From Cohaesibacter sp. (lineage in GTDB: Bacteria > Pseudomonadota > Alphaproteobacteria > Rhizobiales > Cohaesibacteraceae), in the NCBI GenBank assembly GCA_025800145.1, contig JAOXSH010000130.1, forward strand, positions 21,807-85,806: DNA of 64,000 nt. Reading direction: 5' to 3'. Positions within the stretch are counted from its first letter, which is position 1. Each line of letters starts with the position of its first letter. Position numbers and translations under genes: made by a program. Below, in pieces: positions 1 to 64,000 of this stretch. The notes beneath the pieces were generated by a model. The model worked only from the letters and a program-made list of their open reading frames with translations, did no database searches and was not told where the DNA came from.

Positions 1-26
1 CATTGGATTGTCTTGAAAATCCAACG

Positions 27-140
27 AAAAAGGTTCGCATCAAAAAAGAAAATGCCCCAGCATTGTCCGATCGAGCCGACGCCTTGCCAGTCAACCATTT
101 AAAGGCATCCTATGGGTCATTATTTCTACTCGTTGGTATT
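27..140 (-). repeat. Family A long copy at left edge
   Basis: aaaaaggttcgcatcaaaaaagaaaatgccccagcattgtccg...aaccatttaaaggcatcctatgggtca...cgttggtatt, reverse complement of 63878-63989. Confidence 0.9.
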
Positions 141-167
141 AGCCGGTTTCAATCTCAGGAGAGATGC

Positions 168-1088
168 ATGGCGCGAAAGCCTGAGCCAAGTCCATTCACC
201 ATTCCCAGCGGCCTTGCTGCGCGATGGCTGGCTGCAATGCGCCCCAAAACATTGTCGCTCTCTTTGGGACCCGTTGTGCTGGCCTTGATGATTGCTATTT
301 CAGAGGGGCAAAACGTTCCGTGGTTTGTCTCTGCCTTGATTCTGATCGCAGTTCTTTGCATTCAGATTGCCACCAATCTTTGGAATGATGCAGCGGACGC
401 GGCCAGTGGGCTGGATGACAGAGCAACACGTCTTGGCCCGCCCCGCATGACCTCTTTGGGGCTTTTGCGCCCAATCGAGGTTCGGATCGCGTCTTTTGTT
501 TTTCTGGCTTTGGCCGCTCTTTGCGGATTATGGCTGATTCATTTTGGTGGATGGCCGATTTTTGCCATTGGCGCGATGGGGATTATTTGCGCCCTGCTCT
601 ATTCCAGCGGCCCCTATCCGATTGCCGCCTCACCGTTTGGCGAATGCCTTGTTCTGATCTTTTTTGGCCTTTTGGCCGTTGCAGGCAGTCATTATCTGCT
701 CACGGGCATGTGGTCGCCTTTTGCATTTCTGGCCGGTTTTTATGCAGGGTTACCTGCCGCCGGGGTCTTGACCATCAACAATCACCGAGACCGAGAAGGC
801 GATATAAAAGGCGGACGCAAAACCTTGGCCATTTTACTGGGGCATGATCAGACACAGCATTTTTATATGCTGATCATGAGCCTCTCTGCCTTTGGACCTT
901 GGCATCTCAGCCATTTTTCCGCTAATGGCTTACTGATATCCTGTCTCTTGCTTGTCGTGGTCTGGTTGATCCCTATTCGCGCTTTACGCCATATTGAAAG
1001 GGGTCAAGGCTTGAATAAGGTGCTTGCACAAACCGCTGCCTTTCAAATGCTCTGGATTGCGCTGTTTGGGATTGTTCTTTTCGCCTGA
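168..1088 (+). CDS. menA: UbiA-family prenyltransferase, MenA-like (1,4-dihydroxy-2-naphthoate polyprenyltransferase)
   Basis: Multi-TM protein with NLWNDAADAASGLDDRATRLGPPRMTS and NNHRDREGD motifs resembling MenA; in-frame ATG at 168 is a better start than position 3 because the upstream part lies in a repeat. Confidence 0.7.
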   Translation: MARKPEPSPFTIPSGLAARWLAAMRPKTLSLSLGPVVLALMIAISEGQNVPWFVSALILIAVLCIQIATNLWNDAADAASGLDDRATRLGPPRMTSLGLLRPIEVRIASFVFLALAALCGLWLIHFGGWPIFAIGAMGIICALLYSSGPYPIAASPFGECLVLIFFGLLAVAGSHYLLTGMWSPFAFLAGFYAGLPAAGVLTINNHRDREGDIKGGRKTLAILLGHDQTQHFYMLIMSLSAFGPWHLSHFSANGLLISCLLLVVVWLIPIRALRHIERGQGLNKVLAQTAAFQMLWIALFGIVLFA

Positions 1089-1140
1089 CAGCTACTCATC
1101 TGATAACCACTTATCTCATCTGGCGCTCCCTGCCAGCGTT

Positions 1141-1282
1141 AGAGCCTAATTTAAAAGTCCTAAGCCGACCCTCTCCCCCTCCCAGACCACCCGTCATGGT
1201 ACCCTCATGGGCGGCCTGGGAGGGGGAGAGGGTCGGATATGCCGCCTAAAAGTCTCACTCGGAGACTCTTAAATCGGGCACT
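1141..1282. repeat. Family B palindromic element, full-length copy (reverse orientation)
   Basis: agagcctaatttaaaagtcc...gagactcttaaatcgggcact, internal ccgaccctctccccctcccagacc hairpin. Confidence 0.88.
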
Positions 1283-1311
1283 TATGGCTCACAGGGTTTG
1301 TCTTTGGGAAA

Positions 1312-1866
1312 TTAATTGGCTTTTTTCATGCCGTCTTTCTTCATTTCACCATGCTTCATTTTGGAATGGTCCATCTTGGAGTGATTCATTTTTGAATGAT
1401 CCATACCCGGTGCCATCATGGCACCAACCTTGCCGACTTCCACCTCGACGGTGACTTTGCCCGCTTTCTCGAATGTCAGTTCAACCGGGAATTTCTGACC
1501 TTTTTTCAAAGGCTCATGCAATTTCATGAACATCACATGATAGCTACCGGGCTTGAGTGCCACTTCGCCTTTGGCTGGCACAGGGATGCCGTCTTTCACT
1601 TCGCGCATACGCATCACATCACCATCCATGATGTGTGTGTGCAACTCGGTGCGTGCTGCGACATTGGAGCTGGCAGAAAGCAAACGATCTGCATCGCCTT
1701 TGTTTTTGATCATCATGAAACCACCACCGGCTTTGGCTTTACCGGCAGAGGCACGGGCAAAGGCACCTGAAATGGTTAAATCACCAGCCATAATATCAGC
1801 AGCCATTGCTGGAGAGAGCGCCATAAGGGACGCAACAAGAGCGGTTGCAAGGGTCTTTTTCATCAT
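1312..1866 (-). CDS. Periplasmic copper chaperone PCuAC family protein with Met/His-rich tail
   Basis: Signal peptide, H..M-type PCuAC core (TELHTHIMDGDVMRMREV, PGSYHVMFMKL), C-terminal MDHSKMNHSKMDHSKMKHGEM. Confidence 0.85.
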   Translation of the reverse strand: MMKKTLATALVASLMALSPAMAADIMAGDLTISGAFARASAGKAKAGGGFMMIKNKGDADRLLSASSNVAARTELHTHIMDGDVMRMREVKDGIPVPAKGEVALKPGSYHVMFMKLHEPLKKGQKFPVELTFEKAGKVTVEVEVGKVGAMMAPGMDHSKMNHSKMDHSKMKHGEMKKDGMKKAN

Positions 1867-2188
1867 TTTTCCTATCGATATCAGGATCACAAAAAGGATT
1901 CGTTAGAGAGAGAGAGGATTTGGCACAACGCCAAATGCCCAGAATTTGGGGGAGAAAAGGCAAACCAATATCCTGTTGATGGGTCTTTCCACATCTGAAG
2001 ACACCATCAAGCTAGGCTTGATCTCTTGAAAGTCACAGATATTTTGCAGCATCTGTGATGATTTATCTGCTCTGGGGTCTGGCTATGAGGGTCTGGATAT
2101 GGGAAGCGCTTGAAAGCATGTGTGCGAAGGGGCAGGACGCACCAAAAGCCACAAATCTGCTTCATACAGCCATGCGCAGATAGAATGA

Positions 2189-2620
2189 TCAGGCAAATTT
2201 GGGAGGGTCGCGTCCCAGATTGTCAGACACTGTTGGTTCTGTTTTGACAATCTGCTCTCGCTTGAGAGGTTTCAGGCTTAGAAAAGCACCCCAGTCCGGG
2301 GTGTTTGGCATGTCCAGCAAATTGGCCAAAGCGGCTCCATCGGCGCTTAGGACCATGCAATAGGGACATTTATAAAAGGGAGCTGGCGGTGTTTGCTGAT
2401 CCTGCTCATCCTCTGCCATTAACGTGGCCATCGAGGCCACTTGCTGGCAAATAACAAGGGGAATCCCGTCTTCATCGACGGTGATGGCCAGCCCCAAAGG
2501 CAGGGCCGCACGCAAGCTCAGTGCAAAGAGAATAAGGGCGAGCGCAAAGGCATTCAGCCCCCCTCTTCGCTTGGAAAGAGAGGGTGCATTTATCTTAAAT
2601 GTCTTTTTAAAATCAAACAT
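2189..2620 (-). CDS. DUF2946-like small membrane/periplasmic protein
   Basis: N-terminal hydrophobic segment, VICQQ and CPYC motif; located between the copper chaperone and nosZ. Confidence 0.5.
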   Translation of the reverse strand: MFDFKKTFKINAPSLSKRRGGLNAFALALILFALSLRAALPLGLAITVDEDGIPLVICQQVASMATLMAEDEQDQQTPPAPFYKCPYCMVLSADGAALANLLDMPNTPDWGAFLSLKPLKREQIVKTEPTVSDNLGRDPPKFA

Positions 2621-2741
2621 TTAAAATTCAATCTCACTCTTATGACATGACGTAACAGTTTGCACCATCATAGCTATGCTAAGACGGTTTTGCACCTGTG
2701 ACAAGATGGCCCAAGGATGACAATCCAAAAGTTTTTTTGCC

Positions 2742-2755
2742 TTGATGATCGTCAA
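2742..2755. promoter_or_regulatory. Candidate FNR/DNR/NnrR-type box TTGAT-N4-GTCAA upstream of nosZ
   Basis: ttgatgatcgtcaa, one mismatch from TTGAT-N4-ATCAA, about 150 bp upstream of the nosZ ATG. Confidence 0.5.
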
Positions 2756-2908
2756 GTAGCAAATGCGCAGCCACGCCCAATATGAGCGCGCGTGTTTTCG
2801 CACATTACGAATTTGTTGGACGTAATGTTCTCTTGCGATGCAATTCTGGCACCATGCCTCCATGCGGTTGCCCGAATTGGTCGCATTCAAATGTAAGGGG
2901 CACTTACA

Positions 2909-5200
2909 ATGAACTCTCTGAAGCGTATTCTGGGCGCTTCCACAGCTGCCATTATCGGTTTTGGCGCTGCTGGAGCTGCTTATTCCGCTGAATCCCTTGA
3001 CGATGTCATGAAGCGGCGTGGTCTTTCCCAAAAAGATCTGTTGGCCGCAGCCAAGACCTACACCCCCACTGGTGGCCGTGACGAATTTGTTGCTTTCTCA
3101 TCCGGTGGTCAGTCCGGTCAGGTTATCGTCTATGGCATCCCTTCCATGCGTATCCTGAAATATGTTTCCGCTTTCACGCCGGAACCATGGCAAGGTTTTG
3201 GCTTTGACGATGAATCGAAAAAAATTCTGAAAGAAGGCTCTCCTGAGGGCCAAATGATTACCTGGGGTGATACGCACCATCCGGCCATTTCTGAAACCAA
3301 TGGCGAATATGATGGGGAATGGCTGTTTATCAATGACAAAGCCAATCCTCGTATTGCTGTGATCAATCTGCATGATTTTGAAACCCAGCAAATTGTTGCC
3401 AACCCCGTCTTCCAGTCTGAGCATGGTGGCGCTTTTGTGACGCCCAATACCGAATATGTTCTGGAAGCTGCGCAATATGCGGCACCACTGGGTGGTGAAT
3501 ATGCGCCATTATCCGACTTTAACGAGAAATATCGCGGTGGTGTGACCTATTGGAAATTTGATCGTGAAGCGGGCCGGATTGATCCGTCCAAATCCTTCAC
3601 CGTCGAAATGCCTCCTTATTCTCAGGATTTGTCTGACGCCGGTAAGCTGGTCTCAGATGGTTGGTCTTTCACCAATTCTTTCTGTTCCGAACGCTATGTT
3701 GGTGGCATCGAATCCGGTCGCCCTCCCTTTGAGGCTGGCTGTTCTGCCAATGATACCGACTTCCTGCATATCGTGAACTGGAAGAAAGCGGCAGAATTGA
3801 TTGCTGCTGGCAAAGGCACCGAGATTAACGGCCATCAGGTTCTGACCATTGATGCGGCTGTGGCCGAAGGGGTTCTGTTCCTTGCGCCAGAAGTGAAATC
3901 TCCACATGGTGTTGATGTGACACCAGACGGTAAATTCCTGATCGTTTCCGGCAAGCTGGATACGCAGGTTACTGTTTATTCTTTCGAGAAATTGCAGCAA
4001 GCCATCAAGGATAAGAAATATACCGGTAAAGACCCTTATGGTATTCCGATCCTTGATCTTGAATCTGTGATTCACAGACAGATTGATTTGGGTCTTGGCC
4101 CTCTCCATACCCAATTCGACAGCACTCCATGTATTGCCTATACATCCCTGTATGTGGACAGTCAGGTTGCCAAATATAATTATTGTGAAGGCAAAATTCT
4201 GGACAAAGTCTCTGTTCACTACAATATCGGTCACTTGATGACCATGGAAGGCGACACCGTTTCGCCAAAGGGCAAATATCTGGTTGCTTTGAACAAGCTG
4301 GCCATTGACCGCTTCAACCCTGTTGGCCCTCTGCATCCGCAGAACCATCAGTTGATCGATATTGGCAACAGCAAAATGGAATTGCTCTATGATATGCCAA
4401 TTCCGTTGGGTGAGCCCCATTATGTGGTTGCCATTTCTGCTGACAAGCTGAAACCACTTGTTCGGTATAAATATGGCACCAACAGCCGCACCGGCAAACG
4501 TCATGAAGCTGCGGTGCGTCCGGGTCGTGAGAAAATCGTGCGCACAGAAGGCCGTGTTGACATTTACGGCACCGCCATTCGTTCGCATCTGACACCGGAA
4601 ATTGTTGAAGTTGAACAGGGTGACGTTGTCTCCTTCCACTTCACCAATGCTGAACGGGCTGAGGATGAGACCCACGGCTTTGCAGTGGATACCTACAATG
4701 TCAATCTGTCACTGGAACCAGGCAAAACCGCGTCTGCGACCTTTACAGCTGACCGTGCCGGTGTCTTCCCTTACTTCTGCACCGAGTTCTGTTCTGCGCT
4801 TCACCTTGAAATGCAAGGTTACCTGATTGTTCGTCCGAAAGGCGTGAAAGCAGGGTCTGGTGAAGTCAATGTCGGCACCACCTATACCAAGGCGGACTAT
4901 GACAAGCAGTACAAAACCAACTTGCAAACCCAGCAAGTGATTGATTCGGTTGTTGCTTATATCGTCTCTACCAACTTCAAGGACTTCGACAATGTGGTCG
5001 CGCTGGTTGAAGATGCGACAGATCAGCTTGGTCGTATTGAAGAGGTGAAGAAGAAAGCAGAAGAAGCCGCTGCCAAGCAAGACTGGAACAATGCCATGCT
5101 TTGGGCGAACCAGTGGTGGCAGTTCCAGGTGAAAGCCGCTGACATTGGTCTGCGCGCCAAAACCTATCTCGAAGAACATGGTGCTGTTAGCAAAAAGTAA
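2909..5200 (+). CDS. nosZ: Nitrous-oxide reductase, clade II (Sec-type) NosZ with C-terminal extension
   Basis: CuZ region GDTHHPAISETNGEYDGEWLFINDKANPRIAVI, CuA motif YFCTEFCSALHLEM; signal peptide without twin-Arg. Confidence 0.97.
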   Translation: MNSLKRILGASTAAIIGFGAAGAAYSAESLDDVMKRRGLSQKDLLAAAKTYTPTGGRDEFVAFSSGGQSGQVIVYGIPSMRILKYVSAFTPEPWQGFGFDDESKKILKEGSPEGQMITWGDTHHPAISETNGEYDGEWLFINDKANPRIAVINLHDFETQQIVANPVFQSEHGGAFVTPNTEYVLEAAQYAAPLGGEYAPLSDFNEKYRGGVTYWKFDREAGRIDPSKSFTVEMPPYSQDLSDAGKLVSDGWSFTNSFCSERYVGGIESGRPPFEAGCSANDTDFLHIVNWKKAAELIAAGKGTEINGHQVLTIDAAVAEGVLFLAPEVKSPHGVDVTPDGKFLIVSGKLDTQVTVYSFEKLQQAIKDKKYTGKDPYGIPILDLESVIHRQIDLGLGPLHTQFDSTPCIAYTSLYVDSQVAKYNYCEGKILDKVSVHYNIGHLMTMEGDTVSPKGKYLVALNKLAIDRFNPVGPLHPQNHQLIDIGNSKMELLYDMPIPLGEPHYVVAISADKLKPLVRYKYGTNSRTGKRHEAAVRPGREKIVRTEGRVDIYGTAIRSHLTPEIVEVEQGDVVSFHFTNAERAEDETHGFAVDTYNVNLSLEPGKTASATFTADRAGVFPYFCTEFCSALHLEMQGYLIVRPKGVKAGSGEVNVGTTYTKADYDKQYKTNLQTQQVIDSVVAYIVSTNFKDFDNVVALVEDATDQLGRIEEVKKKAEEAAAKQDWNNAMLWANQWWQFQVKAADIGLRAKTYLEEHGAVSKK

Positions 5201-5227
5201 GCCCTGTTTCTTTGCCAAATCATCTTT

Positions 5228-5258
5228 GAAGGGGGCCTTAGTGCCCCCTTCTTTTTTT
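5228..5258 (+). terminator. Rho-independent terminator after nosZ
   Basis: GAAGGGGGC cttagt GCCCCCTTC followed by T7. Confidence 0.85.
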
Positions 5259-5457
5259 CAAGCTAAATGGGTCTACATCCTTCATAAATAGAGATAATTT
5301 TTGCATTCTTGCTGCTTTGCGAAAGTAATTAACGAAGGTCAAGGCCCCTCTATTACCGGTATGGCACATACTTATTAAAGATGCCAAATCGGCAAGAACT
5401 CACAGAGCCAGCTTCAAGGTCCAGGGCGATAAAGGGTTCGATGAGGAGTGACCAGAT

Positions 5458-6189
5458 ATGCGAACACTGATTTCACCATTGCTAAAGGGCCTAAGCATTA
5501 CCGCCCTTGCCTGTGCCATTGCCCTGCCTGCTGAGGCAAGCGATAGCAAGACTTCCGAGCCGACAGTCAAGCAAAAAGTTGTCAAAAAGCAGAAAAGAAA
5601 ACGCGATCCGCGTGCCAAGATTTATCGCACAAAATCCTGCATGGCCTGCCATGGTCGCAACGGGGCACGCGCCATTCGCGATTATCCCAATCTGGCCGGG
5701 CAAAATGCCAAATATCTGAAGCAACAGATGCTGGATATTCAATCCGGGGCGCGCGTGGCTGGTATTGAAGAAGAAACCGGACATCCGCGCACCAAAGGTA
5801 TGGCCGATATCATGCATCTGGTCAACAAAGATGAAATCAAGGGTCTGGCTGATTGGCTGAGTGACTTACCCCCGGCAAAATTGCGTCCGCCGGAAGAGCC
5901 AGTCACTGAAGAGCAAATTGCTGCGGGCAAAAAAGCTTATAAAAAACTGGGCTGTAAAGCCTGTCATGGCAAGGATGGCACCAAGGCTTCGAACAAAGCC
6001 TATCCAATCATTGCTGGCCAAAAGAAAGCCTATCTCATTCATCAAATGACAGACATGCGCGACAAGATTCGCGTCAATGCAAAATCCAAATTGATGTATG
6101 GCGTCATCAAACGCGCCAAGGATGAGCAAATCGTTGCGATCGCTGATTTCCTGTCTTCGATCCAGCGCAAAACCAAAAAGAAGAAATAA
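5458..6189 (+). CDS. Di-heme cytochrome c (nos cluster)
   Basis: Signal peptide and two heme motifs CMACH and CKACH. Confidence 0.88.
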   Translation: MRTLISPLLKGLSITALACAIALPAEASDSKTSEPTVKQKVVKKQKRKRDPRAKIYRTKSCMACHGRNGARAIRDYPNLAGQNAKYLKQQMLDIQSGARVAGIEEETGHPRTKGMADIMHLVNKDEIKGLADWLSDLPPAKLRPPEEPVTEEQIAAGKKAYKKLGCKACHGKDGTKASNKAYPIIAGQKKAYLIHQMTDMRDKIRVNAKSKLMYGVIKRAKDEQIVAIADFLSSIQRKTKKKK

Positions 6190-6243
6190 AAGCAAGGGGT
6201 CGCGACCAGACCAATGACCCGCTTTTATCGACCGATCTGACTA

Positions 6244-6963
6244 TTGGAGTCACTTATGAAAACTTATATGAAATTTCTGGCGGTTGGTTGTACAGCTCTA
6301 ATGCTGTCTGGCGCTGCCTATGCCGCAGGCAACTGGAATGAGGGCAATGAAGAGCAGGATGAGGCTCTGCACCTCACCCCGGATCATGATGGGGGCATTG
6401 ATGTTTATGAGGTTTGCTCAGCCTGTCACCAGCTCAATGGCTGGGGTCTGGAAGATGGCACTTTCCCGCAATTGGCAGGTCAGCACGCCGTTGTGACCAT
6501 CAAGCAATTGGCCGATATTCGTGCCAAAAACCGTGACAACCCGACCATGTATCCTTTTGCCTTGCCACGAGAAATTGGTGGCGCACAGGCTCTTGCAGAC
6601 GTTGCCGCCTATATCGAAAAATTGCCCATGAACCCCAATAATGGCATTGGTCCGGGCACCGATCTAGCGCTGGGTGAAAAGCTTTATAAAGACAATTGTG
6701 TGCGCTGCCATGGCGAGCGCGGAGAAGGCAAGCCCGATAAATTCTATCCTCTTATTCAGGGCCAGCACTACAAATATCTGCTGCGCCAGTTTGAATGGAT
6801 CCGCGATGGCAAACGCCGCAATGCCAACCCCGATATGGTCAAACAGATCGAAGGCTTTTCTGATCAGGATATGGTTGCGGTTATGGATTATGTCTCTCGA
6901 CTGAAACCACCCAAGGAAAAATTGGGTGATCCTGATTGGATCAATCCTGATTTTGACTGGTAA
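6244..6963 (+). CDS. Di-heme cytochrome c (nos cluster)
   Basis: Signal peptide and two heme motifs CSACH and CVRCH. Confidence 0.88.
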   Translation: MESLMKTYMKFLAVGCTALMLSGAAYAAGNWNEGNEEQDEALHLTPDHDGGIDVYEVCSACHQLNGWGLEDGTFPQLAGQHAVVTIKQLADIRAKNRDNPTMYPFALPREIGGAQALADVAAYIEKLPMNPNNGIGPGTDLALGEKLYKDNCVRCHGERGEGKPDKFYPLIQGQHYKYLLRQFEWIRDGKRRNANPDMVKQIEGFSDQDMVAVMDYVSRLKPPKEKLGDPDWINPDFDW

Positions 6964-7142
6964 GACCTCTTTTATCAAAAGCCGGGATGCGCCTATGCAC
7001 CCCGGCTCTTTTCTCAAGACAGATGCCTCTTTCTTTTTGTGCAGTATAGCTTGAGGCATTTGCCCGGTTCACCGTGAAGCGGCTTTGCCTGTTTGTTTCT
7101 AAAATAGCGTAATCGCCTCTTCCAAAGACAAGGCGTTTCCCC

Positions 7143-8420
7143 ATGTCTGGTATTTCATCTGATACAGGCTCCTCCCCCGTCATTGACGAGAGCAAAGACA
7201 AGCGGGTCTGGATCTATCGGATTTTGACGCTGGCAGGTCTTGCCTGTGTCATTGGCTATTTCTTTGCTCCTCTTTGGTGGGTGTCACTGGAAGCAGTCAA
7301 TTATCCCAAACAGACCTTTCCCGATGGTGTGAAAATCCATTTTCACATTGATAGTGTGCGCAATGGCTGTGCCCTTCGCCAGTCAACCGAGGTTGATGAG
7401 AAAGAGGCACTGGATTGTGTGCATGAAATGGATACGATCAACCATTTTGTCGGCATGTTCCCCATTGCCTCTGGCGGTCCGGTTGAAAAGGCTTTTTCTC
7501 CTTTCCTTGTTGGTCTATTGGTTGTGATGCTGCTTGGCTTTGCTGCGCCGGGACGTAAATCGCGCATGGTGGTGCTGATTCTGGGGTTTGGTACAGTGGC
7601 TGCCTGGATGGGGCATGTCATGTATGCAAAAGATGGCCTGTTATTCCATTCAAAGGGCTATATCACCGGCATGGTGGTCTCTCTTGGGCAAGGGGATGAA
7701 GAAACCGATGCGGAAGAAGAATTGCATCCACTGGTGAAACGCCTGCGCGAGGAAATGGCCGAAGTCTATGCCCGCCAGCAAGCAGACAAAGGCATTCAAC
7801 CGGTACCAGATGGTCCTGCAAGCGAGCTGGATCGTGCGTCTTTGCTGACCAAGCTTGCCACCGTTTATAACAATGATCAGGCCAAATTAGCGCAATCAGA
7901 ACGCTCTGAATGGACAGCATCCGGTATGCAGGCCATGCTCTGGCATTATGAAAAGAGCCTTGGGCGCTGGTTTATGGATCCTGAGCGCAATGATCCCTTG
8001 GTTGCGACCATGACATGGGTGGCAAAAGCCCTGTTTGGTGTGATCCTTCTTGCCATGGTGGTGATCACTGCCTTGTCTTGGCGTGAAGACAAACCATGGT
8101 TCTGGTTATTGGTGATCATTCCCGCCATTGTGCCTTTTGCCTTCATTGTCGAATATGCCGGTTGGCTGTGGTGGTATGGGCATAGCCTGTCCACCATGGG
8201 GGCTTTCACCCTGAAGCCTTTCATGCCCACCGTCTTTGGGGATGGCAAAGTGGCGCAATTTACCACCCATTCCTATCCGCATATCGGTTTTGGTTTGATG
8301 ATGGCCAGCTTTGTGTTGCTGGCATTGGCTGGGCTCATTCGTCGCAAAATCCGCAAAGATGCCGTTGCGCCCAAAATCGACGCATCGGTTTCAACGGGTT
8401 TGAGTATCAAAGCCTCTTAG
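7143..8420 (+). CDS. nosB: NosB-like polytopic membrane protein of clade II nos clusters
   Basis: Multiple TM segments; WWVSLEAVNYP and INHFVGM motifs resemble the membrane protein downstream of clade II nosZ; position in cluster. Confidence 0.7.
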   Translation: MSGISSDTGSSPVIDESKDKRVWIYRILTLAGLACVIGYFFAPLWWVSLEAVNYPKQTFPDGVKIHFHIDSVRNGCALRQSTEVDEKEALDCVHEMDTINHFVGMFPIASGGPVEKAFSPFLVGLLVVMLLGFAAPGRKSRMVVLILGFGTVAAWMGHVMYAKDGLLFHSKGYITGMVVSLGQGDEETDAEEELHPLVKRLREEMAEVYARQQADKGIQPVPDGPASELDRASLLTKLATVYNNDQAKLAQSERSEWTASGMQAMLWHYEKSLGRWFMDPERNDPLVATMTWVAKALFGVILLAMVVITALSWREDKPWFWLLVIIPAIVPFAFIVEYAGWLWWYGHSLSTMGAFTLKPFMPTVFGDGKVAQFTTHSYPHIGFGLMMASFVLLALAGLIRRKIRKDAVAPKIDASVSTGLSIKAS

Positions 8421-8488
8421 TGCCCGATTTAAAAGTCTCGTACCGAGACTTTTAGGCGGCATATCCAGCCCTTTTAAATCAGCCTCTT
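8419..8488. repeat. Family B palindromic element, lacking the GC-rich hairpin; overlaps nosB stop codon
   Basis: agtgcccgatttaaaagtctcgtaccgagacttttaggcggcatatcc...tttaaatcagcctct. Confidence 0.85.
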
Positions 8489-8519
8489 AGGGCCTTTGCG
8501 TAAAAATTCTGCAATATGA

Positions 8520-8545
8520 GGTTGGTCAAGGACACTTGACCAACC
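8520..8545. promoter_or_regulatory. Perfect 11-bp inverted repeat GGTTGGTCAAG-GACA-CTTGACCAACC
   Basis: Read directly; lies in the nosB-nosD intergenic region. Confidence 0.6.
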
Positions 8546-8611
8546 TGGTTACACATTGGAGCTAACACAATGCTTTGTTAGCACTTTTCTTTCTCATCAC
8601 TCCTTTGGAGT

Positions 8612-10048
8612 GTGCGAAAAATGGTCCATAAAATGCCTGATATTCTCTCGTCTCTTGTTCGCTCCTGTTTGCTCTTTGTGCTTTTGCTGGTGTCTTTTGA
8701 CGCCTCTGCTTCTTATGATCTGCAAGCAGCGCTTGATGCGGCCAAACCGGGAGAAACCCTGAACCCGCCAGCCGGGATTTACAAAGGCAATTTTGTCCTC
8801 TCCAAATCCATTACTCTTGATGGTTCAAACGGGGTGGTGCTGGATGGTCAGGGCAAAGGCACCATCTTGCTGGTCAAAGCGACCGGGGCCAGTGTTCAAT
8901 CGATCACCTTGCGCAATTCGGGCCGGCTGCATAACGAGCTGGATAGCGGCATTCAGGTGCGTGGGGATTTCAATATTCTCAAAAATCTGACGATGGAAAA
9001 TGTATTGTTTGGCTTTGATATCCAGCAATCGAATAACAATATCGTCAAGAATAACAAGATTAACAGCCGTGATGTGGATTTGCCTTTGCGCGGCGATGCC
9101 ATTCGCCTTTGGTATTCGACCGAAAATAAAATCCTCAATAATGAGATCACCGACAGTCGCGATGTGGTTGTCTGGTATTCGAGGAACAACCGGATTGCGG
9201 GCAATAAAATCCGCCGGGGGCGCTATGGCATTCACTTCATGTATAGCCAGTATAATCTGGTTGAAGAAAATGATATTCGCAACAACACCGTTGGCATTTT
9301 CCTGATGTATTCCGATGGCATCAAGGTGCTGAAGAACAAGATTATCGAAAGCGCAGGCTCATCAGGTATGGGCATTGGGTTTAAGGAAACATCGGATGTC
9401 ATCGTTGCTGGTAATGATATTTTGGGCAATTCGGTGGGGCTTTATCTGGATGTCTCACCTTATCAGCCTGATAGCGAAAATCTGATTTCCGACAATAATA
9501 TCTCGTTCAATGGCATCGGCGTGCAATTCCATAGTGACTGGAAAGGCAACCGCATTGTTCATAATGACTTTGCCTCCAACTTTACCCAGATAGTTGTGCG
9601 CGGCGGCGGTTCTGCCAAGCGGCATATGTGGGATGGCAATCACTGGGATTCCTATGAGGGCTTCGATCAGAATGACGATGGCCAAGGCGAAGCGCCCTTT
9701 GATTTGTGGAGCTATGCTGATCGTCTTTGGATGGACATCATGCCCGTTTCCTTCTTTCGTGGCTCTCCCGGACTGGAAGCTCTGGATTTTATTGAAAGAC
9801 TGGCTCCTTTTTCCGAACCCAAGCATCTCATTCGTGATCAGAACCCGATGATGGATCGCATTGCCGGACTGGATCCGGTGGCTTTGAAAACCAACACTAT
9901 TCATCCAGAGCTGGATGAACATTTTGAGACTGAGGCACAGGACGATGCTGCAAGCACGCCAGCACAGAGCGGCCCGACACATAGTGCTGTTCCTTCCGCT
10001 CCATCCAAAGCTCTGCAACTCCTTTTAAAAGCGAGGCAAAGTCAATGA
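8612..10048 (+). CDS. nosD: NosD periplasmic copper-processing protein (parallel beta-helix repeats)
   Basis: Signal peptide, repeated NxI.gN beta-helix motifs, WDGNHWDSYEGFDQNDDGQGEAPF, NosD family. Confidence 0.93.
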   Translation: MRKMVHKMPDILSSLVRSCLLFVLLLVSFDASASYDLQAALDAAKPGETLNPPAGIYKGNFVLSKSITLDGSNGVVLDGQGKGTILLVKATGASVQSITLRNSGRLHNELDSGIQVRGDFNILKNLTMENVLFGFDIQQSNNNIVKNNKINSRDVDLPLRGDAIRLWYSTENKILNNEITDSRDVVVWYSRNNRIAGNKIRRGRYGIHFMYSQYNLVEENDIRNNTVGIFLMYSDGIKVLKNKIIESAGSSGMGIGFKETSDVIVAGNDILGNSVGLYLDVSPYQPDSENLISDNNISFNGIGVQFHSDWKGNRIVHNDFASNFTQIVVRGGGSAKRHMWDGNHWDSYEGFDQNDDGQGEAPFDLWSYADRLWMDIMPVSFFRGSPGLEALDFIERLAPFSEPKHLIRDQNPMMDRIAGLDPVALKTNTIHPELDEHFETEAQDDAASTPAQSGPTHSAVPSAPSKALQLLLKARQSQ

Positions 10049-10896
10049 CCCCCGACCAGTCAGCGACACAGTCTGGCACGCCCTCCCCGGCGCCTAAAGA
10101 CCCCAAGCACGCATCCCCCCCGCAGAAGGCGGCAACCAAAGCCGCCCCGGTCAAGAAACGCAAGATCTCTGAGCGACAACGCGAAGCCCGTCGCCGGTTC
10201 TTGCGTTCTCTTGGCTTTGGATCTGTGATTTTAGCCGCAACCTTGAGTGGTGTTTATCCGGTTTTAAAGCGCTTGACAGAGCGGCTACGCCCCCCCGGTG
10301 CCATTGATGAAGATGCTTTTTTGGCGGCTTGCATCAAATGCGGGCAATGTGTTCAGGTTTGTCCGGTTGAAGCCATCAAACTGGCCGATCTTGATGAGGG
10401 CTTTGGCATTGGTGTGCCTTATATTGATGCGCGTGCTCAAGCCTGTGACTTTTCTTGCGATGCAACCCAATGCATTTTGGCCTGCCCGACCGGGGCGCTG
10501 GATCATGCCATCACCAAAAAAGAAGAGGTGACCATGGGCTTTGCCAAGCTTGTGGAGCCGGAGCATTGTCTTGCCATGTTGGGACAAGGCTTCAAGGGTA
10601 CTGCGCGTGGACCTGATTTTGATGGGCTGCTGCGCTATGAGGAGATTGATCGCTGGACACCGATTAAGGTGGCCCATCATAGCTATGATCTGGATCTGTG
10701 TGATCTGTGCGTGCGCGAATGCCCCATAGAGGGAGCGATTTCTTTGGAACCTGTTTCCAGTGATCCGGCGGACAAGCGCCGCGAACCGGTGATCCATAAA
10801 TCCTGCGTTGGCTGTGGCACCTGTGAAATGATGTGTCCGGTCGAGCCTGTCGCCATTGTCATTGAACCGGAAGTCTCTATGGAGGCCGCGTCATGA
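10045..10896 (+). CDS. nosG: NosG/NapG-like ferredoxin-type protein, Tat-like signal, four [4Fe-4S] motifs
   Basis: RRRFLRSLGFG leader; CIKCGQCVQVCP, CDATQCILACP, CDLCVRECP, CVGCGTCEMMCP. Confidence 0.85.
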   Translation: MTPDQSATQSGTPSPAPKDPKHASPPQKAATKAAPVKKRKISERQREARRRFLRSLGFGSVILAATLSGVYPVLKRLTERLRPPGAIDEDAFLAACIKCGQCVQVCPVEAIKLADLDEGFGIGVPYIDARAQACDFSCDATQCILACPTGALDHAITKKEEVTMGFAKLVEPEHCLAMLGQGFKGTARGPDFDGLLRYEEIDRWTPIKVAHHSYDLDLCDLCVRECPIEGAISLEPVSSDPADKRREPVIHKSCVGCGTCEMMCPVEPVAIVIEPEVSMEAAS

Positions 10897-11870
10897 GCAA
10901 GATTGTCCATTCTATTCTTTTGATGCTTGGCAAGGATCCCAAAAGGCCACCGCGTGATCAATTTTCTCCCAAGGCTCTTGAGATTTTCACAGCCAAGAAA
11001 ACCAAGGAGGCCGTGCAAGAGCGCATTCGACTGATCAAGGATGAAAAGATCTGGTTCAAACCCGGCTCCAAATGGCTAAAACGGCGCTGGGCGTCCGTTA
11101 TCCTCGTCAATCTGTTGTTTGTGTTGTCTTTCTGGGCCGACATTCAGCTGATCGAGGGCGCGTTGACCGGCTCGCGGGTGATTGGCTTTCATATGGCAGA
11201 TTTAAATTCTGCCCTGCAAGTGATGCTGGCCTACAAACATATTGTGGTCAATTTGCTGATTGGCACAGCCACGGTTTTGTTTGGCTGGTGGTTGCTGGGC
11301 GGGCGCACCTTCTGCGCTTGGGCCTGCCCCTATCATTTGCTGGCAGAAATTGCCGAAATGGTTCATTTGAAGCTGGCCGCCAAAGGGCTGGTCAAGGATC
11401 ATGCCTTTGATCGGCGTATGCGCACCGTGCTGTATTTTGTTTTTGCCCTTCTGGCCTTTGTGACCGGCTATACGGTGTTTGAATATATCTCGCCAGTTGG
11501 CATTCTCTCTCGTGCCTTTACCTATGGGGCCAGCTTTGCGCTTGTCGTTGTTGGGTTTTTGCTGTTGATCGAGATCTTTTATTCCCGCCGCTTCTGGTGT
11601 CGCTATGTCTGTCCCATTGGCCTGACCTATGGTTTTGCAGGGGCTCTCTCTCCGATCCAGATCAAATATGATTCCACCAAATGCCTGCATGAGGGCGAAT
11701 GCCGGGATGTGTGCATGGTGCCCCATGTCCTGGAGCCGACAAAACTCGGCTTTGCCGATCAGGAATTTCACTATATGGGGGCTGATTGCACACGCTGCGG
11801 CATGTGTCTGGATGCTTGCCCAACCGGGGCGCTTAAATTCCATATTCGTGGCTCAGACGCCCTGCTTTAA
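10893..11870 (+). CDS. nosH: NosH/NapH-like membrane ferredoxin-type protein
   Basis: TM helices, CAWACPYHL, CRYVCPIGL, CLHEGECRDVCMVPHV, CTRCGMCLDACP; overlaps upstream CDS by 4 bp. Confidence 0.85.
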   Translation: MSKIVHSILLMLGKDPKRPPRDQFSPKALEIFTAKKTKEAVQERIRLIKDEKIWFKPGSKWLKRRWASVILVNLLFVLSFWADIQLIEGALTGSRVIGFHMADLNSALQVMLAYKHIVVNLLIGTATVLFGWWLLGGRTFCAWACPYHLLAEIAEMVHLKLAAKGLVKDHAFDRRMRTVLYFVFALLAFVTGYTVFEYISPVGILSRAFTYGASFALVVVGFLLLIEIFYSRRFWCRYVCPIGLTYGFAGALSPIQIKYDSTKCLHEGECRDVCMVPHVLEPTKLGFADQEFHYMGADCTRCGMCLDACPTGALKFHIRGSDALL

Positions 11871-11934
11871 TCACAAGACTGCTTTTGCCGGGCTGATCTG
11901 ACAAAAGCCCTACACATGTTAAAAAGGTAAGCCA

Positions 11935-12825
11935 ATGACCGGTCCTCTTATTCAAATAAGCGCGTTGGAAAAAACCTTTGTTCGCCGTTCTGTTTTGCAT
12001 TCTTTGGATGTACAGATTGCTGACAGCGACCGCATTGCACTGATTGGCTCCAATGGTGCAGGCAAGACCACGCTTATCCGCTGCTTGCTTGGTCATTATC
12101 GCCACAAAGGCGATATCTTGCTTGCTGGTGAAAAGGTCTCAACCCACAATCGGAGCATACTGGAATCCATTGCTTTTGTTCCGCAATTGCCGCCCCCTTT
12201 GAAAATGCCCGTAACGGATCTGATCCATTTTTCTTGCCAATCGGGCAAAGCAGACAGAGAGAAAATATGGGATATTGCCGATCAATTGGGTTTGGAGCTG
12301 GATTTGTTGTTGGCCATTCCTTTCAATCGGCTTTCTGGTGGGCAAAAGCAAAAGCTGCTGATTGCCATTGCCTTGGCACGACCTGCCAAATTGTTCATTT
12401 TTGACGAGCCATCCGCCAATCTGGACCCTGCGGCACGGGCCGCCTTTCTCGATCTTTTGGCCCAGCATAAAGACCGGGCCATGGTGATTGCCAGTCACCG
12501 GCTGGAAGAGATTGCCTCTCTGGTCAATCGTGTGATTGAGATGGATCAGGGCAAAATTGTGCTTGATGATCGGATTTCGGATCGCCTGAAAGAAGGGGAT
12601 CGTCGTCTTTGCACCTTGCGGATTGCCGAGAGCAGTACAGCCCTTACAAAAACCTTATCTGACTGGAATTTCAGCCAAGATGAAACAGGGACAGCCTTTC
12701 ATGGCCATGTGGCTGGTGGCGATATGATCCGCTTTCTCTCGACCCTCTCTCGCTATGGTGGATTGTTGTCCGACATTCGCTTTGAAAATCTGGGTGAAGA
12801 CCAGATCTCTTCCCACACAGATTGA
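11935..12825 (+). CDS. nosF: NosF ABC transporter ATPase
   Basis: Walker A GSNGAGKTTL, signature LSGGQKQ, Walker B LFIFDEP; cluster context. Confidence 0.9.
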   Translation: MTGPLIQISALEKTFVRRSVLHSLDVQIADSDRIALIGSNGAGKTTLIRCLLGHYRHKGDILLAGEKVSTHNRSILESIAFVPQLPPPLKMPVTDLIHFSCQSGKADREKIWDIADQLGLELDLLLAIPFNRLSGGQKQKLLIAIALARPAKLFIFDEPSANLDPAARAAFLDLLAQHKDRAMVIASHRLEEIASLVNRVIEMDQGKIVLDDRISDRLKEGDRRLCTLRIAESSTALTKTLSDWNFSQDETGTAFHGHVAGGDMIRFLSTLSRYGGLLSDIRFENLGEDQISSHTD

Positions 12826-12869
12826 CCAAGAGCAAGTTTGCTTTGCGCAAAAACCCGTAAAGTCAAACG

Positions 12870-13048
12870 AGGACGTAGACTCATAAATGTGATGGATTTG
12901 GTAGAGGCTTATTTTTTCTCTCACTAGAAGTAAGGATGCAGACAATGTGGTTCATTTTCAAGTCCTTGCGACGACGTGGGAGAAAAAATAAGCCCTATCC
13001 TGCGGACGTTTAAGCGCCAAATGCACCAGATTTATGAGTTTACGTCCT
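12870..13048. repeat. Family C MITE-like element (internally deleted copy)
   Basis: Terminal inverted repeats aggacgtagactcataaat / atttatgagtttacgtcct; matches 16740-17003 in inverted orientation. Confidence 0.85.
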
Positions 13049-13073
13049 AGATAAGGTTGAAAGGAGTGGGGGC

Positions 13074-13547
13074 ATGATCCGTTCCATTTTCATGGGTTTG
13101 ACGATCATTTTGGCGGTGTCTTTGTCGGCCTGTCAAAAGCAGACAACAGGGCCTGAGCCGATTAAATATGGTCGCGATATGTGCGAGATTTGCCGCATGA
13201 TCATTTCCGACCCAATGTATGCAACAGAGATACGGGGCGGCCCAAAGCGCAAATTGTATAAGTTTGACGATATTGGCGATGCCATTCATTGGCTGGAAAC
13301 CCGTAGCTGGAAAGAGAATCCCGAGACTGAAATCTGGGTGATGAATAGCGAAACCGCCAAAGACTGGCTGGATGCAACCAAAGCCTATTTCGTTGCAGGC
13401 GCCCTCACCCCGATGGATTATGGCATTGCTGCCATCAAGGAAAAGCGCAAGGGTGCCTTTGGATTTGCCAAAATGAAAGAGCTGATTTTGGCGCAAGGCT
13501 TGTCCGCACGATGCGAAATTCCTCTTGAAGATGTCGAAAAAGATTAA
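13074..13547 (+). CDS. nosL: NosL copper-chaperone lipoprotein
   Basis: Lipobox LSAC, MCEICRMIISDPMYATEIRG motif. Confidence 0.9.
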   Translation: MIRSIFMGLTIILAVSLSACQKQTTGPEPIKYGRDMCEICRMIISDPMYATEIRGGPKRKLYKFDDIGDAIHWLETRSWKENPETEIWVMNSETAKDWLDATKAYFVAGALTPMDYGIAAIKEKRKGAFGFAKMKELILAQGLSARCEIPLEDVEKD

Positions 13548-13548
13548 A

Positions 13549-13611
13549 AGCCTGATTTAAAAGTCCTGAGCTAACCTAAAAGTCTCAATCGAGACTTTTA
13601 AATCGGGCACT
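13549..13611. repeat. Family B palindromic element, short copy
   Basis: agcctgatttaaaagtcc...gagacttttaaatcgggcact. Confidence 0.85.
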
Positions 13612-13632
13612 AAGACCGTAAAGGAAGACACT

Positions 13633-14475
13633 ATGTCTGGCAAAGCTCGTTCCGGCTTGATTTTGAGCGCGGGCCTTGATTTGAAAGAAGCCATGCGCTC
13701 GCGCTGGTTTCATATCTATTCGCTGGTTTTTACCGGCCTCATGGTGTTGCTGATTTCCATGGGCATTACCGAATCGCGTGTGCTGGGCTTTACCGGTTTG
13801 TCGCGTCTTTTGGTCACTTTCATTCAGCTGACCATGGCCATTTTGCCGCTTTTTGTCTTGGTGACCACGGTTCGCTCGTTGGTGGGCGACAGGGAAGCTG
13901 GCACGCTGGAATATTTGCTCTCGTTCCCGATCAAACTCTCTGACTGGTATTGGGGCAAATTGCTGGGCCGTTTGTTTGTGGTGGTGGTGCCCATTGGCAT
14001 TGCACTGGTCATTGCAGCCTCCTTCAGCCTGATCAAAGGCCATGCCCTGCCCTATCTGGAAATTGCCTATTATAGTGGGCTTGTGGTCTCGCTGGCGCTC
14101 TGTTTTCTTGGCTTTGCCTTCTTCCTGTCTTCCATTGCCAAAAGCACGGAATTTGCTCTTGGGCTTTCTTTGCTGATTTGGCTGTTGCTGGTAGCCTTTC
14201 TGGATTTGATTTTGATCGGGGTTTTGATCCGGGAAAATTTTGATCCTAATTTTGTTCTGGCCATTGCACTGGCCAATCCATTGCAGACCTTTCGAACGGC
14301 GGCCATGATCCTGTTTGACCCGCAATTGGTGTTGCTGGGGCCTGCCGCTTTCCTGATTTTGGATAATTTTGGCTCACAAGGCTATGTCTTTTGGGCCCTA
14401 GCCTATCCCTCTGGCCTTGGGCTTGTCTTTGCTGCGCTTGGTTTTTGGCGTATGCGATCAGGAGATCTGGTTTAG
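13633..14475 (+). CDS. nosY: NosY ABC transporter permease
   Basis: Multi-TM ABC-2 permease, GDREAGTLEYLLSFPI motif, next to nosF/nosL. Confidence 0.9.
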   Translation: MSGKARSGLILSAGLDLKEAMRSRWFHIYSLVFTGLMVLLISMGITESRVLGFTGLSRLLVTFIQLTMAILPLFVLVTTVRSLVGDREAGTLEYLLSFPIKLSDWYWGKLLGRLFVVVVPIGIALVIAASFSLIKGHALPYLEIAYYSGLVVSLALCFLGFAFFLSSIAKSTEFALGLSLLIWLLLVAFLDLILIGVLIRENFDPNFVLAIALANPLQTFRTAAMILFDPQLVLLGPAAFLILDNFGSQGYVFWALAYPSGLGLVFAALGFWRMRSGDLV

Positions 14476-14513
14476 AGCGTGTCGTTTATTCATGACACAA
14501 ATATTGATGAGAC

Positions 14514-14540
14514 AAAAAGGCTCTCGATGAGAGCCTTTTT
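14514..14540. terminator. Bidirectional rho-independent terminator between nosY and the convergent tlpA-like gene
   Basis: AAAAAGGCTCTC gat GAGAGCCTTTTT. Confidence 0.9.
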
Positions 14541-14558
14541 ATTATGAGATAAGAAGGA

Positions 14559-15161
14559 TCAGGCAGCGGGGGTCCAGCGATCAATCTTATCTTGCAGATA
14601 GGCAACAAAATCGTCTGCATCCCATTTAACCGGTCCAAGGATCCGGCCTATTTCCTTGCCTTTTGGATCCAAGAGCACAGAGAATGGAATACCGCGCTCT
14701 CCAAAGGTTGTGATGGCCTGCATACCGGAGGCAATGAAAATCGGCAAATGCTGGATATTGGTGCGATCATAAAAAGGCATCACTGCATCAATGCCGTTTC
14801 GGTCAATGGAAATGGGCATGACCAATAATTTTTTGGGATCAAATTTTCCTTGCAAAGCGTCCAGATCCGGCATTTCCACCCGGCAGGAAAAGCACCAGGT
14901 TGCCCAGACATTGACAAGCAAGAAGCGCCCTTCATAGCTTTGCAGAGTGCTTTTTTCTCGCTTCTCATTGATCAGCTCAATTGCCTTATTGCTTTGATAG
15001 GATTTTGACCCTTCAATCATCTTTTTCAAAGGGCTGATGGTGCTGGCCGCTTTCGCCGTTTTTGGCACAAAGCCAAAAGTCAATGCAGCGCAAGAGGCCA
15101 GAAGGCCTGTCGCCATTTGTCGGCGTGTGAGAAATTGTTTGCTCATGCTGGACCTTTTCAT
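14559..15161 (-). CDS. TlpA-like thioredoxin-fold protein with twin-Arg leader and CFSC active site
   Basis: LTRRQMATGLLASCAALTFG leader; VNVWATWCFSCRVEMPDL; cis-Pro GIPFSVLLD. Confidence 0.85.
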   Translation of the reverse strand: MKRSSMSKQFLTRRQMATGLLASCAALTFGFVPKTAKAASTISPLKKMIEGSKSYQSNKAIELINEKREKSTLQSYEGRFLLVNVWATWCFSCRVEMPDLDALQGKFDPKKLLVMPISIDRNGIDAVMPFYDRTNIQHLPIFIASGMQAITTFGERGIPFSVLLDPKGKEIGRILGPVKWDADDFVAYLQDKIDRWTPAA

Positions 15162-15174
15162 TGAGAATTTAGGC

Positions 15175-15930
15175 TCAGGGCTGCTTTATATGGGCCGGAG
15201 CATCCACGACATCTTGCCATGTCACATCATCCAGAACCGCATTTTTGAAACTTGCATCCCGTAAAATAGCCTTGATAAATTTGGAGCCTTCCAGACTGGC
15301 TCCATCCAGATTGGTTCCGATCATACTGGTTCGGGTAAAATTGCCCTCTTCAAATGTGGCCCCGGTCAATATGGCGCCATCCAGCTTTGCATCGGTGAAA
15401 TTCACCTGATAGGAAACGGCGCGCAGCATATAAGCATCTTTGAAGACGGAGCCGGTAAAGTCCGTCTCTTCCATATTGATGTCTTTCATATTGGCTGTTT
15501 CAAAGGTGACATTGTTTGCTTTGGCAAAATTCAGATTGGTGCCAAACATGAAGGCCTTGGTAAAATTCCCTTTCGAGATATCCGTCTCATTCATATTGGT
15601 ATGAAACAGATCGGCTTTTGTGAAATTGGCGCCAATGAGAGAGCTGTTTTTAAAGGAGGCCCATTTTAGGATTGTTCTGGAAAAATCCGTGCCATCCAAT
15701 GTGCAATTTTCAAAGCGCGTATTTCGCAAATCAAGCCCGGTAAAGTTTGCCCCTGATAAATCGCAATTGCTAAAGACCTTTCCCTTCAGCTCTGTACATG
15801 GTTGCAAATCATCCATCGGCGCAGGATTTGAACAGTCCGCAGCATGGGCTGTAAAATGGGCAGGAAAGACGCAGACGGTGAAAAACAGGCTTGCCAGATA
15901 ATGTTTTCTTTGTTTTGCGCTCTGCATCAT
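15175..15930 (-). CDS. Secreted pentapeptide-repeat protein
   Basis: Signal peptide followed by A(D/N)(L/F)xx-type repeats over about 190 aa. Confidence 0.85.
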   Translation of the reverse strand: MMQSAKQRKHYLASLFFTVCVFPAHFTAHAADCSNPAPMDDLQPCTELKGKVFSNCDLSGANFTGLDLRNTRFENCTLDGTDFSRTILKWASFKNSSLIGANFTKADLFHTNMNETDISKGNFTKAFMFGTNLNFAKANNVTFETANMKDINMEETDFTGSVFKDAYMLRAVSYQVNFTDAKLDGAILTGATFEEGNFTRTSMIGTNLDGASLEGSKFIKAILRDASFKNAVLDDVTWQDVVDAPAHIKQP

Positions 15931-15938
15931 GCTGTCCT

Positions 15939-16628
15939 TTACTGTTTTTCTTTCAATCGTTTAACCAGCTTTTGGTGCTGAGAGAATGTCGCCCGGATTT
16001 CGAAAAGAATCTCCTCCAGCGGCTTGCCATGGCCAAAGCGCGTCACAATGTGTCCATTTGGGCCAACAAAGGCGATCGAGGCTGTATGGTCAACGGAATA
16101 GCCCATCGGGTCGCCATCGTCACTTGGGATGAATTTATAGCGCGCGTTATAGGCCCCGACAGCGGCGTCGACCATGATTTGCGGGCCGGTCATGGCAATG
16201 ATTTTGGGATGAAAAGCATCGGCATAGTCACGCAAAAGCGGCAACGTATCGCGTTTTGGATCAACCGAAATAAAGACCGGCGTCATTGCCTTGGCATCCT
16301 CTCCCAGCTTGTTGAGGATGTCTGTCATGGTCATCATCGATGTTGGGCAAACATCGGGACAAAATGTATAGCCGAAATATATCAGCGTGAATTTTCCCAA
16401 CAAATCCTGATCACCAAATGTCTCTCCCATTGCTGTTTCCAACAGGAAAGCCCGGCGTGGTTTGTCGCTTTCAACCGTGCCAGAACCAAGAATTAATTGC
16501 GGGGCCGCCATGGTGGGATGGCTAAAAGATAACAGCAAAAAAGACAGAAGCAGGAGGGCCATGAAGGATGTGAGGACACGGCTGGCTCGTCTGCCATTGC
16601 TCTTTGGATCTACGGGTCTTTTGATCAT
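15939..16628 (-). CDS. SCO1/SenC/PrrC-family copper protein
   Basis: FGYTFCPDVCPTSMMTM copper motif, distal His region SVDHTASIAFVGPNG. Confidence 0.9.
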   Translation of the reverse strand: MIKRPVDPKSNGRRASRVLTSFMALLLLSFLLLSFSHPTMAAPQLILGSGTVESDKPRRAFLLETAMGETFGDQDLLGKFTLIYFGYTFCPDVCPTSMMTMTDILNKLGEDAKAMTPVFISVDPKRDTLPLLRDYADAFHPKIIAMTGPQIMVDAAVGAYNARYKFIPSDDGDPMGYSVDHTASIAFVGPNGHIVTRFGHGKPLEEILFEIRATFSQHQKLVKRLKEKQ

Positions 16629-16739
16629 GATCTTACCTGCTTGGGGTCACAGACATTGCCATCTTGGCCACCAGAAAATGCCCTCATTCTTTTCTGATTT
16701 TTGCCAACAGACGATCCATATCATTCTGTTGGCTGTCTT

Positions 16740-17003
16740 AGGACGTAGACTCATAAATCTGGTGCATTTGGCGCTTAAATGGCCCGATATCGCGCGAAAA
16801 AGTGAGAAGGATGGGCTGGTTGCCCATTCAAACACTTTGACAAAGCGAGAGTGCGGCCATTTAAACGTCCGCAGGATAGGGTTAATTTTTTCTCTCACGT
16901 CGTCGCAAGGAATTGAAAATGATCACATTGTCTGCATCCTTGCTCCTAGTGAGAGAAAAAATTAGCCTCTACCAAATCCACCAGATTTATGAATCTACGT
17001 CCT
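16740..17003. repeat. Family C MITE-like element, long copy
   Basis: TIRs aggacgtagactcataaatctggtg / caccagatttatgaatctacgtcct with one mismatch; no transposase. Confidence 0.88.
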
Positions 17004-17116
17004 AATTTGGTAAAACTGCAAGCAAGCGAGAGCCTTGACTTTTGTTAAGGCTTTAGAGGCCCTTGCTCGCTGATGCTAAGGCTTAACGTCGCAGCGTCTT
17101 TGCATCGGGTGGGCGC

Positions 17117-17251
17117 TAGGTTGAGAACTCATATTCTTGTTGTTTTCGGCGTCAAAACGGCAAAGAGCTGGTTGATTTTCAAAATTTTGCAACGCTGAAA
17201 TCGATCAGCACAGCAGGACCGAAAGCGAAAAGAATATGAGTCCTCAACCTA
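17117..17251. repeat. Family D inverted-repeat element
   Basis: taggttgagaactcatattctt / aagaatatgagtcctcaaccta, 135 bp total. Confidence 0.8.
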
Positions 17252-17270
17252 ACAAGGCAAAGGTCCAAAC

Positions 17271-18167
17271 ATGAATACCCCCCTTATCCCTTTGGGTCTG
17301 GCTGTCATCATGATAACCGTCGGCTTTTCTGTCAATTTGCGAGAGTTTGGTGCCTTGCGTCAGAATGTCTTTGGCCTATGCGCGGGCTTGATTGCGCAAG
17401 TCATGATCTTGCCCATATTGGCTCTTTCAATCGCGCTTTTGCTCAATCTTGAGCCGCTTCACGCCATGGGCTTGGTGATTTTGGCCGCAGCTCCCGGTGG
17501 CATCACCTCGAATTTTTTGTCCTCATTGGCGCGCGGTAAAGTGGCCTTATCAATCTCACTAACGATTTTGACCAATATGCTGGCCTTTCTCACCATTCCA
17601 GTGTTTTTGTCGATAGCCTTACTGGTTTTGGCGGTTCCAGATTTAAACACGTCCTCCCAATCTAGCCTTTTTTCCCTGCCCTTTGGGCGCGTGGTGTTGG
17701 GTGTTCTGGTGATTTGCGCGGTGCCTTTGACGCTGGGTATGACTTTGCGGCATTTTTTCCCGCATTTTTGTCAGACAATCCTTAAACAGGCACGCTTTGT
17801 TGCCTCTGCTATTTTTGCCGCCATTGTGATCACCTCTTTTGTCACAGAATGGGAGACTATCTCCAGTCACTGGTCTGTGATTGGCCCAGCGGTTATTTTG
17901 CTCAATTGTCTTTCCATTGGTTCTGCCTTGGTGATCTCGCGTCTGTTTTCTCTCAGCGCTCAAGATGCCATCACCATTGCGGTGGAATGCGGTTTGCAAA
18001 ATGTGGCGCTGGCTTTGGTGATTTGCCAATTGTTGCTAGGCAATGGCGCGCTGATGGTGCCAGCTTCCATTTATGCTCTTGTCATGAATGTCTCAATTCT
18101 GGCTCTGATCTATGTTGGACAAAATCTGATCACATCCCAAGACACCCGTTCCGTCGACAGGTGCTGA
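17271..18167 (+). CDS. Bile acid:sodium symporter (BASS) family transporter
   Basis: Multi-TM; LAAAPGGITSNFLSSLARGKVALSISLT motif and VECGLQNVALAL. Confidence 0.82.
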   Translation: MNTPLIPLGLAVIMITVGFSVNLREFGALRQNVFGLCAGLIAQVMILPILALSIALLLNLEPLHAMGLVILAAAPGGITSNFLSSLARGKVALSISLTILTNMLAFLTIPVFLSIALLVLAVPDLNTSSQSSLFSLPFGRVVLGVLVICAVPLTLGMTLRHFFPHFCQTILKQARFVASAIFAAIVITSFVTEWETISSHWSVIGPAVILLNCLSIGSALVISRLFSLSAQDAITIAVECGLQNVALALVICQLLLGNGALMVPASIYALVMNVSILALIYVGQNLITSQDTRSVDRC

Positions 18168-18234
18168 CTTTTGTTTTCGCTTTTACAGGCCGGTTTCGCG
18201 GCTTTGCTCATTTTGACTTAGAAGGATCATTCTC

Positions 18235-18618
18235 ATGGACAACACAAGCTCTTCTTTTTGCAAAGCCGCTGTTTTTTTTCTAGCTTTGGGTGGATCTTTG
18301 CTGGCCTTGCCTACTCAGGCTGAAAGCCCGCTTACAGAGAAGCGTATGCAAACCATAGAAACACTGGGGCATCTGACGGGTGTTGGTTTGTTTTGTGGCC
18401 ATCATGATGCGGCTGTGCCGCTTAAAGAAGTGGTCATCGAAGTGGCAGACAAACACAAGATGGATGAAGCAACACGGGCCAAGCTCGGATTTGCCTATCA
18501 CAGCACGCGGGACAAAGCCTTTAACGACGGTAAAAAGGGGGAGTATGACTGCCCCAAATTGCAGCAATTTCAAGCAGAAGCCTTGCTGGCAAAACTCAAT
18601 GTCTCTCAAGCTTTTTAA
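18235..18618 (+). CDS. Small secreted protein of unknown function
   Basis: Signal peptide, two mature-region cysteines, plausible ORF 127 aa. Confidence 0.6.
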   Translation: MDNTSSSFCKAAVFFLALGGSLLALPTQAESPLTEKRMQTIETLGHLTGVGLFCGHHDAAVPLKEVVIEVADKHKMDEATRAKLGFAYHSTRDKAFNDGKKGEYDCPKLQQFQAEALLAKLNVSQAF

Positions 18619-18648
18619 GGCTGGCTTTTTAAGGCTGAATATAGAAAA

Positions 18649-18675
18649 GGGTAAGCCCACTTTATGGGCTTACCC
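18649..18675. terminator. Strong hairpin GGGTAAGCCCA/TGGGCTTACCC downstream of the small secreted ORF
   Basis: Perfect 11-bp stem; no clear T-tract. Confidence 0.5.
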
Positions 18676-19061
18676 TGATCGCATCATGCGTAACACATGT
18701 TATATGCTTCTGCGGCCCCCACAAAAGCAATCCCCAAAACTGACAGGTCCCCACCATCAGCTCGCCTAACCGGTCCGGCGATCTGTGCTAATAGCGCTTG
18801 GCGCCATCAGCATATTCTCATTTTCTTGGTGCTATCATCTTTGCATTAAAAATAGGCATCAAGACGGGTAAAACTTCATTTAGCTTAATGAATAAGCAAC
18901 CGCACTATAACAGATCTTGTGAATGACATGTCATATATCATCATATTATAGTTATGAATTCACAAGATAATTCGGCTTTTGAGGGAAGAGTGGGTCTTAT
19001 GTCTGCTGTTGCAAGACATAATCATACAAAATTGTTGTGATTTTGACGATTCCTATCCCTT

Positions 19062-19160
19062 AGAGCCTGATTTAAAAGTCCCGAGCCAGCCCTCTCCCCT
19101 TTTCAGACCACCCGTCATGGTACCCTCATGGGCAGTTTGGGAGGGGGAGAGGGCTGGCCG
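19062..19160. repeat. Family B palindromic element, large-hairpin portion
   Basis: agagcctgatttaaaagtcc...cagaccacccgtcatggtaccctcatgggcagtttggg. Confidence 0.85.
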
Positions 19161-19892
19161 CCGCTGCGGGGACAACGACGGCCAGCTGGCGAAAACTGGC
19201 TTCAGAATCGCCAAATGGGCTTTCCGCCCTACGCCAGACTTTCACCTTATCGGATCTGCATTGTGACATCTGGGTGGGGGACGTGTCACTTTGCGTCTGG
19301 TCGCCTCTTGGCTCAAAATAAGCCTGTTTTCCAGGCCATTTTATTTGAGCAATTTCATCTCTTTTATTCGACTAGAAAAGTTGATTCAAATCCAAGAATA
19401 CAACCTTGCATGTCTTTGATGTTACAAGGAAACCAAGCGCTCCCTTGATATCTTTACTGCATGTAATATTGAATGCCTATTTCTCGCAAACTGACATTCA
19501 CTCTTACAAGTTACACATCGTCAATTCGTACTCTCTACCAAGCGAGCAGAGCGAAGCATCTTCATTATGGCGCATTCTTTGGACTTTACCCCAAAACGGC
19601 CAAAACTGATAGAAAATCGATCTTTTTGCGTGAAAGGTTCAATCTTGCCACATCCAGAACCTATCTTCTCGCCTGATGACAGGCGTTAGATAATACAAGC
19701 TTTGCAGCATTGCAATAACCAAACGGGCCTCTATCATACGTATAAATAACTAAGTTTAAAAATATTGGATAAAAACAATAAATTTCATAAATTTCTGAGA
19801 AAAAAATAGAAAAACGTCCTTTCAGAACACTGAAATGAGATATTTTATATTTCCCTTATATAGAATAAAGTTGTGGATAATCATAAAGTATT

Positions 19893-20036
19893 AGTGCCCG
19901 ATTAAAAGCCTTTTGATGAGCCTTTTAGGCTGCATATCCGACCCTCTCCCCCCTTTTCAGACCGCCCATGAGGGCACCATGACGGGTGGTCTGAAAAGGG
20001 GGAGAGGGTTGGCTCTGGACTTTTAAATCAGGCTCT
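19893..20036. repeat. Family B palindromic element, near full length
   Basis: agtgcccgattaaaag...gactttt aaatcaggctct with internal GC-rich hairpin. Confidence 0.88.
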
Positions 20037-20085
20037 TAGACGTGCGCATTACATGTTATGGGCAGTATCAAGTTACTCGTTGGTA

Positions 20086-21468
20086 TTAATTGGCTTTTAA
20101 AAGCTGATCGATGCTTTGTGCAATGTCCTGAACGTGAGCATCCTGCCCCATTTCTCCCATGACCATCAAACCGACGGGCGCCGTGTCCGCTCCGCCGACC
20201 GGAAGGGTCGCGGCAGGCACGCCCAGAATATTGCCAATTGCGGTGTTGCGCAGCACTTTTAGATTGGTCTCGCTATAGGCTTCATCCGATGACAGCAAAG
20301 GTTTTAATTCCGGTGGGATGACGGCAACAGAGGGCAAGAGAACCGCATCATAGTTGCGTGTCGCCTGATGGGTGCGATCCTGCATATCCTTGCGCAAGGC
20401 CAGCATCTCAATATAGTCGGCAGCTGAGATCGATTGAGCCGCCTTTATTCGGCTGGCGACGCGCGGATCAAAGTTTGCTTCCTCTTGCTTGATAAGGTCG
20501 CGATGCAAGTGCCAAGCCTCAGCGCCGACCAAGGAGCCAAGAGCGGCTATGTCTGTGAAGCGATTGATTGCATCAATTTTCACCCGTTCCAATCTTGCTC
20601 CGGCCTGAGATATTTTCTCCAAGGCACGAACAAAGCCGCCTGCAACTTCCACATCCAGTCCATCCAGAGCAATGGTTTCCAAAATGGCAAAGCGCATGCC
20701 TGCCAAGGGGCGGATATTGGGTATTGGGACAGGCAAGCCCGCCATGACATGATCAAGGATGCGACAGCATTCTATAGAGCGGGCAATGGGTCCAATGGTA
20801 TCGAGAGAGCTGGAAAGTGGGAAAATGCCATCCATGGAATGACGGTCCAAGGATGGCTTAAAGCCATAAAGGCGGTTGAATGCGGCAGGGATGCGAATGG
20901 AGCCGCCTGTATCAGAGCCAAGAGCGGCAATGGCCATATTTTCAGCCACGGAAATTGCAGCACCAGAAGAAGAGCCACCCGGCACACGGCCTATGCGGCG
21001 ATCCCAGACATTCAAAGGTGTGCCATGGTGCGGATTGATGCCAAGACCGGAATAGGCAAATTCGGTCATATTGGTATGGCCCAAGAAAATCGCCCCGGCT
21101 GCCCGTAAATTCTCGATGACTTTGGCATCTTTTGCCGCAGACATGCTTTTTGCCAGGCTTTTGGATCCAGCAGTTGTGACTTCTCCCTGCAAATCAAAGA
21201 GATCCTTGACAGACAGAGGAATGCCTGCGAGCGGACCTTGGGGCACCTTCATCTTGCGCAGAGCGTCAGAGGCGGCGGCTTGTGTGATGGCATTATTCTT
21301 GAACGTGCGGATGAAGGTACGACTGCCCTCGCCTTCTTCGCGCTCAATTTCGCTAAAGGCATTGCTGACCAGATCGATAGCGCTTACCTCACCTTCTTGC
21401 AATGCTTTTTGAGCTGACGCAATCGTCCATGCCTGGGCCATGCCCGTATCCTCTCCGCCAAATTTCAC
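20086..21468 (-). CDS. Amidase signature family protein
   Basis: GSKSLAKSM..., GGSSSGAAISVAENMAIAALGSDTGGSIRIPAA amidase signature. Confidence 0.92.
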   Translation of the reverse strand: MKFGGEDTGMAQAWTIASAQKALQEGEVSAIDLVSNAFSEIEREEGEGSRTFIRTFKNNAITQAAASDALRKMKVPQGPLAGIPLSVKDLFDLQGEVTTAGSKSLAKSMSAAKDAKVIENLRAAGAIFLGHTNMTEFAYSGLGINPHHGTPLNVWDRRIGRVPGGSSSGAAISVAENMAIAALGSDTGGSIRIPAAFNRLYGFKPSLDRHSMDGIFPLSSSLDTIGPIARSIECCRILDHVMAGLPVPIPNIRPLAGMRFAILETIALDGLDVEVAGGFVRALEKISQAGARLERVKIDAINRFTDIAALGSLVGAEAWHLHRDLIKQEEANFDPRVASRIKAAQSISAADYIEMLALRKDMQDRTHQATRNYDAVLLPSVAVIPPELKPLLSSDEAYSETNLKVLRNTAIGNILGVPAATLPVGGADTAPVGLMVMGEMGQDAHVQDIAQSIDQLLKAN

Positions 21469-21614
21469 CGCATCTGAGGCTGCTCCTTTGTCAGTCGACC
21501 TCTCAACCAGACTCAGGACTTTGCCACATAGATAAAAAGCATGTTAGCGCAAATTATCCGTCTCTGTCCCATTTTCCGCGCAAGATGTGGATGATCCTGT
21601 TTTGGAATAGAAAA

Positions 21615-21644
21615 CGCCCCGTTAAAGCAGGCTTTAACGGGGCG
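21615..21644 (-). terminator. Rho-independent terminator downstream of trpE(G)
   Basis: CGCCCCGTTAAAG/CTTTAACGGGGCG perfect stem, T-run on minus strand. Confidence 0.85.
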
Positions 21645-21663
21645 CTCTCTCTATTGATCGACT

Positions 21664-23865
21664 TTATCGCTTGGCTGCAAAAGCCTTTGCCTGCCGCACA
21701 ACATTCTCAATCATGATCATCCCCGCATTGCTGCCTAAAGACATGATGGATTCTGGGTGAAATTGCACAGCGCTTATTGGCTCGCTAACATGTTCCAGCG
21801 CCATAACCACGCCGTCTTTGGTGGTTGCTGTGACCCGAAGCTCGTCTGGCAAAGACTCTCTATTGGCAAAGAGCGAATGATAGCGCCCCACGACAATCTC
21901 GCCCTGTAAGCCTTCGAAAATGCCCTTGGTTTGCACGGTGATGCGCGATGGCTTGCCATGCATGGGAATATCGAGCTGATCCAACGTGCCACCAAAGGCT
22001 TCTGTTATGGCTTGCAAGCCAAGACAGACCCCAAAGATGGGCAATTGTCTTGCCCGCGCTTTGGCGATTGTTTGGCTGGTGCCGAAATGTTGCGGATTTC
22101 CGGGACCCGGAGACATGACCACCAAATCAGGCGCCACTTTATCGAAGAGATCATCGGCAACTGGGGTGCGCACCGTGACGACTTCTGCGCCTGTCTGGCG
22201 GAAATAATTGGCCAAAGTATGCACAAAACTGTCCTGATGATCCACCAGCAGAATTTTTAGCCCTTCACCGGGCTGTTTTGCCTCACTTGCGCTATCATCC
22301 TGTTCAGACTGGGCCGCTTCACGGATTGCGGCACGCATTGCTGATGCCTTCAATTCGGTTTCTGCCTCTTCATCTTCGGGACAGGAATCATAGAGCAAAG
22401 TGGCCCCTGCACGGACCTGTGCCACGCCATCCTTGATGCGGATGGTACGCAAGGTCAGACCCGTATTCATATTGCCATCAAAGCCAATCATGCCGATTGC
22501 CCCGCCATACCATGCACGCGGCGATTTTTCGTGGCGCTCGATAAAATCCATGGCCCAAAGTTTGGGCGCGCCGGTCACGGTTACGGCCCATGCATGAGAG
22601 AGGAAGGCGTCCAGAGCATCCAGCCCCTCGCGCAATCGACCCTCAATATGATCCACCGTATGAATGAGGCGGGAATAAAGCTCAATCTGACGCCGCCCTT
22701 TGACCCGCACAGAACCCGGCACACAGACCCGGCTCTTATCATTGCGGTCAACATCGGAGCACATGGTCAATTCGCTTTCATCCTTTTTGGAATTGAGCAG
22801 TTTTAAAATCTGCTCGCTGTCTTCGATAGGATCTTTGCCACGCTTAATTGTACCGGAAATAGGACAGGTCTCGACCAATGTGCCATCACTGACCTTGACA
22901 AACATTTCAGGACTGGCGCCTACCAGATATTCCTGTTCGCCAAGATTTATCATGAAGCCATAGGGCGATGGATTGATTTTTTGCAAACGTCTGGAAATGG
23001 CAGAGGGATTGCACTCCACTCTTTCATAAAAGGTCTGACCCGGAACGCACTCAAACAGATCGCCGCGCTTGAAATAATCGACCGCTTTTCGGGCCACTTG
23101 CGCATATTCGCCCTTTTCATGGTCACCACGCGGCAAGTTGACATGTGATGACTGGAACGGATCGGACGTGCTTTGGCGCTCAATATCTTCTGTGGTGTTG
23201 CCCTCATAGGCAAAATCATAGCGGTAGCGATGGGCTTTTTGCGCATAGAGATCGACGATCAGCAAGTCATCTGGCAAATAAAGCACCAGATCGCGCTGAT
23301 CTTGCGGGCGCTGCAATTGCATCTCAATGGGGTCAAACTGGAAGGCCAGATCATAACCAAAGGCACCATACAGGCCCAATTGCGTATCCTGCCCGGACTT
23401 GAATAGGCCAATCAGCGCGCGCACGATGGAGAAAACCGACGGCATACGGCTGCGCTCTTCTTCTGAGAAGCTTCCTTCTGGTTCCTTGACGCTCAGCTCG
23501 ATTTTTGTCTCATCTGCTGTGTAGGATTTCAGCTCTGAGAGATCTTTCAGCGTTTTGTGAATGGCGGGAATGAGAATAACACCGCGATCATTCAAAGCTT
23601 CGATGGTCATGTCGCGTCCGCGGGCGGTGATTGCCAGAGGGGGATCGACAAAACCAAGCTCCCAGCGGCTATAGCGGCCCGGATATTCATAATTGGATGA
23701 CAGGACAACCCCGCGTCTTTCATCCAATTGGGAGAGAATGGTATCAAGAGCGGTTGCAAAATCATCCTTGCCGACCTGACGGATGACTTCAATGCCGCCC
23801 TCGGTCAGATAGAGACCATCTTCGATATAATCTATGGACGCTGTGTCTTCGTGATGAATGGTCAT
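21664..23865 (-). CDS. trpE(G): Fused anthranilate synthase TrpE-TrpG
   Basis: Chorismate-binding domain ([36 protein letters not shown]) fused to glutamine amidotransferase ([24 protein letters not shown]). Confidence 0.95.
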
Positions 23866-23966
23866 GATATGTCCCTAGCTTGTGCTCCTGGCAGACGCAC
23901 ATTTGTTCCAAATCTTGTGAAAATCCTTGGTCAGATTGTCCGAGCGTTTGCAACTTATCCAGATAC

Positions 23967-23992
23967 ACAAAAGCCGCCGGAAAACCGACGGC
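23967..23992 (-). terminator. Predicted trp attenuator terminator
   Basis: Minus strand GCCGTCGG TTTT CCGGCGGC TTTTGT between the leader ORF and trpE(G). Confidence 0.8.
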
Positions 23993-24045
23993 CAGATCCC
24001 AATGTCTTGTTTTGCCTTGATTGCATGGCAAAGGGTCAGCCGCCG

Positions 24046-24093
24046 TTATTGCGTCTGCCACCACCACCAATTTTGTGCAATCAAATCTCTCAT
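24046..24093 (-). CDS. trpL: trp leader peptide MRDLIAQNWWWWQTQ
   Basis: Minus-strand ATG AGA GAT TTG ATT GCA CAA AAT TGG TGG TGG TGG CAG ACG CAA TAA, upstream of trpE(G) and an attenuator hairpin. Confidence 0.88.
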   Translation of the reverse strand: MRDLIAQNWWWWQTQ

Positions 24094-24132
24094 GTCTTTG
24101 GGTTTAGCCGATTTTATAAGAGGCGACAATGA

Positions 24133-24158
24133 AAAAAGCGCCCGTGAAGGCGCTTTTT
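24133..24158 (-). terminator. Rho-independent terminator of the chemoreceptor gene
   Basis: AAAAAGCGCC/GGCGCTTTTT. Confidence 0.85.
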
Positions 24159-24185
24159 CCTGCTCATATTTTTCCAAGACTGCTT

Positions 24186-26330
24186 TTAAGCAGAGGCTAC
24201 ATTTTTCAGGAAAGCATCAACCTCGTTGCGCAAACGGTCAGTCTGCTGCGCAGCATTGGAGGAGCTTTGTTGGACCTGCTCAACCGATTGCGTGGTTTGA
24301 GAGACAGATTCCTGCAAGCCGGACATATTGCCTGCCACTTGCTGTGTGCCGCTTGCTGCCTGAGTTACATTTTGCGAGATTTCAAAGGTTGCGGCCCCTT
24401 GCTCATCCACAGCAATGGAAATGGAATTGGTGTATTCATTCACCTTTTCCATCGTACTGGCAATCCCGGCAATGGCATCAACCGCCTCATTGGTGGCGCC
24501 CTGAATTTCGGTAATCTGGGACGAAATTTCCTCTGTTGCCTTGGAGGTCTGGTTTGCCAGTTCCTTCACTTCAGAGGCCACAACGGCAAAGCCTTTGCCA
24601 TGCTCTCCGGCGCGGGCGGCCTCAATGGTGGCATTGAGGGCCAACAGATTGGTTTGCTCTGCAATATCCTGAATGAGAGAGACCACATCGCCAATTTTTT
24701 GAGCCGAATTGGACAGACCTGAGACCTTTTCATTGGTATGGCGTGTAGCTTCTGTTGCGCGATTGACAACATTGGCGGTTTCATCCACCTGCCGTTTGAT
24801 CTCTTCAATGGAGGATGCCAATTCTTCTGCGGCAGAGGCGACGGTTTGCACATTTCCAGATGCAACTTCTGATGCAGAAGCGGACGAGGTTGCCTTATCG
24901 GCTGTGTCTGCCGCCATGCCAAACAGCCCCTGTGCGGTCTGCTGCATGGTGCTCATATTCTGCGTCACATCATTGAGCAATTCATCCGATGATGAACGAA
25001 AACCATCAATCATGCTCTCGATTGCCCGTTGCCGTTTGGTACGCGATTCCTGCTCGTCACGGGCCTGCTCTTCCAGACGGCGGCGCTCAATCGCATTGTT
25101 GCGCAGCACTTCCACCGCACGGGACAGCTCTCCAATCTCGTCTTTCTTTTTGGAATTTGGCAATTGCACATTCAGATCATCTTTTGCAAGGCGCGTCACG
25201 CCGTCATTGAGGAGTTTGAGCGGAGCCATGGCAGAGCGGACAAACCAGGTTGCCAATCCGCCAATGAGCAACAGCATGGCTGCGCCAATGGCAAGCAGAC
25301 CATTGCGCAAGGTTGCAGCCGGTGCCAGCAATTCCTCATAATCCTGACGCACAACAAGCGCCCATGTGGTGCCCAAGACCTGCATGGGAGAGGCTACTGT
25401 CAGATATTTATGACCATTGATTTGCAAGTCAGTGCTGGAGGCTTTGCCGGTCAAAGCATTCAAGGCAATTTCATTTTCTGCGGTTGCCAAATCTTTGACG
25501 GTTTTTTTCGAGAAGGAAATGGCTTTCAAGCTGGCATTGACCAATTCGATATGGCCTGTTTTGCCCAGCCCGGTTTCATCTTCGAGAATTGTCGCCAATT
25601 CCTTTGTATTCACTTCAAAGGCAATGGCTCCGTCAATACGGCCCCATTTCAGAATTGGAGTAACCATATAAGCTGTGATATCGCCATGGGCCTGAATGAA
25701 CCCAGTAAAGCCGTTGCCTTTATAGACCGTATTGGGCTTTTCGTTTGCCAGCTTCAGAATGGGCTGGATTTGCGCATTCAATTCTTCATGAATGACCTTG
25801 GCCTGATTGATATTCTTGGCAAAGGCATCACCTTTTCGGTAGGAATAATAGACATTGCCCTTTTTATCGAAGAAAAGCACATCGCGAAACATGCCACCTT
25901 GCAGTAATTTTGTTATGCGTGGCTGATGTTTTTTATGAGCCGCTGAATAATAAACGCCTTTTATATCGGCATCGACAAATTCATGGCGCGTTTGCTCTGG
26001 ATTGGGGTTGTTCGTGACATACACATCTATTAGTTTGGAAGAGGCTTCTTCTTTCAGGACCTTCCAGCCACCATGAAACTGCTTTGCTGCGTCATCCACA
26101 ATCGTGTGGCTGGCAAGTGCACGCATATTCCCCTGAAGCTGTTCCAGATAGAGTGTGACTGTATTGGTTCGCCCTCTTGCAGCATTTTCCAAAGCCGTTT
26201 GCGTGAGTTGAACCGATGAATTCCCACCTATCCAGGATGCGACAGAGACGAGAAGTGCAACCAGAATTGTGACGGACAAAACCATAATCACAGGAAGCTT
26301 GGTCGCAAGGCGTGTTGGCAATATTGACAT
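24186..26330 (-). CDS. Methyl-accepting chemotaxis protein with Cache-type periplasmic domain
   Basis: Two TM segments, HAMP, signalling hairpin IAEQTNLLALNATIEAARAGEHGKGFAVVASEVKELA. Confidence 0.95.
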   Translation of the reverse strand: MSILPTRLATKLPVIMVLSVTILVALLVSVASWIGGNSSVQLTQTALENAARGRTNTVTLYLEQLQGNMRALASHTIVDDAAKQFHGGWKVLKEEASSKLIDVYVTNNPNPEQTRHEFVDADIKGVYYSAAHKKHQPRITKLLQGGMFRDVLFFDKKGNVYYSYRKGDAFAKNINQAKVIHEELNAQIQPILKLANEKPNTVYKGNGFTGFIQAHGDITAYMVTPILKWGRIDGAIAFEVNTKELATILEDETGLGKTGHIELVNASLKAISFSKKTVKDLATAENEIALNALTGKASSTDLQINGHKYLTVASPMQVLGTTWALVVRQDYEELLAPAATLRNGLLAIGAAMLLLIGGLATWFVRSAMAPLKLLNDGVTRLAKDDLNVQLPNSKKKDEIGELSRAVEVLRNNAIERRRLEEQARDEQESRTKRQRAIESMIDGFRSSSDELLNDVTQNMSTMQQTAQGLFGMAADTADKATSSASASEVASGNVQTVASAAEELASSIEEIKRQVDETANVVNRATEATRHTNEKVSGLSNSAQKIGDVVSLIQDIAEQTNLLALNATIEAARAGEHGKGFAVVASEVKELANQTSKATEEISSQITEIQGATNEAVDAIAGIASTMEKVNEYTNSISIAVDEQGAATFEISQNVTQAASGTQQVAGNMSGLQESVSQTTQSVEQVQQSSSNAAQQTDRLRNEVDAFLKNVASA

Positions 26331-26459
26331 CTCGAATCCTCGAAACTGTTTTATTCATTGCCACCAGTCTTAAGGATTTATGTTTCGGATTGGTAAACAT
26401 TGCGATAAATTACTTACAATGCGCATTATTTCCTTTTACATCCAAAGAATGCAGGACTT

Positions 26460-26513
26460 ATACCAACGGCATGAAAGATTACCCCATATGACCGGATTTT
26501 ATGCCGTTGGTAT
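26460..26513. repeat. Family A element bounded by perfect 13-bp inverted repeats
   Basis: ataccaacggcat ... atgccgttggtat. Confidence 0.85.
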
Positions 26514-26576
26514 TATAACAACATAAAGATAACCTGATTGAAGAGCACCAAAACAGCCCTTGGCCGCTCAAACAGA

Positions 26577-26616
26577 AAAAGCGAGCCTGTGGCGTTTTCA
26601 CAAGCTCGCCTTTTCT
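26577..26616 (-). terminator. Terminator downstream of the LuxR-type regulator
   Basis: Minus strand GGCGAGCTTGTG/CACAGGCTCGC followed by T5. Confidence 0.75.
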
Positions 26617-26653
26617 CCTTTAAAAGATCAATCATGATGTCATTTCAAACAGA

Positions 26654-27346
26654 TCACATCATCCGGTTGGCGATGGCAACGGCCTGTGTCCGGCGATAAC
26701 AATTGAGCTTTTTCAGGATCAGGGAGATATGGTGCTTGACGGTTGCTTCGGTCAAACTCAACTCATAGGCAATTTGTTTGTTGAGCAAACCATCGCGCAA
26801 ATATTTCAAAATTGTCATTTGCTTTGGCGTGAGATTGGCAAGCTTTGAATACAGATTAGAGCGCTCGCTGATTTCTTCTGCCGCCAAAACCGGAGCTTCA
26901 TCTGACAAACCAGCTTGAATGCGCTTTGCAGCTGAGCGCAATTCTGTAACCGGGGCCGTTTTGCTGATTACCCAATCAACCCCATGTCCCAAGGCAAAAT
27001 GGGCCAATCCTTTATCATTCTCGTCACAAATCAGAACCAAACGTGCATGTTTGTAGGCCTTGCGGACATCTGCAATGGCTGCGGCACCCCGACTTGCGGT
27101 TGCTGCCAAATTCAATACCAACAATGTATCCTCACGGTCCGGTGCAGCGCTGAGCAACTGCTCCAGTCCGGCGCATTCCAGCACTGGCGTATATTCTCTT
27201 TTGATGCCAAGCATATTGAGCAGGCATTCACTGAATATCGGATGCGTTTCAGCCATAACCAGAGTTCGATATGTTACCGTTCCCTGTTCGGCCTGATGTG
27301 TCAAACCACGACGCACTTCACCACCAATATTTTCAAGCACCAGCAT
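26654..27346 (-). CDS. LuxR-family response regulator with degenerate receiver domain
   Basis: C-terminal LTPKQMTILKYLRDGLLNKQIAYELSLTEATVKHHISLILKKL HTH; receiver-like N-terminus. Confidence 0.82.
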   Translation of the reverse strand: MLVLENIGGEVRRGLTHQAEQGTVTYRTLVMAETHPIFSECLLNMLGIKREYTPVLECAGLEQLLSAAPDREDTLLVLNLAATASRGAAAIADVRKAYKHARLVLICDENDKGLAHFALGHGVDWVISKTAPVTELRSAAKRIQAGLSDEAPVLAAEEISERSNLYSKLANLTPKQMTILKYLRDGLLNKQIAYELSLTEATVKHHISLILKKLNCYRRTQAVAIANRMM

Positions 27347-27613
27347 TTTTCTTCCCCTAAATGTCAGGACCCTGCCTTTAAACCAGGTCTCTCTATGGCT
27401 TATCTTGACTTGCCCTGTGATGCCGCGGCGGATTGATAGTGAGACTTCATCTCCACAATCCATGCGTCTTTTGGAGGAGCCAATTGCCAGTTTTTCAACT
27501 GCGCGGCTAACCTTAGCCTTTTCTCCACCCTGCCTAGTCCAAAGGGCAATTCATGGCCCTGTTTTCTGTTACATACACAAAAAAGTCAATAAACCTCTTG
27601 ATTTTATTGAGTT

Positions 27614-27668
27614 AATTTGCAAATATTTTTGCAAATTTTATTTTGCAAAATGCAAATTTTGCAAATAT
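27614..27668. promoter_or_regulatory. Cluster of four TTTGCAAA palindromes (candidate ScfR/RamB-type operators)
   Basis: TTTGCAAA at 27616, 27628, 27642 and 27658, immediately upstream of the regulator gene. Confidence 0.75.
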
Positions 27669-27680
27669 TGGAGAGCCGAA

Positions 27681-29105
27681 ATGGCAGAGAAACTCTTTGT
27701 TGGCCCAAAGATCAGGTCTTTGCGCGAAAGCCATGGCTTGACACAATCCAATTTTGCGGAACGACTTGGAATTTCAACATCTTATCTAAACCAAATCGAG
27801 AATAATCAGCGCCCTCTTACGGCACCGGTTCTGCTCGCTTTAAACCATCATTATGACATGTCCTTACGCGATCTGGCCTCAGCTGACACCAGTCGCGTTC
27901 TGGCAGATTTGAAAGAAGCGCTGGCTGATCCTTTGTTTCGTGAAACCAATCCCGGTTTGCAGGAATTGAAAATGGCCGCGTCAAGCTCTCCATGGTTGAC
28001 GCAGGCTTTTCTGGCTTTGCATCAGGCCCATCGACGCGCCAATGACCGCTTGATGATGTTGGATGACGCCTTGAGCGCCCATTCAGCAGAGGGCGAGGAG
28101 CGCTCTATTTTACCTTATGAAGAAGTGCGCGATTATTTTCATTATCATAACAATTATATTGATGAGCTGGACCGGGCAGCAGAAGACCTTGCCAAACGTC
28201 ATAATATGCTGGAGGGCAATCGCATCAGCCGCTTTCAGGATTATCTGGAAGAGCGGCATCATGTGCGAGTGCGCTATATGGAACGGCCAGCCCATGACCA
28301 AACCATGCGGCATTTTGATCAGGAGACACGCATTCTTTCCATCAATGCCGCGCAAGAATCTGCTTCCATCGCCTTTTTGCTAGCCCATCAGATTGCCATT
28401 CTGGATTATTCCGACTTGATCAATGCCCGCCTTGAGCGCTCTGGCTTGCGCTCTGAAGCCGCTCTTTCCATTGCGCGCATTGGTCTGGCCAATTATTTTG
28501 CCGGGGCGCTTTGTTTGCCCTACAAGCATTTTCTGGATGTTGCGCAAGACACCCGTCATGACATTGATCGCTTGCGCCATCATTTCAGCGCGTCTCCAGA
28601 GCAAGTGGGTCATCGTCTTTCTTCTTTGCAACGCCCCGGCTCGCTTGGCATTCCCTTTTATTTTGTGCGCGTCGATCGGGCCGGCAATGTCACCAAACGC
28701 CATTCCGCAACCCGCTTTCAATTTGCCCGCTTTGGTGGTGCTTGTGCGCTGTGGAATGTTCATGAGGCTTTTGAGGCGCCGGGACAGCATTTGGTGCAGA
28801 TTGCCGAAATGCCGGATGGCATTCGCTATCTTTGCGTTGCAACCAGCGTCACAAAATTTGGTGCAGGCTATCGCGCGCCTGTGCGGCGCTATGCGATTGG
28901 CATTGGCTGCGAACTTTCCTTTGCCGATCAGATTATTTATGCCGATGGTCTGGACTTGAAATCGGACGCGGGCGTTGTTGGTATCGGTGTCTCCTGCCGC
29001 ATTTGTGAGCGAAAGAAATGCCACCAGCGTGCCGTGCCGCCAATTGATCGAAAATTGATTGTTGATCCCAACAAGCGCCAATTTGTGCCTTTCGATCTGG
29101 GTTAG
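27681..29105 (+). CDS. XRE-family, ScfR/RamB-like (short-chain fatty acid) transcriptional regulator
   Basis: N-terminal HTH LRESHGLTQSNFAERLGISTSYLNQIENNQRPLT, IrrE-like middle, C-terminal Cys cluster GVSCRICERKKCHQRAVPP. Confidence 0.88.
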   Translation: MAEKLFVGPKIRSLRESHGLTQSNFAERLGISTSYLNQIENNQRPLTAPVLLALNHHYDMSLRDLASADTSRVLADLKEALADPLFRETNPGLQELKMAASSSPWLTQAFLALHQAHRRANDRLMMLDDALSAHSAEGEERSILPYEEVRDYFHYHNNYIDELDRAAEDLAKRHNMLEGNRISRFQDYLEERHHVRVRYMERPAHDQTMRHFDQETRILSINAAQESASIAFLLAHQIAILDYSDLINARLERSGLRSEAALSIARIGLANYFAGALCLPYKHFLDVAQDTRHDIDRLRHHFSASPEQVGHRLSSLQRPGSLGIPFYFVRVDRAGNVTKRHSATRFQFARFGGACALWNVHEAFEAPGQHLVQIAEMPDGIRYLCVATSVTKFGAGYRAPVRRYAIGIGCELSFADQIIYADGLDLKSDAGVVGIGVSCRICERKKCHQRAVPPIDRKLIVDPNKRQFVPFDLG

Positions 29106-29259
29106 GACGTAAACTCATAAATTTGGTGTATTTGGCGCTTAAATGGCCAGCTATCGCACGAAAAGTTTGATGGATGGGCTGGCTGCCCATTCAAACACTC
29201 TTCTTTGCACCTCGCCGCCGACCAACCCAAAGTGATGACAAAGAGAGAGCGCGGCCATT
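29104..29259. repeat. Family C element truncated by a family A element
   Basis: aggacgtaaactcataaatttggtgtatttggcgcttaaatgg...gcggccattt then ataccaacggcatg. Confidence 0.82.
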
Positions 29260-29298
29260 TATACCAACGGCATGAAAGATTAACCCATAGGATGCTTT
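29259..29298. repeat. Family A repeat copy
   Basis: ttataccaacggcatgaaagattaacccataggatgcttt. Confidence 0.8.
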
Positions 29299-29532
29299 CT
29301 TCAGAGACTGAATTCAAGGCGAGGAAATATCTTTTCTTGCCAATTTTTTATGAGAAATCTTTAAAAGATTGAGTCTGGTAAAATCTACACGCACAGAATT
29401 CTGGACTCCAGAATGACATGGATATCTGCCCCCCATTTTGCGCACTTGCCAGACCGGGTAAGAGATCGATAAATTGGCAGGCCTGATCGTTCAGATCACC
29501 CAAAGACAGCAAATCAAAGCAGACAGAAAAGA

Positions 29533-32214
29533 ATGATAATGCAGACCGATTATTCCGTAATCAAACTGGAAGATTACCGTCCAACCGCCTATGCCATTCC
29601 GCACCTGTCGCTGACTTTTGAGCTGAATCCAAAGCACACACTCGTTCGCAACGAGATGCGTATTGAGCCACGCGCGTATCCCAATGGCACAGCCAATACT
29701 GAGCCTCTTATCCTCAATGGAGAGAGGCTTCTCTTGCGCGATGTTGCTCTGGATGGGGGTATCCTGGAGGCTTCTGACTATCAGCTTGATGATAAGCATC
29801 TTACGATCCTACAGCCCCCGCAAAAGCCCTTCACATTGAGCGTGACAACCGAGATTGACCCAACCGCCAACACACAGCTTGAAGGTCTGTATCGCACAAA
29901 TAACACCTATTGCACCCAATGCGAAGCGGAAGGCTTTCGCCGCATCACCTATTTTTATGATCGACCGGATTGCCTGTCTGTTTATGATGTTAGGATTGAA
30001 GCTCCCAAAGCAGACAATCCCTATTTGCTCTCCAATGGCAATCTGATCGCTGAAGGCGTGCTTCCTGATGAGGGCGAGCGCAGTGGCTGGCATTTTGCCC
30101 ATTGGCATGACCCACATCCCAAACCCTCTTATCTGTTTGCTTGCGTTGCTGGCAATCTGGCACGGGTGAGTGATCACTTTATCACAGCATCGGGCCGTGA
30201 TGTTGCGCTGCATATTTATGTTGAGCATGGCAAAGAAGATCGCGTTGGTTATGCCATGAATGCTTTAAAGCGTTCCATGCGCTGGGATGAGCAGGAATAT
30301 GGCCGGGAATATGATCTGGATCTGTTTCAGATTGTTGCCGTCTCTGACTTCAATATGGGAGCGATGGAGAATAAGGGGCTGAATATATTCAATGATAAAT
30401 ATGTTCTGGCCAAACCAGACACCGCGACAGACACCGATTATGCGCTGATTGAAGCCATTATTGCGCATGAATATTTCCATAACTGGACCGGCAATCGCAT
30501 CACCTGCCGTGACTGGTTTCAACTTTGCCTGAAGGAAGGCCTGACCGTTTTTCGTGATCAGGAATTTTCCTCAGACATGCGCTCACGCTCTGTCAAGCGC
30601 ATTGAAGATACGCGCATGTTGCGCTCACGCCAATTTCCCGAAGATGGCGGCCCATTGGCACATCCGGTTCGGCCGACCAGCTATTCCGAGATCAATAATT
30701 TCTATACAGCGACCGTCTATGAAAAAGGCGCAGAGCTATGCCGCATGATCAAAACCATTCTCGGCCCCGAGGCTTTTGCCAAGGGGTTGGCGCTCTATTT
30801 TGATCGTCATGATGGACAAGCGGCAACCATTGAAGATTTTCTCAAAGCTTTTGAAGATGCCTCAAACCGTTCTCTTGCGCAATTTGCGCTTTGGTATCGT
30901 CAGGCAGGCACGCCCGATGTGGTTGTCACCTCCAGCTATCACGAGGGACGGCAGGAGCTTTGCCTCTGCGTTGAGCAATCTTGCGCGGCTACGCCCGGTC
31001 AACCAACAAAGCAGGCGCTGCATATTCCTGTGCGCTTTGGCCTTGTCGGAAAAAATGGCAAAGATGTCAGTTTCACCGGCGCGCGTGGTGGTGATGTAAG
31101 CATTGAGGGCAAAGAAGGCATTTTGCATATTTGCGAGCGAAAGCAGACTTTCATTCTGGAAGGGGTTGAAACAGCCTCCCTGCCCTCATTGCTGCGCGGC
31201 TTCTCCGCCCCTGTGCGCCTGCGCTCCAATTTGACCGATGCCAATATCCTGCATTTGATGCATCATGACAGCGACAGTTTCAATCGTTGGGAAGCCTCGC
31301 AATATTTGCTTATGCAGGCCTTGATCCGTAAAAGCTGCCAAAATGCGCCACATGCGCTTGATAGGCGTGATCTGGATCTTATCAACGCTCTCGGCACTCT
31401 TATATTGAACCCGGAGCTGGATCATGCTTTTCGGGCAGAACTTCTTGCGCTTCCCGGTGAAACGGACATTGCCAGAGAAATTGGCCGCAATGTTGACCCT
31501 GATGCTATTCATCAAGGCAGAAAGACCTTTCGCAAAGGTTTGGCACAGCAGCTTCAAACGCCTTTCACCGAATTGTATCACAGTCTGAAGCAAGATGGTG
31601 CTTACAGCCCTGATGCCAACAGCGCCGGGATGCGGGCCTTACGCAATCGCATTCTTGATCTCTTAGTCATGTTAGCAGAAGAGCATAGCGCCCCCCTTGC
31701 CGAGCAGCAATTCCAAACGGCCAGCAACATGACCGATCAATTTGCCGCCCTGTCCAGCCTGACACACCATAATATGTCGAGCGCTCCTATCTTGCTTGAA
31801 CAATTTTACGAGCAGTTCAAGGATGATGCTCTGGTGATAGACAAGTGGTTTTCGCTGCAAGCCACCTCCCCCGATGCAGGCTGTCTTGCGATTGTACAAA
31901 GCTTGCTGGATCATTCTGCCTTTAGCCTTGGCAACCCCAATCGCGTCAGCGCCCTGGTCGGAGCTTTTGCGATGAATAATGCCAGCCAGTTTAACCGCGC
32001 AGACGGAAAAGGATATGCCTTTGTCGCCGATATCATTCTCGCGCTCGATGACAAAAACCCTCAGACTGCGGCCCGCCTTTTGAATAATTTTCGCTCTTGG
32101 CGGGTTCTGGAAGAGGGCCGCAAAGACAAGGCAAAGGCGGAATTGGAGAGAATCGCGGCAAAAAAATCGCTCTCAAAAGATGTCGCAGATATTGTGAATC
32201 GATGCTTGCATTAA
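29533..32214 (+). CDS. pepN: Aminopeptidase N
   Basis: GAMENKGLNIF and HEYFHNWTGNR zinc-binding motif. Confidence 0.96.
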   Translation: MIMQTDYSVIKLEDYRPTAYAIPHLSLTFELNPKHTLVRNEMRIEPRAYPNGTANTEPLILNGERLLLRDVALDGGILEASDYQLDDKHLTILQPPQKPFTLSVTTEIDPTANTQLEGLYRTNNTYCTQCEAEGFRRITYFYDRPDCLSVYDVRIEAPKADNPYLLSNGNLIAEGVLPDEGERSGWHFAHWHDPHPKPSYLFACVAGNLARVSDHFITASGRDVALHIYVEHGKEDRVGYAMNALKRSMRWDEQEYGREYDLDLFQIVAVSDFNMGAMENKGLNIFNDKYVLAKPDTATDTDYALIEAIIAHEYFHNWTGNRITCRDWFQLCLKEGLTVFRDQEFSSDMRSRSVKRIEDTRMLRSRQFPEDGGPLAHPVRPTSYSEINNFYTATVYEKGAELCRMIKTILGPEAFAKGLALYFDRHDGQAATIEDFLKAFEDASNRSLAQFALWYRQAGTPDVVVTSSYHEGRQELCLCVEQSCAATPGQPTKQALHIPVRFGLVGKNGKDVSFTGARGGDVSIEGKEGILHICERKQTFILEGVETASLPSLLRGFSAPVRLRSNLTDANILHLMHHDSDSFNRWEASQYLLMQALIRKSCQNAPHALDRRDLDLINALGTLILNPELDHAFRAELLALPGETDIAREIGRNVDPDAIHQGRKTFRKGLAQQLQTPFTELYHSLKQDGAYSPDANSAGMRALRNRILDLLVMLAEEHSAPLAEQQFQTASNMTDQFAALSSLTHHNMSSAPILLEQFYEQFKDDALVIDKWFSLQATSPDAGCLAIVQSLLDHSAFSLGNPNRVSALVGAFAMNNASQFNRADGKGYAFVADIILALDDKNPQTAARLLNNFRSWRVLEEGRKDKAKAELERIAAKKSLSKDVADIVNRCLH

Positions 32215-32322
32215 GAAAATGGGACTGATTCTTCAACAGAATCAGGAAAGCGGACTTTCCTTTTACTTTTCTTAACCTTTCATTAACCAAAAAATTGCTT
32301 CCAGACTCTAGACAAAAGATCC

Positions 32323-35073
32323 TTGGTGGATTCAAATGGAATCGATTCGGAGATGCGGCACATCTCTTGCGAACAACTCATGATTGAACCAGGAGGCCAG
32401 GGTATGACGCAGGCTGATTTTGCCAGCGCACCCAATAAGGGACGAGTCCGTTTTTTCGGAACCACAAGCCCAGATGACGGGGCGCATGGTCAGGTTCGTC
32501 TTCTTGCCCGACCAAGCTATTTCCAGTTTGTCAAACAAGAGCCTTTGCTTCGTCAGATCATACCGATTGTGATTTTGATTTTTTTTGGCCTCGTTTCTCT
32601 GTGGCGCACGTCAGAATTGCTTGATCACAGAGAACAGCTGGATCTGAATGCAAAGAAAGATATTCAGCTTCTTGCCACTCTTTTGACGGAACGCATCGCC
32701 AATCAGCACGATCTTTATGATGCCAAGCAAAAAGTCCAAATTGCTCAAACCAAGAGCGAGCAGACTGAAAAAACCTCCTCCTCCAGCAATCCATCTGATG
32801 ATGCCAATGAGTTAGCTGCAACCATTGCCGCCAGTGCAATGGATCTAAACGCGCCCTCCAAAGCCTTGTTCCAGGAATGGCTATTCTCTGCTTTTCCCAC
32901 CATGGATCTGGCCAAGAATTTTCAAATTTTTTTGACAGATGAGAATGGGATGATTGTTGCAAGCATTCCTCGCAATGATACGGATATGCGCAAGACCCTG
33001 ATTGATCTGTTGGGTCGTTCTCAAGCCTTGTCAACCTTTGGGGCCAGTGCTGGCGTTCTGGAAATCACTCTCCCTAACAAAAAGACCGCGTTGGGGGCTG
33101 TACATCATCTTGGCGGAGGGCGTGGCTCTATCACAGTGCTGCGCAACACTGACCAGCTTTTTGCCGGCTGGCGCCAGACCGTTGCCTATAATGTCATTGT
33201 TTTCGTTGTCATGAGTGGTATTATTCTGCTCATTGTCTATGCCTTTTTTAGCCAAGGTGCCCGTGCGCGGGAAGCGGCAAACATTCACAGCTCCACCAGC
33301 GAGCGCATGGATGCAGCGCTCAAGCGCTCACGGTCAGGTCTTTGGGATTGGGATTTGGCCCGAGGTCATCTTTACTGGTCGCAAAGCATGTATGATTTGC
33401 TTGGAATGCCGGGCCGGACTGATCTAATTGGCTTTGCTTCTGTTAAGGAGCGTATTCATCCTGATGATGGTGATTTGCAAGCCCATATTGAAGACTTGCT
33501 TGCAGCCCAGGAAACCATGCTGGACCGCAAATTCCGTATGCGCCATGAAGATGGCCATTGGGTATGGATTCGTATTCGTGCGCAATTGACAGCACATCAG
33601 GATTTACTGCCCTCTTCTGACATTCAAGCTGCCAATGCTGGTACGCATCGCCTGCATCTGATCGGCATTGCCATGGATATCAGTCAGCAAATTGCCAGCG
33701 AAGAAACCGGGCGCATGGCAGATCGGCGTTTGCGTGATGCCGTTGATGCGATTTCAGAGGCCTTTGTCCTTTGGGACCGTCAAAGCAAGCTGGTTCTTTG
33801 CAACCAGCGCTATCGCGATTTGTATAATTTGCCTTGTGATCGCGATATTACCGGCTTGAGCTATCAGCAAGTAATGGAATGTGGTGAACCACAAGTGGTG
33901 TATCTTGAAGAAGAAGATGCGCCTTGCCATGATACCTGTCTGATGAGTGATGGACAATCCAGCAAGCCCAATGAGGCCCGTCTTTACAAAGCCCAACTTG
34001 TCGATGGCCGTTGGCTACAAATCAGTGAAAGACGGACGTCAGATGGTGGATTTGTTTCTGTTGGCACCGATATCACTGCCCTGAAAAATCAGGAAACGCA
34101 TTTGCTGAAATCCGAACAGCAATTGATGGATAGCGTCTCTGAATTGCGCGCCTCTCGACAGGAGCTGGAATTGCAAGCTCAGCAACTGGTGGTGATGACA
34201 GAGCAATATGCGCATGAAAAAGACAATGCTGAGGCAGCAAACCGGATCAAAAGCCAGTTTTTGGCCAACATCTCTCATGAACTTCGCACTCCGTTGAATG
34301 CGATTATCGGTTTCTCCGAAGTCATGAAGCAAGAGATTTTCGGGGCTCTTGGAACAGAGAAATATCGCGATTACACGCATGATATTCATACAAGCGGCAC
34401 CTATCTTCTGGGCTTGATCGATGACATTCTCAACATGTCCCGCCTTGATGATGGTGAAGTGGAGCAGGATGCAAAAGTCATTGATCTGGCAGATGTGACA
34501 CGCAAGACTTGCAGCGGCTCTATTCAGGATCTTGCCGCCTCGCGCAATCTGACGCTGACTGACAAATTGCCCGATGATCTGGAGGCCTTTGCAGATGCTG
34601 ATCTGGTGGGACAGGTTCTTGTCAATCTGCTTGATAATGCGGTTAAATTTACGCCAACTGGTGGCGAGATTTCCCTCTATGGCTTTGAGGAAGCAGGCTA
34701 TAGCGCCATTACTATTGCCGATACCGGCATTGGTATCCCACAGGATGCGATTGATCGCCTTGGCCATCCGTTTGAACAGGTGCAAAACCAGTTCACCAAA
34801 AATCACAAAGGCTCAGGCCTTGGTCTTAGCATTGCCCGGTCCATCATCGCCTTGAGCGGTGGCACCATGAAAATCCGCTCTCGCATTGGTCAGGGAACAC
34901 GAATTACCATTCGTTTGCCCAAATCGGGCGGAAAAAATGCCTTACAAGCGCTAAAAGATGATACAAATGCGATTAAGGCGCCTGACTTTGCATCGGATAG
35001 CCCCAATCTCGATGTTCCGATGTTTGACGTTTCTCCCGAGGAGGCCGCTCACGCGGTAACCAGTGCCAACTGA
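32323..35073 (+). CDS. PAS-domain sensor histidine kinase
   Basis: PAS domains, H-box FLANISHELRTPLNAIIGFSEVM, N-box, GSGLGLSIARSI; start codon uncertain (32323 or 32404). Confidence 0.92.
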   Translation: MVDSNGIDSEMRHISCEQLMIEPGGQGMTQADFASAPNKGRVRFFGTTSPDDGAHGQVRLLARPSYFQFVKQEPLLRQIIPIVILIFFGLVSLWRTSELLDHREQLDLNAKKDIQLLATLLTERIANQHDLYDAKQKVQIAQTKSEQTEKTSSSSNPSDDANELAATIAASAMDLNAPSKALFQEWLFSAFPTMDLAKNFQIFLTDENGMIVASIPRNDTDMRKTLIDLLGRSQALSTFGASAGVLEITLPNKKTALGAVHHLGGGRGSITVLRNTDQLFAGWRQTVAYNVIVFVVMSGIILLIVYAFFSQGARAREAANIHSSTSERMDAALKRSRSGLWDWDLARGHLYWSQSMYDLLGMPGRTDLIGFASVKERIHPDDGDLQAHIEDLLAAQETMLDRKFRMRHEDGHWVWIRIRAQLTAHQDLLPSSDIQAANAGTHRLHLIGIAMDISQQIASEETGRMADRRLRDAVDAISEAFVLWDRQSKLVLCNQRYRDLYNLPCDRDITGLSYQQVMECGEPQVVYLEEEDAPCHDTCLMSDGQSSKPNEARLYKAQLVDGRWLQISERRTSDGGFVSVGTDITALKNQETHLLKSEQQLMDSVSELRASRQELELQAQQLVVMTEQYAHEKDNAEAANRIKSQFLANISHELRTPLNAIIGFSEVMKQEIFGALGTEKYRDYTHDIHTSGTYLLGLIDDILNMSRLDDGEVEQDAKVIDLADVTRKTCSGSIQDLAASRNLTLTDKLPDDLEAFADADLVGQVLVNLLDNAVKFTPTGGEISLYGFEEAGYSAITIADTGIGIPQDAIDRLGHPFEQVQNQFTKNHKGSGLGLSIARSIIALSGGTMKIRSRIGQGTRITIRLPKSGGKNALQALKDDTNAIKAPDFASDSPNLDVPMFDVSPEEAAHAVTSAN

Positions 35074-35104
35074 GCATAGCAGCCGCCTCCTAATGACTGG
35101 CACC

Positions 35105-35143
35105 TTGCCCCGGAAGAGTGAGCAGTATCCGGGGCAATTTTTT
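35105..35143 (+). terminator. Rho-independent terminator after the PAS kinase
   Basis: TTGCCCCGGA/TCCGGGGCAA followed by T6. Confidence 0.85.
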
Positions 35144-35180
35144 GAGCAGTTGAAACTGTAACACCAACGGCATAAAGCAA

Positions 35181-38180
35181 TCATAGCCCTTTTGTTTGAG
35201 CCTCTATCTGTCCAATCAAACGCGAGAAACAGTCTCGTACCTCACTTTGGCATTGTTGCAAGCGCAGCTCCAATTGCACGATATCAGGCTCTTCCCCTGC
35301 TCTAGCAATGGCCTGTTTCAAGCCATGAGAGGCCGTGTGGGGATCAAAATTGCCATCCAGACATACACGCAAAATTTGCGTGAGATTGTGATAAAGGCGG
35401 ATGGCTGGCAACAGGGGATCTGCATCTTCTTTGTCGATCAGGCCTTCATCAACGCATAATCTCAAAGCCTCTGCGGTGTTGGCGTGCAGGATATTGGGAT
35501 GTGTGTTAGCATGGATAAGTTGCAGGGCCTGGGCAATGAATTCCACATCCACCAAACCACCAGCCACTTGTTTGATATGCCAGGGATTGTCTGTTTTCTT
35601 TTCGCCTTCAATCCGCGCGCGCATCTCACAGACATCTGCCAAAATGCTCTTTTTATCGCGTGGTTGAGCCAGAACAGAGACAATTTCCTTTCTGACAATA
35701 TCAGCAAAGCCTTCGTCAGAGGCAATAATCCTTGCCCTAGTCAGGGCCATATGCTCCCAAGTCCATGCATCTTTTTGATGATAGGAGCGGAAAGAGGAAA
35801 GCGAGGTTGCCAATGGCCCTGAATTTCCAGAGGGCCGCAAGCGGAAATCCACCTCATATAAATCCCCTTCTGCTGTGGGGGCTGAGAGAGCGGTGATGAG
35901 GCGTTGTGTCAGGCGGGTATAATATTGGCTCGGAGCAAGCGGCTTATCACCATTTGACCATTTTGCCTCTTTGTCATGATCATAGAGCAACATCAAATCC
36001 AGATCAGATCCCGCGGTCATTTCACGGCCACCCAATTTGCCAAGCGCAATGACGGCAACCTTGCCGCCGGGAATTTTGCCGTGACGGCGTTCCAGCTCTT
36101 GCTGACTGAATTTCAACAAATGACGGATTATAACACCGGCGAGCATGGCATAGGCGGCGCCCGCTTGAGAGGCAGAAATCGCGCCCATCAAAATACGCAC
36201 CCCAATCAGGAACAATTGCTCTTGCCCAAAGATGCGTGCACCATCCAGAGCATCTTCATAGCAAGTTGCTTCTTTTAGCATTCGGGACAAACGCTCATTG
36301 AGATTGTCCCTCTCCAACATATCGCCATAAAAAGCGGGATCGAGTAACGCATCAATGACACGCGGTCGACGCCCTGCCGTTTGTGCAAGACGGGGCGATG
36401 CGCCCAGCACAATTGCCAAAGTTTCCAGCATGTCCGGGTTGTTTTTCAAAAGCGAGAAAAGCTGAATACCGGACGGCAAGGCCCCAAGAAATGTATTGAA
36501 AGACAGAAAGGCCTTATCAGGATTGTCAGTATTGGCCAAAGCTTGCAGCAAAGCGGGGGTTAATTCCGTCAAGCGTTCGCGCGCTTTGGTGGAGCGGGTT
36601 GCTGCATAGCGACCAAAATGCCAAGCCCGCACCGTTTTGGTGACTTCGGTCGGGTTTTGATAGCCCATTTGTGAGAGGGTTTGCAGGGTCTCGGGGTCAT
36701 CATCTTCACCGGTAAAGACAAGATTGCCGCCGCTTTGTGCCCCCAAAGCCTCTTCTTCTTCAAACAAGGCTGCATAATGGCCTTGCACACATTCCAACCA
36801 TTGGCGCATGTCTTTTTTAAAGGCATCCAGATCTGTGTAGCCCATCATTCGGCCAATTTCAGCCACGCCCTCGTCTTGGTCTGGCATCATATGTGTTTGC
36901 TCATCACGCTGCATCTGAATGCGATGCTCGGCCTTGCGCAAAAATTCATAGGCCTTTGTCAAGTCATCCCGTGCAGTTGGTTCAATCCATGTCAGCGTGA
37001 CCAATTCTGAGAGCATCGGAATGGTTTCACGCCCCCTTAAGGCCGGATTTCGACCGCCTGCAATCAATTGCTGGGTCTGGACGTAAAATTCGATTTCGCG
37101 AATGCCTCCACGCCCCAGTTTGACATTATGGCCTTTGACAGCAATCTTGCCATGACCTTTATGCGCGTGGATCTGGCGTTTGATGGAATGCACATCTGCC
37201 AGAGCGGCATAATCGAAATATTTGCGCCAGATGAAAGGCGCAATCTCTGCCAGAAAATAGTCTCCGGCCTTGATATCGCCAGCGCAGGCGCGCGCCTTGA
37301 TCAGGGCTGCGCGCTCCCAATTTTGCCCCATGCTTTCATAATATTGCAAGGCGGCCAAAACGGACATGGCAGGCGGCGTTGCGCCCGGATCGGGTCGCAA
37401 GCGCAAATCTGTTCTAAAGACATAGCCATCGGCTGTGCGATCCTGCATGATTTTGACCAGTTGCTTGGTCAGGCGGACAAAGGTTGTGCCCATTTCCCAT
37501 TTGTCTTTGCACGGGGCTGTGTCAGAATCATAGAGCACGATTAGATCAATATCAGAGGAATAATTCAGCTCCCCTGCTCCATGCTTACCCATAGCAAGAG
37601 CGAAATAGCCGCAATCCTGTTCCGGCTCATCGGGGTTTGTCAGCTGCAGTTTGCCGCGTCGGTGATTGTCTTTGAGCAAAAACCGGATAGCACCGCGCAA
37701 TGTTGCATCTGCAATCTCTGTCAGGGCATTGGTCACCTGCTTGACGCTCCACAGCCCCCCAATATCAGCAAGACCGAGGGTGAGAGCGGCATTTTGCTTG
37801 ATCAGACGCAAATGGCGCATGATCTCTGCTTCGCTCGCCGCCTCATTGAAAATGGCGCTCTGCACCAAATGCTCAATATGGTCTTTGGGATCTGTTGTGA
37901 GGATATGCTCAAGGCGCTGCGGATCCTTCAGCATCAGATCTGATAAATAAGACGAGGTTTCGAAAATTCCGGCCAAAAGGCCTGCCATTTCCTCTTGCTC
38001 TATGAGGGTGCGCAAGACTGTCAGCGGGCGCTCGGTCTGTTGTTCAAGCTTGTTGATTTTTTCAAAAAGAGGCGCAAGCATTGTTGCCCGGTTCGCCAGA
38101 TGCGGCATGGCTTTGACCGTTTGCCAAATGTCTGCCTTGTTTGCGGCCTTTTCGCACGTAGATGGCTGCGTTGCAGTCAT
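35181..38180 (-). CDS. glnE: Bifunctional glutamine synthetase adenylyltransferase/deadenylyltransferase
   Basis: GAGELNYSSDIDLI and LGGREMTAGSDLDLMLLYD duplicated nucleotidyltransferase motifs; ATG at 38180 with upstream AGGGGAG. Confidence 0.95.
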   Translation of the reverse strand: MTATQPSTCEKAANKADIWQTVKAMPHLANRATMLAPLFEKINKLEQQTERPLTVLRTLIEQEEMAGLLAGIFETSSYLSDLMLKDPQRLEHILTTDPKDHIEHLVQSAIFNEAASEAEIMRHLRLIKQNAALTLGLADIGGLWSVKQVTNALTEIADATLRGAIRFLLKDNHRRGKLQLTNPDEPEQDCGYFALAMGKHGAGELNYSSDIDLIVLYDSDTAPCKDKWEMGTTFVRLTKQLVKIMQDRTADGYVFRTDLRLRPDPGATPPAMSVLAALQYYESMGQNWERAALIKARACAGDIKAGDYFLAEIAPFIWRKYFDYAALADVHSIKRQIHAHKGHGKIAVKGHNVKLGRGGIREIEFYVQTQQLIAGGRNPALRGRETIPMLSELVTLTWIEPTARDDLTKAYEFLRKAEHRIQMQRDEQTHMMPDQDEGVAEIGRMMGYTDLDAFKKDMRQWLECVQGHYAALFEEEEALGAQSGGNLVFTGEDDDPETLQTLSQMGYQNPTEVTKTVRAWHFGRYAATRSTKARERLTELTPALLQALANTDNPDKAFLSFNTFLGALPSGIQLFSLLKNNPDMLETLAIVLGASPRLAQTAGRRPRVIDALLDPAFYGDMLERDNLNERLSRMLKEATCYEDALDGARIFGQEQLFLIGVRILMGAISASQAGAAYAMLAGVIIRHLLKFSQQELERRHGKIPGGKVAVIALGKLGGREMTAGSDLDLMLLYDHDKEAKWSNGDKPLAPSQYYTRLTQRLITALSAPTAEGDLYEVDFRLRPSGNSGPLATSLSSFRSYHQKDAWTWEHMALTRARIIASDEGFADIVRKEIVSVLAQPRDKKSILADVCEMRARIEGEKKTDNPWHIKQVAGGLVDVEFIAQALQLIHANTHPNILHANTAEALRLCVDEGLIDKEDADPLLPAIRLYHNLTQILRVCLDGNFDPHTASHGLKQAIARAGEEPDIVQLELRLQQCQSEVRDCFSRLIGQIEAQTKGL

Positions 38181-38244
38181 AAGCTCCCCTCTCTTATGTC
38201 GTTCCATCAGCCAAAAGCCTAAGCCCTGAGCAGCAAGGCAAGCT

Positions 38245-39714
38245 CTAACTATCCTGCTCTTGTTGTTGATCAGGCAATGCCTGTGCAAAGCTGATGGAAA
38301 ATATCAAACCCGGCTCGTTATCGTCGAGTTGTATATTAGCCTCATGAAGACTTGCAACCGCATTGACCAGACTCAAACCAAGGCCACTTCCCGGCTGGTT
38401 ACGGCTTTTATCCAGACGAATGAAGCGTTGCAACACGCGTTGGCGATCTTGCTTGGGGATTCCGGGGCCATTGTCGCTCACGCTCAACGTCACCTGACCG
38501 GCCTGGGACATCACACTGATATGAATTTTTGCCTGTTTTGGCAAACTCGCCTCTGCTGTTTGCTCTTGGTCTTGGTCTTTCACATCTGGGGCTTGGCGTT
38601 GTTCGGAGACATGGCGCACCGCATATTTCAAGGCATTGTCGATCAAATTGGCAATGGCCTGACTGAGCAATTCCCGATTGCCATCAATATACTGACTGGC
38701 TGGGGCATCCCATGTCAGCAAAGCGCCTTCATCCTCTGCGACCGGTTCATATAACTCTGCCATATCCGCTGCAATGGCACCGATATCGAGCTTTATTTTT
38801 TCAATCTGGGTGGATTTGGCTTCGACACGGGCGATGCGCAGCAAGGCATCGAAGGTGCGAATCAGAGTTTCTGATTCCTCCAATGTCTGCTCCAAAGCCT
38901 GACGATAGGTCTGACTGTCCGCTTCTTCGCTGGCCAGAGTGACTTCCACGCGGTTGCGCAAACGGGTCAGTGGAGTTTTCAGGTCATGGGCAATGTTATC
39001 AGAGACTTCTTTTAGCCCATGCATCAGGCCCTCTATGCGCGAGAGCATCACATTGAGACTGTCTGACAAGCGGTCAAACTCATCACCAGCTTGGGTGACT
39101 GGCAAGCGCTCGTCCAATTGTCCGGCTATGATATGACGCGAGGCAACAGCAATCATATCAATGCGGTTCAGCACTTTGCGGGATACGAATAACCATGCCA
39201 AAAGGGCAAGAAAGACCAGCAAGATGCCTGAGACGATAAAAGCCTGCTCGACCACCTCGCGAAAGGTTTCGCGCTCACCAATATCCCTGCCGACCAAAAG
39301 CCGATAGCCACCAAAGGTTTCATAGACATTGACCACCGCTTTATATTGTTTTCTTTGGTCAACATCCCCAAGGCGCTGATAGATCACTGCCTGATCCACA
39401 GCGCCGCGTTTTTCCATCACCCATTTGGGAAGGGCTGCCACATTGCCTGCAACATAATGACCGCGAAAATCAGTCACAAGATACAGACTTGCTCCGGGAC
39501 GGCGCGAGCGGTCTTCGATGACTTTGACCAGTTCGCTGAGGCCTCCGGCGCGGTAACGCTCGACCAATCCTCTGACTTCAAGCTGGATTGTGGCATTGAG
39601 CTGGCGCGTCATCAGCACTTGCGTATTGAAGGCGATATAGACAATCAGAAAAGTGGCAAAAATGGAAAAAATGATCAGATAGATTGCCGACAGCTTAAAG
39701 GCTGTGGTTCGCAT
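38245..39714 (-). CDS. Sensor histidine kinase
   Basis: TM, HAMP, NIAHDLKTPLTRLRNRVEV H-box, DNGPGIP, GSGLGLSLV. Confidence 0.92.
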   Translation of the reverse strand: MRTTAFKLSAIYLIIFSIFATFLIVYIAFNTQVLMTRQLNATIQLEVRGLVERYRAGGLSELVKVIEDRSRRPGASLYLVTDFRGHYVAGNVAALPKWVMEKRGAVDQAVIYQRLGDVDQRKQYKAVVNVYETFGGYRLLVGRDIGERETFREVVEQAFIVSGILLVFLALLAWLFVSRKVLNRIDMIAVASRHIIAGQLDERLPVTQAGDEFDRLSDSLNVMLSRIEGLMHGLKEVSDNIAHDLKTPLTRLRNRVEVTLASEEADSQTYRQALEQTLEESETLIRTFDALLRIARVEAKSTQIEKIKLDIGAIAADMAELYEPVAEDEGALLTWDAPASQYIDGNRELLSQAIANLIDNALKYAVRHVSEQRQAPDVKDQDQEQTAEASLPKQAKIHISVMSQAGQVTLSVSDNGPGIPKQDRQRVLQRFIRLDKSRNQPGSGLGLSLVNAVASLHEANIQLDDNEPGLIFSISFAQALPDQQQEQDS

Positions 39715-39764
39715 GATCTTGTTGAGGGAATTGATTGCCACGATGCTTTTCTTGACCTCAAGGC

Positions 39765-40442
39765 TCAATCTGGCTCGCGCAGGCTATAGCCCGACCCACG
39801 AATGGTTTGCAGCAAAGCAGGCTCAAAGCCTTTGTCAATTTTGGCTCTGAGGCGAGAGATATGCACATCAATCACGTTGGTCTGGGGATCGAAATGATAA
39901 TCCCAGACATTTTCCAGCAACATGGTGCGCGTTACAACCTGTCCGGCATTTTTCATCAGATATTCCAGCAGGCGAAATTCGCGCGGCTGCAAGATGATTT
40001 GCTCCCCGGCTCGCTTGACTGTATGGGCAAGCCGGTCCAATTCCAGATCGGCCAAGCGATAGGTGGTGGTGACTTCTGAGGGGCTGCGTCTGCGGGCCAT
40101 CACCTCAATGCGTGCCAACAGCTCGGAAAATGCATAAGGCTTGGTGAGGTAATCATCACCACCAGCGCGAAGGCCCGTGACCCGATCATCCACTTCGCCC
40201 AAGGCAGAGAGAATCAGAACCGGAGTTTCATCCCCCTCTGTCCGACGCTGTTCGATGATGGATAATCCATCCCGCTTTGGCAGCATCCGGTCGACAATCA
40301 TCACGTCATAGGAATGGGAAGCGGCCAGTTTATAACCTTCATCGCCATCGGCGGCATGGTCGCAAGCATGTCCGGCCTCTTTGAGGCCCTTTACCAGATA
40401 AGCAGCTGCTTCTGTGTCGTCTTCAATGATCAGAATATGCAT
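39765..40442 (-). CDS. OmpR-family response regulator
   Basis: Receiver (EDD, MIVDRMLP, LILSA, K) and winged-helix domain. Confidence 0.94.
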   Translation of the reverse strand: MHILIIEDDTEAAAYLVKGLKEAGHACDHAADGDEGYKLAASHSYDVMIVDRMLPKRDGLSIIEQRRTEGDETPVLILSALGEVDDRVTGLRAGGDDYLTKPYAFSELLARIEVMARRRSPSEVTTTYRLADLELDRLAHTVKRAGEQIILQPREFRLLEYLMKNAGQVVTRTMLLENVWDYHFDPQTNVIDVHISRLRAKIDKGFEPALLQTIRGSGYSLREPD

Positions 40443-40580
40443 GGCCTATCCTATGTTGGATCCTGAATATCAATTCGTGCGAATTATATCGACAAATCTT
40501 TCAAATTGAAGGGAAAATCCATTAAAAAAGGGAAAGCTTTTCAGCTCTCCCTTTCTTTCATACTTTGAATGTCCAAGCGC

Positions 40581-42116
40581 TTATTTTTTCAAGGGCAAAG
40601 CCACAAAGCGAATGCCATTGCGGGCCTTGATGCGCATGAGGACGGTTTTGCGGCCATCTTCTTTCACTGCCGCAATCTGTTTTTTGACATCCGCGGCAGA
40701 CTTAACATTTTTGCCTGCGACCGACTGGATGATATCCCCGGCACGCAAAGACTTTTCTGCTCCAATGCTTTGTGGTTCAACCTTGGCAATCAGCACGCCA
40801 TCGCCATCGGGGTTGGCCTGCAATTGCAGCCCGAACTCTTCCATCATTGCCGGTTTAACAGGCTCTTGGGGTTCTTGCTCACCGCTGGCCTGACGTTCCA
40901 ATTGTTCCGGGAAGAGGCCAAGATTAACCGCGACTTCGATTTCCTTGCCATCACGCCAGACTGTCAGGGCAACATCGGTTTGTGGATCCTTGCGCCCAAT
41001 TTCACGTGCCAATTCTCTGGTGGTTTTGACGATGGTGCCATCCACGGCCAGAATGACATCGCCGGGTTTGATGCCTGCTTTCTTGGCGGGGGATGCATCA
41101 TCAAGGCTGGTGACCATGGCCCCAGATGCCTCGGACAATCCCAGACTGTCGGCAATATCTTCACTCACGCCCTGAATGCGCACACCAAGCCAGCCACGTT
41201 TGACCTTGCCGCCATTTTTCAAATCCTTGATGACATCTTCCGCGACTTCGGCAGGAATGGCAAAAGCAATGCCAACATTGCCACCGGATGGTGAGAAAAT
41301 CGCGGTGTTAACGCCAATCACCTCGCCTTTGAGGTTAAAGGTCGGGCCACCGGAATTGCCTTTGTTGACGGCTGCGTCAATCTGAATGAAGCTTTCATAA
41401 TTGCGGGCATTGATGTCACGACCATGGGCGGAGACGATGCCTGCGGTTACCGTGCCGCCAAGACCGAAGGGGTTGCCAACCGCAACCACCCATTTCCCAA
41501 CCGGCGGCAAGTCTTTGGCAAATTTCACATATGTGAATTTCTTTTTGCTGTCTTTTACCTTCAACAAAGCAAGGTCTGAGCGCGCGTCAGAACCGACCAG
41601 ATCAGCGGCCAATTCTGTGCCATCATCCATGATCAGAGTAAATTCGCTGCCCTTATCGATCACATGATGGTTGGTGACGACAAAGCCATCATCGGAGATA
41701 AAGAAACCTGAGCCTTGAGACTGGCCATAGCGCGGTTTTGGGGCCGGGCGGTCTTCATTCTGGCCTTGTTGACCTTCGCCAAAACGGCGGAAAAATCGAT
41801 TGAATGGATGGTCTTTTGGCAGATCTTCAAAGCCGGGTATCCCCGGAATGCCAAAATTATTCTGGCCACCATCGCTGATTTTTGTTTTTACCTGTACGGA
41901 CACCACCGCAGGCTTGACCGCTTTGACAAGGCCGGAAAAATCAACCGGAGCTGCCGGGGTGGTCACAGAGACCGCTTCAGCAGAGGCTGTTGGTTTGCCA
42001 CTTATCAAGGTTGGCGCAGTTATGCCAGCCACAACGCCCAGAGCCAAAGCTGATGCCAGAAGGGTCTTTTTGACGGGTGTTTTTTGTGCAGGTTGGTTCC
42101 TGTCTGATTTGGTCAT
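40581..42116 (-). CDS. degP: DegP/HtrA (Do) family periplasmic serine protease
   Basis: Signal peptide, trypsin-like triad with GNSGGPTFNL, two PDZ domains. Confidence 0.95.
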   Translation of the reverse strand: MTKSDRNQPAQKTPVKKTLLASALALGVVAGITAPTLISGKPTASAEAVSVTTPAAPVDFSGLVKAVKPAVVSVQVKTKISDGGQNNFGIPGIPGFEDLPKDHPFNRFFRRFGEGQQGQNEDRPAPKPRYGQSQGSGFFISDDGFVVTNHHVIDKGSEFTLIMDDGTELAADLVGSDARSDLALLKVKDSKKKFTYVKFAKDLPPVGKWVVAVGNPFGLGGTVTAGIVSAHGRDINARNYESFIQIDAAVNKGNSGGPTFNLKGEVIGVNTAIFSPSGGNVGIAFAIPAEVAEDVIKDLKNGGKVKRGWLGVRIQGVSEDIADSLGLSEASGAMVTSLDDASPAKKAGIKPGDVILAVDGTIVKTTRELAREIGRKDPQTDVALTVWRDGKEIEVAVNLGLFPEQLERQASGEQEPQEPVKPAMMEEFGLQLQANPDGDGVLIAKVEPQSIGAEKSLRAGDIIQSVAGKNVKSAADVKKQIAAVKEDGRKTVLMRIKARNGIRFVALPLKK

Positions 42117-42455
42117 TGGTTTATCTCCGCTCGGCTTTATAAAACATTGTTCATGCTTTGCGCTTATAGGCCACATCATTAGCCAGAAGGTAAATTCCTG
42201 ATCGCTTGTCTCAGGTTTCTTTGTCTGAAGGCAAGCCTTGTTTGATGATTATCATATAGAGATCACAATGCGATGCGGAGATGGCCACATGAATTAAAGA
42301 TATGTAATGTTGAATGAATTTATTTATTTATTATATTTCAAATACTTATATCAATAAAATTCCTGTTACCTAACAGCTACCCAAGCAATTGTGACGCGCT
42401 TGTCTTTCATTGAGGCACCTTTTTGCCACAATCGCTTTGCTTGAAAAGCGGCAAA

Positions 42456-43706
42456 TTATGCAAATCGGTGAAGGGCTTCCAGAACAAGGCCTGTGCCAAC
42501 CGAGCCAAATGCGTCTCTCTGAACGACCTTGGCATTTGGCAAAAGTCCAAGCAGGGATTGGCGCACAAACGGCACCTTTGTCGATCCGCCGGTCAGGCAA
42601 ACCGCACTGATCTGGTCCCCCTTTATTTGGGCCTGATCCAATGCTTTAATGATTGTCTGGCGCACTTTGCTGACGCCATCCTCCAATGCCATCATGATAT
42701 CGGTTTGGGTCATATCTGCTTTCAGGCCTTTTTCCAGAAAGCCAAGATCAATTTTGGTCATTGGTTTATCTGACAGAGCGATTTTTCCTTCCTCCACCGC
42801 CAAAGCCAGACGGTGACCTTCTCGCAGATCCAAAAGCTCGATCAGACGGTCCAGCAAATGTGGCTCTTTGGCCTCCCGGCGCAAATGGCGCAAATCTGCT
42901 CTTGTTTGATGATCATAGAGGAAATTGATTTTTTGCCATGTTGCCAGATCATGATAATACCCAACCGGCATGAGGCGCCCTTGCTTGAGCATGGGGCTTT
43001 GATAGCCCAATAAGGGCATGACCCGGGCAAGACTGAGCCAGCGGTCAAAGTCAGTGCCACCAATATGAATGCCTGCATTGGCCAAAATGTCCTGCTGCCC
43101 AAGCGCATGATCTGGCAAGACCCGCAAAATGGTAAAGTCGGATGTACCACCGCCAATATCGATGATCAGGGCGACTTCTTCTTGTGTGACGCTTTGGGCG
43201 AAATCACGAGCGGCGGCCACCGGCTCAAATTCAAATTCCACCTGTTTGAACCCGCACTCTCTTGCAATCTCTTCCAGTGTGTTTTGTGCAATCTGATCTG
43301 CCGCCTCATCATGATCGATGAAATGAACAGGCCTTCCCATCACCACCTGATCAAGGGGGGCTTGCATGGCTGTTTCTGCTTTGGCTTTGAGATGGGCAAT
43401 GAACAGCCCCAAGACGGCTTTGAACGGTTTGCGCTCTTTGCCGATCATGGTGGTCTCATTCATGGTTGAGGTGCCAAGAACTGATTTGAGCGAGCGCATC
43501 ATACGCCCCTCGCCTCCTTCCATATAGGTATGGATGGCATCGCGCCCAAAATGGGCGCTATTTTCTTCAAAATCAAAGAAAAGCGTTGAGGGAATGGTGG
43601 TCTCTAAGCCTTCCACCGGCACAAGGGATGCCTGATCGTTTTGCATCAGGCCAATGGTAGAATTGGATGTACCAAAATCGAGACCGCAATAAGAAGAATA
43701 TGCCAT
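42456..43706 (-). CDS. Hsp70-family (YegD-like) chaperone
   Basis: GLDFGTSNSTIG, IIDIGGGTSDFTI, VCLTGGSTKVPFV. Confidence 0.9.
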   Translation of the reverse strand: MAYSSYCGLDFGTSNSTIGLMQNDQASLVPVEGLETTIPSTLFFDFEENSAHFGRDAIHTYMEGGEGRMMRSLKSVLGTSTMNETTMIGKERKPFKAVLGLFIAHLKAKAETAMQAPLDQVVMGRPVHFIDHDEAADQIAQNTLEEIARECGFKQVEFEFEPVAAARDFAQSVTQEEVALIIDIGGGTSDFTILRVLPDHALGQQDILANAGIHIGGTDFDRWLSLARVMPLLGYQSPMLKQGRLMPVGYYHDLATWQKINFLYDHQTRADLRHLRREAKEPHLLDRLIELLDLREGHRLALAVEEGKIALSDKPMTKIDLGFLEKGLKADMTQTDIMMALEDGVSKVRQTIIKALDQAQIKGDQISAVCLTGGSTKVPFVRQSLLGLLPNAKVVQRDAFGSVGTGLVLEALHRFA

Positions 43707-43810
43707 GATCTTTGCCTCACGCTTATCAAGAGCAGGCGGATTTATCACGGACTTTGAGGAATGGGAAGAGCAAAGCGTGTCAGCGTCTTACTCTTCCACG
43801 ATGTCTTTGT

Positions 43811-45067
43811 TTATGCCTCTTCAGCAAATTTTGTGACCACTACGGAGCCATGCTCCATTGTTTGATGCACAGGGCATTTGTCTGCGATGCGCAGCAAGGA
43901 TTGACGCTCTTTTTCTGGCAAATCGCCTTTGATGGTGATGCGGCGTTCAAAGCGGTCAATTTTGCCTTTGCTATTGGTTTTATGCTCTTTGTCCTGATCA
44001 GAACACTCGACACAATGATCCGCATGAACTTTGTTATGCAAGACTTCCGTTTCGATATGCTCAACGGGCAATTTTTTGAAATCGGCATACATGCGCAACG
44101 TCATGGTTGTGCAGGCACCAAGGGCTGTTGCCAGATAATCATAAGGTGTGGGGCCTGAATCCAGTCCGCCAACGGATTTAGGCTCATCCGCCAACATGGT
44201 GTGATGGCCGACACGCACGTAATTTTGGAATTTTCCAAGCCCGGTTTCCGCCACAACAGCCCCAAGCGGCGTAGCGCTTTGCGGCTCATGCTCCAGATCC
44301 AGAAAGCGGGTTGCCCAAGCCGTTATCACTTCAGCGGCATAGATTGCATCTTCCTTGCGGGTTAGCAAATGATCGGCATTGTCGAGAGAAACAAAGCTCT
44401 TTGGATGCTTGGCAGCCTGAAAAATTTCAGCGGCATTTTCAATACCAACCGTTTCATCAAGCGGGGAATGCAGCACCATCAAGGCCTTTTTCATCGAGGC
44501 TATCCTGTCAGCCTGGCTATGATCTTTTAAATCATCCAGAAATTGCTTTTTTATTGTAAAAGGCCGCCCAGCCAGACTAACTGCGGCTTCGCCTTTTTCC
44601 TCGATTTCATCCAGATGGCATTTAAAACTATGCTCGATATGTTTGACATCGGCAGGCGCACCAATGGTCGCAACGGCTTTTACTTCCGGGATCAGACCAG
44701 CGGCTGCAAGCACAGCAGCACCGCCCAAAGAATGCCCGACGAGAAGGCTTGGAGCTTGCAACGCGTCGCGCAAGTTGTTTGCGGCACGTACCAGATCTTC
44801 GATATTTGACGAGAAATTTGTATCGGCAAAATCGCCACCAGAGCTGCCAAGACCCGTAAAGTCAAAGCGCAAAACCGCAAAACCGCGACTTGCCAGTTCT
44901 GATGCGATGCGACGCGAGGCAAACAGATCTTTGGAGCAGGTAAAGCAATGCGCGAAAATAGCTGTCGCTCTAACTGGCCCTGCTGGCATATCCAGTCTGG
45001 CTTGCAGCTCATCGCCCAATGCGCCGGTAAATTTCAAGGGTTGGGTGGTTGAGGTTGATTTGATCAT
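43811..45067 (-). CDS. Bifunctional alpha/beta hydrolase-OsmC fusion protein
   Basis: Hydrolase GHSLGGAA motif N-terminal; OsmC domain with two Cys C-terminal. Confidence 0.9.
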   Translation of the reverse strand: MIKSTSTTQPLKFTGALGDELQARLDMPAGPVRATAIFAHCFTCSKDLFASRRIASELASRGFAVLRFDFTGLGSSGGDFADTNFSSNIEDLVRAANNLRDALQAPSLLVGHSLGGAAVLAAAGLIPEVKAVATIGAPADVKHIEHSFKCHLDEIEEKGEAAVSLAGRPFTIKKQFLDDLKDHSQADRIASMKKALMVLHSPLDETVGIENAAEIFQAAKHPKSFVSLDNADHLLTRKEDAIYAAEVITAWATRFLDLEHEPQSATPLGAVVAETGLGKFQNYVRVGHHTMLADEPKSVGGLDSGPTPYDYLATALGACTTMTLRMYADFKKLPVEHIETEVLHNKVHADHCVECSDQDKEHKTNSKGKIDRFERRITIKGDLPEKERQSLLRIADKCPVHQTMEHGSVVVTKFAEEA

Positions 45068-45192
45068 ATATCTGGTCCCTTCCCTTATACCCGTTGGTAT
45101 GTGGGCTTCATGATAACAAAAAACGCGGCACCAGTCAGCCGGTTCCGCGTTTGGTTGCTTATCAATGTAAGCCAGTGAAAGGGAAATACCAG

Positions 45193-45699
45193 TCAGCTCT
45201 TGTCTTGATCTGATAAAATTTTGTTGAGCTTGAGTTGTTCTTCTTCACTTAACGAGGATGATCCGGTCACTTGGGCTGTTTCTGCCACCTTCTTGTTTTT
45301 TCGGTATAGCAAGTGAACGGCCAGAAGGCCCAGAATGAGAATGGCGGGTCCAAAACCCCAAAGAAGCAGTGTTTTCATGGAAAAGCGCGGTTTCAGGAGA
45401 ACAAATTCTCCATAGCGGCTTACCAGAAAGTCCATTGCTTCTTCGTTGCTGTCGCCTTCGAGCAGACGCTCGCGTACCAAAACCCGCAAATCCTTGGCCA
45501 GAGGTGCATCAGAATCATCGATGGACTGGTTCTGACAGACAAGACAGCGCAAACCGGCTGAAATTTCCCGGGCACGGGCTTCCAGTTTGGCATCTTTGAG
45601 CATCTCATCAGGATTGACCGCAAAAGATGGGGCAATCGGCATCATCACCGCCAGCAGGGCTGCCAGAAAAGCCAGGCGCATGAGAGAAAAAAGCTGCAT
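45193..45699 (-). CDS. ccmH: Cytochrome c maturation protein CcmH
   Basis: LRCLVCQNQSIDDSDAPLAKDLRVLVRERL. Confidence 0.95.
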   Translation of the reverse strand: MQLFSLMRLAFLAALLAVMMPIAPSFAVNPDEMLKDAKLEARAREISAGLRCLVCQNQSIDDSDAPLAKDLRVLVRERLLEGDSNEEAMDFLVSRYGEFVLLKPRFSMKTLLLWGFGPAILILGLLAVHLLYRKNKKVAETAQVTGSSSLSEEEQLKLNKILSDQDKS

Positions 45700-45711
45700 T
45701 TTCCGCTTCCT

Positions 45712-47697
45712 TTACGCTGTGCTTGCGGCTTGTTTGGCCCGGCCTTTGCGGGCTGGTGCTCCAACACGCAATCGCCGGTCTGCAAGAGAAAAACAGGCCC
45801 CAAAGAACATGACAAGCGAACCAAGCCAAATGAATGTTACCCAGGGTTTGTAATAGATGCGCACTGCCATGGCCCCATTATCCTGTTTATCGCCCAAGGA
45901 CATATAAAGCTGACTGACGCCCCACATGGTGTAAATATCTGTCTCTGTGGTTGGCATACCACGTGTGTTATAGACCCGTTTGACGGGGCGCAATGTGGTT
46001 ACACTTGCTCCGTCTTGCATGACAGTGAATGTCCCTTCCACATCAGAATAATTGTGTTCCGAGCTTTCCTTTAAACCTTCAAAGGTAAAGGTATAACCGG
46101 CAATTGTGCGACTGTCTCCAACCTTCATAATCGAGATATCTTCGACCTGATAGGAAGAAGCAATAACGATGCCAATGACCGTCATACCAACGCCAAGATG
46201 ACCAAGAGCACTACCCCAGACAGATTTGGGCAAGCCTTTTAGGCGAGAGAGAGATTTGGCGAGAGGGTTTTTGAAAAATCCAACACGCAATTGGATTTCT
46301 GCAAATGAGCCAATCACCACCCAAGCGCCGATACCGATACCGAGCGGTGCCAAGGCCGGACCGCCTTCAACAAACCCATAGACCATGAGAATGACCAGAA
46401 TGGATATTCCAAGCGCCATCCACAATCGTTGCATGGCAGCACCAAGATCGCCGCGTTTCCATGCCAGCAAAGGCCCAAATGGCACTGCGATGAGCAATGG
46501 AATCATCATTGGCCCGAAGGTGAGATTGAAGAAAGGCGCGCCAACCGAGATTTTTGCACCTGTTGTTGCTTCCAGCGCAAGAGGATAGAGAGTACCAACC
46601 AAGACGGCGGCTGTTGCGGCTGAGAGGAACAGATTGTTCAGCACAAGCGAGCCTTCGCGAGAGATGGGCGAGAAAACGCCCCCTTGCCGCAAAAGAGAGG
46701 CACGCCATGCAAAGAGTGCCAGCCCCCCACCAATGAAGGCAACGAGCAGAACAAGGATGAACAAACCACGCCCCGGATCTGTTGCAAAGGCATGGACGGA
46801 AGTCAACACGCCTGAGCGAACAAGGAACGTCCCCAGAAGAGAGAGCGAGAATGTCAGAATTGACAGCAAAATTGTCCAGACTTTCAACGCGCCACGCTTT
46901 TCCATCACAACGGCGGAATGCAGCAAGGCCGTGCCACATAACCAAGGCATGAAGGAGGCATTTTCAACCGGATCCCAGAACCAATATCCGCCCCAGCCAA
47001 GCTCATAATAGGCCCAGTAAGAGCCCATTGCGATACCAAGGGTCAAAAAGCCCCATGCTGTCAGCACCCAGGGACGGACCCAGCGTGCCCAAGCAGCATC
47101 AATGCGGCCTTCCAAAAGAGCGGCGATGGAAAAGGCGAAAGAAATCGAGAAGCCGACATATCCCAAATAGAGCAGTGGTGGGTGAATGGCCAATCCCACA
47201 TCTTGCAAGATTGGGTTCAAATCACGCCCTTCAATGGGAGCATTTGCAATGCGATGAAACGGATTAGATGTGACCAATACGAACAGCAGGAAGGCCGCCG
47301 TAATCCAGCCTTGCACGCCCAAGGTATTGGCTTTTAATTTTGGTGGTAGATTGCGACCAAACGCACCAACCAGTGCACCAAAAATCACCAGAATAAAGAC
47401 CCAGAGCAGCATGGAGCCCTCATGATTGCCCCATACTGATGTGTATTTGTACAAAAGAGGTTGGGTTGAATGGCTGTTTTCCCAGACATTTTGAACCGAG
47501 AAATCCGAGGTGACATAAGCATGTGTCAGAGCGGCAAAGGACAGCCCGACGAATAAAAACTGTGTCACAGCAATGGGGCTTGCCACAGACATCATGCGAT
47601 TGTCTGCAATTTGTGCACCCCAAATTGGGATGACAGATTGCACAAGAGACAGGGCAAACGCCAAAATTAGCATATAATGGCCAAGCTCGATGATCAT
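45712..47697 (-). CDS. ccmF: Heme lyase CcmF
   Basis: WGGYWFWDPVENASFMPWL tryptophan-rich motif, many TM segments. Confidence 0.96.
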   Translation of the reverse strand: MIIELGHYMLILAFALSLVQSVIPIWGAQIADNRMMSVASPIAVTQFLFVGLSFAALTHAYVTSDFSVQNVWENSHSTQPLLYKYTSVWGNHEGSMLLWVFILVIFGALVGAFGRNLPPKLKANTLGVQGWITAAFLLFVLVTSNPFHRIANAPIEGRDLNPILQDVGLAIHPPLLYLGYVGFSISFAFSIAALLEGRIDAAWARWVRPWVLTAWGFLTLGIAMGSYWAYYELGWGGYWFWDPVENASFMPWLCGTALLHSAVVMEKRGALKVWTILLSILTFSLSLLGTFLVRSGVLTSVHAFATDPGRGLFILVLLVAFIGGGLALFAWRASLLRQGGVFSPISREGSLVLNNLFLSAATAAVLVGTLYPLALEATTGAKISVGAPFFNLTFGPMMIPLLIAVPFGPLLAWKRGDLGAAMQRLWMALGISILVILMVYGFVEGGPALAPLGIGIGAWVVIGSFAEIQLRVGFFKNPLAKSLSRLKGLPKSVWGSALGHLGVGMTVIGIVIASSYQVEDISIMKVGDSRTIAGYTFTFEGLKESSEHNYSDVEGTFTVMQDGASVTTLRPVKRVYNTRGMPTTETDIYTMWGVSQLYMSLGDKQDNGAMAVRIYYKPWVTFIWLGSLVMFFGACFSLADRRLRVGAPARKGRAKQAASTA

Positions 47698-47807
47698 TTG
47701 GTTACTCCTATCAATTGCACGCTGTTTTGCAATTGAATAACTGGTCTGTGGCGCCCGGCTGGTCCTGGCCTGAATACGCCTGATGTCATTTTGCGAAAAG
47801 CAAAATC

Positions 47808-48263
47808 CTAATTCACCTTGGCCTTGGCCTCATCCCCTTGCCAATGACCCTGATCTTTCAAAGCATCGGCCACTTCTTTGGGCATATAGGTCTCATCATG
47901 CTTTGCCAGCACAGTATCCGCATCAAAGGCCCCATTTGTGTTCATCACGCCTTCGGTAACAACGCCCTGCCCTTCCCGAAACAAATCCGGCAAGATGCCG
48001 TTATAGGCGACGGTGACATCTGCCCCGCCATCGGTCACGACAAAGGACACCTTTGTGCCTTGCCCACGAAGGATAGAGCCGTCTTTTACAAGCCCACCCA
48101 ATCGGATGCGTTGCCCGGGTTTTACGCTGTTGGCAGCAATGTCAGAGGGTGAATTGAAAAAGACAATCTGATCCTGCAAGGCAAACAAAATCAACCCAAC
48201 AGCTGCGAAGAGAACAACTCCTGCCGCACCGATCATGGTCATCCGACGCTGCTTTCTTGTCAT
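47808..48263 (-). CDS. ccmE: Heme chaperone CcmE
   Basis: TM anchor, [22 protein letters not shown] heme-binding motif. Confidence 0.95.
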
Positions 48264-48316
48264 GCGCTTGATCCTTTTCTCTCAAATCTGTATCGGTCTC
48301 AATGAATGACAATTCA

Positions 48317-49495
48317 TCACTGATTTGCAGACAGGCCCAGAGATCTGGCTGCTGCTTTTATTTTCTCCATGCCCTCAACATCAGAGCCCAATGCCTGCAA
48401 TGCTTTTTGGACCGTTTTTGCGGCTTTATCAGGTCGCTTGAGCACCAGTTCGGCCCTGATGAGCTGCACCCATTGTTCTGCTGTGCCGCCATCAGTTTCA
48501 AGGCGCTCTGACAAACTGGAGACCATTGTCTCAATCATTGCCTGTCGATCGTTCGCATCCATTTGCGCAGCATTGTCAATGTCTTCCTGGGTTGGCCCCT
48601 TTGTTAGGGGTACCTCTTGTTGCGTGGTCTGAGACGCTTGAGGCGCATCTGCTCTTTTCTTTTCAAGGGCTGCAATCTGGTTTTTGGCAAAAGGTACCCA
48701 TGCCGAATCTGGTTTGGAATCTGCGATCAAGCCCTGCCAAGCTTCAATTGCCTGAGCTATCTTATCCTGTTGGCCCAAAGCGATGGCGAGGAAAAAGCGC
48801 GGTTTTGGGGCGATATGGTCCAGTTTATTGGCTTGAAGGAACAAGTCGATTGCCTTTTGAGAGACAACACCGCCTTCGCTTACCACCATTGCTTCTCCAA
48901 GATCAGAGAGATTTTGAGCACTTTCGCCTTCCAGACGCACCACATTGTTGTATGCGCGAATGGCATCATCAGGACGCCGCATGGTCAGATAAATCGGTGC
49001 GATCAATTTCCAGCCTCGCAAATCATCTGGGTTGGCTTTCAAGACGCGCTCGACAGATGCAACCCGTTCTATCAGGGTTTGTTGTTCTGGATCTTTTGTC
49101 AGGCGTTGCGCCAAAGGTTGAGCAGATAGATCTGGCTTGCCCATATGATAATAGAGACTGCCACCGACAATTGGCACAATCAGCAAGGCCAAAAGACTGG
49201 AAATTTTAATGGCCCCTGCATTGGACGATGCTGCCGTTTTTTCTGCCTCCAGAGCGTCCTGAGTATAGATTAGACGTCTGGCGACTTCTGCGCGTGCGGC
49301 ATCCGCTTCGCTTGCCGCAATCTGGCCGCGCTCTACATCGGCTTCAATTTCCTGAAGCTGGGACTTATAGACGGTTAGGTCATAAGCATCAGCGCTATCG
49401 AGTTTCTTTTTCTTACGAGAGAGGGGGTATAAAACCACCATTATCGCAAGAGCTGTGAGCAGGCCTGCAAAAATCCAAAACATACTGGTCCACAT
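48317..49495 (-). CDS. ccmI: CcmI/CycH, cytochrome c biogenesis TPR protein
   Basis: N-terminal TMs, TPR-like repeats, position at head of ccmIEFH. Confidence 0.9.
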   Translation of the reverse strand: MWTSMFWIFAGLLTALAIMVVLYPLSRKKKKLDSADAYDLTVYKSQLQEIEADVERGQIAASEADAARAEVARRLIYTQDALEAEKTAASSNAGAIKISSLLALLIVPIVGGSLYYHMGKPDLSAQPLAQRLTKDPEQQTLIERVASVERVLKANPDDLRGWKLIAPIYLTMRRPDDAIRAYNNVVRLEGESAQNLSDLGEAMVVSEGGVVSQKAIDLFLQANKLDHIAPKPRFFLAIALGQQDKIAQAIEAWQGLIADSKPDSAWVPFAKNQIAALEKKRADAPQASQTTQQEVPLTKGPTQEDIDNAAQMDANDRQAMIETMVSSLSERLETDGGTAEQWVQLIRAELVLKRPDKAAKTVQKALQALGSDVEGMEKIKAAARSLGLSANQ

Positions 49496-49787
49496 TCTGA
49501 CTGGTTCAGGTCAAATTTTTCACTTTTGACTGGAATGTCAAATTAACTCATGTTCATCTGCATAAAGATGCGTTTGATCAATTTTGCGCAAATCTTACAA
49601 ACTTTTAATGTTTGGCGCTTTTGCCTGATTGGAAATGCTCATCTGCTTTGGATATGGAGACCATATAATGGATATCAGCCTTGAGACTTTTCCTGCTCGG
49701 GCCGTTATTTATGCAAAGGAAATCGGACCCTATGGAGAGAAAGCAAAAACAGCCTGGAACCGGCTGTGGGGATGGTCTTTTGAACTT

Positions 49788-49825
49788 AATACCAACGAGT
49801 AGAAATAATGACTTATATGACCGGC
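49788..49825 (+). repeat. Family A repeat copy, agtagaaataatgac variant
   Basis: aataccaacgagtagaaataatgacttatatgaccgg; combines the start-of-window variant and the catatgaccgg variant. Confidence 0.75.
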
Positions 49826-50014
49826 TTTTCTGGCAAGACGCTTTTGCTGCCATGGTCTGGTTGACCACAAAGCAAGAGCGACGCAGTCCAGAAAGCCCAG
49901 AAAACCGGCCTTAGATACCTTTAAATGGCTCACTGATCTGCGTTGTCTTTCTAGAGCAAAACGTAGCCAAACAGATTTCTTCAAATTGACGCGGGTAGTT
50001 AAATCATTGAAAAG

Positions 50015-50093
<79 letters not shown>

Positions 50094-50168
50094 TCACCAT
50101 GCGCAAATGCGCCAAACATCAAAGACACACCACTTTGCTTGTCGGCAGAAGCTTTTCAAGAAATTGTC

Positions 50169-50252
<84 letters not shown>

Positions 50253-50406
50253 TCATTGAAGTGTCATCTTTATAGAAGCATTTTTTTGAAATGCCAGACG
50301 AAAATAAGCTTTTCCCCTCTTTTTGTTTTTCGAAAAATAAAAAGCAAAAAGAAGAGGAGCCAATCAATCGCCTCCCCTTTTACAAACCGAGTTTCATTCA
50401 GCTCAA

Positions 50407-50886
50407 TCAGCCACGCTCGCGCATGAGACGGGCCTTGTCGCGCTGCCAATCGCGCTTTTTGGCGTCCTGGCGTTTGTCATAAGCCTTTTTACCCCGACAG
50501 ACCGCAATCGCCAACTTGGCAATGCCTTTGTCATTGAAATACATTTTGAGCGGAACAATGGTCATGCCATCGCGCTGAACGGCATTGACCATTTTGTGGA
50601 TCTCGCGCTTATGCAAAAGCAATTTGCGCGGGCGTCGCGGATTATGATTGAAGCGATTGCCTTGCACATATTCCTCAATATGGGAATTGATCAAAACAAT
50701 TTCACCATTCTCTTCTGAGGCATAAGACTCTGCAATATTGGCTTTGCCTGTGCGCAGGCTTTTGACCTCGGTGCCGGTCAATTGCAAACCAGCCTCGATC
50801 ACTTCACCAATCTCGTAATTATGTCTTGCCTTCCGATTTTCCGCGACGACACGGTTATTCGGATCCTGTTTCTTTTTCTTAGCCAT
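50407..50886 (-). CDS. smpB: SsrA-binding protein
   Basis: [37 protein letters not shown]. Confidence 0.96.
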
Positions 50887-50904
50887 AGGCCACAAATAGG
50901 ACGA

Positions 50905-51780
50905 TTAGAGCAGACCTGCAAGCTTCATTGCAGCTTCAATCTCGGCTTTCACCGGATCTGTCGCCTCCATCATCGGCAAACGGATCTCATTTTGCAGCTT
51001 TCCAAGCAAAGACAGAGCATATTTCGCACCAGCTGGCGAAGGCTCAAGGAACATGGCACGATGCAAGGGAGACAGGAGATCATGCAATTCAAGCGCCTGA
51101 TCCCAATTGCCCTGTGCACAAGCCGCCTGAAAACGCGAACACAAATTGGGTGCCACATTGGCCGTAACCGAAATACAGCCATGCCCCCCTTGTGCATTAT
51201 AGCCAAGAGCGGTGCCATCTTCACCAGAGAGCTGAATAAAATCCGCGCCCATAGCAAGCCGCTGCTGGGTGACCCGCACCAAATCTGCCGTTGCATCCTT
51301 AACACCAACAATCGTGTCAAAATCCTTATAAAGACGCGCCATGGTCTCCACGCTCATGTCAATCACAGAGCGCGGCGGAATGTTATAAATCACAATCGGA
51401 ATAGAAACAGCTTGCGCAATCGCCTTGAAATGCTGGTAAAGCCCTTCTTGACTTGGTTTGTTATAATAGGGCGTGACAACCAGAACACCATCAGCGCCAG
51501 CTTTCTGCGCATGTTGGGCCAAATCAATCGCTTCCAGAGTATTATTGGATCCTGCCCCAGCCAAAACTGGTGCCCGTTTATCAGAGACAGCAATACAGGC
51601 TTCCACGACCTTTTTATGTTCGTCATGGCTCAAAGTTGGGGATTCCCCTGTCGTCCCAACAGGGACAAGAACATTCGTGCCTTCCTTGATTTGCCAATCA
51701 ACAAACGACTCAAAGGCTGCATAATCCACAGCTCCATCGCAAAATGGCGTCACAAGTGCAGTACAGGACCCTTTGAACAT
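50905..51780 (-). CDS. dapA: 4-hydroxy-tetrahydrodipicolinate synthase
   Basis: [37 protein letters not shown]. Confidence 0.96.
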
Positions 51781-51838
51781 GCCCGTTTTCCTTCATCACT
51801 GGGCCGTATCATCACTATAATCAGCCCTAAATTTCAGC

Positions 51839-51893
51839 ATTTTGCCGAAAAATTATAACAAAATGTCAAATTACCTTATTATTTCGGCAAAAT
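51839..51893. promoter_or_regulatory. Inverted repeat ATTTTGCCGAAA/TTTCGGCAAAAT in the divergent dapA-slt intergenic region
   Basis: Perfect 12-bp arms separated by 31 bp of AT-rich sequence. Confidence 0.5.
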
Positions 51894-52042
51894 GACGGTA
51901 TCATGGCGACATAACACCATATTCGACCTAAAGATGCAAGAACACCAAACAGCGCAAAAACGCTAAGGCTATATTCACCATAATTATGCAAGCTTCATGG
52001 TCTAAGTCGCTAAAGCATCCATAATCAACATTATTAGCTGAT

Positions 52043-54316
52043 ATGAAAAAGTCTCTTAACACCCTTGCCCATGCATCCGTGTTCCCTATTTTGATGGTCG
52101 GTCTTCTGGCACCAGCTCTGACTGCAACTTCAGCAATCGCACAAACCATGCCATTGCCAAAGCCACGCCCGGCTCCCGCTGTCAGCTACACGCAAACAGC
52201 CCCCATTGGCAAGAACACAATTGGCACTGTCATTCATGCGGCCAACAACGCATCAGACTTTTTCCCGCAAAACCTGACCATTTTGCCAAGGACAAAACCC
52301 GGCCTTGCCCCCCTGCCAAACGCCAGCACCGGCGCCGGCACCATAGCGGCAAAACCGGCAGCAATCCCTGTGCCCGTCAACGCAACTTTGCCCAAAGTGG
52401 CCAGCACCAACAATGACATTGCCCCGCAAAGAGGCAGTTTAAAACAGGCCTTGGATGCCTTATCGCGCAAAAAATCAAAAACAGCTCTGGCCATTCACAA
52501 AGGCATGAAGCGCTCGCTTGATCGGGTGATTCTCACCTATATTCTGGCCATTGGAGGCTATCGAGATTTAAGCGCCGCCGAGATTAAGGCTTTTTATGAT
52601 CGGAAACGCCAATGGCCCAGCCGCTCTCTCATTGCAAAACGCATTGAAGAAGCCGTTTCCCGTCAAACATCCTCTGCCCCTTCCTTGGCGCGCGCCTTTG
52701 GCAAAAGCATTCCCAAATCCACAAGTGCAGGCATTGAGGTTGCCATCGCCCATGCCAAAAGTGGCAACAAGAAACAAGCAGCCCGCATCATTGCTCCCAT
52801 TTGGCGCTCCAACAAGCTGTCCGCAACATTGGAAAAACGCATCCTTTCCAATCTTGGCTCTGTCCTGACACGCGCTGATCACAAAGCCCGCGCCGATTAT
52901 TTGCTCTATCGCGAACGCGCCAATGGGGCTGTGCGTCTGAAACGCTATTTGACAAAAGGACAAGCGGCCCTGGTCGATGCACGCATTGCCGTCATTCGCC
53001 GCAGCAAAACTGCCAAATCAAAATTAAATGCGGTCCCAGCATCCTTGCGCAAAGATCCGGGCTATATCTTTTCCAAAATTCAATATTTGCGCAGAACCGG
53101 GCAAGAAAATGCCGCAGCCAATCTGATGCTAAAAGCCCCGCGCACTGTCTCCAAATTGGTCAATCACCGCGAATGGTGGATAGAGCGTCGCCTGCTATCA
53201 CGCATCATGCTCAACAAGGGGCAAGCCAAAACCGCCTATAGCATAGCAGCCAACCACACAGCCCAACGCGCCAAAGATGTATCAGAGGCGGAATTTCACG
53301 CCGGTTTCTTTGCCCTTCGCTATGTAAAAAATCCCAAAACAGCCGCCATTCATTTTGAACGAAGCTGGCAAAAAGCAAGTAGAAAACGCGACAAATCCCG
53401 CGGTCTCTATTGGCAAGGAAGAGCATGGGAAGCCGTGGGCAATCGAGCCAATGCTATAAAATTCTATAAAGCCGCCGCCAATCCAACCGTCTATTATGGA
53501 CAATTGGCAATGGAAGAATTGGGTCAGAAAACCTTGCGCCTGACCAATCCGGCTCCAGCAACCGCCCAACAAAAAACAACTTTCAATGGCCGCGAACTGG
53601 TCCAAGCCGTCAAACGACTAAAACAAGTCGGCCATGCCAAACGCGCCGGACCGATTTTGCGCCATCTTGCGCGCACCTTGCCCAATGCCTCCGAAGTAGC
53701 CCTCGCCCACCAATTGGCACAAAGCTACAGTTTGCATCAAAATGCTGTACAGATCGGCCAAATTGCCCTGTCTCGCGGAATGCCAGCCGACAAACTGGCT
53801 TTCCCGCTGAATGTGATCCCGCGCTCAGCCAAAACCAATGGCGTTGATATTGCACTGATTTATGCGCTGGCAAAACAGGAAAGCGTCTTCAACATTGCCG
53901 CTGTCTCCCATGCCAATGCCCGCGGATTTATGCAAATGCTACCGGCAACCGCCAAGCGAACCGCCAAAAAAATGGGCGTCAAATTTTCAAAAGCCAGAAT
54001 GACCACCGATGCCAAATATATCATCAATCTGGGCAGCTATCATCTCAAAGGCCTGCTGGAGCGCTTCAACGGCTCCTATATCATGACCTTTGCCGCTTAC
54101 AATGCAGGCGCAGGTCGCCCACCTCAATGGGTCAAGCGCTTTGGCGATCCGCGCTCGCGCCGCATCAATACAATCGACTGGGTGGAACGCATCCCCTTCA
54201 CCGAAACCCGCGATTATGTCAAGAAACTGACCGAAAATTTACAAATCTATGAAGCCCGCATCCATGGTCGCAAGCTTGATATCAGCAAAGATCTAAAACG
54301 TGGACACCCGGATTAA
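52043..54316 (+). CDS. slt: Soluble lytic murein transglycosylase
   Basis: ALAKQESVFNIAAVSHANARGFMQMLPATAK, AYNAGAGRPPQW. Confidence 0.93.
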   Translation: MKKSLNTLAHASVFPILMVGLLAPALTATSAIAQTMPLPKPRPAPAVSYTQTAPIGKNTIGTVIHAANNASDFFPQNLTILPRTKPGLAPLPNASTGAGTIAAKPAAIPVPVNATLPKVASTNNDIAPQRGSLKQALDALSRKKSKTALAIHKGMKRSLDRVILTYILAIGGYRDLSAAEIKAFYDRKRQWPSRSLIAKRIEEAVSRQTSSAPSLARAFGKSIPKSTSAGIEVAIAHAKSGNKKQAARIIAPIWRSNKLSATLEKRILSNLGSVLTRADHKARADYLLYRERANGAVRLKRYLTKGQAALVDARIAVIRRSKTAKSKLNAVPASLRKDPGYIFSKIQYLRRTGQENAAANLMLKAPRTVSKLVNHREWWIERRLLSRIMLNKGQAKTAYSIAANHTAQRAKDVSEAEFHAGFFALRYVKNPKTAAIHFERSWQKASRKRDKSRGLYWQGRAWEAVGNRANAIKFYKAAANPTVYYGQLAMEELGQKTLRLTNPAPATAQQKTTFNGRELVQAVKRLKQVGHAKRAGPILRHLARTLPNASEVALAHQLAQSYSLHQNAVQIGQIALSRGMPADKLAFPLNVIPRSAKTNGVDIALIYALAKQESVFNIAAVSHANARGFMQMLPATAKRTAKKMGVKFSKARMTTDAKYIINLGSYHLKGLLERFNGSYIMTFAAYNAGAGRPPQWVKRFGDPRSRRINTIDWVERIPFTETRDYVKKLTENLQIYEARIHGRKLDISKDLKRGHPD

Positions 54317-54543
54317 GATTGAACGCAAAAACTGCCATAGAAAATCCTATTCACAGACCAAGAACAAGAAGCAAGACAGACGGACTTTTCTGTGCTTGGC
54401 AGGATCAAGAAATAGCGCTAGGCTCAGGACTCATTAATTTAGCCTAGTCTCTCGCGCAATCAAAATGCCCGGCATCTCTTTAAATTGAAGAGCCTGCACG
54501 GCACAAGACATATGGATATGTCTGTCATAAGGACAAAAAGCAC

Positions 54544-55515
54544 ATGAGCCTTGAGCCTGTAGAACCCGATATGCATGGTCGGGATATCCCACAAAAAGAC
54601 ATCCCGGAAAACGACATCAACGTACAGCATTTTGAATTCACGGCCACCGATGGGATCAATCTGCGCGGGGAGATTTTCGGCGACCGCCTAAGAGATGCAT
54701 TGCCCGTCCTGTGCCTGCCCGGCCTGACGCGCAATGCCAAGGATTTCCATCCCCTTGCAGAACGTCTGGTGCGCGACCCGGACAATCCGCGCCTAGTGAT
54801 GATTCTAAACAGTCGCGGCAGAGGCACATCCGATTATGACAAAAAACCGGAAAATTACGATATCCTGACCGAAGCCAATGATGCCTTGCATGCGCTGGCA
54901 GCTGCCGGTTTGGAAGAAGCTATTTTTATTGGCACCTCGCGTGGCGGGCTATTGACCATGGCCATTGCAGCTCTGCGCCCCGGCGTCATTGCCGGAGCAG
55001 TCCTCAATGATATTGGACCAGAAATCAACGCCCAAGGCCTTGCCCGCATTAAAACCTATCTTGGCAAGGCAAAACCCGTCACAAATTGGGACGAAGCCAT
55101 CGACTATATCAAGGATGCAAATTTTGGCATGTTCCCGGCATTAAGCGAAGAGCAATGGAAAGCCTTTGCCCATATGACCTTTAAGGAAGAAGATGGCAAA
55201 CCGGCCCGCGATTTTGATATTGCCATCGTCAAATCACTGGAAACAGTCGATCTCAGCCAACCTCTTCCCAATGCATGGCCGCAATTCATGGCCATGTCTC
55301 ATGCACCGGTTCTGGTCCTGCGGGGCGAACATTCCGATATTCTAACCCGTGAAACGGCACAAGCCATGACCGAACAACACCCAGATTGCCAATGGATCGA
55401 GGTGGAGGGCCAAGGCCACGCGCCGATGTTTCTGATCGATAGCCTGAATGATCAAATCGCCGCAATTCTTGCCGAAATGGATCAAAAACATGCCCAGCAT
55501 GAAGGGCAAAAATAA
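54544..55515 (+). CDS. Alpha/beta hydrolase
   Basis: LCLPGLTRNAKDF, GTSRGGLLTM nucleophile elbow, C-terminal GHAPMF. Confidence 0.92.
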   Translation: MSLEPVEPDMHGRDIPQKDIPENDINVQHFEFTATDGINLRGEIFGDRLRDALPVLCLPGLTRNAKDFHPLAERLVRDPDNPRLVMILNSRGRGTSDYDKKPENYDILTEANDALHALAAAGLEEAIFIGTSRGGLLTMAIAALRPGVIAGAVLNDIGPEINAQGLARIKTYLGKAKPVTNWDEAIDYIKDANFGMFPALSEEQWKAFAHMTFKEEDGKPARDFDIAIVKSLETVDLSQPLPNAWPQFMAMSHAPVLVLRGEHSDILTRETAQAMTEQHPDCQWIEVEGQGHAPMFLIDSLNDQIAAILAEMDQKHAQHEGQK

Positions 55516-56215
55516 ACAGCCGACAGAACAACACAATAAAGAGGCTTTAAGACAATCAATGGACCAGATACGGACGCCATCGCCTGATTTTGACCAGAGC
55601 TTTCGGGACCAGTTTGAAAACCTGCTGCGCTGGCGCAGAGACATCCGTCACTTTGAAACAGGCCTCGTCCCTGCCGATCTTGTCCAAGCCTGCCTCAGCA
55701 TGGCCAATCTCGCGCCCTCTGTCGGCCTCAGCCAGCCATGGCGTTTTGTGGAATTGCAAGACCCAACGCGCCGCGCCCGCATCATCCAGTCTTTTGAAGA
55801 CTGCAACGCGCAAGCCTTACAAGCCTATGAAGGCGAAAAACGCCAACTTTATACCAGTTTAAAACTGGAAGGCCTGCGACAAGCCCCGGTGCAATTTGCC
55901 GTTTTTTGCGATGATGAAACGGATAAAGGCAATGGCTTGGGCAAACAATCCATGCCGGAAATGCTCAATTATTCAGTTGTCACCGCCATTTACAGCTTTT
56001 GGCTGGCCGCCCGCACCCATGGACTGGGCGTTGGCTGGGTCTCTATCCTCGATCCCCAAACCGTCAAAAATGCCTGCAATGTCCCCGATCATTGGTCTCT
56101 CATTGCCTATCTATGTGTTGGCTGGCCAGCAATCGATCCCACTTGCACGCCAGAGCTGGAACAAAGGGGATGGGAAAATCGTCAACCTCACCCGTATTTT
56201 TATAAAAAGCTTTGA
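55499..56215 (+). CDS. bluB: 5,6-dimethylbenzimidazole synthase (BluB) / nitroreductase family
   Basis: RWRRDIRHF, LAPSVGLSQPWRFV, GVGWVSILDPQ; start codon uncertain. Confidence 0.88.
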   Translation: MKGKNKQPTEQHNKEALRQSMDQIRTPSPDFDQSFRDQFENLLRWRRDIRHFETGLVPADLVQACLSMANLAPSVGLSQPWRFVELQDPTRRARIIQSFEDCNAQALQAYEGEKRQLYTSLKLEGLRQAPVQFAVFCDDETDKGNGLGKQSMPEMLNYSVVTAIYSFWLAARTHGLGVGWVSILDPQTVKNACNVPDHWSLIAYLCVGWPAIDPTCTPELEQRGWENRQPHPYFYKKL

Positions 56216-56249
56216 AAACAAACAGAGCATCCAAGCGCCCAAAGCCCTC

Positions 56250-56301
56250 AGTGCCCGTTTCAAAAGTCTCTTGATGAGACTTTTAGGCCGCATATCCGAC
56301 C
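56250..56301. repeat. Family B element truncated by a family A element
   Basis: agtgcccgtttcaaaagtctcttgatgagacttttaggccgcatatccgacc then ttataccaacggcatg. Confidence 0.82.
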
Positions 56302-56340
56302 TTATACCAACGGCATGAAAGATTACCCCATATGACCGGA
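56302..56340. repeat. Family A repeat copy
   Basis: ttataccaacggcatgaaagattaccccatatgaccgga, matches 26459-26497. Confidence 0.85.
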
Positions 56341-56552
56341 TAAACAGATAGGGATATGCCTGTTTTTTCGTATTTACAAATCTTCTAAAAATCTGCAATT
56401 TATCTGGGTTAACATATAGGCTTATTCATTATTCTCTTATTGTCATAAAGAGTTATCTCGATAGATTAATCATCACTCACAAAATAATTTGCTTGCACTC
56501 CCTTTCTAAGCCTATAAAATATTGAAAATTTTTCTAAATTTTGGAGATACCG

Positions 56553-57200
56553 TTGTTTGGACGACAAAAAGAAGAATCTGCAACAGTGGTCAATCTTCTG
56601 GCCAATCAGGTCAGACGTGATATCTCCTTTGGCGTTCTGCCACCAGACACCAAGCTAAAAATTGCAGATTTGCGTGATCGCTATGGCGGCAGTGCTCATA
56701 GCCTGAGAGAAGCCTTGCGCCTGCTCTCCAATGAAGGGCTTGTAGAAGCCTCGGCACAACGTGGTTTTCGTGTCAGCTCTGCAACACAAGATGATCAGCA
56801 AGACATCATCCGCCTGCGCCGGGAAATAGAGACCACCGGCTTGCGCTGGGCCATGGAACACGGCGACTTGCAATGGGAAGGCCGCATTATGGCCTCTCAC
56901 CATGCCTTAAAAGCCATCACAGCACAATTGCAGCAAGATCCAACGGAATTTGCTCTGGATTGGGACGAAGCCAATCGCCAGTTTCATATCTGCCTGATTG
57001 AAGCCAGTCGCTCACCACGCCTAATGGAAATTCAAAACAGCCTATTCGAACAAAGCCGCCGCTTTCGCTTGGCCGCTTTACGCGAAGATGTGCTGGATTT
57101 TGATCATACCCTGAGCTTGGTCGACAAGCTGGTCGCAGCCATTTTGGCAAAACAGCAAGAAGAGGCCGTTTCTCTCTTGCAGCAGCTCATTATTCACTAG
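56553..57200 (+). CDS. GntR-family (FCD) transcriptional regulator, TTG start
   Basis: wHTH RDRYGGSAHSLREALRLLSNEGLVEASAQRGFRV; GGAG Shine-Dalgarno 10 bp upstream of TTG. Confidence 0.88.
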   Translation: MFGRQKEESATVVNLLANQVRRDISFGVLPPDTKLKIADLRDRYGGSAHSLREALRLLSNEGLVEASAQRGFRVSSATQDDQQDIIRLRREIETTGLRWAMEHGDLQWEGRIMASHHALKAITAQLQQDPTEFALDWDEANRQFHICLIEASRSPRLMEIQNSLFEQSRRFRLAALREDVLDFDHTLSLVDKLVAAILAKQQEEAVSLLQQLIIH

Positions 57201-57260
57201 CCTGACAAACACGATCAAACATTCACCGATCAAAACAGGATCCATCCGGGGAGGATAATC

Positions 57261-58295
57261 ATGTTCACACTCACACGCAGAAAAGTAACAAACCTTGTAC
57301 TTGGTGGTGCCATCACCGCAGCCAGCTTTGCCGCAACCGCAACACTCGCCAATGCTACGGATAAAATCACCGTTGGCGCTTTGCGCTTCACCTCACATGC
57401 CCCAAGCTTTGTCGCCTTTGAGCGCGATTATTTTAAAGAGCAAGGCCTTGAGGTCGAGTTCAAATTCTTTCAAGCGGCCCAGCCAATGGCCGTTGCCATC
57501 GCATCCGGTGATGTGGACTTTGGCGTAACAGCCATATCAGGTGGCCTGATCAATCTGGCCCAAAAAGGAGCCATCAAAGTGATTGGCGGAGCCCTGCATG
57601 AGGAAAAAGGCATTGATGGCCAGATGATCCTGGCCTCCAAAAAAGCCTTTGATGCAGGTCTGAAAAGCCCGGCCAACCTCAAAGGCCATAGCTATGGCAT
57701 CACTCAGGCCGGTTCCTCTTTCCATTATATGGCCCATAAAATTGCCCAGAAAGAAGGCTTTGCCGGATCAGAAATCAAGGTCAAGCCTTTGCAAAAAGTC
57801 GGTGCCATCATCGGTGCTTTAAAATCCGAGCAGATTGATGCATGGTCCATCGTCCCCCATATTGCCAAAGGTTTGGGCAAAGCCCCAACAGTTGAGATTA
57901 TCGGCAAGATTGCAGATTATATTCCAGATTACCAAGTCACCACCGTCTTTACGTCCGCCAAAAATGCTGCAGACCAAAAAGAACTGGTTAAGAAATTCCT
58001 CACCGCTTTCTCAAAAGGCGCTGACGATTTCAATGCCGCTCTGGTAGACAAAACAGCAGGCGATCAAGCAACAGAAGACATGGTCAAACTGATTCATAAA
58101 TATGTCTATACCTCGCGCCCTTACGAAAAAGCAGCGCCTTCCATTCGCAATGGTGCCATGCGCATCAACAAGGACGCAAAGCTCAATGTCACCAATGTGA
58201 AAGATCAGCTCTCATGGTTCCAGTCCGAAGGTCTGGTCTCCAAAGACATCACCATCGACATGCTGGTCGATGACAGCTTTGTCGAAACCTACTAA
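57261..58295 (+). CDS. ABC transporter substrate-binding protein, NitT/TauT type
   Basis: Signal peptide and NMT1/SsuA-like fold motifs (AVAIASGDVDFGVTAISG). Confidence 0.88.
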   Translation: MFTLTRRKVTNLVLGGAITAASFAATATLANATDKITVGALRFTSHAPSFVAFERDYFKEQGLEVEFKFFQAAQPMAVAIASGDVDFGVTAISGGLINLAQKGAIKVIGGALHEEKGIDGQMILASKKAFDAGLKSPANLKGHSYGITQAGSSFHYMAHKIAQKEGFAGSEIKVKPLQKVGAIIGALKSEQIDAWSIVPHIAKGLGKAPTVEIIGKIADYIPDYQVTTVFTSAKNAADQKELVKKFLTAFSKGADDFNAALVDKTAGDQATEDMVKLIHKYVYTSRPYEKAAPSIRNGAMRINKDAKLNVTNVKDQLSWFQSEGLVSKDITIDMLVDDSFVETY

Positions 58296-58392
58296 GCCGA
58301 CAACATAAAGAAACAGGGGGGCTGACATCTTGTCAGATCCCTTTTTGCATTCGCCAGACGAACGAAGCATAGGCAATCAAAAAGGACGGACC

Positions 58393-59160
58393 ATGGATCT
58401 ACATCTTGAGGATATTTCCCATACATATGGCGATGTCACGGTCCTACAAAACATCAATCTGACCATCAAAGATGGCGAAATTATCTGCATTGTCGGCCCA
58501 TCGGGATGCGGCAAATCAACCCTTTTGCGCTTCATTGGCGGTCTGGAACGCCCCGATCATGGTCAGGTCCTTCAAATGGGCGAAGCCCCCAAAGACAGTC
58601 TCAATCCGCTGACCTATATCTTTCAGGATTTTGCCCTTTTGCCATGGCGCTCTGTGCGCGGCAATATCTCATTGGTGTTGGAAGATCACGGCATCAAGGG
58701 AAAAAAGGCAGACCCTATCATTGCCGATGTTCTGGCCCGCACCAATTTAAGCGACTTTGCCAATGCCCTGCCCCGCCAGCTCTCTGGCGGCATGAAACAA
58801 CGGGTCGCCATTGCCAGAGCTTTAGCGGTCCGCCCGGCCGTGATGCTGATGGACGAGCCTTTGTCGGCACTGGACAGCCAAACCCGCGAATTGCTGATGG
58901 ATGATCTCATGGATCTGTGGCAGCGTGACCGCTTCACCGCCTGTTATGTCACCCATAACCTTAATGAGGCCGTGCGGCTGGGTCATAAAATCGTCGTTTT
59001 ATCCCGCCGTCCCGGCAAAATCCGGGAAATTGTCGAAATTGATTTGCCTTTGAACGAGCGCAAAGATCACACCGAACATTTGGCAGAAAAACAAGCCCAG
59101 CTTTGGTCCATCATGCGCGAAGAAGCCCGCGCCGCCGATAAGGAGCTGGTCCATGGCTAA
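58393..59160 (+). CDS. ABC transporter ATPase, NitT/TauT type
   Basis: GPSGCGKSTLLRFIGG, LSGGMKQRVAIARAL, LMDEPLSALD. Confidence 0.93.
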   Translation: MDLHLEDISHTYGDVTVLQNINLTIKDGEIICIVGPSGCGKSTLLRFIGGLERPDHGQVLQMGEAPKDSLNPLTYIFQDFALLPWRSVRGNISLVLEDHGIKGKKADPIIADVLARTNLSDFANALPRQLSGGMKQRVAIARALAVRPAVMLMDEPLSALDSQTRELLMDDLMDLWQRDRFTACYVTHNLNEAVRLGHKIVVLSRRPGKIREIVEIDLPLNERKDHTEHLAEKQAQLWSIMREEARAADKELVHG

Positions 59161-59968
59161 CCAAACCCCGCCTCTCTCTGCCAATCAAAAAGCCAAAGTG
59201 CCCTTTCGCGGCGGTGGCTTTCAAACAAAATCCCTCAAGCTCATCAGCCCGGTGGTTTTTATCTGCCTCATTGCTCTGTGGGAGCTTGGCTCAAAAACCG
59301 GCTTCATCTCCAATCTGGTTCTCCCCGCTCCCTCCGAGGCCTTTGAAGCCTTCATGCAATTGGCACGCTCCGGTATGCTCTGGACCCATTTATCAGCCTC
59401 TTTGCAGCGCTTGATCATCGGCTGGTCCCTTGGTAGCACGTTGGGCATTATGGTCGGCTTGCTCATCGGCCTGTCATCCATTGCCCGCGCCGGACTATCG
59501 CCGCTTGTCTCGGCTATTTTCCCAATTCCCAAAATTGCCCTTCTGCCTCTTTTCATCATCTGGTTTGGCATCGGCGAAGGCTCCAAAGTTGCCACTATCT
59601 TGTTCGGAACCTTCTTTCCCACGGTCATCGCCACCTATGGCGGGGTAGATAATGTGGATCGCAGCCTGATCCGTATGGGCCAGTCCTTTGGCCTCTCACG
59701 ATCCTCTATCATCCGAAAGATCATCCTACCCGGTGCCTTGCCCGCCATCTTGTCCGGGTGCAGAATTTCCGCTTCCATCGCCATCATCTTGCTGGTCGCC
59801 GCCGAGATGATTGGCGCAGAATTTGGCATCGGTGCTTATATCCTTTTGGCAGGCAGTCTCTTTGCACCAGACCAGCTGATTGCGGGCGTCGCCATGCTCT
59901 CCATCATGGGCCTGTGTTTTGCCTGGCTGATTGGCAGGGCTGAGACATTCTTCCTGTCTTGGCGCTAA
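59153..59968 (+). CDS. ABC transporter permease, NitT/TauT type
   Basis: SsuC/TauC-like TM protein; overlaps the ATPase gene by 8 bp. Confidence 0.92.
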   Translation: MANQTPPLSANQKAKVPFRGGGFQTKSLKLISPVVFICLIALWELGSKTGFISNLVLPAPSEAFEAFMQLARSGMLWTHLSASLQRLIIGWSLGSTLGIMVGLLIGLSSIARAGLSPLVSAIFPIPKIALLPLFIIWFGIGEGSKVATILFGTFFPTVIATYGGVDNVDRSLIRMGQSFGLSRSSIIRKIILPGALPAILSGCRISASIAIILLVAAEMIGAEFGIGAYILLAGSLFAPDQLIAGVAMLSIMGLCFAWLIGRAETFFLSWR

Positions 59969-60152
59969 AAAACGCATAACTCAAAACAAAAAGCGGCCGG
60001 AAAATCATGCAAAGGATCGCCAAATTTATCCAGCGATAGGGGCTGCACATGATATTCAATATTGGGTGTCGCCACCTGATCATTGGAACGGGTAAAAATA
60101 CCCAGCTGGCTTGGGACTATTCTGAATTTTGTGCTTTGTCGTCTTATCTCTT

Positions 60153-60199
60153 AGTGCCCGATTTAAAAGTCTCACTCGGAGACTTTTAAATCGGGCACT
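60153..60199. repeat. Family B element reduced to a perfect 21-bp-arm palindrome
   Basis: AGTGCCCGATTTAAAAGTCTC actcg GAGACTTTTAAATCGGGCACT. Confidence 0.9.
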
Positions 60200-60222
60200 A
60201 AGAGATAGCCGCTCTTGTCTTT

Positions 60223-60240
60223 AGGACGTAGACTCATAAA
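60223..60240. repeat. Solo terminus of a family C element
   Basis: aggacgtagactcataaa, identical to other family C ends. Confidence 0.65.
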
Positions 60241-60306
60241 AGGGGCGATCGCTTTATCTGACCGCCCTTCTTTTCATCATCAGATTTTATATTTTACTTC
60301 AGATTT

Positions 60307-60660
60307 TTAAGTCTTCTTTGCTGCGCCCCATAAGCCTTGTAATATATAAGCGGTCATGACTGTGCCAATCGCCCCTGCCAACCAAATGAGCAGCAGGATA
60401 ATCAAATCCACAGGCCCGCCAATGTCGGAATAGCCGGATGAGGTGATTGCCTGAACAAACCAGATGGCCAGAAATCCCCCCGCGAGGCCAATAATTTCAG
60501 AGCGCAAGAAACGGGCAGATTCAAGTTTGCGCTCTTTCATCACGATCAACAAAAAGGCAAAAAGGCCAATGATGGCCATTATCACCATGGCCCAAAATAA
60601 GCCCATCCCGAACACTTCTTCAAAGACGGCCAGCATGGTGGATAATGTCAGTTCTTTCAT
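60307..60660 (-). CDS. Small three- or four-TM protein paired with the downstream flavoprotein
   Basis: 117 aa hydrophobic ORF, co-oriented with 60709-62037. Confidence 0.75.
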   Translation of the reverse strand: MKELTLSTMLAVFEEVFGMGLFWAMVIMAIIGLFAFLLIVMKERKLESARFLRSEIIGLAGGFLAIWFVQAITSSGYSDIGGPVDLIILLLIWLAGAIGTVMTAYILQGLWGAAKKT

Positions 60661-60708
60661 CTCTAATCTTCCTCATCCCGATATCTGTTTTCTGGTTGAA
60701 GCACCCAA

Positions 60709-62037
60709 TCAAGCCCGGCCACGCACCATGGCAAGATATGTGGCTTTGAGAGCGATTTCTTTCATGAGCCACGAGATCCACAGCTCTTCAAGCGGGGCAA
60801 TAACACCGGGGAAAGAAGGGGTAAGATTGTTTTTGTAATCAAATTCAATCAGCATGGCCCGCCCAATTTTTGTGATCAATGGGCAGGATGTGTAACCATT
60901 ATAAAGCTCGGTGGATGTTTTGCCCTCAATATCAGCGATCAAATGGTCAATCGCGACAGGTATTTGCCATTTGACAGAGGCGGCTGTTTTGCCTTTTGGC
61001 ACGCCTGCAACATCGCCAATAGCCCAGACATTGGCGTAGCGTGCATGACGCAGATTATATTTATCGACTTCAACAAAGCCATCTGCCGCCCATTTGCCTG
61101 TTTGCCATGCCAAAGGAGACAACCTGACGGCATCTGGTGCGCGCATTGGCGGGATTACATTGGTAAAGTCATAAGGCATTTGCTTGTCGCCGTCCGGGGT
61201 GGAAAATGTGCAAACTTTCTTACCCGGATCGATGGCTTTGAGCACATGATGATAGACCGGCTTCACTTGTCGATCTTCAAACAGCATACGGATTTTCTCA
61301 TTCACGATCGGAACAGAGAAAAAAGCTTTGCCATGGGCGGCATAATGCAATTCCACCTTGCCGCGATTGCCTTTGCGGCGGGCGCGGTCATCGGTCAAGA
61401 AAGTATATTTCAGCGGCGCGCCGGCGCATTTCATTTCCGTTGCCGGACGATAAAAGAGACCAATACCGCCCTGATTTGTGAAGCGATCCATTTCCCGCCA
61501 AGTGGCTTCGGCCTCTTGCGGTCCGGCATAGACAGCACCAATGCCATTTTTGCCAATCAAACTGCGCTCAAAGCCTTCAATGGCGTCAAAGTCCAACTTC
61601 AACCCCGCTGTCACCAACAAATAATCATAGGAGACATTTTTGCCTGATGTGGTTATGACCTTGTTGGCGTCGGGATCAAATTCTGCAACGGCCTCTTCTA
61701 TAAGCTCTGCCCCTTTGGGCAACCAGTCTTTGGTTGCCGAGACAGAATAACCAGCAGGTTTCAGGCCCGCTGCGATTAATGTGAAGCCGGGTTGATAGAG
61801 ATGACGTTTGCGTCCATCAATCAGGGTGATTTTTGCACCGTTCAAGCGCTCTGCCAGTCGGTTGGCAGCGGCAAGACCTGCTGCGCCCGCTCCGACAATG
61901 ACAATATGTGCTTTGGTGTTTGTTTGCGCTTTTGCCCCTGTTGTTGCTGCAACGCCTGCCAAGAGGCCGGAGCCTGCGGCAAGTTTGAATATATCCCGTC
62001 GCGATGGGCGAAACAGCTCGTCTTTGATGTCGGACAT
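60709..62037 (-). CDS. Sulfide:quinone oxidoreductase / flavocytochrome c sulfide dehydrogenase-like FAD protein, Tat-like leader
   Basis: SRRDIFKLAAGSGLLAG leader; VIVGAGAAGLAAANRLAE, SQR-like architecture. Confidence 0.85.
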   Translation of the reverse strand: MSDIKDELFRPSRRDIFKLAAGSGLLAGVAATTGAKAQTNTKAHIVIVGAGAAGLAAANRLAERLNGAKITLIDGRKRHLYQPGFTLIAAGLKPAGYSVSATKDWLPKGAELIEEAVAEFDPDANKVITTSGKNVSYDYLLVTAGLKLDFDAIEGFERSLIGKNGIGAVYAGPQEAEATWREMDRFTNQGGIGLFYRPATEMKCAGAPLKYTFLTDDRARRKGNRGKVELHYAAHGKAFFSVPIVNEKIRMLFEDRQVKPVYHHVLKAIDPGKKVCTFSTPDGDKQMPYDFTNVIPPMRAPDAVRLSPLAWQTGKWAADGFVEVDKYNLRHARYANVWAIGDVAGVPKGKTAASVKWQIPVAIDHLIADIEGKTSTELYNGYTSCPLITKIGRAMLIEFDYKNNLTPSFPGVIAPLEELWISWLMKEIALKATYLAMVRGRA

Positions 62038-62413
62038 TATCATCCCTTCTCGTCATATTTTGGACCGAGAAAGACAGCGACCTTGGGATTTTTTAGCTGG
62101 GGTCTCTCAAAAGCAAAGGACCAGTTTCAGACAGGCAGCATTCGTCCATGCAGCTTGTCAGCCTTTTGCAGATGGGCAACCCCCGGTCAAAAAGCCGCAT
62201 CTCTCTTCTTTCTTGTTTTATCATACTTTAAATTTTAAAATTCGAATTTATGAAATTAATACTATGACAGATCGACGCAGCTTGCCCCTCTTTGGCTTTT
62301 GGGCTTGCCTATTGTGGATCTGGTTGCCTCTGGACTGGTTTGCGATTGTTGAGACTGTTAAGTTAAACACTCACTTCAATGCGCCCTCCCAATATTTAGC
62401 CAAGGATTCATGC

Positions 62414-63805
62414 ATGTCCACTCTTGATGCTGTTTTGTCTCATGTCGATGCCAATCTTGATGCGTCTTTGGAGCGCATGAAGGCGCTGGTGCGTTTTCAA
62501 TCCATTTCAACGGATCCAGCCTATCAGCAAGAGTGCCAGAAAACGGCAGAGCATTTGGCAAAAGAGCTGAATGATATTGGCATTGAGGCAGCGGTTCGTC
62601 CAACGGCAGGCCATCCTATGGTGGTGGGTCATGCCAAGGATAATGAGAATAAATCCGGGCCGCATGTTCTGTTTTATGGCCATTATGATGTGCAACCCGT
62701 TGATCCGCTGGGTTTATGGGAGACAGATCCATTTGATCCGCAGATCACCGAGAGACATGGGGTTCAGGTCATGACCGGGCGCGGCAGCTCTGACGATAAG
62801 GGGCAATTGCTGACCTTTATGGAAGCCTGCCGGGCCTATCATGCTGTGCGTGGCACCTTACCGATTGCGGTCTCCATTCTCTTTGAAGGGGAAGAGGAAA
62901 GTGGTTCTCCCAGTCTGGTGCCCTTTTTGAAGGAGAATAAAGCCGAGCTTTCCAAAGATCTGGCACTGGTTTGCGATACCACGATGTTTGGCCCCTCCTC
63001 ACCTGCCATTACCACCATGTTGCGGGGTTTGCTGGGCGAAGAGATTGTCATCACAGCCGCCAATCGCGATTTGCATTCTGGCATGTATGGTGGGCCTGCT
63101 GCCAATCCGATTAAAATTCTGGCCAATATTCTTGCCGATTTGCATGATGATCAGGGACGTGTGACCATTCCGGGCTTTTATGATGGTGTGGAAGAACTCT
63201 CCGCTGAGGTAAAAGCGCAATGGGATGCCTTGCCCTTTGATGGCGCGGCATTTTTAGCAGATATTGGGCTGTCCCTTCCTGCCGGTGAGGCTGGCTATAG
63301 TGTGTATGAATTGGTCAATGCCCGCCCGACTTGCGAATTTAACGGCATTACAGGTGGCTATAGTGGGGATGGCTTTAAAACTGTGATCGCCTCCAAAGCC
63401 TCTGCAAAGATATCCTGCCGTTTGGTTGGCAAGCAGGAACCTTTGAAACTTCGCGCGGCATTCCGCACCTTTGTGCGGGATCGTGTACCAAATGATTGCA
63501 GCGTTGATTTTATCGATCATGGTGCCAGCCCTGCCCACAGTCTTTCGCCAGATTATCCGCCCCTCCAAAAAGGAGCGCAAGCTTTGAAAGAGGAATGGAA
63601 GCAAGAGGCCTTGATGATGGGTATGGGCGGCTCTATTCCCATTGTTGGAGAGTTCAAGGATATTCTGGATATGGATTCCATGCTGATTGGATTTGGTCTG
63701 GATGATGACAATATTCATTCTCCCAATGAGAAATATAATATTGGGAGCTATCACAAGGGCATTCGATCCTGGGTGCGTGTTCTGGATGCCTTATCCAGAG
63801 ATTAA
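62414..63805 (+). CDS. M20 family dipeptidase/metallopeptidase
   Basis: LFYGHYDVQPVDP, GRGSSDDKGQ, LFEGEEESGSP. Confidence 0.93.
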   Translation: MSTLDAVLSHVDANLDASLERMKALVRFQSISTDPAYQQECQKTAEHLAKELNDIGIEAAVRPTAGHPMVVGHAKDNENKSGPHVLFYGHYDVQPVDPLGLWETDPFDPQITERHGVQVMTGRGSSDDKGQLLTFMEACRAYHAVRGTLPIAVSILFEGEEESGSPSLVPFLKENKAELSKDLALVCDTTMFGPSSPAITTMLRGLLGEEIVITAANRDLHSGMYGGPAANPIKILANILADLHDDQGRVTIPGFYDGVEELSAEVKAQWDALPFDGAAFLADIGLSLPAGEAGYSVYELVNARPTCEFNGITGGYSGDGFKTVIASKASAKISCRLVGKQEPLKLRAAFRTFVRDRVPNDCSVDFIDHGASPAHSLSPDYPPLQKGAQALKEEWKQEALMMGMGGSIPIVGEFKDILDMDSMLIGFGLDDDNIHSPNEKYNIGSYHKGIRSWVRVLDALSRD

Positions 63806-63819
63806 GGCACTCACATGCA

Positions 63820-63845
63820 AAAAGGCCGGGATTTCCCGGCCTTTT
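63820..63845. terminator. Rho-independent terminator after the M20 dipeptidase
   Basis: AAAAGGCCGGGA TT TCCCGGCCTTTT. Confidence 0.9.
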
Positions 63846-63877
63846 CTGTTCTTGACTCTAACATTACGCTCTATGTT

Positions 63878-63989
63878 TTATACCAACGGCATAAAAGATT
63901 GACCCATAGGATGCTTTGAAATGGTTTACTGAGAAGGTATCTTTCGACGGACAATGCCGGGGCATTTTCTTTTTTGATGCGAACCTTTT
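63878..63989 (+). repeat. Family A long copy at right edge
   Basis: ttataccaacggcataaaagattgacccataggatgctttgaaatggttt...cggacaatgccggggcattttcttttttgatgcgaacctttt. Confidence 0.9.
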
Positions 63990-64000
63990 GCATTGAATTG

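Follow-up and report, generated by a model that had tools for sequence, protein, structure and literature searches.

The stretch of DNA analysed here (64,000 nucleotides in full, called the window below) is part of a genome of the Cohaesibacter group (Hyphomicrobiales), a 3.44 Mb draft in which the contig concerned measures 85.8 kb. On the minus strand, a short open reading frame, trpL, is flanked on one side by the terminator of a methyl-accepting chemotaxis protein (MCP) gene (hairpin around 24156-24134), and on the other by the ATG of trpE(G), at 23865. Read directly from the sequence, trpL (24093..24046) is ATG AGA GAT TTG ATT GCA CAA AAT TGG TGG TGG TGG CAG ACG CAA TAA, and encodes the peptide MRDLIAQNWWWWQTQ, 15 codons long before the TAA. 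It is placed 180 bases upstream of trpE(G), and the bases cccaaagac stand immediately 5′ of its ATG. An earlier note on this DNA had placed a four-Trp ORF at this very position, between the MCP terminator and trpE(G), and its description proved exact. The features of the locus are listed below.

24186..26330, minus strand: methyl-accepting chemotaxis protein gene, ending just 5′ of the trpL promoter and outside the system.
24124..24129, minus strand: putative −35 element TTGTCG, 36 bases 5′ of the ATG, at a conserved spacing.
24102..24107, minus strand: putative −10 element CTAAAC, 8 bases 5′ of the ATG, at a conserved spacing.
24046..24093, minus strand: trpL leader ORF MRDLIAQNWWWWQTQ, predicted to be leaderless (sequence, conservation, shuffles).
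24058..24069, minus strand: four consecutive Trp codons (TGG x4), the putative sensing site; a run of 2-4 Trp is found in 123/123 fused trpE(G) loci.
24051..24059, minus strand: region 1 core, GGCAGACGC, the 5′ arm of the 1:2 anti-antiterminator, starting in the last Trp codon.
24033..24045, minus strand: region 2, CGGCGGCUGACCC, directly 3′ of the stop codon, able to pair with region 1 or region 3.
23986..24000, minus strand: 3′ arm of the 2:3 antiterminator, GGGAUCUGGCCGUCG, which holds most of region 3.
23972..23993, minus strand: intrinsic terminator hairpin 3:4, GGCCGTCGG-TTTT-CCGGCGGCT, followed by TTTGTGT (−16.4 kcal/mol).
21664..23865, minus strand: trpE(G), fused anthranilate synthase of 733 aa, the regulated gene (TIGR01815, NF010081).

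The downstream gene scored well above the curated cut-offs: 1170.5 bits against TIGR01815 (cut-off 739) and 1174.1 bits against NF010081 (cut-off 645). A fused trpE(G) above cut-off was present in 22 of 41 relatives, and all 22 had a leader with a Trp run upstream. When relatives, named genomes and further genomes of the order were pooled, 123 fused trpE(G) loci were obtained (some genomes being counted twice via different collections, for example L009 and L034). Every one of them had a leader ORF with WW, and 111 had WWW or more. As a control, these regions were also read on the reverse strand, where WW was found in 1 case and WWW in none. For the 14 unfused trpE genes in the order, no upstream ORF containing WW or W.W was detected. 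At five further loci, where the arrangement of the synthase is a different and more distant one, three W-pair ORFs turned up, scattered and unlike the leaders. The fused loci are numbered L002-L134; the unfused trpE genes devoid of a Trp-run leader (L137-L150) include one from a genome of the same family, G018.

Most leaders have three Trp codons; four are found here, in the close relatives L006 and L007, and in the distant L008. In L002, a TGT precedes three TGGs, one change away from a fourth TGG. The same leader was recognised on a contig of Cohaesibacter haloalkalitolerans. Within the genus, the codons 3′ of the Trp run, CAG ACG CAA/CGA/CAT TAA, are near-invariant, which fits the expectation for an RNA arm, and the N-terminal half of the peptide is variable. 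Further away, the Ensifer leader L089 resembles the published S. meliloti peptide, and at the Agrobacterium loci L096 and L104 the encoded peptide is close to the one published for Agrobacterium. These comparisons provide a clean annotation for trpL, a gene that ORF callers miss.

A plain consensus scan revealed no sigma-70 site upstream of trpL, so that the case for a promoter rests on conservation. In 119 distinct upstream sequences aligned on the leader ATG, TTG[CT] begins 34-37 bases 5′ of the ATG in 100, and a TAA/TAT element lies 13-15 bases 5′ of it in 80; some of the misses are due to the script choosing a too-long start. A Shine-Dalgarno-like tetramer was seen in only 18 of the 119, and none precedes the trpL start codon in the window. 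The conserved spacing between promoter elements and ATG points to a transcription start on the first base of the trpL ATG or right next to it; the leaderless 5′ end suspected in the earlier note, which had seen no strong Shine-Dalgarno, thus gains support from sequence comparison. For the S. meliloti leader RNA, rnTrpL, the 5′ end is the ATG, and the RNA is translated (PMC7298713, PMC10117765). Two other in-frame starts, TTG 24129 and TTG 24084, are possible in principle, but it is the ATG that holds a fixed distance to the promoter-like element in the relatives.

The trpL stop codon is followed, after 52 bases, by an intrinsic terminator and its U tract. The sequence CGGCGGCU is present in both region 2 and region 4, and these two regions compete for region 3. 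In an alignment of 14 distinct family sequences, the 1:2 helix has 8 pairs and 99.1% of the cells are paired, and pairs are kept at 92.3% for the 2:3 helix and 100% for the third helix; covariation was also looked for among these 14 sequences, where the pairs are too invariant to add support beyond conservation. A fold-based finder detected a terminator together with an upstream competitor arm in 121 of the 123 loci (111 distinct leader sequences), the arm being in most cases no more than about 12 bases from the stop codon. A finder requiring strict stems missed bulged ones and recovered only 41. When the post-stop region was shuffled, a terminator and an antiterminator partner, both equally strong, arose together once in 400 shuffles. 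The fold of the whole leader is not unusually stable (z of −1.55).

The alternative terminator and antiterminator folds that had been proposed for this leader were both computed, and ribosome position switched between them. In the model used, the bases under the ribosome were blocked, and the probability of the 2:3 pairing was computed before region 4 is made. It reached 0.98 whichever of the four Trp codons occupied the ribosomal A site, fell to 0.73 one codon past the Trp run and to 0.00 at the stop codon, and was 0.24 without a ribosome. In the complete RNA, a ribosome placed at the stop codon gave the 3:4 terminator a probability of 0.98. A looser, automated ribosome model clearly separated the states in only 59 of 111 distinct leaders, and produced no clear reversal. 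At equilibrium, the terminator was favoured in every state of the full RNA; antitermination therefore depends on timing, as is common to all such attenuators.

The earlier note had likened the locus to the trpL-trpE(G) layout of rhizobia, and sequence comparison and folding agree on this point, with a fused trpE(G) downstream that scores well over the curated cut-off. We consider it nearly certain that trpL and a ribosome-mediated transcription attenuator control trpE(G). What computation shows is the ORF and its conservation, together with the promoter geometry and the two competing folds; where transcription starts, that the ORF is translated and that the system responds to tryptophan are what we infer from here on. 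RNA polymerase would initiate on the A of the start codon or next to it, and ribosomes would load onto the resulting leaderless message. A shortage of charged tRNA-Trp would make the ribosome stall on the four TGG codons and cover region 1, leaving the 2:3 antiterminator to pair, so that transcription would read into trpE(G). With ample tryptophan, the ribosome would instead move on to the stop codon and cover region 2, and the 3:4 terminator would then form, releasing a short attenuated transcript some 125-130 nt long. Each fused trpE(G) examined in the order comes with the leader, the alternative hairpins and the promoter geometry of a leaderless start, and the unfused trpE genes tested lack them. 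From sequence comparison, this suggests that the leaderless attenuator has long been part of fused trpE(G).

The E. coli trpL shares with that of Cohaesibacter the ribosome-mediated 1:2, 2:3, 3:4 switch and the use of Trp codons, but differs from it by an untranslated 5′ leader carrying a Shine-Dalgarno, only two Trp codons, the TrpR repressor, and a single trpEDCBA operon. A closer relative is the S. meliloti trpL-trpE(G) attenuator, reportedly described by Bae and Crawford in 1990 (its leader RNA is rnTrpL, or RcsR1, and its peptide peTrpL). Both systems have an ORF of 14-15 codons, leaderless in S. meliloti and predicted to be so in Cohaesibacter, in which the Trp run comes close to the stop codon, a terminator ahead of the fused trpE(G), and a separate trpDC operon. 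S. meliloti has three Trp codons, against four in Cohaesibacter, and beyond the Trp run its peptide shows little similarity to the Cohaesibacter one. The hairpin sequences of Cohaesibacter are also unlike those of Ensifer relatives, save for a GGC/GCC-rich core. In S. meliloti, trpL is leaderless and attenuation operates at trpE(G) only (PMC7298713, PMC10117765). The Agrobacterium and Bradyrhizobium peTrpL (MNIVSKNIANWWWSSFLRP and MSTAVAPARLWWRTS; PMC7298713) resemble the Cohaesibacter peptide in where they lie, in their length class and in having a Trp run ahead of the trp gene, and differ from it in sequence. We conclude that the Cohaesibacter trpL is a further member of the known rhizobial family of leaderless trpL-trpE(G) attenuators. 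Among the papers searched, none names both Cohaesibacter and a leader peptide.

Could this leader do more than attenuate in cis? In S. meliloti, the attenuated RNA lowers the level of trpDC mRNA, with which it base-pairs and which it destabilises (PMC7298713, PMC10117765, PMC7143759), and the peptide peTrpL regulates the mRNA of a multidrug efflux operon (PMC7298713). Homologous leader peptides are active in Agrobacterium and Bradyrhizobium (PMC7298713), and trans action is known only from these three groups. By analogy with these precedents, the Cohaesibacter leader may have a dual function, combining attenuation in cis with an rnTrpL-like RNA that lowers trpDC mRNA and a peptide that acts on other mRNAs; we regard this as possible but rather unlikely. 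The dispersed trp layout speaks for it: S. meliloti has three trp operons, and in the Cohaesibacter genome as well the trp genes are scattered, with trpD-trpC located elsewhere and followed by moaC- and moeA-like genes. Moreover, the conserved leaderless design would let the short RNA act as a small mRNA. On the other side, the best duplexes between leader RNA and trpD were no better than those formed with shuffled trpD: in 8 genomes, their energies fell within the shuffle range and the sites were not conserved. As this crude search ignored accessibility, its outcome weighs neither for nor against trans action. The variability of the N-terminal half of the peptide within the genus counts against a dual function. 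It is possible, but again rather unlikely, that the leader RNA, the WWWWQTQ peptide, or both, also regulate in trans in Cohaesibacter, a non-rhizobial genus. If they do, the dual function of trpL would characterise the fused-trpE(G) clade as a whole, reaching beyond plant-associated rhizobia and their near relatives.

Within the cis mechanism itself, a terminator does not by itself reveal what controls it, and this one might serve a Trp-binding riboswitch or protein, or be constitutive, rather than respond to ribosome stalling. This is very improbable. Region 2 follows the stop codon without a gap, and the last Trp codon is where region 1 begins, a placement that makes the geometry dependent on a translating ribosome. 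In addition, the leader falls below the gathering score of every known RNA family in Rfam; the best sub-threshold match, MicX, reached 27.7 bits against 75 required, and merely aligned two terminator hairpins.

Dinucleotide shuffles of the 320-base gap (20,000, one strand) never produced a WWWW ORF, and produced a WWW ORF in 0.03% of cases. The window as a whole was dinucleotide-shuffled 60 times; on its two strands, short ORFs then averaged 0.0 with WWWW and 0.15 with WWW. These tests exclude chance for the four-Trp ORF. Tiny ORFs devoid of a Shine-Dalgarno do commonly arise by chance, but a fortuitous Trp-rich ORF in a plain 5′ untranslated region, next to an unrelated terminator, is contradicted by the shuffles and the 123/123 conservation, as well as by the reverse-strand control and the coupled alternative hairpins, so that this extremely improbable reading is in practice refuted by the comparative sequence data.

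Only one other short WWW ORF exists in the window, at 13976..14032 on the plus strand, and shuffles can match it (0.15 expected per window). A second, split anthranilate synthase was suspected on contig C32 of G000 (L135:4228-7194). Two synthase subunits are followed there by a class IV aminotransferase-like gene, trpD is located elsewhere, and the cluster matches the anthranilate synthase model with a score under the cut-off. Judged by gene order, it is probably a folate cluster of the pabB-pabA-pabC type, and it was set aside. No Rfam family fits the leader, although over 120 loci share the conserved attenuator architecture, and a family model of the Rfam type could be built from these. Finally, the window contains tandem tRNA-Met(CAT) genes on the minus strand, at 50017-50093 and 50176-50252, with equal covariance-model scores.
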